From Marivirga sp. ANT-B6 (GTDB lineage Bacteria > Bacteroidota > Bacteroidia > Cytophagales > Cyclobacteriaceae), in NCBI GenBank assembly GCA_001683905.1, contig LXQK01000017.1, forward strand, positions 49,564 through 96,679: DNA of 47,116 bases, read 5' to 3'. Below are positions 1-47,116 of the stretch, one piece after another. Made by a program: the position numbers and the translations under genes. Below the pieces are notes generated by a model. It worked only from the letters and a program-made list of their open reading frames with translations. It was not told where the DNA came from and ran no database searches. Positions within the stretch are counted from its first letter, which is position 1, and the number at the start of each line of letters is the position of its first letter.

Positions 1-117
1 CATGTTATCGAATATGGAGCTCCTTTTAGAGCAGATCGCCAAATGAAACCTCACCCGGCATACCTTGAACTATTAAAAAGACTTGCAAAGGAATGCTTTG
101 AATGTTGTAAAAAATGA
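1..117 (+). CDS. 3' end of a truncated CDS of unknown function (…HVIEYGAPFRADRQMKPHPAYLELLKRLAKECFECCKK*)
   Basis: Open frame 1 from the window edge to TGA at 115-117; no family recognised. Confidence 0.45.
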   Translation, partial: HVIEYGAPFRADRQMKPHPAYLELLKRLAKECFECCKK

Positions 118-260
118 TCCAGAAACTTCAAAATTTACATCTGACTGAGGAGCACTAATCTCTTGTAACCAACGGATTTAATCTTGAAGTCATCTATTGG
201 ACGAAAAGGTTCGTTATCAATTATTCAAAATCTGAGTTCGACTATCAGAAACCGGCACCC

Positions 261-337
261 CAAGCCCAGCGGGCTTGAATCCGAATAGCCCGTGATAACG
301 GGCGATGCATTAAATTACACCCCCAACCACGGGGTGT
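261..337. repeat. Cluster of three GC-rich hairpins, REP-like
   Basis: CAAGCCC-AGC-GGGCTTG (261-277); GCCCGT-GATA-ACGGGC (288-303); ACACCCC-CAACCAC-GGGGTGT (317-337), all perfect stems in otherwise AT-rich noncoding DNA just 3' of a transposase remnant. Confidence 0.6.
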
Positions 338-352
338 TTGAACAAGGCATTA

Positions 353-562
353 TTACAGATATTTCTCCTCGAATTAAATATTGTGTTCTTTCAATAAATG
401 CATATATTCCTTTTCCTTCCTGTAAGATATTTTTCGATGATGTACTTCTCGATTCTATATATGTTCAATCAATAGGACTTTTTCTCTTACGCCATATGTA
501 AAAGCACCATAGCCATCTTGCCACCCTTTAAATTTTGGAAATAAATCAATGTCAGCCTTTGA
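353..562 (-). pseudogene. Decayed C-terminal remnant of an IS200-like / REP-associated tyrosine transposase (RAYT)
   Basis: Minus-strand reading in one frame: SKADIDLFPKFKGWQDGYGAFTYGVREKVLLIEHI*NREVHHRKISYRKEKEYMHLLKEHNI*FEEKYL*. It resembles the FxGWQDGYGAF…IxNQ…HHRK…EEY…LLKEHNIxFEEKYL tail of this family; two internal stops. Confidence 0.7.
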
Positions 563-639
563 AAGTGATTATTGATATTTAAAGATGAACAAAAATTCGT
601 TGATGGCGCTTTTATCAGGAATGATGAAACAAAATTTTT

Positions 640-2016
640 ATGGAAGAAACTTCTTTAGCGCAAATCAGATCAATTTTAAACGAGCAACGAATCTTTTTTG
701 GTACAAATCAAACAAAGGCTACAGATTTTAGGCTTTTGGCACTAAAAAAGCTTAAACAAGCTATAGGAAAGTTTGAAAAACAGCTTACTGATGCGCTTTG
801 GAAAGATCTGCGGAAGTCGTATGAAGAAGCTTACCTGACAGAAATTAGTATTGTAAACCAGGAACTTGATTATCATATAAAGCATCTGAAAAAGTGGGCC
901 AAGCCTACGAAAGTATCTACCCCTGCCCACCTACTGCCCTCCAGCAGCAGGATCATACACGAACCTCTCGGTGTCGCACTCATTATTGCCCCATGGAATT
1001 ACCCCTTTCAACTGCTTATCAACCCATTAGTAGGTGCTATTTCGGCAGGATGCTGTGCTATTTTAAAACCATCTCCCGATACGCCTCATGTGGCCAAGGT
1101 GCTGGAAGCTATTATTCGTGATACTTTTCAGGAAAACCACGTACATGTTGTGCAGGGAGGGCGCGAGACCAATGAAATATTGCTGAAGCAAAAATTTGAC
1201 CTTATTTTCTTTACGGGAAGCTCAGCTGTGGGCAAGGTGGTCATGAAAGCCGCTGCCGAGCATCTGACGCCTGTAGTTTTGGAGCTTGGCGGAAAAAGCC
1301 CTTGTATCGTCGACGAAAGTGCTGACCTGGAGGTGGCTGCCAGACGCATCATCTGGGGCAAAACCATCAATGCGGGACAAACGTGTATAGCACCCGACTA
1401 TCTTTTTGTACATGAAGCCATTAAAGAGGATCTTATATCGAAAATGGAGGAAGCTATTGAATCGATGTTCGGAGAAAATGTGCAAGAAAGTAAATACTAT
1501 CCAAGGATTGTACATGAAAAAGCTTTCGATCGACTGACGAACTTGATGCAGGAAGGGAGGGTTAGATTAGGCGGCATAACAAACGCAGAAGACCTGTATA
1601 TTTCTCCGACTGTTATCGACCAGGTGCAGCCTGATCATAAGCTTATGCAGGAAGAGATTTTTGGCCCAATCCTTCCTATCATCACTTTTGTACGGGTAGA
1701 GGAAGCAACGGCTTTTATCAATGCCCAACCTAAACCCCTGGCGTTGTATTACTTTGGTGATGACGAAAAAGGAGAAGCGATTTTATCAAAAACAACTTCT
1801 GGAGGCGGCTGCATCAATGATGCGCTGATGCACATCTCAAACCATAACCTGCCCTTTGGAGGTGTCGGAAATAGCGGCATAGGCAAATACCACGGCAAAG
1901 AAAGCTTTCTAGCCTTCAGCAACCAGAGAGCTATTGTAAAAACACCCACCCTTATAGATCTACCATTTAAATATGCGCCATTTAAATATTTTACTTTTGT
2001 AAAAAAAATACTGTAA
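640..2016 (+). CDS. Aldehyde dehydrogenase, class 3 / fatty-aldehyde type
   Basis: APWNYPFQL, FTGSSAVGK, LELGGKSPCIV and catalytic Cys in NAGQTCIAPDY; 458 aa as in ALDH3. Confidence 0.9.
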   Translation: MEETSLAQIRSILNEQRIFFGTNQTKATDFRLLALKKLKQAIGKFEKQLTDALWKDLRKSYEEAYLTEISIVNQELDYHIKHLKKWAKPTKVSTPAHLLPSSSRIIHEPLGVALIIAPWNYPFQLLINPLVGAISAGCCAILKPSPDTPHVAKVLEAIIRDTFQENHVHVVQGGRETNEILLKQKFDLIFFTGSSAVGKVVMKAAAEHLTPVVLELGGKSPCIVDESADLEVAARRIIWGKTINAGQTCIAPDYLFVHEAIKEDLISKMEEAIESMFGENVQESKYYPRIVHEKAFDRLTNLMQEGRVRLGGITNAEDLYISPTVIDQVQPDHKLMQEEIFGPILPIITFVRVEEATAFINAQPKPLALYYFGDDEKGEAILSKTTSGGGCINDALMHISNHNLPFGGVGNSGIGKYHGKESFLAFSNQRAIVKTPTLIDLPFKYAPFKYFTFVKKIL

Positions 2017-2025
2017 ATTATCACC

Positions 2026-3072
2026 ATGAAAGATCTAAAATATCTACTGGCTTATTTGATTCCACTTTCCGGAGGGTTGGCGCTGGCTTATCAAGGTGTT
2101 TGGTCTTGGGCAACATTGATATTAGCCTTTATTATTATTCCCATCATCGATACATTTCTGCCCGGTACTACCCAAAATGTTCCTGAAGAAATGGAAGAGA
2201 GCCGTGCTAAGAACGTCTTCTTTGATGTTCTGCTGCTGGCGTGTGCTCCTATCTGTTTTGCACTCACATTTTTTTATTTGTATACGTTAAAAACCACCGT
2301 ACTTACCACTTTCGAGTTAGCTGGTCTAACAATGAGTATCGGCATTGTTTTGGGCGCTACAGGCATCAACGTAGCCCATGAACTAGGACATCGCCCGGGG
2401 AGATTGGAACAATCTTTTGCTAAAAGCATTTTGCTTTTGGTCCTCTATCAGCATTTTTTTATCGAACATAACAGGGGACATCATAAATACGTTTCCACAG
2501 ATGCTGATCCTGCCACAGCCAGAAAAAATGAAATGATTTATCAGTTCATTTTTCGGTCTGTTATTGGCCAATATATGGGTGCATGGAAGCTTGAAAAAAT
2601 TCGATTACAGCGTAGTGGTGATACAATATTGAGCTGGAAAAATGAAATGGTTCGGTTCTCGGTGTATCAAATGAGCTACCTTTTAGTTATAGCGGCTGCT
2701 TTCGGCATACAGTTGATACCATTTGCTATTGCCATTGCCGTAGTAGGGGTATTGCTCTTGGAAATCATCAATTATATAGAGCACTATGGCTTGAAAAGAG
2801 ATATACTGCCTTCCGGCCGTCCGGAACGTGTATTACCCAAACATTCATGGAACAGCAATCAGGATGTTGGTCGCATCATGTTGTTTGAGCTTACACGGCA
2901 CAGCGACCACCATTTTAAGGCATCAAGAAAATATCAGATTTTACGGCATATGGACGAAAGCCCCCAGCTGCCTACCGGCTATCCGGGCAGTATGCTGATG
3001 ACGCTAATCCCCCCCCTTTGGTTTGCTGTGATGAATAAGCGTCTGGAGAAGAGGGAACTAACCAGACATTAA
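2026..3072 (+). CDS. alkB: Alkane 1-monooxygenase (AlkB family membrane di-iron hydroxylase)
   Basis: Histidine boxes HELGHR, EHNRGHH, LTRHSDHH plus NYIEHYGL; several TM segments; 9 nt after ALDH stop. Confidence 0.88.
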   Translation: MKDLKYLLAYLIPLSGGLALAYQGVWSWATLILAFIIIPIIDTFLPGTTQNVPEEMEESRAKNVFFDVLLLACAPICFALTFFYLYTLKTTVLTTFELAGLTMSIGIVLGATGINVAHELGHRPGRLEQSFAKSILLLVLYQHFFIEHNRGHHKYVSTDADPATARKNEMIYQFIFRSVIGQYMGAWKLEKIRLQRSGDTILSWKNEMVRFSVYQMSYLLVIAAAFGIQLIPFAIAIAVVGVLLLEIINYIEHYGLKRDILPSGRPERVLPKHSWNSNQDVGRIMLFELTRHSDHHFKASRKYQILRHMDESPQLPTGYPGSMLMTLIPPLWFAVMNKRLEKRELTRH

Positions 3073-3125
3073 ATTTAGGGGAGCAAATATGAGAGAGGGT
3101 ATATGGGCAATTCGTAAAAACGGAC

Positions 3126-4559
3126 TTATACCGCCTTCATTTTCATCTTCTTCTTCAATTCATCCATAGAGGACCTGAATCGGGAGTCAGTTTCCATCAT
3201 ATCGTTGACAGATTGCACAGCATGAATAACGGTGCTATGATCGCGGCCACCAAAATGATAACCAATAGATTTTAAGGAATGATTGGTGTACTCTTTGGCA
3301 AAATACATAGCCGTCTGGCGGGCGATCACGATTTCCTTTTTCCGGGTCTTGGCTTTCATGTCGTCGGTAGAAATCTTAAAATACTCCGAGATGGTTTTTT
3401 GAATAAAGTCCATGCCTACTTCGGTTTCGATGTCGTGGACGATATTTTTTAAAGTTTGTTTGGCGAGTTCAAGGTCAATCTCTCTCCTGTTCAATGATGC
3501 ATGTGCAATTAAAGAAATAAGCACACCCTCCAGCTCACGGATATTTGTATCAACAGAATAGGCCAAATATTCCACCACCTCTTCAGGAATTGTAATGCCA
3601 TCAGACTCCATTTTTCTTAGGATGATAGCAATCCGGGTCTCGAAGTCAGGCTGTTGCAGATCGGCAGATAATCCCCACTTGAAACGGGAAAGCAACCTCT
3701 CCTGCAGCCCCTTTAAATCACGTGGAGGGCAATCACTCGTCATAATGATCTGCTTACCCGACTGGTGGAGATGGTTAAAAATATGGAAGAATATCTCCTG
3801 GGTTTTTTCCTTTCCCGAAAGAAATTGTACGTCATCGATAATCAGGATATCTACTTGCAGATAAAAGTTGGTAAACTCCTGGACATTATTATTTTTTAGT
3901 GCCTCGATAAATTGGTTCGTAAATTTTTCTGACGAGACATACAAAACAAATTTGTCGCGCAGCGTTTGCTTGATCTCATTGCCAATCGCCTGTACCAGAT
4001 GGGTTTTCCCGAGCCCTACAGGCCCATAGATCATTAATGGATTAAAGGATGTAATTCCCGGCTTACTTGCAACAGCAAAACCCGCAGAACGCGCCAGTCG
4101 GTTGCAATCTCCTTCAATATACGATTCGAAAGTATATTGCTGGTTAAGATGGGAGGTCTGGTAAAGATTGTCAATTGATTTTAGCGCAAAAGGACTTTTA
4201 TAATCATTATAGTTACTATTGCTGAAATTCGAGTTGTGCCCGTTATTTCTATTATTCGAATGGGTTGGGATATTGATGGTATAAGGCTTATTCTGCTCAT
4301 TTCCTTTATCTACGATAATGGAATACTCAAGCCTCCCTTCCTTTCCTAACTCTGAATCGATAGCTCTTCGTAACAGGGTAACATAATGCTCCTCCAGCCA
4401 CTCATAAAAAAATTGGCTTGGCACCTGTATAGTAAGTACAGCGTTGTCCAGTCTAATGGGAACAATTGGTGAAAACCAGGTCTTATAACTTTGGTCACCG
4501 ACTTGCTCCCTAATCATCTGAAGACAATTATTCCATACTGATACACAGTCAGATTGCAT
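3126..4559 (-). CDS. dnaA: Chromosomal replication initiator DnaA
   Basis: GPVGLGKTHLVQAIGN Walker A, LIIDDVQFLSGKEKTQ Walker B, GGRDHSTVIHAV DnaA-box binding signature. Confidence 0.98.
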   Translation of the reverse strand: MQSDCVSVWNNCLQMIREQVGDQSYKTWFSPIVPIRLDNAVLTIQVPSQFFYEWLEEHYVTLLRRAIDSELGKEGRLEYSIIVDKGNEQNKPYTINIPTHSNNRNNGHNSNFSNSNYNDYKSPFALKSIDNLYQTSHLNQQYTFESYIEGDCNRLARSAGFAVASKPGITSFNPLMIYGPVGLGKTHLVQAIGNEIKQTLRDKFVLYVSSEKFTNQFIEALKNNNVQEFTNFYLQVDILIIDDVQFLSGKEKTQEIFFHIFNHLHQSGKQIIMTSDCPPRDLKGLQERLLSRFKWGLSADLQQPDFETRIAIILRKMESDGITIPEEVVEYLAYSVDTNIRELEGVLISLIAHASLNRREIDLELAKQTLKNIVHDIETEVGMDFIQKTISEYFKISTDDMKAKTRKKEIVIARQTAMYFAKEYTNHSLKSIGYHFGGRDHSTVIHAVQSVNDMMETDSRFRSSMDELKKKMKMKAV

Positions 4560-4656
4560 GTTGGAAATTTAAGGATTAATTCTTTCCCTAATTTTTCAGG
4601 GGGAAACAAAAATGGTAAAAAAATAAGTAACAAAAAAATGTGAATTCGCTTGACAT

Positions 4657-5571
4657 TTAAAATATGCCGGTAAGGGAAGATTGCTCTATCCTCTTCCTAT
4701 TTTTTCTTTCAAAAATACAATCTATTCTTCCTAAATTAATGCCACCGAATCCAACTTGGTTGATATATACCACATGGCCATCTGGCGACAAAAGCTGCTC
4801 AGGTTGTTCTAAAAAGGTGTGGGTATGGCCACCAATAATCAAATCTATTCCGTTTACATTCTTCGCAAGCACCTGATCAGAAACCTTATTGGATTGGTAT
4901 TTAAAGCCCAAATGCGATAAGCATACAACAAAATGGCACCCATTTTCGCGAAGGGTCTTTACCATCTCCTGGGCTGTAGCTATCGGGTCCCGATACTTTG
5001 TCTTTCCAAAGTGCTTGTCAGCGACCAGCCCACTCAATTCAATCCCCAGGCCAAAAACACCGACTTTTATGCTACCTTTATCAAATATCTTATAGGGTTG
5101 AAAGGTGTCTTGGAGAATCGTCCCCTGAAAATCATAATTTGCTGTTAGAAAAGGGAATGATGCATGAGGCAATTGTCGGTGAAGTCCTTTTAAACCATTG
5201 TCGAAATCATGGTTGCCCAGGGTTGCTGCGTCGTAGCCCATGGCACTCATCAGCTTAAACTCCAGCTCACCACCATATAAATTGAAATATGGCGTTCCCT
5301 GAAAAATATCGCCAGCATCTAATAAAAGAACATGTTCCACATCTTCTCTAATCTTATCTATTACAGTAGCTCTTTTTGCCATGCCGCCCATGCCCCCATA
5401 TTTTTCATCGTCCTTTGGAAATGGGTCGATTCGCGAGTGCATGTCGTTGGTATGTAGTATCGTCAACTTTACAGGCTTGGTCGCTGCAAAAGATTCGAAA
5501 GGAAAGGAGGAAACACCCAATAGCGTAGTACCGAGTAGCGTCTTCTTTATAAAGCTGCGTCTGTCAGTCAT
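4657..5571 (-). CDS. Metallophosphatase, 5'-nucleotidase N-terminal-domain protein with Tat-like signal
   Basis: MTDRRSFIKKTLLG signal; LHTNDMHSRIDPF, DAGDIFQGTPYF, LGNHDFDNG, GGHTHT. Confidence 0.9.
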   Translation of the reverse strand: MTDRRSFIKKTLLGTTLLGVSSFPFESFAATKPVKLTILHTNDMHSRIDPFPKDDEKYGGMGGMAKRATVIDKIREDVEHVLLLDAGDIFQGTPYFNLYGGELEFKLMSAMGYDAATLGNHDFDNGLKGLHRQLPHASFPFLTANYDFQGTILQDTFQPYKIFDKGSIKVGVFGLGIELSGLVADKHFGKTKYRDPIATAQEMVKTLRENGCHFVVCLSHLGFKYQSNKVSDQVLAKNVNGIDLIIGGHTHTFLEQPEQLLSPDGHVVYINQVGFGGINLGRIDCIFERKNRKRIEQSSLTGIF

Positions 5572-5572
5572 A

Positions 5573-6319
5573 TCAATCTTTTAAAATCACCCTACCTTCT
5601 ATTTGGGCAACTACCTTTTCTTGCCTTGCCTCGAGGTCCCGTATTTTTTCAATAATTACATCCCGTTGCTTAAGTTCAAGTTGCGCAACCACTTCTCCTT
5701 CTGACAGAAAAAACAGATAATCACCTCCATTGGCCAGATAATCAGAAATGGCTATGTGATAATCCTTTTTCTCATCGAGGGGTTGCCCTCCTATCATTAT
5801 TTCTACAGCTATCCCATCCGCTACAACCACGCTCGAATTTGAAACGGCCAGTGTCTTATTTATTGCAAGATAGTCGAACAACTTTTTTACCGTTGTTCCT
5901 TTCAATCTAAGGATGTAAACCAGGTTTTCAAATGGCATTAATTCATAAATATCTCTAAGTTTTATTTCTCCTGCAGGAAGAGGAGCTCTGATGCCGCCAA
6001 TGGTGATTACGCCCATATCAATAGGAATTCCAGCATACTTTTCACCTTTCTCCTGTAACACATCAACGATAAAGTTTGCTAATGAAGACTCAACGGGACC
6101 TTTCTCCAACAGGCCTGTACTACGTCCCAGTACTTCTTTCATTTTCTCCTGAAGCTGTTCTCTATACGGCTCAATATAAGCGTTGACAGCACTGTCAGGT
6201 TCTGCGCGAGCACTAATCGGAATAAGTTCTGGGCTTAATGCTACAGGCTGTAGTACCCGGTGCCCACAAGAAGTGAATAATAATAATCCAATACATTGAA
6301 AAAGCAGCTTCTTATACAT
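5573..6319 (-). CDS. 5'-nucleotidase C-terminal-domain lipoprotein
   Basis: Lipobox-like LLLFTSC; NFIVDVLQEKG…ITIGGIRAPLPAGEI…DIYELMPFENL…YLANGGDYLFF. Confidence 0.85.
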   Translation of the reverse strand: MYKKLLFQCIGLLLFTSCGHRVLQPVALSPELIPISARAEPDSAVNAYIEPYREQLQEKMKEVLGRSTGLLEKGPVESSLANFIVDVLQEKGEKYAGIPIDMGVITIGGIRAPLPAGEIKLRDIYELMPFENLVYILRLKGTTVKKLFDYLAINKTLAVSNSSVVVADGIAVEIMIGGQPLDEKKDYHIAISDYLANGGDYLFFLSEGEVVAQLELKQRDVIIEKIRDLEARQEKVVAQIEGRVILKD

Positions 6320-6440
6320 CTTTTAAACCAGGTAATTCTCAAACTGCTAAAGTAATGAAAAGTGAATCTTCGGGGGCATTAATTCTGAAAAAGAAGCACA
6401 AAAATCTTAACTTTACCCAAAGTTACACTCATGAGATCGT

Positions 6441-8264
6441 ATGAAGCATTTAAGCGAAGGGAATAAATTATTTACTGATTTTGCTCCGGCAGACAAAAGG
6501 GCCTGGAAAGAAAAGGTATTGGTTGAATTAGATGGAAAGCCCTACGAAGACCTTTGCTGGAAAACCGATGAAGGCTTCGTAATAGAGCCTTATTTTGATA
6601 AAAAAGATAGTGATCGGGTAAAATATCTCAAAGCTTACCACCACGCACTACAGCCCGACCCATTGCCTGGCCAGGGTCCGCGCTATTGGACTAATACAGA
6701 ACAGATTATTGTGACATCGGAAGTGGAAGCTAATCAACAGGCGCTTGCAGCATTGCAATCAGGCGCTGACGGGCTTTTATTTCTGATTCCTACGAAAAAA
6801 AAGACGTTTAGCCTGGAGGTTTTGCTCAGGGATATTTTGCTTCAATATTGTGCCGTTTCCTTCAGGGTAACGGGTAGCCCCATTGCGTTATTGACCGCCT
6901 ACACCGCCTATTTAGCACAACAAGGTGGCGATAACGAAGCAATTCAGGGAACGATTTTCCAGTCTACCGCTGGTGATTACATGGTCACAAAAGATGCTGG
7001 TTTCTATACAAAACTCCTGAAAGCTAAGCCGGAGAGTAAACATTTTAAACCTATATCGATAGATTTTACTGATTTTCACCACCAGGGGGGGCATGCTGTT
7101 CAGGAAATAGCCTTTGGCCTGCATGCACTGGTTGCGATATTGGATGCTGCCGCCAAAGAAAGTATACAGCCTGCCGTAATCTTTGCCAACATCAGTTTGC
7201 AAGTAGCTGTAGGAACTGATTATTTTAAGGAAATAGCGAAGGTGAAAGTCATTCGGATATTGGTATACGAGCTTGCCAGGATTTACAATGTTACAGGCCT
7301 ACAACCAGAGGAAATACATATACACTGCTACACTTCTTTATGGAGTAAAACCAAATTAGCTACCAGTGTGAATATGCTACGAAATACAACGGAAGCCATG
7401 GCCGCGATCTTAGGTGGCTGCAATGCGTTAACGATTCTCCCTCATGATGTGCTTACGTCGCATCCGACGGCTTTTTCTACACGGATTGCCCGCAATATAT
7501 CTAATATCCTCCGTGAAGAATCGCACTTCAACCTGGTGGTGGACCCATCGGCTGGTTCCTATTATCTGGAGCAGCTAAGCGACCATCTGATTCGGGAAAG
7601 TTGGTTACTATTCCAGGCTGTGGAGGCGAAAGGTGAATTTGGACAGGCACAGGCATTCATACGACAACAATTGGAAGCGTCGAGAGCGAGCAAAGCAAAG
7701 AAGGTAGCTACACGACAAAAAGTAATGGTAGGCACCAGCGACTATATTCATCCTGAACCCCTTCCAGAAGCTTTTTCAGGAGGGGACGTCAAAGATCTTG
7801 CTTCCCATATTCCCTTTAGAAGACTTGCCAAACATATGGAGGCGCTACGCTTAAAGACAGCTACAAATGCCGGTAGAAATATACCCAAAGTACTTGCTTT
7901 GCCTTTATCTCGCCATAAGATGGCTGAAATAAGGATGAGCTTTACAGCCCCTTATTTCTTGTGTGGTGGTTTTGAAACAGAAAAGGGAATGTTTGATGAC
8001 GATGATGAAAAAGGAATTGGGCAGCTTCTATCAACCGATGCTGATATCATCGTTTTTTGTGGTAGCGATGAAGAATATGCTGAAAAGATCCCGATGCTTT
8101 TAAAGCAAATAAAAGATCCCGAAAAATGGATTCTCGCCATAGCGGGGAATCCCGAAAAGCCGGGTATAAGGCAAGATGCCATTCATCATTATATTTATGC
8201 AGGCTCTGATATAGTAGAAACCATTACTTCACTACAAAACAGATTGTTGACACAAAAAACATGA
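6441..8264 (+). CDS. mutA: Methylmalonyl-CoA mutase small (alpha/MutA) subunit
   Basis: MCM-like fold motifs ([27 protein letters not shown]); 4-bp overlap with the large subunit gene. Confidence 0.9.
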
Positions 8265-10396
8265 GACCGGATTTTTCAAAAATAAAATACCAGGACATTA
8301 TCAACAGAAACTCATCTGTGCAAAAATCCGGGTTGGAGGAGGAGCAGATTACCGCTGAAGGGATTCCTGTAAAAGGGGCGTACCATCATGAAGATTTTAA
8401 GGCAATGGAACACGTCGATTTTGCTGCAGGAATACCCCCGTATTTGCGGGGGCCCTATAGTACGATGTATGTGACTAAGCCATGGACAATTCGGCAATAT
8501 GCAGGTTTTTCTACTGCTGAAGAATCAAATGCCTTTTATAGGCGAAATTTAGCCGGTGGTCAAAAAGGGCTTTCCGTTGCATTTGACCTCCCGACACACC
8601 GGGGTTACGACTCCGACCATCCGCGTGTAGTTGGCGATGTAGGCAAGGCTGGTGTGGCCATCGATTCTATTCTGGACATGAAACTACTTTTCGACAAGAT
8701 CCCTCTGGATAAAATGTCGGTTTCTATGACCATGAATGGTGCTGTCTTGCCGATCATGGCTTTCTATATCGTCACCGCAGAAGAGCAAGGTGTAAAACCA
8801 GAGCAGCTCAGCGGTACGATTCAAAATGATATTCTAAAAGAATTCATGGTGCGCAATACGTATATATATCCTCCGGCGCCATCAATGCGCATCATTGCGG
8901 ATATTTTTACCTATACATCCAGACATATGCCGAAATTCAACTCCATCAGTATCAGTGGGTATCATATGCAGGAAGCTGGTGCCACCGCGGATCTCGAGCT
9001 TGCCTATACCCTTGCCGATGGATTGGAGTATCTTCGCACAGGTATCGCAGCCGGGATTGATATTGATGATTTTGCCCCTCGCCTTTCGTTTTTCTGGGCC
9101 ATAGGCATGAACCACTTTATGGAAATCGCCAAAATGAGGGCAGGCAGATTACTTTGGGCAAAAATTGTCAGTGCCTTCAATCCAAAAAATAAAAAATCGC
9201 TTTCGTTGCGTGCTCATTGCCAGACGTCAGGGTGGAGCCTTACTGAACAGGACCCTTTTAATAATGTGAGCCGTACCTGTATTGAGGCCATTGCTGCAGC
9301 ATTGGGCCATACCCAGTCGTTACATACCAATGCGTTGGATGAAGCCATTGCTTTACCCACAGATTTTTCCGCCCGCATTGCTAGAAACACACAGCTGTAC
9401 CTACAGGAAGAAACCAATATTACCAAAGCGATCGATCCATGGGCAGGATCATATTACGTGGAATACCTTACCGAGTCGCTAGTTAAAAAGGCGTGGGCTC
9501 TTATAGAAGAAGTTGAGGAGATGGGGGGCATGGCCAAAGCCATAGAAGCAGGTCTTCCGAAGATGAGGATAGAGGAAGCAGCAGCAAAAAAACAAGCACG
9601 CATCGACGCTGGTAAAGATGTAATAGTGGGCGTTAATAAGTATAAGACTGACGATATATCGCCGTTAGAGCTGCTCGAAGTAGATAATTCTTCGGTCCGC
9701 CTTTCGCAGTTGAAACGACTGGAACAGCTAAAAGAAGAAAGGAATGCTGATGAGGTAGCGGCAGCCCTGTTACAGTTACAGCAGGCCGCCGCCAGTGGCA
9801 AAGGCAATTTATTGGAGCTAGCCATTGATGCCGCAAGAAAAAGAGCCACCTTAGGAGAAATATCAATAGCCATGGAAGAAAGTTTTGGACGACACAAGGC
9901 CACCATAAGATCTATATCAGGTGTGTATGCCGGGGAAGTAGCAGCCAACGAAAGCTTTCGGCAAGCGCTGGAACTTGCTGATACTTTTGCCCGGGTGGAA
10001 GGCCGCCGACCGCGCATCATGGTGGCAAAGATGGGCCAGGACGGTCACGACCGGGGCGCAAAAGTAATTGCGACAAGTTTTGCCGACCTGGGCTTTGATG
10101 TAGATATCGGCCCACTCTTCCAGACGCCTGAGGAAGTTGCCCAGCAGGCCATTGAAAACGATGTACATATCGTTGGGGCGTCGAGCCTTGCGGCGGGTCA
10201 CAAAACGTTGGTACCTCAGCTGATCGAGGCTTTAAAAGCACTTGGACGAGAAGATATAATGGTCGTGGCGGGAGGGGTGATACCACCCAAAGATTATGAT
10301 TTCCTTCATAAGGCTGGTGTTGCGGAGGTTTTTGGACCGGGCACAGTCATAGCTGAGGCAGCCAAAAAGATTCTGAATAAATTATTACAGGCATGA
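8261..10396 (+). CDS. mutB: Methylmalonyl-CoA mutase large subunit with B12-binding domain
   Basis: [35 protein letters not shown]12-binding [23 protein letters not shown]. Confidence 0.97.
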
Positions 10397-10420
10397 GAAC
10401 TTTCGGGTGGAAAAGAATAA

Positions 10421-11455
10421 ATGGATTATAAACCAAAAAACAGGTTAAGTCCTTCAGCATACACTGAAGGCATACTTGGCGGTGATAAAGTAATATTAAG
10501 TAAGGCTATTACACTGGTAGAAAGCAGCCTACCTGAAGATAATCGCCTGGCGAGAAAGGTATTAGAAAAGGTCTTACCGCATACCGGTAATTCGCTGCGT
10601 ATCGGTATAACAGGTGTACCGGGCGTGGGGAAAAGCACCTTCATAGAAAGCCTCGGTATGATGATCACTGCCGAAAATACGAAACTAGCCGTGCTTGCCA
10701 TCGACCCTAGTAGCCAGCGGTCGAAAGGGAGTATCATGGGCGATAAAACGCGTATGGAAGACCTTGCCCATCACCCACTGGCGTACATCCGCCCCAGTGC
10801 TACAGGCAGTACCCTTGGTGGCGTAAGCCATAAAACAAGAGAGGTCATGTTGCTTTGTGAGGCGGCTGGACATCAAATCATATTAATAGAAACGGTCGGT
10901 GTGGGTCAGTCTGAAATTGCCGTGCATGGCATGGTTGATTTTTTTCTGCTATTGATGCTGGCCGGGGCAGGAGACGAATTGCAAGGCATCAAAAAAGGAA
11001 TCATGGAAATGGCCGATGCAATTGCAATTGTCAAAGCAGATGGCGAAAATATGCAGGCTGCCCTGCAGGCAAAGGGTGCATATCAAAACGCATTACATCT
11101 TTTTCAGCCTTCAGGTACTGGATGGGTACCGCAGGTGGTCACTTGTTCGGCATTGGAGAAAAATGGGTTGAAAGAGATATGGGCGCTTATTCAGCAACAT
11201 CATAGGCATATGCAGAGCAGTGGTCTATTTCAACCGAATCGCGATGGGCAAAACCTGCAATGGATGCATGAAAGCATCAAGCAAAGCTTACTATCAGATT
11301 TCTACGAAAATCCACGCATAGCGCGTACTTTGAAAGTTATAGAAGAAAACGTCGTGAAAGGAAAAATCGCTCCAATCAATGCTGCTCATCAGCTTCTGGC
11401 AAGTTACCATGAAAAAGAAACGCTACCCGGTTCAGGTAGCGCCTCTAAAATCTAA
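10421..11455 (+). CDS. meaB: MeaB/ArgK-family GTPase, methylmalonyl-CoA mutase chaperone
   Basis: GITGVPGVGKSTFIESLG P-loop, AIDPSSQRSKGSIMGDKTRM, IETVGVGQSE. Confidence 0.95.
   Translation: MDYKPKNRLSPSAYTEGILGGDKVILSKAITLVESSLPEDNRLARKVLEKVLPHTGNSLRIGITGVPGVGKSTFIESLGMMITAENTKLAVLAIDPSSQRSKGSIMGDKTRMEDLAHHPLAYIRPSATGSTLGGVSHKTREVMLLCEAAGHQIILIETVGVGQSEIAVHGMVDFFLLLMLAGAGDELQGIKKGIMEMADAIAIVKADGENMQAALQAKGAYQNALHLFQPSGTGWVPQVVTCSALEKNGLKEIWALIQQHHRHMQSSGLFQPNRDGQNLQWMHESIKQSLLSDFYENPRIARTLKVIEENVVKGKIAPINAAHQLLASYHEKETLPGSGSASKI
11411..11441 (-). terminator. Putative intrinsic terminator for the GIN-domain gene, inside the meaB 3' coding end
   Basis: CGCTACC-loop7-GGTAGCG (11421-11441); on the minus strand followed by TTTCTTTTTC. 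Confidence 0.6.
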
Positions 11456-12141
11456 TTTATCTTCGATACGCTTCCCGCTCCACTCGACTTCACATTTACC
11501 TTTTCAGGACTTCCTATATACTTAATTTTCGTAGCACCTGAAGAGTTTGCAACAAGTTCCTTGCTGGCAGCCAAATCAATTTTACTGGCACCACTAGCAT
11601 CCACATGCACTACAGCTGCATCAAAATCGACGGCATTATATTTAACGGCTCCTGAGGTGCTGATTTTATGCCTATTGGTCTTGCCGGACAAAGAGACTTT
11701 ACTCGCACCAGAAATATCTGCATCAAAATTAGAGGACTCTACCTGAAGATCTGCTTTACTGGCTCCACTAAGTGAAAAATTAAAATCTTTTGTTTTGATC
11801 ACGTTCTCTGAAGTAACCTGGCTTGCTCCACTCACCTGAAGGCTTTCTAGATCTTTGAAAGTGATGTATACCCTTACCTCTTCCATATCATGATGGCCTT
11901 TCTTATCTTTGTAAATTCTCAATTTACCATTTTTAACTTCACTCTTGATGAGCTCCAGGTCACTGGCTTCACCCTCTAGCCTAAGCTTGTGGTCATTGCC
12001 CTGGGTGATAAAAATTTTTAAAGCGCCGCTTGCATATATAGCGGTAAAAGGGGAGACTTTACGATTCTGTTTGATTTCAGAAGCAAAAGAAGAAGATAGC
12101 GCTATAGCGATAGCAACGAAAATTAGGGATATGCTTTTCAT
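11452..12141 (-). CDS. Head GIN domain (DUF2807-like) secreted protein
   Basis: Signal peptide; repeating SGASK(A/V)xL… beta-helix-like pattern. Confidence 0.85.
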   Translation of the reverse strand: MKSISLIFVAIAIALSSSFASEIKQNRKVSPFTAIYASGALKIFITQGNDHKLRLEGEASDLELIKSEVKNGKLRIYKDKKGHHDMEEVRVYITFKDLESLQVSGASQVTSENVIKTKDFNFSLSGASKADLQVESSNFDADISGASKVSLSGKTNRHKISTSGAVKYNAVDFDAAVVHVDASGASKIDLAASKELVANSSGATKIKYIGSPEKVNVKSSGAGSVSKIN

Positions 12142-12230
12142 GGGTTATTAGCTTTTGAGTTGTTGTAATTGGTTTCTATGTTCTATGATGTAATAAAGAT
12201 GCATTACACTTTAAAAGGTTGCACGTAGTT

Positions 12231-12947
12231 CTAATTTAATTTGAAATCAACATAATGATAGGTTAATTCCTTTTGCATTGAACCACCATTTTCCATTACC
12301 ATAAAAACATGCTTTTCTACAGTTCTGGCACCATTTTCTAGTTTAAGTGGATATCTAAAAATTGGCCCGGTGTACACAAAACTATGATATTCTCCATTTT
12401 CACCACAAGGATCGACCTTAGCCGGTAACTTGCGTATTGATTCTGGTCTTAAGTCGGCGCCAACCATTTCCTCTGGGACTAAGGCATCATTGGCAGCGCA
12501 GATTTTTGTTCTGAATCCGGCTCGAAAAAATTCATCCAAAATAACGTCAGCGGCAAGCCCCCACAAGGGGAAAATAATTTCCAAATCCTGCTCCGCTACA
12601 AGATTTTCCTTATAAATTCTGAGATCTTCCAGGTAGATATCACCACTGATTATGCCATGAACGTTTTGCTGCTTTAATTTATGATAGTATAAGTGCAGCG
12701 TTTCTTCATAAGAAAGTGGTTTTTGGGGTTGGTTGATATATAGCTTTTCCAGTGGTAGACCGATCGACTGGGCTTGTGCGGCGATCAATGTTTCGGAAAC
12801 GCCATGTAATCCTACTTTCTTCGACACTGCATCAATGCTTGTATGCAGGCTGACCACCTCAAACTTTGCCTCTTGCAATGTCCTGTACAATGCTAACGCA
12901 CTATCTTTTCCCCCGCTCCAACTCACCGATACCTTTTTTTTACGCAT
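12231..12947 (-). CDS. PP-loop ATPase, diphthine-ammonia ligase (Dph6)-like
   Basis: VSWSGGKDSALALYRTL PP-loop; GISGDIYLEDLR, PCGENGEYHSFVYTGPIF. Confidence 0.88.
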   Translation of the reverse strand: MRKKKVSVSWSGGKDSALALYRTLQEAKFEVVSLHTSIDAVSKKVGLHGVSETLIAAQAQSIGLPLEKLYINQPQKPLSYEETLHLYYHKLKQQNVHGIISGDIYLEDLRIYKENLVAEQDLEIIFPLWGLAADVILDEFFRAGFRTKICAANDALVPEEMVGADLRPESIRKLPAKVDPCGENGEYHSFVYTGPIFRYPLKLENGARTVEKHVFMVMENGGSMQKELTYHYVDFKLN

Positions 12948-13129
12948 TTGACGTCTATTTCCCTAAACTATTACTTTCGTTCCGATATCTTGCCCATAAA
13001 GTATCATTTTAATCAAATAAAAGAATAAATACTTAACTTAGCCAGCTGAAACTATCTTTTAGAACACCTTTTTTACTTTTTATTCCTGAATAGCAATTTT
13101 ATTGCTGAAAAGTTAACTTGCGATTCAAT

Positions 13130-14293
13130 ATGATCCCGAATTGGAAATTTAAACTTCTGCCAATATTTTCCCTTATTATCTTATTCGCCGACTGCCACCA
13201 GCGGGATAAGGTAGACCAACAGGTCGGGGATGCTGGTGAAATTAAACGAAGTGATTTTAAATATACAACTGGGTTTTCTGTCGCTTATCATCCGGGTTAT
13301 AAAGTAGTGACCGTACATCGCCCGTGGCAAAACGCCACTAAAGGCATAGATTATATCCTTGTACCAAAAGGTGCTCCCCGACCTGATGCAAGGCATGATG
13401 CGCAGATTATAGAAGTTCCTGTGGAAAATATGGTGGTAACTTCTACGACGCATATCCCTTTGCTGTACATGCTCGACGAGTCAGAAAAATTGATAGGTTT
13501 TCCTAATACCGACCTTATTTCATCCGAAGAAGTAAGAAGATTGGTCGATCGAAACCACATCAAAGAATTGGGCATGGGTAGCAACCTGAACCTGGAGGCC
13601 CTAGTAGAGCTGCAGCCTTCTATGGTGATGGCCTTTACCATGGGACCGGTTGATGCGCAGTACAAAAAAATCCAGGAAATGAATATCCCGGTCGTGATCA
13701 ATGCCGATTATCTGGAAACAGACCCTTTGGGCAGGGCAGAATGGATAAAATTTGCGGCCCTATTTTTAGATAAAGAAAAAGAGGCAGACTCGATTTTTGA
13801 TGCGCTGGAGAAAAACTATCTGCATCTGCAGAACCTGGTGGAAAAAGTGGAAGATAAACCTGCCGTTATAACCGGGGTGGTATATAGCGACACCTGGTAT
13901 ATGCCTGGTGGCAAAAGCTGGGCATCCATATTCTTTCAGGATGCCGGCGGTCACTATCCCTGGTCGACGAATAAACAAACAGGAAGTATCCCTTTAAGTT
14001 TTGAGCAGGTTTATGACGTTGCCTCCGGTGCCCCCTTCTGGATAGGTGCCGCATCGTACCAGAGTTTAAGAGAACTGGCAGCTGCAGATAGCCGCTATAC
14101 TGCGTTTGAAGCCTATCAGCAAAATAATGTTTACACTTATAATAAGCGCATGGGTGCAAAGGGAGGCAATGAATTTCTGGAATTAGGATATATGCGTCCG
14201 GATATCATCCTGGCCGACCTGGTGAAGATCATGCACCCTGAAATGCTACCCGACCATACCTTATTTTTTTACCGGAAACTGGATGCAAATTAA
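13130..14293 (+). CDS. ABC transporter substrate-binding lipoprotein, BtuF/FepB-like
   Basis: ATG at 13130 gives lipoprotein signal IILFADC; VVTSTTHIPLLYMLDESEKLIGFPN…LGMGSNLNLEALVELQPSMVMAF. The ORF track start at 13118 is TTG. Confidence 0.88.
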   Translation: MIPNWKFKLLPIFSLIILFADCHQRDKVDQQVGDAGEIKRSDFKYTTGFSVAYHPGYKVVTVHRPWQNATKGIDYILVPKGAPRPDARHDAQIIEVPVENMVVTSTTHIPLLYMLDESEKLIGFPNTDLISSEEVRRLVDRNHIKELGMGSNLNLEALVELQPSMVMAFTMGPVDAQYKKIQEMNIPVVINADYLETDPLGRAEWIKFAALFLDKEKEADSIFDALEKNYLHLQNLVEKVEDKPAVITGVVYSDTWYMPGGKSWASIFFQDAGGHYPWSTNKQTGSIPLSFEQVYDVASGAPFWIGAASYQSLRELAAADSRYTAFEAYQQNNVYTYNKRMGAKGGNEFLELGYMRPDIILADLVKIMHPEMLPDHTLFFYRKLDAN

Positions 14294-15350
14294 GGACAGT
14301 CCTGCTATGATTCGAACAAGCCATAACCTAAAAACGCTTGCTTTATTGTCATTAACAGTGGTATGTTTTATGTTAGACGTATCTTTAGGATCGGTTTATA
14401 TTCCCTTTCCAGCTATCCTGGATATATTAGGTGGCCAGGAAGCAGAGCGCTCCTCGTGGGTGCAGATCGTGTGGCAATTCAGGTTGCCTAAAGCCATCAC
14501 CGCTATTGCTGCTGGTGCAGGACTTGCCTTGAGTGGGCTACAGATGCAGACTTTATTTAGAAATCCGCTGGCGGGCCCTTTTGTCCTCGGGATCAGTTCA
14601 GGTGCTAGTCTTGGTGTTGCACTTTTAGTAATGGCAGGTTTTTCACTGGGTGGAATCCTTGTACTTGACGGGGCTTATGGTCGTTGGCTGATTGTCATTG
14701 CGGCTAGCATGGGCTCTGGTTTGGTGCTGATGCTGGTTGTTGCTGCTACTATTCGCATCAAAGACAGCATGACCTTATTGATCCTTGGCCTTATGTTTGG
14801 CAGCGCAACTGGAGCCATTGTAAGCGTACTGCAGTTTTTCAGCCAGGCAGATCAGATTCAAGCTTACCTAATCTGGACCTTCGGTAGCCTGGGAGGCTTA
14901 AACTGGCTGGATCTTTACATCCTTATTCCTGTTACTATCGCAGGCGTATTGATCTCTTTGTTTCTATGCAAGCCGCTTAATGCACTCTTATTAGGGGAGA
15001 ACTACGCGCAAAGTATGGGGTTGAACCTAAAAGCTACCAGGCTTTGGATCATCATCAGCACCAGTCTGCTGGCCGGAGCCATCACGGCTTTTTGTGGTCC
15101 TATTGCTTTTGTGGGCATCACCGTGCCGCATTTTGCCCGTATTATTTTTAACACTTCCGATCATAAGGTGCTCATTCCTGCCACGCTAATTAGTGGTGCC
15201 CTGCTCTTGCTGGTTTGTGACATTATTGCCCAGCTTCCCGGACATGAACAGACCTTACCTATCAATGCTGTAACTTCTCTGTTCGGTGCCCCTGTAGTGA
15301 TCTGGATCATTTTGCGCAAAAGAAACATCAGTAAAAACTTTGCAGGATGA
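14283..15350 (+). CDS. FecCD/BtuC-family ABC permease (start may be 14307)
   Basis: LSGLQMQTLFRNPLAGPFVLGISSGASLG; GPIAFVGITVPHFAR; multiple TM. Confidence 0.95.
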   Translation: MQIKDSPAMIRTSHNLKTLALLSLTVVCFMLDVSLGSVYIPFPAILDILGGQEAERSSWVQIVWQFRLPKAITAIAAGAGLALSGLQMQTLFRNPLAGPFVLGISSGASLGVALLVMAGFSLGGILVLDGAYGRWLIVIAASMGSGLVLMLVVAATIRIKDSMTLLILGLMFGSATGAIVSVLQFFSQADQIQAYLIWTFGSLGGLNWLDLYILIPVTIAGVLISLFLCKPLNALLLGENYAQSMGLNLKATRLWIIISTSLLAGAITAFCGPIAFVGITVPHFARIIFNTSDHKVLIPATLISGALLLLVCDIIAQLPGHEQTLPINAVTSLFGAPVVIWIILRKRNISKNFAG

Positions 15351-16369
15351 GTGGATTCGAAGTACATAGCAACATCTTTTTGGAGGCAAAAGCTTTGGCT
15401 ATTGGCTACGGCAGCGGTAAAAGTGAAAAAAGAGTCGCCTCCGAACTCGATATTGTGCTCCATGGGGGTGAAATGGTCTGCCTTCTGGGACCCAATGGAG
15501 CCGGCAAATCCACGCTTCTACGCACCTTAAGTGGCGTTCAAAAGCCGTTGGCTGGTGAGGTGCTTGTAAAAGGTGATGTGCTGGCCAACTTTTCGCGAAG
15601 TCAGCTAGCCAAGGTGATCAGCCTGGTACTTACAGACAAAGTACAGGCAGGCAATCTTACCGCTTTTGACGTGGTAGCATTGGGCCGTTACCCACATACC
15701 GGATGGCAGGACAAGCTGGAAAGCCAGGATCTTGCACAGATTAACTGGGCTTTTGAAGCTACAGGCAGTGAAGTCTTGAGATACGAGAAAATTAACGAGA
15801 TGAGCGACGGTCAGCAGCAGAAAATAATGATCGCCCGCGCGCTTGCACAGGATGGAGATATCATTATATTGGATGAACCTACCGCCCACCTTGACATTGG
15901 TAACCGAACAGAAATCATGCAGTTGCTAAAAACGCTGGCCGAGGTAACGGGCAAAGCCATTCTGGTAGCGACACACGAATTGGATCTGGCGCTACAAACC
16001 GCAGACCAGCTTTGGCTCATGCGACCGCACCAACGAATGGCAACTGGCTTGCCCGAAGATCTGGCCTTGCAGGGCGAACTTAGTGCCTCCTTTGACAGTG
16101 CCGGTTTACAATTCGATTTAAAAGAAGGAAGATTCAAGACAAAAAAAAGCTTTTATAACTCCATCAACGTTTCGGGAACAGGCAATGCCTATATCTGGAC
16201 CTTGCGTGCCCTAAACCGAATTGGCCTGAAACATGATGAATTCGCCAATGAACTGAAATTGGAGGTGCGTGAAACGGAAGACGGTACAATCTGGATATTA
16301 GCCCAAAAAGATGGAGTGCAAACATTTTCTTCGTTAGCCGTTTTGATTCGCCTTTTACGTAGGAAATAA
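15347..16369 (+). CDS. ABC transporter ATPase, BtuD/FecE-like, with ~75-aa C-terminal extension
   Basis: LLGPNGAGKSTLLRTLSG, signature MSDGQQQKIMIARAL, IIILDEPTAHLD; 4-bp overlap with permease gene. Confidence 0.95.
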   Translation: MSGFEVHSNIFLEAKALAIGYGSGKSEKRVASELDIVLHGGEMVCLLGPNGAGKSTLLRTLSGVQKPLAGEVLVKGDVLANFSRSQLAKVISLVLTDKVQAGNLTAFDVVALGRYPHTGWQDKLESQDLAQINWAFEATGSEVLRYEKINEMSDGQQQKIMIARALAQDGDIIILDEPTAHLDIGNRTEIMQLLKTLAEVTGKAILVATHELDLALQTADQLWLMRPHQRMATGLPEDLALQGELSASFDSAGLQFDLKEGRFKTKKSFYNSINVSGTGNAYIWTLRALNRIGLKHDEFANELKLEVRETEDGTIWILAQKDGVQTFSSLAVLIRLLRRK

Positions 16370-16414
16370 ACATTTTTAGTTTGAAATGGTATCTATAATA
16401 AATTTTTATAGATC

Positions 16415-17851
16415 ATGCACAGGCATACAGCATCTTTTGATTTAATAGTCATTGGCGCGGGGTCCGGCGGACTCAGTGTAAGCCTTGGCTTACTTGAGTT
16501 AGGTCTCAAGGTCTTGATGATCGATAAAAGTGACTGGCATATTGGAGGAGAATGCTTGAACACAGGATGTGTTCCCAGCAAAGCCCTGATTCATATCTCG
16601 CGACTCATCCAACAGGGAAAAAACGCACAGCCTTTTGGGTATCAATTAGACGGCAAAACAGATATGCTTGCTGTAAAACAATACATCAGCGAGAAGCAAC
16701 AGTCAATCAAAGCGCATGAGAATACCGCTTTCCTCAGAAAACAGGGCCTAAACATTGTCTTAGGCACTGCTCATTTTGTTGAAAAAGATACCTTAGAAGT
16801 AGAAGGAAAATGCTATAAAGGTAAAAATATAGTCATAGCCACTGGTTCCAGCCCGCGAAAACTCGATGTGGTCGGACTTGAAAAGCATAAGGTATTTACC
16901 AATGAAAACATCTTTGAACTTGATTACCTGCCAGAAAATTTTCTTTTCGTAGGAGCCGGCCCCAATAGTATAGAATTAGGACAAGCTTTTGCCCGGTTAG
17001 GCTCAAAAGTTACCATCGTAGATCGGGGAGAAAAGATCCTAAGCAAAGATGACCCGGCCATTACGCACGTTTTACAACAGCAATTGATCCAGGAAAATAT
17101 CACATTCTTTTTCAACTCCGAGATTGAAAATTTCAGTCAATCTGAGGCCATTATTAAAAATAAAAATGGTGATACATCATCAGTTCCTGTCGATGCTGTT
17201 TTTACCGGTATTGGGAGGATTTTAAATTTTGAAGACCTGCACCTTCAAAATGCTGGTGTAAAAACAAAAGAAGGTAAGATTCAGGTTAACGATCGCCTAC
17301 AAACCACCAACCCCCAAGTATTTGTATGCGGTGATGCTGCTGGTTCTTTAAAATTCTCTCATGCCGCCGAGCTTCATGCAACAGTACTCATCAATAACTT
17401 TCTTTCACCCTTCAAGAAGAAGCTTGAATTGAAACATTTTCCTTGGGTCACTTTTGCAGATCCCGAAGTAGCTACTTTCGGCTTAAATGAAGGTCAGTTA
17501 AAGAAAAAAAACACGGCATATGAGAGACTTGAGATGGATTTTCAGGAAGATGATCGGGCTACCACCGACAATTATCAGTATGGCAAATTGATTTTATTTG
17601 TCGAGAAAAAAAGATTTAATATAGGTGCTGCAAAAATCCTGGGTGGTAGTATGGTGGCTCCTCATGCAGGTGAAATGACACAGGAACTTATACTTGCAAA
17701 TACGACCGGTATGCCTATCAAGGAGATATTCAACAAGGTATATGCCTATCCTACCTCAGGTCGTGTGAATAAAAAAATTATTTTGGAAAGGTATAGAAAG
17801 CTTGTAAAGCCGTGGCTCCATCTTATCATCAGGGTTTTGTATAGATTTTAA
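16415..17851 (+). CDS. NAD(P)/FAD-dependent pyridine nucleotide-disulfide oxidoreductase, mercuric-reductase-like
   Basis: IGAGSGGLSVSLGLLELG, redox pair GGECLNTGCVPSKA, FVGAGPNSIELGQAFARLG, VFVCGDAAG. Confidence 0.92.
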   Translation: MHRHTASFDLIVIGAGSGGLSVSLGLLELGLKVLMIDKSDWHIGGECLNTGCVPSKALIHISRLIQQGKNAQPFGYQLDGKTDMLAVKQYISEKQQSIKAHENTAFLRKQGLNIVLGTAHFVEKDTLEVEGKCYKGKNIVIATGSSPRKLDVVGLEKHKVFTNENIFELDYLPENFLFVGAGPNSIELGQAFARLGSKVTIVDRGEKILSKDDPAITHVLQQQLIQENITFFFNSEIENFSQSEAIIKNKNGDTSSVPVDAVFTGIGRILNFEDLHLQNAGVKTKEGKIQVNDRLQTTNPQVFVCGDAAGSLKFSHAAELHATVLINNFLSPFKKKLELKHFPWVTFADPEVATFGLNEGQLKKKNTAYERLEMDFQEDDRATTDNYQYGKLILFVEKKRFNIGAAKILGGSMVAPHAGEMTQELILANTTGMPIKEIFNKVYAYPTSGRVNKKIILERYRKLVKPWLHLIIRVLYRF

Positions 17852-17857
17852 GATCTT

Positions 17858-18544
17858 ATGGTTTCCATTATTGTCCCTGCATTAAATGAATCTGCAACAA
17901 TTGACAAGACGCTGGCGAATCTGCAAAATCAACAGGGAGACCACGAAGTCATTGTTGTAGATGGAGGGAGTATAGACGATACCCTGCAGATAGCAGCGTC
18001 GTTTCCAGGCGTTCGTTGTATATCCTCACCCAAGGGTAGGGCTACACAAATGAACATGGGATCTGAATATGCCAACGGTGACATCCTTCTTTTTTTACAT
18101 GCCGATTGCCTACTTCCCAATGATGCTATCGTATCCATTGAGAAAATCCTAAAAGATCCTTCAGTAGGAAGTGGTAGCTTCTATATCCGATTTGATAGCA
18201 GACACTGGTTGTTGAATATCTATTCTTCCGTTAGCCGCATCAACCATCCCGTCTTCACTTATGGCGATCAGGGGATCTTTGTTGTCAAAGAATTATTTAG
18301 AGCTATAGGTGGATTTGAGCCCATGGCGATGATGGAAGATGTGGAGATCCAGGATCGATTACGAAAGCATAAAAGTTTTATAAAAATTTCAAAGCCAATC
18401 GAAACTTCCCATAGAAGATTTACAAGCCATGGGATATTTAAACAACAAATAAAAAATATGGTGCTCATTGGTTTATATAGGCTGGGTGTTTCGGCCGATG
18501 TTCTAAAAAGGTATTATCCAGACCCTGGCACGGCAAAAAAATAG
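17858..18544 (+). CDS. Family 2 glycosyltransferase, TIGR04283 (arsenosugar-associated) type
   Basis: VSIIVPALNESATIDKTLANL, VDGGSIDDT, SPKGRATQMNMGSEYANGDILLFLHADCLLP. Confidence 0.85.
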   Translation: MVSIIVPALNESATIDKTLANLQNQQGDHEVIVVDGGSIDDTLQIAASFPGVRCISSPKGRATQMNMGSEYANGDILLFLHADCLLPNDAIVSIEKILKDPSVGSGSFYIRFDSRHWLLNIYSSVSRINHPVFTYGDQGIFVVKELFRAIGGFEPMAMMEDVEIQDRLRKHKSFIKISKPIETSHRRFTSHGIFKQQIKNMVLIGLYRLGVSADVLKRYYPDPGTAKK

Positions 18545-18570
18545 GGCCGCAAACTTTACGTTTACGACCC
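18535..18570 (-). terminator. Strand-specific intrinsic terminator for the DUF547 gene
   Basis: Minus strand: GGGTCGTAAAC-GTAAA-GTTTGCGGCCC then TATTTTTTT; 11-bp stem with two G-U pairs that become C-A mismatches on the plus strand. Confidence 0.75.
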
Positions 18571-18598
18571 ATTTCAACCAACCAACTTTGACCCATAT

Positions 18599-19351
18599 TC
18601 ATATATCGTTCAATGCCCAATCATAGGGATAATAAGTAACTGCATAGGATGCAGGAATTTTTTCTTTACGGTACTTATTCAAATAGGGTAAAATCGATTT
18701 AAAATCACCCTTATACCATTCAAAGATCTGTGAAACTTCAACCTTTTTTTGCCCTTGTTTAACCCTGATAAAATAAGGGTCATTAATAGCCAACTTCGTT
18801 CTTTCCTCTAGTTGCTGCTCTATCTTGCCAGCTTCATATGCAAAAGGAGCAATCTTAGGACAACCTTTTGCCGCGCATACAACGGCAAAATGTATTCGTG
18901 CATCCTGATACGGTTCCAGCAATTTCTTCTTCTCAAGTTCATTTAACGTCAGCTTTTCACCAGCAACCTGGTACTTTACTTTATCAAAAAGGCCAGGTAT
19001 ATCCATGGGAGACTTAACAGGATACTTTGAAGCAATGGCCTTGATCACAATCAAGTTATAGGCGTTAATATAAAAAGCCTTCAGCTCGTCTTTGCTAGCA
19101 CTATTAAGATCTGTTGTAGCTACCACCTGTATTAGCTCCGCCAAATCCTGCGGGTTATTTTTTATTTTTTCATAGTCAACCATTCCCCCGGAAGTATAAT
19201 TTCCTAAGAAATCGTTGATGTCTTTGGTAAACGTTGTGTTGGCAAAACCCACCACGCTCACTGAAAACTGCAATAAATAAGCAAACAAAATTTTCATCAT
19301 CTGGGTGGCAATTTTTGCCTTAATCATCCTGCAAACCAATGAGCCTTCCAC
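18599..19351 (-). CDS. DUF547 domain secreted protein (start probably 19297 or 19300)
   Basis: AFYINAYNLIVIKAI, IHFAVVCAAKGCPKI, IFEWYKGDF; signal peptide after internal Met. Confidence 0.85.
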   Translation of the reverse strand: MEGSLVCRMIKAKIATQMMKILFAYLLQFSVSVVGFANTTFTKDINDFLGNYTSGGMVDYEKIKNNPQDLAELIQVVATTDLNSASKDELKAFYINAYNLIVIKAIASKYPVKSPMDIPGLFDKVKYQVAGEKLTLNELEKKKLLEPYQDARIHFAVVCAAKGCPKIAPFAYEAGKIEQQLEERTKLAINDPYFIRVKQGQKKVEVSQIFEWYKGDFKSILPYLNKYRKEKIPASYAVTYYPYDWALNDI

Positions 19352-19599
19352 ATTTATAACCTATCGAAAAAGGCAGGTTTGGTACCGAACGCTACTATTG
19401 TATGTACGTACAACAATCGTGCAATGTTTGTCAAAAACTTCAATTAGACGAAATTTAGATTATCCGTCGAAGCTCATTGTCAAACTATTTTCCTTATAAG
19501 CAAATACGTAAAAAATTGATGCTAAGATTGTCTGGACGCTGACATATAAATAAATAATTGCGTTCTATTATTGTAAAAAGGTTGGTATATTTAAAATCA

Positions 19600-20925
19600 A
19601 TGAAGCACATCGTAATTGTAGGCAATGGAATAGCCGGGATAACGGCAGCCAGACATATTAGAAAACTGAGCAATAACAAGATCACCATCATTTCTGCTGA
19701 ATCAGATCATTTCTATTCGCGTACTGCGCTGATGTATATCTTCATGGGGCATATGAAATATGAGCATACCAAACCCTATGAAGATGGATTTTGGAAGAAA
19801 AACAGGCTGGACCTGTTAAGGGATTATGTAGAAGCTGTCGACGTGAGTCAAAAAACACTAAAGCTACAGCGACAGGGTAAGTTTGCCTATGATATCTTGA
19901 TTATTGCCAGTGGCTCTAAATCCAACAAGTTGGGGTGGCCTGGGCAAGACCTAAAAGGGGTACAGGGCCTTTATAATCTGCAGGACCTTGAAGCAATGGA
20001 GCAAACAACCAAAACGGCCACCCGCGCTGTTATTGTAGGAGGTGGACTTATCGGTATAGAGATGGCTGAAATGCTATTGACACGCAAAATACCTGTCACT
20101 TTGCTGATTCGCGAAGAAAACTATTGGGAAAATGTGCTACCCCCGGAAGAAGCAGCCTTGGTAAGCAGGCAAATCAAATCGCATCATGTCGACCTACGCA
20201 ATAAAACCGAGCTTCAGGAGATATTATCTGATGCCAATGGGGCTGTAGCGAGTGTGTTGACGAAGAATGGCGAAGAAATACCCTGCCAACTGGTAGGTTT
20301 AACGGTCGGTGTAAGCCCCGCCATCGATTTCCTGAAAGGTAGTACCATCAAGACTGACCGGGGAATACTGGTGAATCGGTTTTTTGAAACCAATATAGAA
20401 GATATCTATGCGATCGGCGATTGTGCCCAGTTTATCGAACCTCCGATCGGAAGGAAAGCTATAGAACAGGTTTGGTATACTGGTAGGATGCATGGCGAAA
20501 CCCTTGCCTATACGATTTGTAACCAAAAGGTAGCGTATAATCCAGGCCCCTGGTTTAATTCGGCTAAATTTATGGATATAGAGTACCAGATTTATGGTGA
20601 AGTAAGCGCGCAACCTCAGGCACATGAAAAACATATTTACTGGGAGCATGAAAACGGCCAGCAATCAATCAGGATAGTTTATCACGTGGCGACGCGAAAA
20701 GTTATAGGATTTAACCTAATGGGTGTTCGGTATAAGCATGCGGTATGTAATGCCTGGCTGGAAAACGAGGCGATTATTACGGAGGTGATGCAAAACTTAA
20801 GGCATGCCAATTTTGATCCCGAATTTTTTAAAAAATACGAAGAAGATGTAGTGCATCAGTATAATTTAATGGAGCCTGAACAGCCTATTGAAGTGAGGAA
20901 AAAAAAGTTCTGGAAGATTTTTTAA
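19600..20925 (+). CDS. NAD(P)/FAD-dependent oxidoreductase (rubredoxin/nitrite-reductase flavoprotein-like)
   Basis: HIVIVGNGIAGITAARHI, AVIVGGGLIGIEMAEML, IYAIGDCAQF; upstream codons to 19558 unlikely. Confidence 0.88.
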   Translation: MKHIVIVGNGIAGITAARHIRKLSNNKITIISAESDHFYSRTALMYIFMGHMKYEHTKPYEDGFWKKNRLDLLRDYVEAVDVSQKTLKLQRQGKFAYDILIIASGSKSNKLGWPGQDLKGVQGLYNLQDLEAMEQTTKTATRAVIVGGGLIGIEMAEMLLTRKIPVTLLIREENYWENVLPPEEAALVSRQIKSHHVDLRNKTELQEILSDANGAVASVLTKNGEEIPCQLVGLTVGVSPAIDFLKGSTIKTDRGILVNRFFETNIEDIYAIGDCAQFIEPPIGRKAIEQVWYTGRMHGETLAYTICNQKVAYNPGPWFNSAKFMDIEYQIYGEVSAQPQAHEKHIYWEHENGQQSIRIVYHVATRKVIGFNLMGVRYKHAVCNAWLENEAIITEVMQNLRHANFDPEFFKKYEEDVVHQYNLMEPEQPIEVRKKKFWKIF

Positions 20926-20961
20926 GCATGAAGTGAAAACTTGGAACAGCATATAAAAAAA

Positions 20962-22545
20962 ATGATGACTAAAATAATTCAAAAGACTGGAATGGCTTTA
21001 TTTATAGCTGCCATTGCGATATTAATAGGTTCCCTTTTTATCAGTAACTACCAGCTTGCCGATGAGGTACTGAAAGAAGTAATTAGTGAAAGCCAATTAC
21101 CTCACTTTAAGCAGAATATCGAAGAAATAAAAGGCAGGACTTATACCTCGAAATTTATTTTTTTGAACGATCTGGATAAGGTTATCCAGTCAACCAACAC
21201 CAGTATCAATGACTACAACCAGATCGGCAATCAAAATCTCGACAACGTATCTTCAATAGACGACTATAATGCTGGTGAGTATAAAGTCAAACTCACTAAA
21301 AAAGCGACCCAAGGGATTTTGACTGATCACTCGCTGTTGATGTTATGGTTAACGTTTGGTTTGGGTATAATTGGTGCTCTGCTTTATATTATTCCAAAGA
21401 TTGCCAAAAGCCCAGGCATAAAAAACGACCACATCTTCCACAGTGCCAATACCAGTGGAAAGGGATGGATAGGATATATAATTGGTGGCCTTCTGATTCT
21501 CTTCTATGTGCTGCTTTACTGGTATCCGCAGTATATTACAGAATGGATCCTGTTGATGGATCCTATCAGCTATAGCCTGAATGGCGGAGAGGCAAGCCGA
21601 TGGTTTTTTTACGGCTTTCTGTACACCCTCGCTATTGTGGTGATGGGGGTAAGGATGATCATTAAATACCGGCACAGCAAATACCATATTATCCGTACTA
21701 TTTCGGTCATGTTTTTCCAAACAGCCTTTGCCTTTTTAATACCAGAGATCCTGATCAGGCTCAATCAGCCCAGCATGGATTTAAAAAATATCTGGCCGTT
21801 AAATTATAATTTCTTTTATGATTATAACCTTGAATCTTTGCTAAGCAGTGGAAACCTGGGTTTGTTTATGTTGATTTGGGGCATTTTATTGATCGTGTTA
21901 GCCGTACCGCTTTTTTCCTATTTCTATGGCAAACGATGGTACTGTTCCTGGGTTTGCGGATGTGGCGGGCTTGCCGAAACGCTTGGCGATCCATACAGGC
22001 AATTGTCGGACAAGTCAGTAAAAGCCTGGAAAATCGAACGGTGGATGATCCATGGGGTATTAGTATTTGCCATTGTAATGACATCAGCTGTATTATATAC
22101 TTTCTTTACGGGCTCGGGAAGTTTCCTGTTTATGGACTCTTATACCATAAGGCAGGTATACGGATTTTTAATTGGTGCAGCATTCGCAGGAGTTGTTGGC
22201 GTAGGCTTTTATCCATTTATGGGCAACAGGGTTTGGTGCCGGTTTGGGTGCCCGCTCGCTGCTTATATCGGGCTGGTGCAGCGATTTAAGTCGCGTTTCC
22301 GCATAACCACCAATGGTGGGCAATGCATTTCCTGTGGCAATTGTTCTACCTATTGTGAAATGGGCATTGATGTACGGTGGTACGCACAACGGGGACAAAA
22401 TATTATAAGATCCTCCTGTGTTGGCTGTGGTATATGCTCCTCTGTTTGTCCACGTGGAGTTTTAAAACTAGAAAACGGACCTGAAGCAGGCAGGTTTGGA
22501 GCCCCAATCCTGATAGGAAACAAGAGCATAACCCTTGAGAAATAA
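20962..22545 (+). CDS. Membrane 4Fe-4S polyferredoxin, NosR/NapH-like
   Basis: CSWVCGCG, CRFGCPLAAYIG, CISCGNCSTYCEMGIDV, CVGCGICSSVCPRG; multiple TM. Confidence 0.88.
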   Translation: MMTKIIQKTGMALFIAAIAILIGSLFISNYQLADEVLKEVISESQLPHFKQNIEEIKGRTYTSKFIFLNDLDKVIQSTNTSINDYNQIGNQNLDNVSSIDDYNAGEYKVKLTKKATQGILTDHSLLMLWLTFGLGIIGALLYIIPKIAKSPGIKNDHIFHSANTSGKGWIGYIIGGLLILFYVLLYWYPQYITEWILLMDPISYSLNGGEASRWFFYGFLYTLAIVVMGVRMIIKYRHSKYHIIRTISVMFFQTAFAFLIPEILIRLNQPSMDLKNIWPLNYNFFYDYNLESLLSSGNLGLFMLIWGILLIVLAVPLFSYFYGKRWYCSWVCGCGGLAETLGDPYRQLSDKSVKAWKIERWMIHGVLVFAIVMTSAVLYTFFTGSGSFLFMDSYTIRQVYGFLIGAAFAGVVGVGFYPFMGNRVWCRFGCPLAAYIGLVQRFKSRFRITTNGGQCISCGNCSTYCEMGIDVRWYAQRGQNIIRSSCVGCGICSSVCPRGVLKLENGPEAGRFGAPILIGNKSITLEK

Positions 22546-22635
22546 TGGTTTCTTCGACCCGGAATCTAAATTATAAGTATATTGTCAAAAACAATAAATG
22601 TAATAATTTCTATCAATAGCGATTTATCTCTTCCC

Positions 22636-23646
22636 ATGCGAAAATTTATATGTTTTTTGGTAATTATTGCCGGTTTATCCACCGATGCCTTTGCACAAAA
22701 AACAATCGTTTATCCAACTATAGGAGAAATTCATCGGGAAGCTACATTTTTTGATAAAATCATTCCGCCCGATGCTAAAATAGAAGTCTTAGCATCGGGC
22801 TTTCAATGGTCCGAAGGCCCGGTTTGGATTAAGGAGGGAGCCTATCTCGTATTTTCCGATGTACCTCAAAATACCATCTTTAAATGGAAAGAAGGAGAAG
22901 GTATAAGTACTTTTATGAAGCCTTCCGGTTATACAGGCATAGCCGCCTACAGCAATGAGCCAGGTAGCAACGGCCTTACCCTTCACCCCAACGGCCAGCT
23001 AGTCATGTGCGAACACGGTGACAGGAGAATTTCGATCCTGGACTGGAATGGTGGCAAACGAACCCTAACCGATAACTTTGAAGGAAGAAGGTTCAATAGC
23101 CCAAATGATGCTGTTTATAACAAAGACGGCGATCTATATTTTACAGATCCACCCTATGGCCTTCCAAAGCAGCAAAATGACCCTGGCCGGGAAATGGATT
23201 ACGCCGGTGTTTTTCGTCTCTCCAAAAATGGAAAGACCACGTTATTGACCAATGAAATGACCTTCCCAAATGGTATTGCTTTTTCTCCTGATGAAAAGAC
23301 TTTATATGTAGCCCAATCTGATGCTAAAGCCGCTATATGGAAAGCTTTTCCGGTACTTAAAGATGGGTCTCTGGGAAAGGGAAAGATATTCTACGATGCC
23401 ACTGCTTCTGTGGGAAAGAAGAAGGGAATGCCCGACGGCATGAAATTAGACAAAGATGGCAATATTTTTGCCACGGGCCCGGGGGGCATAATCGTATTTT
23501 CACCGGACGGCAAAGTCCTCGGAACAATTAGTCCGGGAGAAAACCCGTCTAATGTAGCCTGGGGCGACGATGGGTCAGTGCTTTATTTTACCGTCGACAT
23601 GTATCTGTGTCGGATCAAAACCAGTACCCTAGGAGATGGTTGGTAA
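22636..23646 (+). CDS. SMP-30/gluconolactonase family secreted protein
   Basis: ASGFQWSEGPVWIKEGAYLVFSD, NSPNDAVYNKDGDLYFTDPPYGLP, FPNGIAFSPDEKTLYVAQ; signal peptide from ATG 22636. Confidence 0.9.
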   Translation: MRKFICFLVIIAGLSTDAFAQKTIVYPTIGEIHREATFFDKIIPPDAKIEVLASGFQWSEGPVWIKEGAYLVFSDVPQNTIFKWKEGEGISTFMKPSGYTGIAAYSNEPGSNGLTLHPNGQLVMCEHGDRRISILDWNGGKRTLTDNFEGRRFNSPNDAVYNKDGDLYFTDPPYGLPKQQNDPGREMDYAGVFRLSKNGKTTLLTNEMTFPNGIAFSPDEKTLYVAQSDAKAAIWKAFPVLKDGSLGKGKIFYDATASVGKKKGMPDGMKLDKDGNIFATGPGGIIVFSPDGKVLGTISPGENPSNVAWGDDGSVLYFTVDMYLCRIKTSTLGDGW

Positions 23647-23647
23647 T

Positions 23648-24934
23648 TTATTTTTTCCTCCCATTGGAATCGATCTTTATGGTATCCTCAGGCACGAAGG
23701 TTAGAAAGCTCAGCTCCTCCTCACGAAACATTTCCTGTGCTATATCCTGTAATTCCTGAGCAGATACCTTCCTTATACAGTCAAAGATATATTCCAGGCT
23801 ATCAATTTTTCCGGTATCCAGTATACTTTTCCCCATCATAAGCATCAGATTGATGTTGTTCTCTTCTGCCATGGCAAGCTGACCCATGAGCTGCACCTTG
23901 GCCCGATGCAGTTGCATATTGCCAAGAATGTGATCGCGCAGGTACCTAAGTTCTTTCAGCACCAGTTTCACGCTTCTGTCAAGCTGGCCTGGCTCTGTGC
24001 CAAAAAATATCGCAAAAAGTCCGGTGTCGATATAAGTTTGATAGCTTGCATCTATCGCATATACAAAGCCATATTTCTCCCGCAGCGCGAGGTTAAGCCT
24101 CGAATTCATACCCGGGCCACCCAGGATGTTGATGAGCGTAAAAAAAGGCAGTCGCTTTTCGTCCTTATAACTATAGGAAGCCCTGCCAATCGCACACTGG
24201 GCCTGGGTAAGGCTACGGGGCACAATTAGATTTTGTGGCTTATAGTTGCTGAATTGTACCCTTTTCCGTTTGGCATTGAAAGCAGGTAAGTCTTTGAGGT
24301 ATTTCTCTGCAACCTTCAATACTTTGTTAAATGACAGACTCCCAACATAAGAAAAGACGATGCGCTCGCTATGCAAATTATGCGCTAAAAAAGCTTCAAA
24401 GTTATCCTTCTTAAAATTCTTTACCGTTTCGCCAGTTCCCAGTATATTTTTCCCAAGCGGGTGGGTTGGAAAAATCAGTTCATCAAAATCATCCTGAATA
24501 GCATCTTCCGGTGCATCATAATACATAGCCATCTCTTCCAGAATGACCTTACGCTCCTTTTCGATTTGCTTTTCAGGAAATATAGAATGAAATGTGATAT
24601 CAGTTAATAATTCAAGGGCATGCTCAAAATAATGATCAAGTACAGAGGCGTAAAAGCAAATCTTTTCTTTGGTGGTATAGGCGTTCAATTCTCCACCGAC
24701 CGAATCCAATCGGTTGAGAATATGAAAGGCTTTTCTTTTCTCGGTCCCCTTAAAAGCCATGTGCTCCCAGAAATGGGCAAGCCCTTGCTCATCGGCGCTT
24801 TCGTCGCGGCTGCCGACATCCAGTACAAATCCGCAATGGACAATTTTGGTGTTGCTAACCTGTTTGTGTACTAATCTAATCCCGTTGGGGAATGTGTGAA
24901 GTTCGTAATCTACCATAAACAATTTCAGCGGCAA
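23648..24934 (-). CDS. M16 family zinc peptidase
   Basis: HFWEHMAFKGTEKR zinc motif, INILGGPGMNSRLNLALREKYGFVYAI. Confidence 0.93.
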   Translation of the reverse strand: MPLKLFMVDYELHTFPNGIRLVHKQVSNTKIVHCGFVLDVGSRDESADEQGLAHFWEHMAFKGTEKRKAFHILNRLDSVGGELNAYTTKEKICFYASVLDHYFEHALELLTDITFHSIFPEKQIEKERKVILEEMAMYYDAPEDAIQDDFDELIFPTHPLGKNILGTGETVKNFKKDNFEAFLAHNLHSERIVFSYVGSLSFNKVLKVAEKYLKDLPAFNAKRKRVQFSNYKPQNLIVPRSLTQAQCAIGRASYSYKDEKRLPFFTLINILGGPGMNSRLNLALREKYGFVYAIDASYQTYIDTGLFAIFFGTEPGQLDRSVKLVLKELRYLRDHILGNMQLHRAKVQLMGQLAMAEENNINLMLMMGKSILDTGKIDSLEYIFDCIRKVSAQELQDIAQEMFREEELSFLTFVPEDTIKIDSNGRKK

Positions 24935-25071
24935 AATTAATCAATTAGTTGGATATATAGCTACTTCCACTATTTTCTTCACATGTGGTAGTCGATTTCA
25001 TGATAATCAAAAAAAAAAGCAAGCATCCAAAAAACATTCTTACCCGATTAAGGGATAATAAGTAGGTTATT

Positions 25072-25105
25072 TTTTATGACCTGTCTCCGGGGGCATGTCA
25101 TAAAA
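25072..25105. other. Long hairpin in divergent intergenic region, function unknown
   Basis: TTTTATGAC-(CTGTCTCCGGGGGCAT)-GTCATAAAA: 9-bp perfect stem continuing with 4 more pairs after one mismatch. Confidence 0.6.
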
Positions 25106-25236
25106 TAGTGCTAGATACCGATAAATACTTGCTGTAATATTGAAGTTTTACGCCTTCCTGGCAGATTTTTATGAACCTGAAACTATGCATAGTCAAAAAT
25201 TAATACACATACTTTAGCTGGTTAATATCATTTTAT

Positions 25237-26370
25237 ATGAAAATAGGGTTTGATGCAAAAAAAGCTTTTGAGTCGCAGGAAGGGCTTGGCAATTATAGTA
25301 AGTTTATTATTCGTGCTTTAAGTGAAAATCACCAGGACCATGATTATTTGCTATATACGCCTAAACTGGTCATGCACCAGGAAGCCAAGACGATGTTAGC
25401 GCCTGAAAATGTACACGTCAGAACGCCTTCAAAGGTGATTTCCAAAATGAATCTGAGTAGTATCTGGCATAGCACTATCTTGGCGAATACTGCCGTAAAA
25501 GACGGAATAGACATCTTTCATGGTCTCTTCAATGAATTGCCACTTGTGACCAACAGAAAGTTGAAGACGGTCGTATCAGTACATGACGTACTGCCCTTTA
25601 TACATCCCGAGGTCTACTCGATCCTGGATCTGGAGATCATGCGCAGGAGGATAAAACATGCCTGCCAGGTGGCTGATAGGATTATAGCTGTCAATAGCCA
25701 GATAGCAAATGATCTTCAGGAATACCTACATATTGCGCCACAAAAGATTGAGGTGATTAATCAAGGATGTGATCCGGGATTTCACAAGGAATATGCACCG
25801 CTCGAACTCAATAAAATCATCGACAAATACCGGCTACCACAAGATTATATGCTAAATGTTGATAGTGCCTCCACCTGGCACAATACGTTGTTGATTCTGC
25901 AGGCCATGGAGCTAGAGCCCAACCTGGATATACCCCTCGTAATTATCGGAGAAGATTCATTTTATAAAAAGACACTACTCAAATTTGCAAGAGACAAAGG
26001 CCTAAGCAGTAAGGTGATCTTCCTACATCATGTGGAAAAAGAGGATTTACCGAAATTATACCAGTTGGCCAAAGTGTTTGTATATCCTCCAAAAGTTGAG
26101 TTAGGCTGCCTTCCTATCATTGAAGCTCTGTGTTCTAAGGTTCCTGTCATAACTACCAAGGGAACCTGCTTCTTTGAAGCAGGTGGTCCGGCCTCTATTT
26201 ATATCAATCCCGATGACCCGGAGGAACTAGCGGAAGCCATCATGGGTGTCATCAGCAACGCCTCCATAGCAGGAAAAATGATTTTGAAAGGTGAATCTTA
26301 TGCCTGCCAGTATAGTGAAAAGAAAATTGCCAACGAACTGATGTTCCTTTATAAAAAATTGGTCGTGTAA
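25237..26370 (+). CDS. Family 1 (GT4) glycosyltransferase
   Basis: SQEGLGNYSKFIIRAL, VVSVHDVLPFIHPEVYS, KVFVYPPKVELGCLPIIEALCSKVPVITT. Confidence 0.9.
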   Translation: MKIGFDAKKAFESQEGLGNYSKFIIRALSENHQDHDYLLYTPKLVMHQEAKTMLAPENVHVRTPSKVISKMNLSSIWHSTILANTAVKDGIDIFHGLFNELPLVTNRKLKTVVSVHDVLPFIHPEVYSILDLEIMRRRIKHACQVADRIIAVNSQIANDLQEYLHIAPQKIEVINQGCDPGFHKEYAPLELNKIIDKYRLPQDYMLNVDSASTWHNTLLILQAMELEPNLDIPLVIIGEDSFYKKTLLKFARDKGLSSKVIFLHHVEKEDLPKLYQLAKVFVYPPKVELGCLPIIEALCSKVPVITTKGTCFFEAGGPASIYINPDDPEELAEAIMGVISNASIAGKMILKGESYACQYSEKKIANELMFLYKKLVV

Positions 26371-26479
26371 ACTTCTCCGGGTCAATCTTTAGTCGCCGAC
26401 GCCGTTATATTTTCTAAGTTTTGATTACCTTCATGTTTTCGCACATATTAGTCCATTAACTTCTTAAAAGTAAGTTCTT

Positions 26480-27769
26480 ATGCGATACGCACCTATTGAT
26501 AAGGCATTGTTTAAGCACAACCGTGCGTGTTTTGTTGACATGCTTAAACCAGCTTCGATGGCTGCGTTTAATTCTAATGATATCATGCCCACCAATGCTG
26601 ACGGCACAATGCCCTTCAGACAGAACAACGATCTTTTTTACCTTTCAGGTATTGACCAGGAAGAAAGCATTCTGCTCATTTTTCCTGATTTTCATGACAA
26701 CACCTATCAGGAAGTTTTGTTTTTAAAGGAGACCAACGAGAACATAGCGATTTGGGAAGGACATAAATATACAAAAGATGAAGCCTATCAAACTTCTGGT
26801 ATCAAAACCGTACTATGGATAAGTCAGTTTGAGCAGGTATTCAACACGCTGATGGCCGAGGCCAAGCATGTTTATTTAAATGCCAATGAACATATCAGGG
26901 CCGTCGTTGAAGTAGAAACGCGTGATAGCAGATTTACCAAGTGGTGCCAGGGTAAGTACCCTCTGCATCAGTATGAGCGGGTGGCTCCTTTAATGAGCAA
27001 TTTAAGGGCAATCAAATCATCTGTAGAAATTGAGTTGATGCAGCACGCCTGCAATATTACTGAAAAAGGTTTTCGCCGTATCCTTGACTTTGTAAAACCG
27101 GGGGTGACCGAGTACGAAATAGAAGCCGAGTTCATTCATGAATTCATTCGAAACAGGAGCAAGGGCTTTGCGTACCAGCCGATTATTGCTTCGGGTGCCA
27201 ATGCCTGTGTGCTACATTATATTGCTAATAACGAAGTATGCAAAGACGGAGAAATCATCTTATTCGATGTAGGCGCAGAATATGGCAATTACAATGCGGA
27301 CATGTCGCGGGCCATTCCGGTTAATGGTCGCTTTTCCAGCAGGCAGAAGGCCGTTTACAATGCTGTATTACGGGTAATGAGAGGTGCAATGGAAATGCTT
27401 CGGCCAGGCAATACAGTTGCTACCTACCACCACGAGGTGGGCCTACTGATGCAAAGTGAACTAGTAGAGCTGGGCTTGTTAGATAAAACAGATATTAAAA
27501 ACCAGGACCCCAAGATGCCAGTCTACAAGAAATATTTTATGCACGGCACCTCGCACCATTTGGGTCTGGACGTGCATGATATCGGCAATGTGTACCGCAA
27601 AATGGAAAAAGGAATGGTATTTACAGTAGAACCCGGCATTTACATCAGGGAAGAAAGCCTGGGGATCAGGCTTGAGAACAATGTCGTACTAACAGAAGAC
27701 GGTTTAGAAGACCTAATGGCCAATATTCCGCTAGAAGCTGAAGAAATTGAATCCCTGATGAACAGATAA
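26480..27769 (+). CDS. Xaa-Pro aminopeptidase (M24 with AMP_N domain)
   Basis: DLFYLSGIDQEESIL, ILFDVGAEYGNYNADMSRAIPVNG, FMHGTSHHLGLDVHD, VFTVEPGIYI. Confidence 0.95.
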   Translation: MRYAPIDKALFKHNRACFVDMLKPASMAAFNSNDIMPTNADGTMPFRQNNDLFYLSGIDQEESILLIFPDFHDNTYQEVLFLKETNENIAIWEGHKYTKDEAYQTSGIKTVLWISQFEQVFNTLMAEAKHVYLNANEHIRAVVEVETRDSRFTKWCQGKYPLHQYERVAPLMSNLRAIKSSVEIELMQHACNITEKGFRRILDFVKPGVTEYEIEAEFIHEFIRNRSKGFAYQPIIASGANACVLHYIANNEVCKDGEIILFDVGAEYGNYNADMSRAIPVNGRFSSRQKAVYNAVLRVMRGAMEMLRPGNTVATYHHEVGLLMQSELVELGLLDKTDIKNQDPKMPVYKKYFMHGTSHHLGLDVHDIGNVYRKMEKGMVFTVEPGIYIREESLGIRLENNVVLTEDGLEDLMANIPLEAEEIESLMNR

Positions 27770-27790
27770 GCAACCTATTATAAACATTCT

Positions 27791-28213
27791 ATGCAGGATA
27801 ATCAAGTCACCCACTCCGACAAGGCCCCTGTACCTATGGGGCTTTATCCGCACGCTCGGCGGGCGGGAAATCTACTGTTTTTATCGGGTGTAGGCCCCAG
27901 GTCACGCCAAAGTACCACAATTCCAGGCGTTGAACTAAATCAGGCCGGCGAAATTGTAAGCTATGATATTGCTGCGCAATGCCATAGTGTATTCCAAAAC
28001 GTAAAGATGATTCTGGAAGATGCAGGTGCAGATTGGAGCCAGCTCCTTGATGTAACTGTATTCTTGACCAATATGCAGGCCGATTTTAAAATCTATAATA
28101 GCATCTATGCAGACTATTTTCGTGAAAACCAGCCCTGTAGAACAACGGTAGAGGTGCTGAGTTTGCCGTCGCCTATCGCGATAGAACTCAAGTGCATTGC
28201 CTGGATCGGATAG
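27791..28213 (+). CDS. RidA family protein
   Basis: GLYPHARRAGNLLFLSGVG, DVTVFLTNMQADFKIYNSIYADYF, RTTVEVLSLPSPIAIELKCIA. Confidence 0.92.
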   Translation: MQDNQVTHSDKAPVPMGLYPHARRAGNLLFLSGVGPRSRQSTTIPGVELNQAGEIVSYDIAAQCHSVFQNVKMILEDAGADWSQLLDVTVFLTNMQADFKIYNSIYADYFRENQPCRTTVEVLSLPSPIAIELKCIAWIG

Positions 28214-28299
28214 TTAGGTTGGTAGGTGCTGAACATTTTAAGGTCACACCGGTTTTCTGAGAAGCTAATATCTGCTCACTACTTAAAAACCTTGATATC

Positions 28300-28947
28300 T
28301 TGAAAGCTATATTTCTAAACTGTTCGTTAAAAAAATCCCCTAAAACTTCCAACACTGGCGCGCTGATCCTAGAGGCCGTCAAGCTTTTTTCGTCACTCAA
28401 TATTTCTTCTGAAGTAATCCGTATTGCAGATCATGCTGTGAAATTTGGTGTAACTTCCGATGAGGGTGAAGGCGATGCCTGGCCCGGCATTCTACATAAG
28501 ATCAAGGCCGCTGATATTGTAATCATTGGTACCCCGATCTGGTTGGGAGATAAATCTGCCATTTGTAAAATGGTGATCGAGAGAATTGACGGAAGTACCA
28601 GTGAGCAGGATCCTGAAAATGGACAATTCCCATTGTACAACAAAGTTGGTGGGGTGTTGATTACCGGAAATGAAGATGGTGGCAAACGGGTGACTGCCGA
28701 CGTACTATTTAGCCTCAACCACTCTGGCTGCACCATTCCACCAAATGCAGCAGCCTATTGGGTGGGCAAAGCCGGACCAGGGCCTAGTTATATCGAAGCT
28801 GATGGCGCCGAACATTTGTTTACCAACAGGAATTTACGTTATATGGTGTATAATCTTGCTTTCTTTGCCAGATCCCTTCAAAACGCCCCCATTGACACCA
28901 ATTTACTCGCATTAGACGAGGAAGCCAAGGCTGTCAGTAAAAGCTAA
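28300..28947 (+). CDS. Flavodoxin-like NAD(P)H-dependent FMN reductase, TTG start
   Basis: KAIFLNCSLKKSPKTSNT, IVIIGTPIWLGDKSAICKMVIERID; family N-terminus begins at TTG 28300. Confidence 0.85.
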   Translation: MKAIFLNCSLKKSPKTSNTGALILEAVKLFSSLNISSEVIRIADHAVKFGVTSDEGEGDAWPGILHKIKAADIVIIGTPIWLGDKSAICKMVIERIDGSTSEQDPENGQFPLYNKVGGVLITGNEDGGKRVTADVLFSLNHSGCTIPPNAAAYWVGKAGPGPSYIEADGAEHLFTNRNLRYMVYNLAFFARSLQNAPIDTNLLALDEEAKAVSKS

Positions 28948-28978
28948 CAAACTCGTTGAGAATTCCATAGATTTAAAC

Positions 28979-29005
28979 AAAAAAACCCGGTAAACCGGGT
29001 TTTTT
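28979..29005. terminator. Bidirectional intrinsic terminator between convergent genes
   Basis: AAAAAAACCCGG-TAAA-CCGGGTTTTTT. Confidence 0.9.
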
Positions 29006-29025
29006 AAACATTTTATATCTGATGT

Positions 29026-29859
29026 CTAGCCACCAATAGCAACTCTTTTAAATGCTGCTACCGTCATTCCTTTATTTACAGAATCAAGATATTGGGCTAT
29101 TGTCATAGAATTATCTTTAACAAAAGCCTGATTCAATAAAGTATTGTCTTTGTAGAATTTATTCAATTTACCCAAAGCAATTTTTTCCAGCATGGCTTCA
29201 GGCTTACCTTCAGCTCTCGCTTGTTCTTTACCGATCTCTATCTCACGAGCCACTACACTTTCGTCAACATCATCCTTATCAACACCTACAGGTCGCATCG
29301 CAGCAATCTGCATCGCCACGTCCTTACCAGCATCGGTTACGTCGCCACCGTTCACGTTTTTTAGCGCAACCAGTACACCTAGCTTACTTCCCGCGTGTAC
29401 ATATGGCACAACGGCTTCGCCGGCTAACCTTTCATAGGCAATGACTTCAAGTTTCTCCCCTATTTTACCGACCAATTCAATTATTTTTTCTTCAACGGTT
29501 AAAGCGCCGATCTTTAGACTTTTCAAAGCCGCGATGTCTGCAGGTTTTTCTTTCACCGCAACCTGAAGGATGGCATTGCCAAGTTCCTGAAACGATTCGT
29601 TTTTAGCAACGAAATCAGTTTCACAGCCCAAAGCTATTAGAACAGCTTCCGTTTTCCCATCATTGGTATGGGTAAATACAGATCCTTCTGTTGTTTCCCT
29701 ATCGGACCGAGATGCAGAAACTTTCTGTCCTTTTTTTCTAAGCAGGTCTATAGCGGCATCAAAATCACCATTTGCTTCAGTAAGCGCTTTTTTGCAGTCC
29801 ATCATACCGGCACCAGTCATTTGCCGGAGTTTGTTCACCTCTTGTGCTGTAATAGCCAT
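29026..29859 (-). CDS. tsf: Elongation factor Ts
   Basis: ITAQEVNKLRQMTGAGMMDCKKAL; ALGCETDFVAKNESF. Confidence 0.98.
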   Translation of the reverse strand: MAITAQEVNKLRQMTGAGMMDCKKALTEANGDFDAAIDLLRKKGQKVSASRSDRETTEGSVFTHTNDGKTEAVLIALGCETDFVAKNESFQELGNAILQVAVKEKPADIAALKSLKIGALTVEEKIIELVGKIGEKLEVIAYERLAGEAVVPYVHAGSKLGVLVALKNVNGGDVTDAGKDVAMQIAAMRPVGVDKDDVDESVVAREIEIGKEQARAEGKPEAMLEKIALGKLNKFYKDNTLLNQAFVKDNSMTIAQYLDSVNKGMTVAAFKRVAIGG

Positions 29860-29958
29860 ATCTGTTTGTTTTTGTATTTAGTTTTGTTTACAATCTGAAC
29901 CTTTTGGAAGGCTGGTAAGCAGGCAATAAAAAAAATGCACTCCCAATGGCGTATTAAT

Positions 29959-29999
29959 AAAAAATTGAACACCGAATCAGAAGACCAATGTTCAATTTT
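29959..29999 (-). terminator. Putative attenuator between rpsB and tsf
   Basis: AAAATTGAACA (29961-29971) / TGTTCAATTTT (29989-29999), 11-bp perfect inverted repeat followed by TTTTTTATTAA on the minus strand. Confidence 0.6.
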
Positions 30000-30021
30000 A
30001 TACTATTTAATATTATGAATA

Positions 30022-30798
30022 TTAGTTAGCTTCTTCGTCGATTGGCTCTTTTTCGTCCACCTTACGCTTGGCTGTTTCTTCTTCGTTCAATTTGGCATCA
30101 TCCTTTTCCTTCTTTCGCTCATTCAAACCTTCTTCGATGGCTTTTCCGAAAGCAGTAACAATCATATTGATCGATTTCCAGGCGTCATCATTAGCCGGAA
30201 TCGGGAAGTCTACCTGATTGGGATCAGAGTTGGTATCTACCATGGCAAACACAGGAATGTTTAATTTCTTGGCTTCCTTAATAGCAATATGCTCTCTCTT
30301 GATATCAACAATAAAAAGGGCTGCAGGTAATCTGGTAAGATCAGCGATACCACCAAGGATGGATTCAAGCTTCTCTTTTTCACGTGTTACCATCAATCGC
30401 TCTCTCTTTGCAAGATTTTTATAGGTATCTTCCTTCATCATTCTTTCGATGGAAGACATTTTCTTCAAAGATTTACGGATGGTAGCAAAGTTGGTAAGCA
30501 TACCACCTAACCATCGTTCGGTCACGAAAGGCATTTTCAGCCTTTTTGCTTCTTCCGTTACCAGGTCTTTTGCCTGCTTTTTTGTAGCTACGAACATCAC
30601 CTTGCGGCCTGAGCGTACTACTTGCTTGATTGCGTTAGATGCTTCGTCAAGGCATACAAGCGTTTTGTTTAGGTCGATCACGTGGATACCATTCTTCTCC
30701 ATGAAGATATATGGTGCCATACGCGGATCCCACTTTCTTTTTAAGTGTCCGAAGTGAACACCAGCATCTAGTAAGTCTTTGTATTCTAGTTTAGCCAT
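30022..30798 (-). CDS. rpsB: 30S ribosomal protein S2
   Basis: [37 protein letters not shown]; acidic C-terminal tail. Confidence 0.98.
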
Positions 30799-30869
30799 TA
30801 ATTAAATTGATTTATTTATATGTTTCCTGCAGGTAAACAACAAGCAAAAGCTGCAAAGGCAGCCAGGGC

Positions 30870-31256
30870 TTATCGCTTACTGAACTGGAATTTTCTTCTT
30901 GCTTTTCTTCTACCGTATTTCTTTCTTTCGACCATACGCGGGTCTCTAGTAAGCCAGCCTTCTTTCTTCAAAGGAGGTCTGTTCTCTGCACTTATTTCTA
31001 CCAATGCTCTGGCTATGGCCAACCTGACAGCTTCTGCTTGCCCCTTAGGTCCACCACCTTCGACATTAATATTGATATCGTAGTTGCCTACTTCTTTCAA
31101 TAAGTTTAAAGGTTGCTTGATGATTGTTTGCAGGATTTCAGAAGGAAAATATGTTTTAAATTCCTTTTTATTCACCTTAATATCACCTTTACCAGCATGT
31201 ACGTAGATCCTGGCTACCGATGTTTTTCTTCTACCGATTGTGTTAACAACTTCCAT
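30870..31256 (-). CDS. rpsI: 30S ribosomal protein S9
   Basis: GRRKTSVARIYV; ARALVEI; C-terminal GRRKARRKFQFSKR. Confidence 0.98.
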   Translation of the reverse strand: MEVVNTIGRRKTSVARIYVHAGKGDIKVNKKEFKTYFPSEILQTIIKQPLNLLKEVGNYDININVEGGGPKGQAEAVRLAIARALVEISAENRPPLKKEGWLTRDPRMVERKKYGRRKARRKFQFSKR

Positions 31257-31262
31257 TAAGTC

Positions 31263-31706
31263 TTAGATTTTTATTTCTTTAGGTTGTTGAGCTTCATGTG
31301 GATGCTCATTGCCAGTATATACGTGTAAATTATTAAATAAAGCACGGCCAAGTCTACCTTTAGGCAACATACCTCTTACTGCTCTTTCTACTAAAAAAGT
31401 AGATGATTTTGCTTTTAGCTGAAGTGGGGTGATCTCACGCTGTCCCCCAGGATATCCTGTATGAGAGACATACACTCTGTCGTTCCACTTTTTTCCTGTA
31501 AGCCTTACCTTATCTGCATTAATCACAATCACATTGTCACCACAATCTACATTGGGTGTAAATGAAGGCTTATGCTTGCCTCTTATGATTTTTGCAATTT
31601 CGCTAGAAATACGGCCTAAAACTTTGCCCTCAACATCTACTACTACCCACTGCTTCTCAACTGTGGCTTTATTTGCAGAAATGGTCTTAAAACTTAAAGT
31701 ATCCAC
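31263..31706 (-). CDS. rplM: 50S ribosomal protein L13
   Basis: WVVVDVEGKVLGRISSEIAKIIRGKHK; RGMLPKGRLGRALFNNLHVY. Confidence 0.98.
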   Translation of the reverse strand: MDTLSFKTISANKATVEKQWVVVDVEGKVLGRISSEIAKIIRGKHKPSFTPNVDCGDNVIVINADKVRLTGKKWNDRVYVSHTGYPGGQREITPLQLKAKSSTFLVERAVRGMLPKGRLGRALFNNLHVYTGNEHPHEAQQPKEIKI

Positions 31707-31762
31707 CTTAAAATATATTTATAATATAATACAAAACGATATAATCACCCCAAAAAGGGACA

Positions 31763-31795
31763 CAAAGATAAAAGCTTAATTTATGATATGCAACT
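31763..31795 (-). promoter_or_regulatory. Bacteroidota-type promoter for rplM-rpsI-rpsB-tsf
   Basis: Minus strand GTTG-N20-TATCTTTG, matching the TTTG-N19~21-TAnnTTTG consensus; ~57 nt upstream of rplM ATG. Confidence 0.65.
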
Positions 31796-31876
31796 GCAAT
31801 TAAAACTTTTTGCAGCAATAGAGAATAATCGCCGAAAACTTCGCGATAGGCGTGCTAGTTCCAATCGGCTGCAAAA

Positions 31877-32593
31877 CTAGATATTTTTTTCCAGTTGGCT
31901 AAGTAAAACCTTTAAATCTTTTGGGTATGGCGCTTCGACCGTGATCAATTTTTTATCCAGCAGCTTAAAACTTAGGGCACGTGCATGCAAAGCCACCCTT
32001 TTTACCAGCGGAAGTTCTTCGGTTTCCTTTTTCAGATTGAAATGTTTTTTTAACGACGACAAATATAAAGGTTTACCACCATAGCGGTGGTCTCCTATAA
32101 TAGGTGCGCCGATATGAGACAAGTGCACGCGAATCTGGTGCATTCGCCCCGTTACCGGCTTGCAGGCAATCAGAGAATGTCGTTTATAGGTTGTTATGGT
32201 ATCGAATATCGTCTCAGCAGGTTTCCCTTCTCTAAAGTCGATGCGTACAAACCCTTTTAACAGCGGCAAAACCGGGGCTTCGACTTTAATTGACTCGAAG
32301 TTGTGCAGCCCTTCGACCACGGCGTGATATAATTTTGTCACTTTCCGATCTTCAAATTGTATGGAAAGCTCACGGTAGGCTGCTGGGTTTTTAGCAATCG
32401 CCAGCGCACCGGAAGTTTCCTTGTCGAGTCGGTGGTTTACCTGTGCAGTAGGAATGCATTTCCTTGCCAGCTCAATGATGCTGTTTCCTTCGGAGTTCCG
32501 GTCATTTAATGTAGATATATAGGACGGTTTATTGATAATGATATAATCACTATTTTCAAAAAGTATCAGGTCCTTGAAATTGAGTTTCGACAT
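31877..32593 (-). CDS. RluA-family pseudouridine synthase
   Basis: VNHRLDKETSGALAIAKN; CKPVTGRMHQIRVHLSHIGAPIIGDHRYGG. Confidence 0.95.
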   Translation of the reverse strand: MSKLNFKDLILFENSDYIIINKPSYISTLNDRNSEGNSIIELARKCIPTAQVNHRLDKETSGALAIAKNPAAYRELSIQFEDRKVTKLYHAVVEGLHNFESIKVEAPVLPLLKGFVRIDFREGKPAETIFDTITTYKRHSLIACKPVTGRMHQIRVHLSHIGAPIIGDHRYGGKPLYLSSLKKHFNLKKETEELPLVKRVALHARALSFKLLDKKLITVEAPYPKDLKVLLSQLEKNI

Positions 32594-32835
32594 ATCGGCA
32601 AAACTACAAAATTCATCGAGAAGTTTTGCTATGGATTTTCCCTTTGACCTAAGTTTCCGATCGAAGGTCTTGCGATAGGTGAAAACTCTGAAGAACCAGT
32701 CATCTCGTAAAATCTAACTGCTGTGCCTTTCAAAATGCATCTGATTGCTGATAATCTTTCGACCAAATTATTTTGAAGATGTAAGGATTAAGTATTTTTA
32801 GCCGGTGGATATCTTATTCCTGTCATTTTCTTGCG

Positions 32836-32928
32836 TTGGGCTGCGCCAGGGATCGGAGCGAAAATCACGGCAAGGGTGGGATTTGCCAGGGCCCGTAATT
32901 GTAGCGGAGAGCCCGCCCGGGCGCCCAA
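32836..32928. repeat. GC-rich structured intergenic element, resembling a dispersed Bacteroidota intergenic repeat
   Basis: Outer stem TTGGGC…GCCCAA, inner stem GGCAA…TTGCC, boxes AGGGATCGGAGCG (32848-32860) and TAGCGGAGAGCCCG (32902-32915) in AT-rich spacer. Confidence 0.5.
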
Positions 32929-33126
32929 ATTATTGATTCTAAAAGACCTGACTGCCTCCAAGGTGTTTACTTTTTTCTTTATAAAGGTATATAGTTAAGA
33001 AGGCTGTTTCCATAAAGGGCAGATATTGTTATAAAACATGCCGATTTTAGTACATGTAACATAATCGGGAGACAATAGTGGTGGTGCACTAGATTGAATG
33101 TAGAAAAAAAACAATTCTTTTACATA

Positions 33127-35355
33127 ATGATTTTGCACCCGTCATTTTTTAAAGCAACGAAGGACAAACAGGTGAAAAAAGAAGTAAAGTATATAACACA
33201 AATTCCGACGCCAGAAGGCCACCTGCTGCCAGGTCTTTCTGAACAACCACCTATAGAAAAGGTGATCAAGGAGCTTGAAAATAATTTACTATTATTGCAA
33301 CGTGAAAATGACGTACTACGACAGGGTCAAAAGGTCGTGATACAGGCCTTTGAAAAAGCGGATAATAAAAACAGGGAACTTTCGGCCGAAATTCTTCACT
33401 TAAAATATAAGCTCAAAGAAAAATCAGATTTGGCGCTTCTTGTGGGTGAAAATGATGGCACATTGGCACTGGTAAAAGAATGCCGTTCTGAAGAGGAAAA
33501 TAGACATGCTGTTTCTAAAGACAGAAAAAACGAGGTTTTGTACCGCACATTAACACAAAACTTCCCCCACGGCACCATTGAAGTTTTCGACCGGGAATCA
33601 ACCTATATGTTTATAGGGGGCAAAGAACTCGAAGTTTTAGGTCTGAAAGCCGAGGAAATGGTGGGAAAAACACTTTTTGACTTTTTCGAAAGAGATACAG
33701 CGTTGAAGATCAGACATTACCATCAAAAAACATTTGAAGGCACGTCTACGTCATTTGAATTTACATTCCAGGACCGATTTTACGAAGCCCATACCATACC
33801 GCTTCCCGAAGAAGATGGCAGGATTAACAATATCATGTCGGTGGTAGAGAACATCACGATGCGTAAAATGGCCGACAAGAAATTGATCGCGTCGTATAAG
33901 TCGCTGGCGGATTTAAAAAATGCACTTGACATTGCATCGCTTGTATGTATACTCGACAGCGAAGGGCGTTTTACTTATGCTAACTATAATCTGTGCCAGA
34001 AAAGTGGCTATACTTTTAATGAACTGATCGGGCAACATTACAGCAAGCTGAATTCCGGCACTTTTCACGCCTCGCTATTTTTCAAAAGAATAGCCTCCAG
34101 CGCCCGAAAGGGCAAATATTGGAAGGGTGAATCACGTATTATTGCCAAAGATGAGTCGTACTGCTGGCTTGAAACTTCACTTGTCCCGTTCATGGGCAAC
34201 AATAATGAGCCGGTACAGTATCTGTGCATCAGTTATGATATTTCTGAGCGGAAGATTGCTGAGAAGAAGATTAAAGAAAACCAAAAACGGTTACAGGAAG
34301 CTCAACGGATTGCAAAAATGGGCAGCTGGCAAATTGTAGTTGGTAGTAAAGAAATTCAATGGTCTGAAGAGACTTATAATATATTAGGATTTGATCACAA
34401 ACAACCAATACCTGCGTTGGAATGTATCTGGCAGCGGATCTGTCCGAAAGACCATCGGCGACTGGAAAAAGCCATTGCAAATATCGTAAGCAAAGCTACA
34501 CCGTTCAGCATCGATATCTGCGTGATAGGAGAAGGAGTAGAAATGAAATATGTGCATGTGATCGGTAAACCTATTCTCAATCAGCACAAAAAGATCGTAG
34601 CGATCAGTGGCACCCTTACCGACATCACGGATAGGAAGCATACCGAAAGTATGCTCAAGGAACAAAACGAACAACTTAAGAAAATCAATTCGGAACTCGA
34701 CGAGTTTGTCTATAGCGCCTCACATGACCTTCGTGCCCCCTTGGTTTCCGTTTTAGGTCTGATTAATATTATGAAGCTTGAAAAAGGCGAAAACATAGAC
34801 CAATACCTTGAGATGATGCGTAAAAGCATCTACAAATTGGATAAATATGTTCAGGATATTACCGACTACTCACGCAATGCGAGAGTGGACCTGCACTATG
34901 GAGATATCAACTTTATAGAACAGGTGTCCGAGACCCTGGATGGACTGCGTTATATGCAGCATGCTGAAAAGGTGAAAACGACCGTCGACGTCACACAATC
35001 GGTTCCTTTTACGACCGACAGCCGCCGATTATCGATTATTTTAAGCAACCTGGTATCCAACGCGTTGAAATATAGTATCGACCAAAATGAGAAGCCGAAA
35101 ATTGCGATAAAAGTATCAGTATGTGAAGCAAAAGCGGTGATTTACATCAAAGACAATGGACAGGGAATAGATGCCGAACATCACGAAAAGATCTATGATA
35201 TGTTCTACCGGGCTACAGATAAAAGCAACGGCTCTGGTCTTGGATTGTATATTGTGAAAGAGACTTTGCAAAAATTAGACGGAAGCATCCAGGTAAAGTC
35301 AGCCCCCGGAAAAGGATGCTGTTTTATGGTGACTATCCCCAATTCGTTCAAGTAG
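33127..35355 (+). CDS. Multi-PAS sensor histidine kinase, apparently cytoplasmic
   Basis: PAS/PAC-like segments, H-box ASHDLRAPLVSVLGL, IILSNLVSNALKYS, IKDNGQGID, GSGLGLYIVKE; ATG 33127 preferred to TTG 33094. Confidence 0.93.
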   Translation: MILHPSFFKATKDKQVKKEVKYITQIPTPEGHLLPGLSEQPPIEKVIKELENNLLLLQRENDVLRQGQKVVIQAFEKADNKNRELSAEILHLKYKLKEKSDLALLVGENDGTLALVKECRSEEENRHAVSKDRKNEVLYRTLTQNFPHGTIEVFDRESTYMFIGGKELEVLGLKAEEMVGKTLFDFFERDTALKIRHYHQKTFEGTSTSFEFTFQDRFYEAHTIPLPEEDGRINNIMSVVENITMRKMADKKLIASYKSLADLKNALDIASLVCILDSEGRFTYANYNLCQKSGYTFNELIGQHYSKLNSGTFHASLFFKRIASSARKGKYWKGESRIIAKDESYCWLETSLVPFMGNNNEPVQYLCISYDISERKIAEKKIKENQKRLQEAQRIAKMGSWQIVVGSKEIQWSEETYNILGFDHKQPIPALECIWQRICPKDHRRLEKAIANIVSKATPFSIDICVIGEGVEMKYVHVIGKPILNQHKKIVAISGTLTDITDRKHTESMLKEQNEQLKKINSELDEFVYSASHDLRAPLVSVLGLINIMKLEKGENIDQYLEMMRKSIYKLDKYVQDITDYSRNARVDLHYGDINFIEQVSETLDGLRYMQHAEKVKTTVDVTQSVPFTTDSRRLSIILSNLVSNALKYSIDQNEKPKIAIKVSVCEAKAVIYIKDNGQGIDAEHHEKIYDMFYRATDKSNGSGLGLYIVKETLQKLDGSIQVKSAPGKGCCFMVTIPNSFK

Positions 35356-35543
35356 TACTACGCCACCCTTTTCAGGTTCACTTTTTGACGGGTGGCTGGC
35401 AATATTTGTCGAATTTTATACCGGCATACGCCAGGAATATCCTATACCTGCCAACTTTAAATTTTATATCTCCATCTCAATATATTGGCAAGCATTCACT
35501 ATATTTGCGGCACGAAAAATACTATCCTTAAAAGCATAATCTT

Positions 35544-36659
35544 ATGATCATTGGTGTTCCGAAAGAGATAAAAAATAATGAAAATAGAGTGGCCCTCACA
35601 CCCGCTGGTGCCAAAGAGCTTACAAAGCATGGCCATACTGTGTATGTACAATCCAGTGCAGGAGAAGGCAGTGGCTTTTCTGATGAAAAATATGCAGGTG
35701 CTGGTGCCACCATACTTCCTGACATCGCTGCTGTTTATTCAATCGCCGATATGATCATCAAAGTAAAAGAGCCGATATCGCAGGAATATAGCCTTATCAG
35801 GGAAGATCAGTTGTTGTTTACTTATTTTCACTTTGCATCGTATGAGCCCTTGACCAGGGCGATGATTGCCAATAAAGCCGTATGCCTTGCCTATGAAACG
35901 GTAGAAAAGCCAGATCGCAGCTTGCCACTTCTCATTCCGATGTCGGAAGTTGCCGGGCGTATGGCTGTACAACAAGGCGCAAAATACCTTGAGAAGCCAT
36001 TGAAGGGCCGTGGCATATTGTTGGGCGGCGTACCAGGCGTTCCGCCAGGCAGGGTGCTGATATTGGGTGGTGGTGTAGTGGGTACACAAGCGGCAAAAAT
36101 GGCTGCTGGTCTTGGTGCTGAAGTTACGATCATGGACGTAAACCTGCAGCGTTTGCGTTACCTCAATGACATCATGCCAGCCAATGTAAAAACTTTGATG
36201 TCTCATGAATATAATATCCGCGAGTTGATTCAGACGCACGATCTAATTGTCGGCGCGGTGCTTATTCCTGGCGCAAAAGCGCCCCATCTTGTTACCCGGG
36301 ATATGTTAAAGGACATGCGACCTGGAACTGTAGTTGTCGATGTAGCTGTAGACCAGGGAGGTTGTATCGAGACTTGCAGGCCTACAACGCACGAAGATCC
36401 TACTTATATCATCGATGATGTGGTACATTATTGTGTGGCTAATATGCCTGGTGCAGTACCCTATACTTCTACGCTTGCCCTTACCAATGCCACGCTTCCT
36501 TACGCAATTCAGCTGGCCAACAAAGGTTGGAAGAAGGCTTGTAAAGATTCGTCTGACTTGAAACTAGGGTTAAATATTATAAATGGCGACGTAGTATACC
36601 AAGGTGTTGCGGAAACTTTTAACCTGCCCCTACACGATGTTAACTCGTTCTTGAATTAG
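35544..36659 (+). CDS. ald: Alanine dehydrogenase
   Basis: MIIGVPKEIKNNENRVALTPAG; VLILGGGVVGTQAAKMAAGLGAEVTIMDVN. Confidence 0.97.
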   Translation: MIIGVPKEIKNNENRVALTPAGAKELTKHGHTVYVQSSAGEGSGFSDEKYAGAGATILPDIAAVYSIADMIIKVKEPISQEYSLIREDQLLFTYFHFASYEPLTRAMIANKAVCLAYETVEKPDRSLPLLIPMSEVAGRMAVQQGAKYLEKPLKGRGILLGGVPGVPPGRVLILGGGVVGTQAAKMAAGLGAEVTIMDVNLQRLRYLNDIMPANVKTLMSHEYNIRELIQTHDLIVGAVLIPGAKAPHLVTRDMLKDMRPGTVVVDVAVDQGGCIETCRPTTHEDPTYIIDDVVHYCVANMPGAVPYTSTLALTNATLPYAIQLANKGWKKACKDSSDLKLGLNIINGDVVYQGVAETFNLPLHDVNSFLN

Positions 36660-36674
36660 ATTAAAACTGTAGAC

Positions 36675-37196
36675 CTATTGAATAGAGGCAATATCTTCAA
36701 ATGAAGGTATTGCCTCTAAAAATATAAAAGCAGCTCGTTCATGGTCTATTTCACAACAATAATGTTTAAGGCCATTGGTCACTACCAGAAACTTCGCCTT
36801 TAAAATGGCGTTATAGGTGGCTGCCTGGTCAAAGACCTTCTGAGAAATTTTTACGCCTGGCGCTTTGCACTCGACCAGCATATGAGGATTTCCACTTCTG
36901 TTGAAAGTGACCACATCGGACCGCCGCGGCATTTGGTTGTAGTGCAGTTGTCCCTCCAGTTTAATCAAAGATCGGGGATATTGCAGCTCAACGGTTAAGA
37001 AATTAACGATATGTTGGCGAACCCATTCCTCAGGGGTAAGGACAAGGTACTTTTTTCGAATAGGATCAAATATGGTTGTTTTACCATCCAGGGTGCCTAG
37101 CTTGAAGTCAAATGGGGGTAAATTTAATGATTGCATAAGCGCCATATGGAGTCTATAAATCGAATGCTCACCTGCTGATGTAGGTTTTTTATACAA
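36675..37196 (-). CDS. Solitary type I restriction enzyme HsdR N-terminal-domain-like protein
   Basis: RSDVVTFNRSGNPHMLVECKAPGVKI, PD-(D/E)xK-like; VRQHIVNFLTVELQYPRSLIKLE. Confidence 0.88.
   Translation of the reverse strand: MYKKPTSAGEHSIYRLHMALMQSLNLPPFDFKLGTLDGKTTIFDPIRKKYLVLTPEEWVRQHIVNFLTVELQYPRSLIKLEGQLHYNQMPRRSDVVTFNRSGNPHMLVECKAPGVKISQKVFDQAATYNAILKAKFLVVTNGLKHYCCEIDHERAAFIFLEAIPSFEDIASIQ
36684..36717. other. 15-bp hairpin in the 3' coding end of the HsdR-N gene
   Basis: AGAGGCAATA-T-CTTC-AAAT-GAAG-G-TATTGCCTCT, one T-G pair. Confidence 0.7.
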
Positions 37197-37385
37197 TGAT
37201 AAGAGAACTAGCGTATAACTTCCATGCCATTTAAAAAAAACTTAAGAAGCTGGGATTGATCATGTATGAAAAATAATTTTTCTTTTCAGGTGAAAAAAGT
37301 AATTTTCCTAAATTAAATCTTCAATATCAAATTTGGCTGGGAAGGTAAAGGAAAAAAGCGTTGAACAACCACTAAAAACACTTTT

Positions 37386-38159
37386 ATGAAAACTAAAGCA
37401 GAAATAGTAGAAAATTGGCTCCCTCGTTATACGGGTACTCCTATTAAAGATTTTGGCGAATATATTCTGCTCACAAATTTTATCAATTATGTAGAAATGT
37501 TTGCGGATAAATTTGGCGTTGAAATTCAAGGGAAGCTTAGGCCTATGCAAACGGCGACGGCCAATAACATAACCATTATAAATTTTGGGATGGGAAGTGC
37601 CATGGCAGCGACAGTAATGGACTTGCTTTCTGCTATTAAACCTAAAGCTGCTTTATTTTTAGGTAAATGTGGTGGATTGAAGAAAAACACCAAGCTTGGT
37701 GATTTAATTTTACCCATTGCGGCTATACGTGGCGAGGGCACTAGCGACGATTACTTACCTGCGGAAATCCCGGCGCTACCGTCGTTCAGGCTACAAAGGG
37801 CGGTTTCTTCCATGATAAAAAAACACGAGATGGACTATTGGACAGGTACTGTGTATACCACCAACAGGCGCGTATGGGAACATGATACTGCCTTTAAAAA
37901 ATACCTGCAGAAGATCCGGGCTATGGGCGTGGATATGGAAACGGCTACCATCTTTACCGTTGGCTTTGTCAACGGCATCCCCCATGGCGCGCTTTTACTC
38001 GTTTCTGATAATCCCATGATACCCGAAGGTGTAAAAACCGACGAGAGCGACAAAAAGATTACAACAACCTATGTCCAAAAGCACCTTGAAATAGGGATAG
38101 ATGCTTTGTTAGAGCTCATCAACTCAGGTGAATCAGTTAAACATTTAAGATTCGATTAG
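37386..38159 (+). CDS. amn: AMP nucleosidase
   Basis: ITIINFGMGSAMAATVMDLL, LFLGKCGGLKKNTKLGDLILPIAAIRGEGTSDDY, MGVDMETATIF. Confidence 0.92.
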   Translation: MKTKAEIVENWLPRYTGTPIKDFGEYILLTNFINYVEMFADKFGVEIQGKLRPMQTATANNITIINFGMGSAMAATVMDLLSAIKPKAALFLGKCGGLKKNTKLGDLILPIAAIRGEGTSDDYLPAEIPALPSFRLQRAVSSMIKKHEMDYWTGTVYTTNRRVWEHDTAFKKYLQKIRAMGVDMETATIFTVGFVNGIPHGALLLVSDNPMIPEGVKTDESDKKITTTYVQKHLEIGIDALLELINSGESVKHLRFD

Positions 38160-39785
38160 ATGAAATCAGCGTTAAGTTTGTTGCTGTTAGTTGCCCTTTT
38201 TTCATGTACTGCTAAAGAGAAGGTCGACCTTGTTTATCATCATGGTGTGGTGTATACTGTTGACGGAAACTTTAGCACAGCCCAGGCTTTTGCAGTGAAA
38301 GATGGCAAATTTGTAGCTGTGGGCACCAATGAGGAAGTGCTGTATCAATATGACGCCGAGCAGATTATTGACGGCAAGGGCTTGCCCGTGTATCCAGGTT
38401 TTAATGATGCACATAGTCACTTCTATCGATATGGGTTGGGGCTTCAGGATGTAGACCTCACCGGTACCAGTTCATTTGATGAAATCGTAGCCCTGGTGGT
38501 AGCACATAGAAAAAAATATCCTGAGGCGGACTGGATTTTTGGTCGTGGCTGGGACCAAAATGATTGGGAAATAAAGGAGTTTCCTACCAAAGACACCCTC
38601 GATCGACTATTCCCCGATGCACCAGTGCTACTGACCAGGGTTGATGGACATGCGGCATTGGTAAATCAGAAAGCTTTGGATTTGGCTGGTATAGATGCCA
38701 CAACTAATATACCTGGCGGAAAAATTGTGTTGGCGGCAGGGCAACCCACAGGCCTTCTTGTGGATAATGCGATAGACCAGGTAAGCGGTCTCATCGAAGC
38801 ACCTGATTCAGGCGATCAGGCTGCAGCTTTGCTAGCCGCACAGCAGAATTGTTTCGAGGTAGGTATCACCTCGTTAGCTGATGCAGGCCTCGACAAATCC
38901 ACTATAGATATCATAGATTCATTGCAAAAGGAAGGTTCGCTTAAGATGCGCATTTATGCCATGTTAAATCCTACAGAAACCAATCGCGAACACTATTTCA
39001 CATCGGGACCCTATAAATCTGACTTTCTTAATGTACGCTCGTTCAAAATATATGGCGATGGTGCCTTAGGTTCCAGAGGAGCGTGTTTGTTGGAGCCATA
39101 CCATGACGATGCGGACAACTATGGATTTCTATTAGCCTCTGTCGAAACTTATAGAAGCCTGGCCAAAGAAATAGCTGCCCATGATTTTCAGATGAATACA
39201 CATTGCATTGGTGACTCTGCAAATCGAATTATTTTACAAATTTACAGTGAAGTGCTGCAGCCCGACAATGCTAAGCGATGGCGAATAGAACATGCTCAGG
39301 TCGTATCAAATGAGGATATCAGGAAGTTTGCTGCCTACAAGGTTATCCCGTCGGTACAACCCACACATGCTACGTCAGATATGTACTGGGCGGGCGACAG
39401 GCTCAACCAGGAGCGTCTAAAAGCGGCCTATGCCTATAAGGATTTATTACAAACCAATGGCATGCTGGCTCTGGGAAGCGATTTTCCTGTAGAATCCATA
39501 AATCCTCTGTATGGCTTCCACGCGGCAGTGGCACGACAGGACGATCAGAATTTCCCTAACGGTGGCTTTCAGCCCGAAAACAAGATCAGCCGGGAAGATG
39601 CCTTGAAAGGTATGACCATCTGGGCTGCTTATGCCGCATTTGAAGAAAATGAAAAAGGCAGCATTGAACCAGGAAAAATGGCCGATTTTGTTGTACTGGA
39701 AAAGGATATCATGAAAGAAAAAGAAGCTTCATTGCGAACTATCAAGGTAGCTGAAACTTTTATTGATGGCAAGAAAGTGTTTTAA
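38160..39785 (+). CDS. Amidohydrolase family (YtcJ-like) lipoprotein
   Basis: LVALFSC lipobox; PGFNDAHSHFYRYG, MNTHCIGDSANR, ALGSDFPVESINPLYGFHAAV. Confidence 0.92.
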   Translation: MKSALSLLLLVALFSCTAKEKVDLVYHHGVVYTVDGNFSTAQAFAVKDGKFVAVGTNEEVLYQYDAEQIIDGKGLPVYPGFNDAHSHFYRYGLGLQDVDLTGTSSFDEIVALVVAHRKKYPEADWIFGRGWDQNDWEIKEFPTKDTLDRLFPDAPVLLTRVDGHAALVNQKALDLAGIDATTNIPGGKIVLAAGQPTGLLVDNAIDQVSGLIEAPDSGDQAAALLAAQQNCFEVGITSLADAGLDKSTIDIIDSLQKEGSLKMRIYAMLNPTETNREHYFTSGPYKSDFLNVRSFKIYGDGALGSRGACLLEPYHDDADNYGFLLASVETYRSLAKEIAAHDFQMNTHCIGDSANRIILQIYSEVLQPDNAKRWRIEHAQVVSNEDIRKFAAYKVIPSVQPTHATSDMYWAGDRLNQERLKAAYAYKDLLQTNGMLALGSDFPVESINPLYGFHAAVARQDDQNFPNGGFQPENKISREDALKGMTIWAAYAAFEENEKGSIEPGKMADFVVLEKDIMKEKEASLRTIKVAETFIDGKKVF

Positions 39786-39794
39786 AACACGGTA

Positions 39795-40646
39795 TCAAAG
39801 GTCAATATCCGACCCGTCGGATACCGTCTTCAACAAAGCCCTGACCTCATCGACTTTAATGCTGTCGCCTAATTTTTCAAAAGAAACAATGAGGTTGCGA
39901 AGCACACGGCCCACAATCTCCAGATTCGAACACGGCTGATAATAGATGTCCAACGGAGTCATATGCAAATGGGAGATATAATTATCAATATCTGCCTTGC
40001 TGAAGATAATGCCACGATTAAAGGCATTCACATAGAACTGAGTCTCTTCCGTTTTGTAAGTGAGGATAAATAGGTTTGGCAGGTTCACGCCATAAACCGG
40101 CAATTTTAACTTTTGTGCTACAAGCATATATACGACGCACAACGAAATAGGATTGCCTTTTTTGTTTTCTAAAACCACGTTAATCATGCTATTCCCCGGG
40201 GAATGAAAGTTTTTCGTATTGGCAGAAAATTTAAGCTTATTGAACAATACACTATTGAGGATCTTCACATGGTCAAACGGATGAACGTCTGTTCTAAATT
40301 CCAACCATGCTTCATAATATATTTGCTCCAGGTCTTTTTTGAGTTTGCTCAGCTCCAGGTCCGGATACTGGTAGGTAGCAATGAGCCACATGCCCTCTAA
40401 TAAATCCTGCTTCTCACTGACTTTCCATGCAGCAAGCTTATCAGTTAAAGTTTCAAATTGTAGCGTGTGAATGAGTTCTTCGAGTCGTTTTTGAACAATG
40501 GGGTTAAAATTGTTTTCCCATTCACTTTCTAAAAAAGGAATAATTTCATTCCCTAACGACATAATTTTCCGCTCAACGTGTGTCAATATTTCATTATCAT
40601 CATCATCAAGTAAGGAAACGAGGGCTTTAATTTCTTCACTATTCAT
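39795..40646 (-). CDS. SirB1/transglutaminase-like protein
   Basis: SMINVVLENKKGNPISLCVVYMLVAQKLKLPVYGVNLPNLFIL. Confidence 0.85.
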   Translation of the reverse strand: MNSEEIKALVSLLDDDDNEILTHVERKIMSLGNEIIPFLESEWENNFNPIVQKRLEELIHTLQFETLTDKLAAWKVSEKQDLLEGMWLIATYQYPDLELSKLKKDLEQIYYEAWLEFRTDVHPFDHVKILNSVLFNKLKFSANTKNFHSPGNSMINVVLENKKGNPISLCVVYMLVAQKLKLPVYGVNLPNLFILTYKTEETQFYVNAFNRGIIFSKADIDNYISHLHMTPLDIYYQPCSNLEIVGRVLRNLIVSFEKLGDSIKVDEVRALLKTVSDGSDIDL

Positions 40647-40788
40647 CTATTGAAAAGTTTTTTGGTTAATAAAGCATGAAATCGTTCCCATACTTTTAGA
40701 TCATTTACTAAAGGTTGTCTTTTAGAAACATCAATCACCGGTAAATGATTTAAAAATGCAAAAAATTTTCGATCATAAAAACCCTGTT

Positions 40789-42417
40789 TTATGTTTGAAT
40801 AACGCCAACGTTGAATTTTTCCGTGATAGGCGCATGGTCTGCAGCTTCAATTCCCATAGAAATAACTTTTCTGGTTTCTTTCGGATCAATGATACCATCT
40901 ACCCAAAGGCGCGCCGCTGCGTAATAGGGGCTTAGTTGGTCATTGTATTTGTCGGTAATCTCTGCCAGCATCTTATCTTCATCTTCTATGGTCAGCGCGT
41001 TGCCCTTCCTTTTCAAGGCAGCGACTTTGATCTGCAGGAGCGTTTTGGCGGCTGCGGCACCACTCATCACTGCCATTTGTGCGGTTGGCCACGCATAGAT
41101 CAAGCGCGGATCGTAAGCCTTTCCGCACATGGCATAATTGCCGGCGCCGTAGGAGTTGCCTAGAATGATGGTGAATTTAGGGACGACAGAGTTAGCCATG
41201 GCATTGACCATTTTAGCACCATCTTTGATGATGCCCCCATGCTCGGCGCGGCTACCCACCATAAAGCCACTTACATCCTGCAAAAAGACAATAGGAATTT
41301 TCCGCTGATTACAGTTCATGATAAACCTGGCAGCTTTATCAGCAGAGTCGGAATAAATAACACCGCCCATCTGCATCTCACCTTTTTTCGATTTCACTAC
41401 TTTGCGCTGGTTGGCAATAATACCTACCGCCCAACCATCTATTCTGGCAGTGCCGCATAATAGCGACTTGCCATACAACGCTTTATACTCTTCAAATTCC
41501 GAGTTATCAACCAGCCGTTCGATGACTTCACCCATATCATAGGGTTTTACCCTATCTTGAGGAAAAATACCGAAAAGATCTTCCACATCTTTTTTAGGAG
41601 CCGCAGGTGTCTTTCTGTTAAAGCCCGCCTTGCTGTCATATCCAAGCTTATCAAATATACCCCTGATGGCATCGAGGCATTGCTGATCATTGTCATATTT
41701 ATTATCGGTAACACCAGAGATTTCACAATGGGTTGTCGCTCCCCCCAGGGTTTCATTATCGACGGTTTCTCCAACTGCCGCTTTTACCAGATAGCTGCCT
41801 GCCAGGAAAATCGAGCCTGTCTTGTCCACGATCATTGCCTCATCGGACATGATCGGAAGATATGCTCCCCCTGCTACACAGCTGCCCATGATCGCAGCGA
41901 TTTGTACTATGCCCATGGCAGACATTTTCGCATTGTTCCTAAACTGGCGGCCGAAATGCTCCTTATCAGGGAAAATCTCGTCCTGAAGCGGCAAAAATAC
42001 GCCGGCACTATCTACCAGGTATATGATAGGCAATCTGTTTTCTATAGAAATTTCCTGGGCGCGAAGATTTTTCTTTGCTGTAATCGGGAACCACGCTCCT
42101 GCCTTCACCGTGGCATCGTTGGCTACAATTACACACTGCCTTCTATTCACGTAGCCAATGCCTGTAACTACGCCAGCCGAAGGGCAGCCGCCGTATTCTT
42201 CGTACATGCCTTCGCCGGCAAAAGCACCCACTTCCAAAAATTCCGATTCAGGATCAACCAGGTATTGTATTCTTTCACGCGCTGTTAACTTTCCCTTTTC
42301 ATGCTGACTCTTGATCTTCTTTTCTCCACCACCCAAATAAACTTCTTTGAGTTTTTTATCAAGTTGATAACATAGCAGTTTTAGGGAATCTTCGTTTTTG
42401 TTGAATTCTAAATCCAT
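40789..42417 (-). CDS. Acyl-CoA carboxylase beta subunit, methylcrotonyl-CoA carboxylase-like
   Basis: KGKLTARERIQYL, FPITAKKNLRAQEISIENRLPIIYLVDSAGVFLPLQDEIFPDKEHFGRQF, GSCVAGGAYLPIMSDE. Confidence 0.92.
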   Translation of the reverse strand: MDLEFNKNEDSLKLLCYQLDKKLKEVYLGGGEKKIKSQHEKGKLTARERIQYLVDPESEFLEVGAFAGEGMYEEYGGCPSAGVVTGIGYVNRRQCVIVANDATVKAGAWFPITAKKNLRAQEISIENRLPIIYLVDSAGVFLPLQDEIFPDKEHFGRQFRNNAKMSAMGIVQIAAIMGSCVAGGAYLPIMSDEAMIVDKTGSIFLAGSYLVKAAVGETVDNETLGGATTHCEISGVTDNKYDNDQQCLDAIRGIFDKLGYDSKAGFNRKTPAAPKKDVEDLFGIFPQDRVKPYDMGEVIERLVDNSEFEEYKALYGKSLLCGTARIDGWAVGIIANQRKVVKSKKGEMQMGGVIYSDSADKAARFIMNCNQRKIPIVFLQDVSGFMVGSRAEHGGIIKDGAKMVNAMANSVVPKFTIILGNSYGAGNYAMCGKAYDPRLIYAWPTAQMAVMSGAAAAKTLLQIKVAALKRKGNALTIEDEDKMLAEITDKYNDQLSPYYAAARLWVDGIIDPKETRKVISMGIEAADHAPITEKFNVGVIQT

Positions 42418-42508
42418 GAATAAGTTAATTGAGCTTATGCTAAATAAAAAAATCTTTTGGTGAGCAAGACGGTCATCTTAATCACCAATAACAGAAGAAA
42501 AAGAAAGC

Positions 42509-43483
42509 TTATTCGATAACGATGTCTCTTAATTCTTCCTCTTCCACCTTATCCTTCGACTTGTCTTTCCTTCCAAAAACAGAGAAATGGACATACCGTT
42601 TGGGGTTTTGCCGTACGTCTATCAATAACCTGTCAAGGTCTCGTGCCGATTGGTTAAGGTTTCTATATAATGAATCGTTATGGGCCAATTTACCTAGGGT
42701 TCCATGGCCTTCCTTAATATCGTTAAGGATGGTATTTAAATTTTGCATCGCCAGGTTTGCCTTGTCCATCACCTGGGTTACCTGTAAATTATTTAATGTA
42801 TCGGTAAACTGGTTTAATTTGGCAAGCATTGGTATGATGCCCTTGTCAGGGTCTGACAGTGCACCCGAAAGACGGGCCATATCGGAGGATACTTTCGAAA
42901 TCTGCTGCCGGTTTTCTGCTGCCAGCAGTTTGATATCTTCTGAGGTTTGTCTGAAGTTGTCAATGGTTTGATTGATACCTGCCTCATTATTGGCGATATT
43001 AGCTAAAATTTTGTTGAGATTGGTAACTGCATCATCCACATTATTGATCACCGGCATGGCAGTTTCCTTGATAGCCTCGGCCATTCCTTGATCGACGATG
43101 CCGCGAATGGTATCCCCTTCCTGTAAAACATTTACCACCCTACCGACCTCCAGTACGATGGCTTTACTTCCTAAAAAATCACTATCAATCAACAGCGCAA
43201 CGGTTGAGTCACTGAGCACTATATCATCTTCTATGTCTAATTCTACCAGAATTTTGTTTTGCCTGTGCTGCATGATTGTAATGCTGCCTACGCGTCCCAC
43301 AGTTAGGCCGTTGATCATGATAGGATTAGACGGACTTAAACCATCAATTTTATCATAAATAGCAAAATATGTATTATTCGGAGAGAAAAAATCAACACCT
43401 TTTAAAAAATTGAATCCTATATATAACACAGACCCGGCAATAACAGCCAGGAGACCTACTTTTGCTTCCTTTGATATCTTCAC
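42509..43483 (-). CDS. MlaD/MCE domain lipid-transport protein
   Basis: One N-terminal TM then YFAIYDKIDGLSPSNPIMINGLTVGRVGSI. Confidence 0.9.
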   Translation of the reverse strand: MKISKEAKVGLLAVIAGSVLYIGFNFLKGVDFFSPNNTYFAIYDKIDGLSPSNPIMINGLTVGRVGSITIMQHRQNKILVELDIEDDIVLSDSTVALLIDSDFLGSKAIVLEVGRVVNVLQEGDTIRGIVDQGMAEAIKETAMPVINNVDDAVTNLNKILANIANNEAGINQTIDNFRQTSEDIKLLAAENRQQISKVSSDMARLSGALSDPDKGIIPMLAKLNQFTDTLNNLQVTQVMDKANLAMQNLNTILNDIKEGHGTLGKLAHNDSLYRNLNQSARDLDRLLIDVRQNPKRYVHFSVFGRKDKSKDKVEEEELRDIVIE

Positions 43484-43493
43484 GTATAAATTT

Positions 43494-44318
43494 TTAATTC
43501 ATGGATTCAATTTCTTCCTTGTAATCTCTAAAGGCCCTGAAAATACCGGAAGCTATATACGTCTGACCTAGATTATCGTTTAGATATTTCTCTTCTTTCG
43601 GGTTACTTAAAAAACCAACCTCAACAAGCACCGCCGGCATGGAAGATTTATGAAGCACAACAAACCCTTCTTGTTTTACGCCTCTGTTATGTCGCCCGAC
43701 TCTTTTCTCAAATTGATCCTGAATATTTTGTGCTAATTTAAGACTATTTCCCAAATAGGCATTTTGAACCAGTGAAAATAATATATGTGACTCCGGAGAT
43801 TTGGGATCAAACCCTTCATATTTCTCTTCATAATCTTCTTCCAAAAGAATCACAGCATTTTCTCTTTTCGCCACCTCAAGATTATCCTTCGAACGATTCA
43901 AGCCCATCACCCAGGTCTCAGTACCTTCTACGCTATGGTTTCCTACGGCATTGCAATGGATAGAAATGAAGAGATCCGCCCCATTTTTGTTAGCAATATC
44001 GGCTCTGTCTACCAGGCCGGGGAATGTATCACCCGTTCGGGTATAAATTACTTCTACACCAGCAATATTATCCTCAATGAGCTTTCCCAATTTTAAAGCT
44101 ATGGCAAGCGCTACATCTTTTTCTTTCGAAATTCTCCCCGAGGTACCCGGATCTTTGCCGCCATGGCCCGCGTCAATTACAACCTTCTTGACCTTGTACA
44201 CACTAACCCCTGCCGGATTAAAAGACACGGTTAAAATCAAGAGGGAAAAACAAATTAGTAGAACAATATTCTTCACTATATTTCGGTTGTTAATTCCTAA
44301 ACCAATAACTTTACGCAA
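43494..44318 (-). CDS. N-acetylmuramoyl-L-alanine amidase (Amidase_3)
   Basis: VVIDAGHGGKDPGTSG, YTRTGDTFPGLVDRADIANKNGADLFISIHCNA, PAVLVEVGFLSNPKEEKYL. Confidence 0.95.
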   Translation of the reverse strand: MRKVIGLGINNRNIVKNIVLLICFSLLILTVSFNPAGVSVYKVKKVVIDAGHGGKDPGTSGRISKEKDVALAIALKLGKLIEDNIAGVEVIYTRTGDTFPGLVDRADIANKNGADLFISIHCNAVGNHSVEGTETWVMGLNRSKDNLEVAKRENAVILLEEDYEEKYEGFDPKSPESHILFSLVQNAYLGNSLKLAQNIQDQFEKRVGRHNRGVKQEGFVVLHKSSMPAVLVEVGFLSNPKEEKYLNDNLGQTYIASGIFRAFRDYKEEIESMN

Positions 44319-44352
44319 AATTGTAATTTTTTCTGTAAAACTGAAAAAACTG

Positions 44353-47076
44353 TTGTATAAATTAAAATACGCTTTATTTCTTCTTTTATTATTTGCCTTT
44401 ATCGATCAAGCCAGCGCCCAACAAAGAAAGAAAAAAGAAAGCCAGGCGGAAGCACCAATAAAGGTAGAACCTGTTATTCCAAACGACGGTGTACAACCTA
44501 TATATACCGACTCACTTCCTGGTGATTCCAGCCGCATCAACCTAACCATTATACCGCAAGATACGACAATTGCTGATTCTTTAGCTGCACCGACTGGAGA
44601 CATTGAGACAACAATCAAATACTCTGCCAGAGATTCTATAGAAATGGATGCCTCTCAGAAGATCATGACGCTTTTTGGCGATGCAAAAATAACCTATGGT
44701 AACACCAGAATTGAGGCAGCAATCATTGAAATTAATTATCTTACGAACCAGATTAACGCAAAAGGAAACGTTGACACCACAGGTAAATACATAGGGAAAC
44801 CGGTTTTTACCGAGGATCAAACTTATGTTACCGATAGCATGGTATATAATTTCAAAACAAAAAAAGCCTTTATATCAGGGGTAGTTACCCAACAAGGGGA
44901 AGCGTTCATTCATGGCGAGGAAATTAAGAAAAATGAAAGAGATGAAGTATTTATTTCACATGCCCAATACACGACTTGCAACCTGGAAAATCCACATTTT
45001 CATATCCAGGCACGAAAGTTAAAAGTAGTTCCAAACGATAAGATTGTCTCAGGCCCATTCAATTTGTACATCAACGACGTACCTACTCCACTTGGCTTTG
45101 GCTTTGGCATATTCCCTGCGCCAAGAAAAAGTGCTTCAGGGATCATTGTGCCTACCTATGGTGAGGAGAGACGACGTGGTTTCTTTTTGCGGGAGGGAGG
45201 CTATTATTTCGCTATCAGCGACCGGATTGACCTTCAATTATTAGGAGAAATCTATTCGAAGGGCTCGAAAGGTTTTACCGTACTTTCCAATTACAAAAAA
45301 CGCTACGCCCATACCGGAGTGTTGGATTTTAACTTTTTAAGCCAGCGTTTAACGGATAATATTGAAGACTCCGTCAAACAAAACGACTTTCGGTTTAGGT
45401 GGAACCACGCTCCTGCCAATCGGACGGGGGGACGTTTTACGGCCAATGTCAATGCTGCTACGTCGAGCTACAACCAAAATAATGCACTGGATGTATATCA
45501 AAATTTACAATCCATCATTCAATCGAGTATATCTTATGCTGCACCGCTAGGCCGCATTTTCAATATTACGGTGTCTGCCAGGCATAATCAAAATGTAAGA
45601 ACAAATGAGGTCGACTTATTCTTGCCGGAGGTAAGTTTAAATATGAACAGGATTTACCCATTCAAAAACGTTGGAAAATCAAATAATGCCTGGTATAAGA
45701 AATTGTACTTTGCGCAAAATTTCAACTATAGCAGAAGGGTGACCAACCGGATCAGTCCCGACAGTATTGCTCCGTTTAATTTCGAAACGTTTCCGGAATT
45801 ATGGAGAAATGCCCAGGAGTCAGCCTCTGAGCCACAACCCTTAAATTTTGCCATTCCTATAGAAACTTCATTTAAGGTGTTGAAGCATTTTACTTTGAGC
45901 CCTCGGATCGTGCATACGGAGTTTTTATATTTCAGCCGGTTTGAGAATAGGTTTGATGCAGAGAGAGGTGAAGTTATACAAGACACATTAAAAGGTATCT
46001 CCCGGGCATTTACGACCAGTGGCGGAGCACAATTGACTACCATGATCTATGGATTTTACTACCCCAAGGGGGGCAAAATTAAAGGCATCCGCCATGTGAT
46101 GACACCTACGTTGGGGTTAACGTTTCAGCCCGACTATAAAAATAAGATCTTTGGATATTACGACCGGGTAGTAGATAATGAAGGGGTGGAAGCATATAGG
46201 GCGCGCTATCGCGGTGCACCAGGAACAGGTAAAAACGGCATCGTAAACTTCTCCCTGAAGAATGCGCTCGAGCTAAAGGTGGTGGACAAAAAAGATACTG
46301 TAGCCCAGGAGCGTAAAGTACCTTTGTTTGAAGAGCTATCTTTCAACACTTCGTATAATCTATATGCTGACTCTTTTAATCTTAGGCCTGTTAACCTGGT
46401 GGCCCGAACAAGGCTATTCAAGGACAAACTGGATATTAGCTTCCAGGCCATTCTTGATCCCTATGTCTATCGCCTGCAAAGCGAAACCATCAATTCGCGT
46501 GGTGAAAGAGAGGTAGTACAATCCCGATTAAACGATTTTGCATGGAACAACGGCCAGGGTCTTGGCCAGATCAGTAGTTTTAATGTTTCATTAGGTACAA
46601 GTTTGAACCCGAAGGCGCGAAAAAGAGAAGCTGAGTTGCCACCTCCTCCAGCACGTATCGATGATGTCGATTTTGCGGACGAAAGAGAAATGATTTACGC
46701 CAACCCAAACGATTATGTGGACTGGAGTGTACCGTGGAATTTGAGGGTAAATTATATTTTCAGGTACAGCAAAGTAGGCTTTAATGACACGCGCATTGAC
46801 GCCCAAACCGTAACCTTTACAGGAGACGTAAGCATCACAGAAAAATGGAAAATAGGCTTTAACAGCGGGTATGACTTTCAGCAAAAGCTTTTTACCAATA
46901 CCAGAATAAACATCATCCGTGACCTGCATTGCTGGGAGATGCGGTTTGACTGGACACCCTTCGGTGCTTTCACTTCCTATGCTCTGAATATCAATGTTAA
47001 AGCTGCCATTCTGCAGGATCTAAAACTAAGCCGAAGAAGGTCGTTTAGAGATAATAGCAGCTTTGTAAGACAGTAA
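44353..47076 (+). CDS. lptD: LPS assembly protein LptD
   Basis: MYKLKYALFLLLLFAFIDQASAQ signal from TTG 44353; MTLFGDAKITYGNTRIEAAIIEINY OstA-like domain and long outer-membrane barrel. The track start at 44077 runs antisense to the amidase gene. Confidence 0.88.
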   Translation: MYKLKYALFLLLLFAFIDQASAQQRKKKESQAEAPIKVEPVIPNDGVQPIYTDSLPGDSSRINLTIIPQDTTIADSLAAPTGDIETTIKYSARDSIEMDASQKIMTLFGDAKITYGNTRIEAAIIEINYLTNQINAKGNVDTTGKYIGKPVFTEDQTYVTDSMVYNFKTKKAFISGVVTQQGEAFIHGEEIKKNERDEVFISHAQYTTCNLENPHFHIQARKLKVVPNDKIVSGPFNLYINDVPTPLGFGFGIFPAPRKSASGIIVPTYGEERRRGFFLREGGYYFAISDRIDLQLLGEIYSKGSKGFTVLSNYKKRYAHTGVLDFNFLSQRLTDNIEDSVKQNDFRFRWNHAPANRTGGRFTANVNAATSSYNQNNALDVYQNLQSIIQSSISYAAPLGRIFNITVSARHNQNVRTNEVDLFLPEVSLNMNRIYPFKNVGKSNNAWYKKLYFAQNFNYSRRVTNRISPDSIAPFNFETFPELWRNAQESASEPQPLNFAIPIETSFKVLKHFTLSPRIVHTEFLYFSRFENRFDAERGEVIQDTLKGISRAFTTSGGAQLTTMIYGFYYPKGGKIKGIRHVMTPTLGLTFQPDYKNKIFGYYDRVVDNEGVEAYRARYRGAPGTGKNGIVNFSLKNALELKVVDKKDTVAQERKVPLFEELSFNTSYNLYADSFNLRPVNLVARTRLFKDKLDISFQAILDPYVYRLQSETINSRGEREVVQSRLNDFAWNNGQGLGQISSFNVSLGTSLNPKARKREAELPPPPARIDDVDFADEREMIYANPNDYVDWSVPWNLRVNYIFRYSKVGFNDTRIDAQTVTFTGDVSITEKWKIGFNSGYDFQQKLFTNTRINIIRDLHCWEMRFDWTPFGAFTSYALNINVKAAILQDLKLSRRRSFRDNSSFVRQ

Positions 47077-47116
47077 AAAAAGCCTGGTATACATACCAAC
47101 CCCTCCTATACAGATC

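Follow-up and report, generated by a model that had tools for sequence, protein, structure and literature searches.

Flavo-1 RNA (RF01705) was described by Weinberg et al. in 2010 (PMC2864571) and is listed as one of the most abundant bacterial small-RNA families (PMC9029176). In the literature since that description, no reported function of Flavo-1 was found. Rfam files the family as "Gene; sRNA", whereas the orientation of the copies, the promoter analysis and the pattern of dispersal speak for a dispersed DNA repeat. REP elements with their RAYT systems (PMC6006769), of which examples exist in Bacteroidota, resemble Flavo-1 in being intergenic and multi-copy, in that one strand folds, and in showing no target duplication. 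The MITE-like sequences RU-1 and RU-2 of enterobacteria (PMC2759123) are likewise intergenic, dispersed and about 100 bp long. STAXI is another structured motif, and its authors also raised the possibility of folding as single-stranded DNA (PMC2864571).

Flavo-1 differs from REP elements in being longer (~90-110 nt), in forming a three-way junction and in being present also on plasmids and viral contigs. A cognate RAYT gene does not reliably adjoin it, the few close neighbours being confined to one family, and the REP foot GT[AG]G was not found at the base of the hairpin, where the bases just before the outer stem are mostly T or C. Unlike in MITEs, no target duplication is seen, and what is constrained is a strand-specific fold inside the element, not the terminal inverted repeats that tie a MITE to a known transposon. 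STAXI differs again in consisting of tandem pseudoknots near DNA-handling genes in Enterobacteriales, and we know of no sequence or fold relation between it and Flavo-1. We lean slightly towards reading Flavo-1 as an interspersed, strand-specific structured DNA repeat of a REP-like kind, which would fold as single-stranded DNA, and not as a small RNA gene.

The copy from which this reading starts lies in a window (the whole stretch of DNA analysed) of 47,116 nucleotides. Two boxes had been picked out in the original prediction, and both were located exactly there: box 1 (AGGGATCGGAGCG, 32848-32860) and box 2 (TAGCGGAGAGCCCG, 32902-32915) each occur once in the window at two or fewer mismatches (chance expectations 0.62 and 0.10, respectively) and sit inside a single folded unit of about 32,836-32,928. 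The neighbours of the island are a minus-strand pseudouridine synthase gene (start 32593) and, from 33094 on the plus strand, a PAS histidine kinase gene. An Rfam scan of the window at the gathering threshold gave zero matches, and a permissive scan returned the island as a full-length match (1-76) to RF01705 with 31.6 bits (E 5.8e-5), below the curated gathering cut-off of 42 bits. A covariance model, R1, was built from aligned copies of the window genome and its relatives. Because this training set contained the window copy, a second model, R2, was built from 36 copies of other families only, with no sequence of the window's family in training; since R1 served to collect and align the R2 copies, R2 is independent in its sequences and not in its starting structure. 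R2 recovers the window copy with 66.6 bits (E 7.6e-14) over model positions 1-113 of 113, as the sole match in the 47 kb. Judged by these matches, the window copy is a diverged Flavo-1 member. It is an ordinary representative of a known family, and the interest lies in the reinterpretation of that family. In one relative (G017, locus L291), the element is directly upstream of an alanine dehydrogenase gene, and the same gene comes one gene further on in the window (32843-36659); this neighbourhood may reflect common ancestry of the site.

The R2 match extends over 32827-32939 of the plus strand, thus taking in the conserved flanks, and all parts described here lie on that strand. The outermost stem, P1, is a 5-bp helix with its 5' strand GCGCC at 32843-32847, recognised by pair changes on both sides across copies, and its 3' strand GGCGC at 32920-32924, placed by the R2 match and followed by a conserved tail CC(C)AAA. 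Variants of P1 among the copies include GCGGC/GCCGC, GCGTG/CACGC, GCGCC/GGCGC and GCAGC/GCTGC, and the element ends read GCGTG...CACGCCC or GCGCC...GGCGCCC. The outer stem TTGGGC/GCCCAA that had been proposed overlaps P1 in its bases and is at best an extension of it, the conserved stem being GCGCC/GGCGC.

P2 comprises, in order, GGG/CCC, an A.G mismatch, two pairs, a 3x3 loop, two pairs, a second 3x3 loop and the upper stem. Its 5' strand begins with box 1 (GGG, the A.G mismatch, the UC pair position, the GGA loop and GC), and box 2 forms its 3' strand. In the first 3x3 loop, GGA (32855-32857) faces GGA (32906-32908), and the closing G.A/A.G is kept in 26 of 27 copies; in the second, GAA (32860-32862) faces GTA (32901-32903), with G.A in 27/27 and A.G in 26/27. 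These loop-closing mismatches are near-invariant, in contrast to the surrounding Watson-Crick pairs, many of which vary at both partners. The pair 32854/32909, which is C-G in the window copy, is A-U or U-A in most copies. The upper stem pairs AAT-C-ACGG (32863-32870, C unpaired) with CCGT-A-ATT (32893-32900) and carries an apical loop (32871-32892) that is freely variable in length and sequence. Most of the proposed inner stem GGCAA/TTGCC falls within this loop and finds no comparative support.

A short linker (32916-32919) marks the site where most copies have an extra hairpin, P3, which is absent in the window copy. Among inserts of at least 9 nt, 68 of 74 can form a P3 stem of at least 3 bp, whereas 200 shuffles averaged 26 such inserts and never exceeded 34. 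P1, P2 and P3 make up a three-way junction under strong pairing constraint on one strand. The full fold therefore exceeds the Rfam model, which covers P2 only and leaves P1 and the usual P3 outside. With Rfam's Flavo-1 the window copy shares the core stem, the GNA/GNA loops and the invariant positions over the full length of the match; it differs in scoring below the gathering cut-off, and its P1 is outside what the Rfam model describes.

The covariation score was 0.534 in alignment A1 (27 copies), 0.562 over 102 distinct copies with 443 double-change cells (slid structures at most 0.113) and 0.392 in the independent set (36 copies of other families). Paired cells amounted to 92-94% across the three covariation sets, and slid structures scored no higher than 0.13 throughout. 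Alignments A3 and A5 were fitted to the structure and are biased towards it; A1 is a plain sequence alignment and agrees with them. Minimum-energy folding of the window element was unremarkable (z +1.0), probably because much of the stem has non-Watson-Crick G-A geometry, to which the energy model gives little credit. A strict text pattern for the boxes overlooked almost all copies. A covariance-model search and a covariation test, checks of the kind that the original prediction had proposed, yielded both further copies and strong covariation, and the box pairs that it described from intergenic regions of many Bacteroidota are Rfam's Flavo-1 and its relatives.

Copies are dispersed within genomes and patchy between them. 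The window genome (83% complete) holds at least 37 copies by R2, for which 150 of 797 candidates were scored, and 21 places by the Rfam model at E ≤1, two of them above the cut-off. Of 297 genomes of the phylum, 54 had R1 matches, and the number per genome ranged from zero to at least 12. A deeper search of eight complete genomes gave 25-32 copies in six and 4 and 9 in the other two. Named Flavobacterium genomes are among the carriers (L334, L354, L356 and L366), and the large genus g67 is probably Flavobacterium. Twelve recent copies in one genome (G183) show an edge jump from a background of ~0.25 to an identity of 1.0 at both ends (GCGTG; CACGCC), and no direct repeat or target duplication was seen at these ends by eye.

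Mobile replicons also carry the element. In PLSDB, 78 plasmid records had a match, nearly all from Bacteroidales; Bacteroides conjugative plasmids have one or two copies each, and p5482 of B. thetaiotaomicron (NC_004703.1) has two on the minus strand (18631-18741 and 31034-31144). In CP103173.1, a copy (42351-42456) is directly beside a small recombinase gene. The element was also found on IMG/VR viral contigs, where its neighbours include a head maturation protease gene and a microvirus-type replication gene, and it had no match among INPHARED phages. Some of the adjoining viral ORFs are terminase-like by motif, for which PHROGs and Pfam give no confirmation. On viral contigs whose next ORF runs antisense to the element, the element's 3' end is within 20 nt of the ORF's stop in 10 of 14 cases, several of these contigs being related. 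Such a position directly behind an opposite-strand stop codon is frequent at the IMG/VR loci L374, L376, L378, L381, L399, L405, L406 and L408; in L408, a 5.7-kb contig, the element is behind the microvirus-type replication gene.

The composition of the stems indicates which strand folds and hints at its chemistry. Across copies, 16 pair positions contain G-U (G-T in DNA) 29 times and A-C three times. Since a cruciform in which both strands matter would equalise the two, it is the strand given here that folds, and not a symmetric cruciform. G-U accounts for only 1.9% of pairs, which is low for an RNA. P3 triloops are GNA in 21 of 29 cases, next to one GNRA tetraloop and zero UNCG tetraloops, and GNA triloops closed by C-G are exceptionally stable in DNA. 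The rarity of G-U and the GNA loops of P3 are suggestive of DNA, the copies not being independent of each other. The flanks of the folded strand are A-rich on the 3' side and T-rich on the 5' side across copies.

According to the Rfam filing, Flavo-1 copies would be trans-acting small RNA genes, each giving a short structured transcript to which a protein may bind via the GNA/GNA stem. A strand-specific fold with superb covariation, in which G-U is far commoner than A-C, is in line with such genes, and some Flavo-1 matches in the transcriptome of F. psychrophilum are inside transcribed 5' regions (PMC9723704). In that same transcriptome, however, matches occur in sense as well as in antisense, and many are outside transcribed regions (PMC9723704). 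A Bacteroidota-type promoter was present upstream in its full version in 1 of 81 copies, and there is no conserved promoter or -7 box; a motif, TTTTGAAAATG, recurs upstream in some Flavobacterium-like copies only. Furthermore, some orthologues at the udk site leave only ~12 nt between the element and the next start codon, and the ~30-40 copies per genome are dispersed, with ends that proved sharp where they were examined. We consider small RNA genes an unlikely explanation. Among the options named in the original prediction, non-coding RNA, repeat or terminator, "repeat" fits best; the RNA option matches the Rfam filing and goes without a conserved promoter or a consistent orientation, and the terminator is unsupported.

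Single chromosomal sites show how copies behave over time. The gap between udk and divIC contains the element, in intact or altered condition, in 27 of 30 Flavobacterium-like genomes; it lies antisense to the genes, and orthologous copies show compensatory changes (alignment A4; P1 excluded). Two of the three genomes in which it is missing have a terminator-like hairpin instead (by eye). This retention and the compensatory change suggest a function in place, and not mere spread, and in that respect are points against the DNA-repeat reading. In L216, L223, L224, L231, L237 and L238, a second small repeat (approximately GAAGTTCACTGAAC...AAGTGAAGTAA) is inserted within the Flavo-1 element of the udk-divIC site. 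At a site between a ferritin-like and an aminotransferase gene, the gap contains the element in all genomes examined, in the same position and orientation in all but one; it is inverted in G438 and decayed to a remnant in G424, and its interior switches among discrete fold types between genomes. Retention at the same site, fold-type switches and inversion therefore indicate that the copies are old, that the fold is mostly kept and that modules are exchanged. In loci L435, L436, L443, L444 and L445, from four Flavobacterium-like genomes, a gene of ~350-370 aa separates the element from the downstream aminotransferase gene and begins close to the edge of the element.

The fold-type swaps at one site, together with the clearly degenerate copy in L445 at the ferritin-like/aminotransferase site, would also be expected of a selfish repeat without host function, the apparent constraint of which comes from copies converting or replacing each other. 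A selfish repeat fits poorly with the compensatory changes seen within orthologous copies and with the long persistence of the element at fixed sites, and we regard it as quite improbable.

A further possibility is an action in cis on messages, as a terminator, an RNA-processing site or a regulator of neighbouring genes. In its favour, copies between co-directional genes tend mildly towards the 3' end of the upstream gene, 44 of 67 being closer to its stop codon (p 0.014), and the terminator-like hairpins that replace the element at two udk sites point the same way. Orientation towards the neighbouring genes is nevertheless random (38 sense, 29 antisense, p 0.33), the gene-pair configuration of copies equals the background of gaps (p 0.67; background from six genomes), and divergent gaps are not significantly depleted of copies. 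An intrinsic terminator was rejected for the window copy, which has no T-run past the stem on either strand and gave an empty terminator scan. Cis action thus appears still more doubtful than a selfish repeat.

Returning to the single-stranded DNA repeat, its fold would act when its strand is single-stranded, as in replication, conjugation or viral DNA. An enzyme acting in trans might then recognise the folded strand and copy or move it in a REP-like manner, with insertions tolerated mainly between genes. In a more specific and tentative form, Flavo-1 could be a structural repeat of single-stranded DNA that forms a three-way junction bearing GNA minihairpins of DNA type, is recognised by an enzyme on Bacteroidota chromosomes, conjugative plasmids and phages, and has its fold modules exchanged between copies in place. 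Should Flavo-1 prove to be a DNA repeat, many of the small RNA genes annotated in Bacteroidota would not be genes, and the chromosomes, plasmids and phages of this phylum would share a mobility or DNA-processing system that has yet to be described. The extended model, the exchanges of type at the same site and the plasmid copies make the DNA-repeat reading directly testable in laboratory strains of Bacteroides and Flavobacterium.

A mobilising enzyme was looked for among Y1 and group-5 RAYT genes, and none was found. No consistent preference for a replication strand was seen in a hand tally of four of the six complete genomes with coarse skew sampling. IS200-type Y1 genes were rejected as mobiliser, as they are found about as often in genomes that have the element as in genomes that lack it. 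In three genomes of the window genome's family, the element is ~180, 230 and 730 bp from a Y1 gene; two of these genes are group-5 RAYTs, the third encoding a shorter Y1 protein, and group 5 was for this reason tested directly. At 80 group-5 RAYT loci (flanks up to 8 kb), four elements were within 1.5 kb and seven further out, an approximately twofold excess that is not significant, and most sampled loci were bordered by a distinct hairpin repeat of their own. That Flavo-1 is the cognate REP-like repeat of group-5 RAYT transposases (TnpA-REP subclass 2.6), as the three close neighbours and the mostly Bacteroidetes distribution and "atypical" flanking structures of this subclass (PMC6006769) would allow, is very improbable given these 80 loci, their own hairpins and the existence of element-rich genomes in which no Y1 gene was found. 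The hairpin around group-5 RAYT genes (L294-L371) is typically GCGCGAGCGTC...GCTCGTGCC, often inverted between the two sides. The window genome (G000) itself contains remnants of broken group-5 RAYT genes at C225:15857 and C118:905 (L024 and L025).
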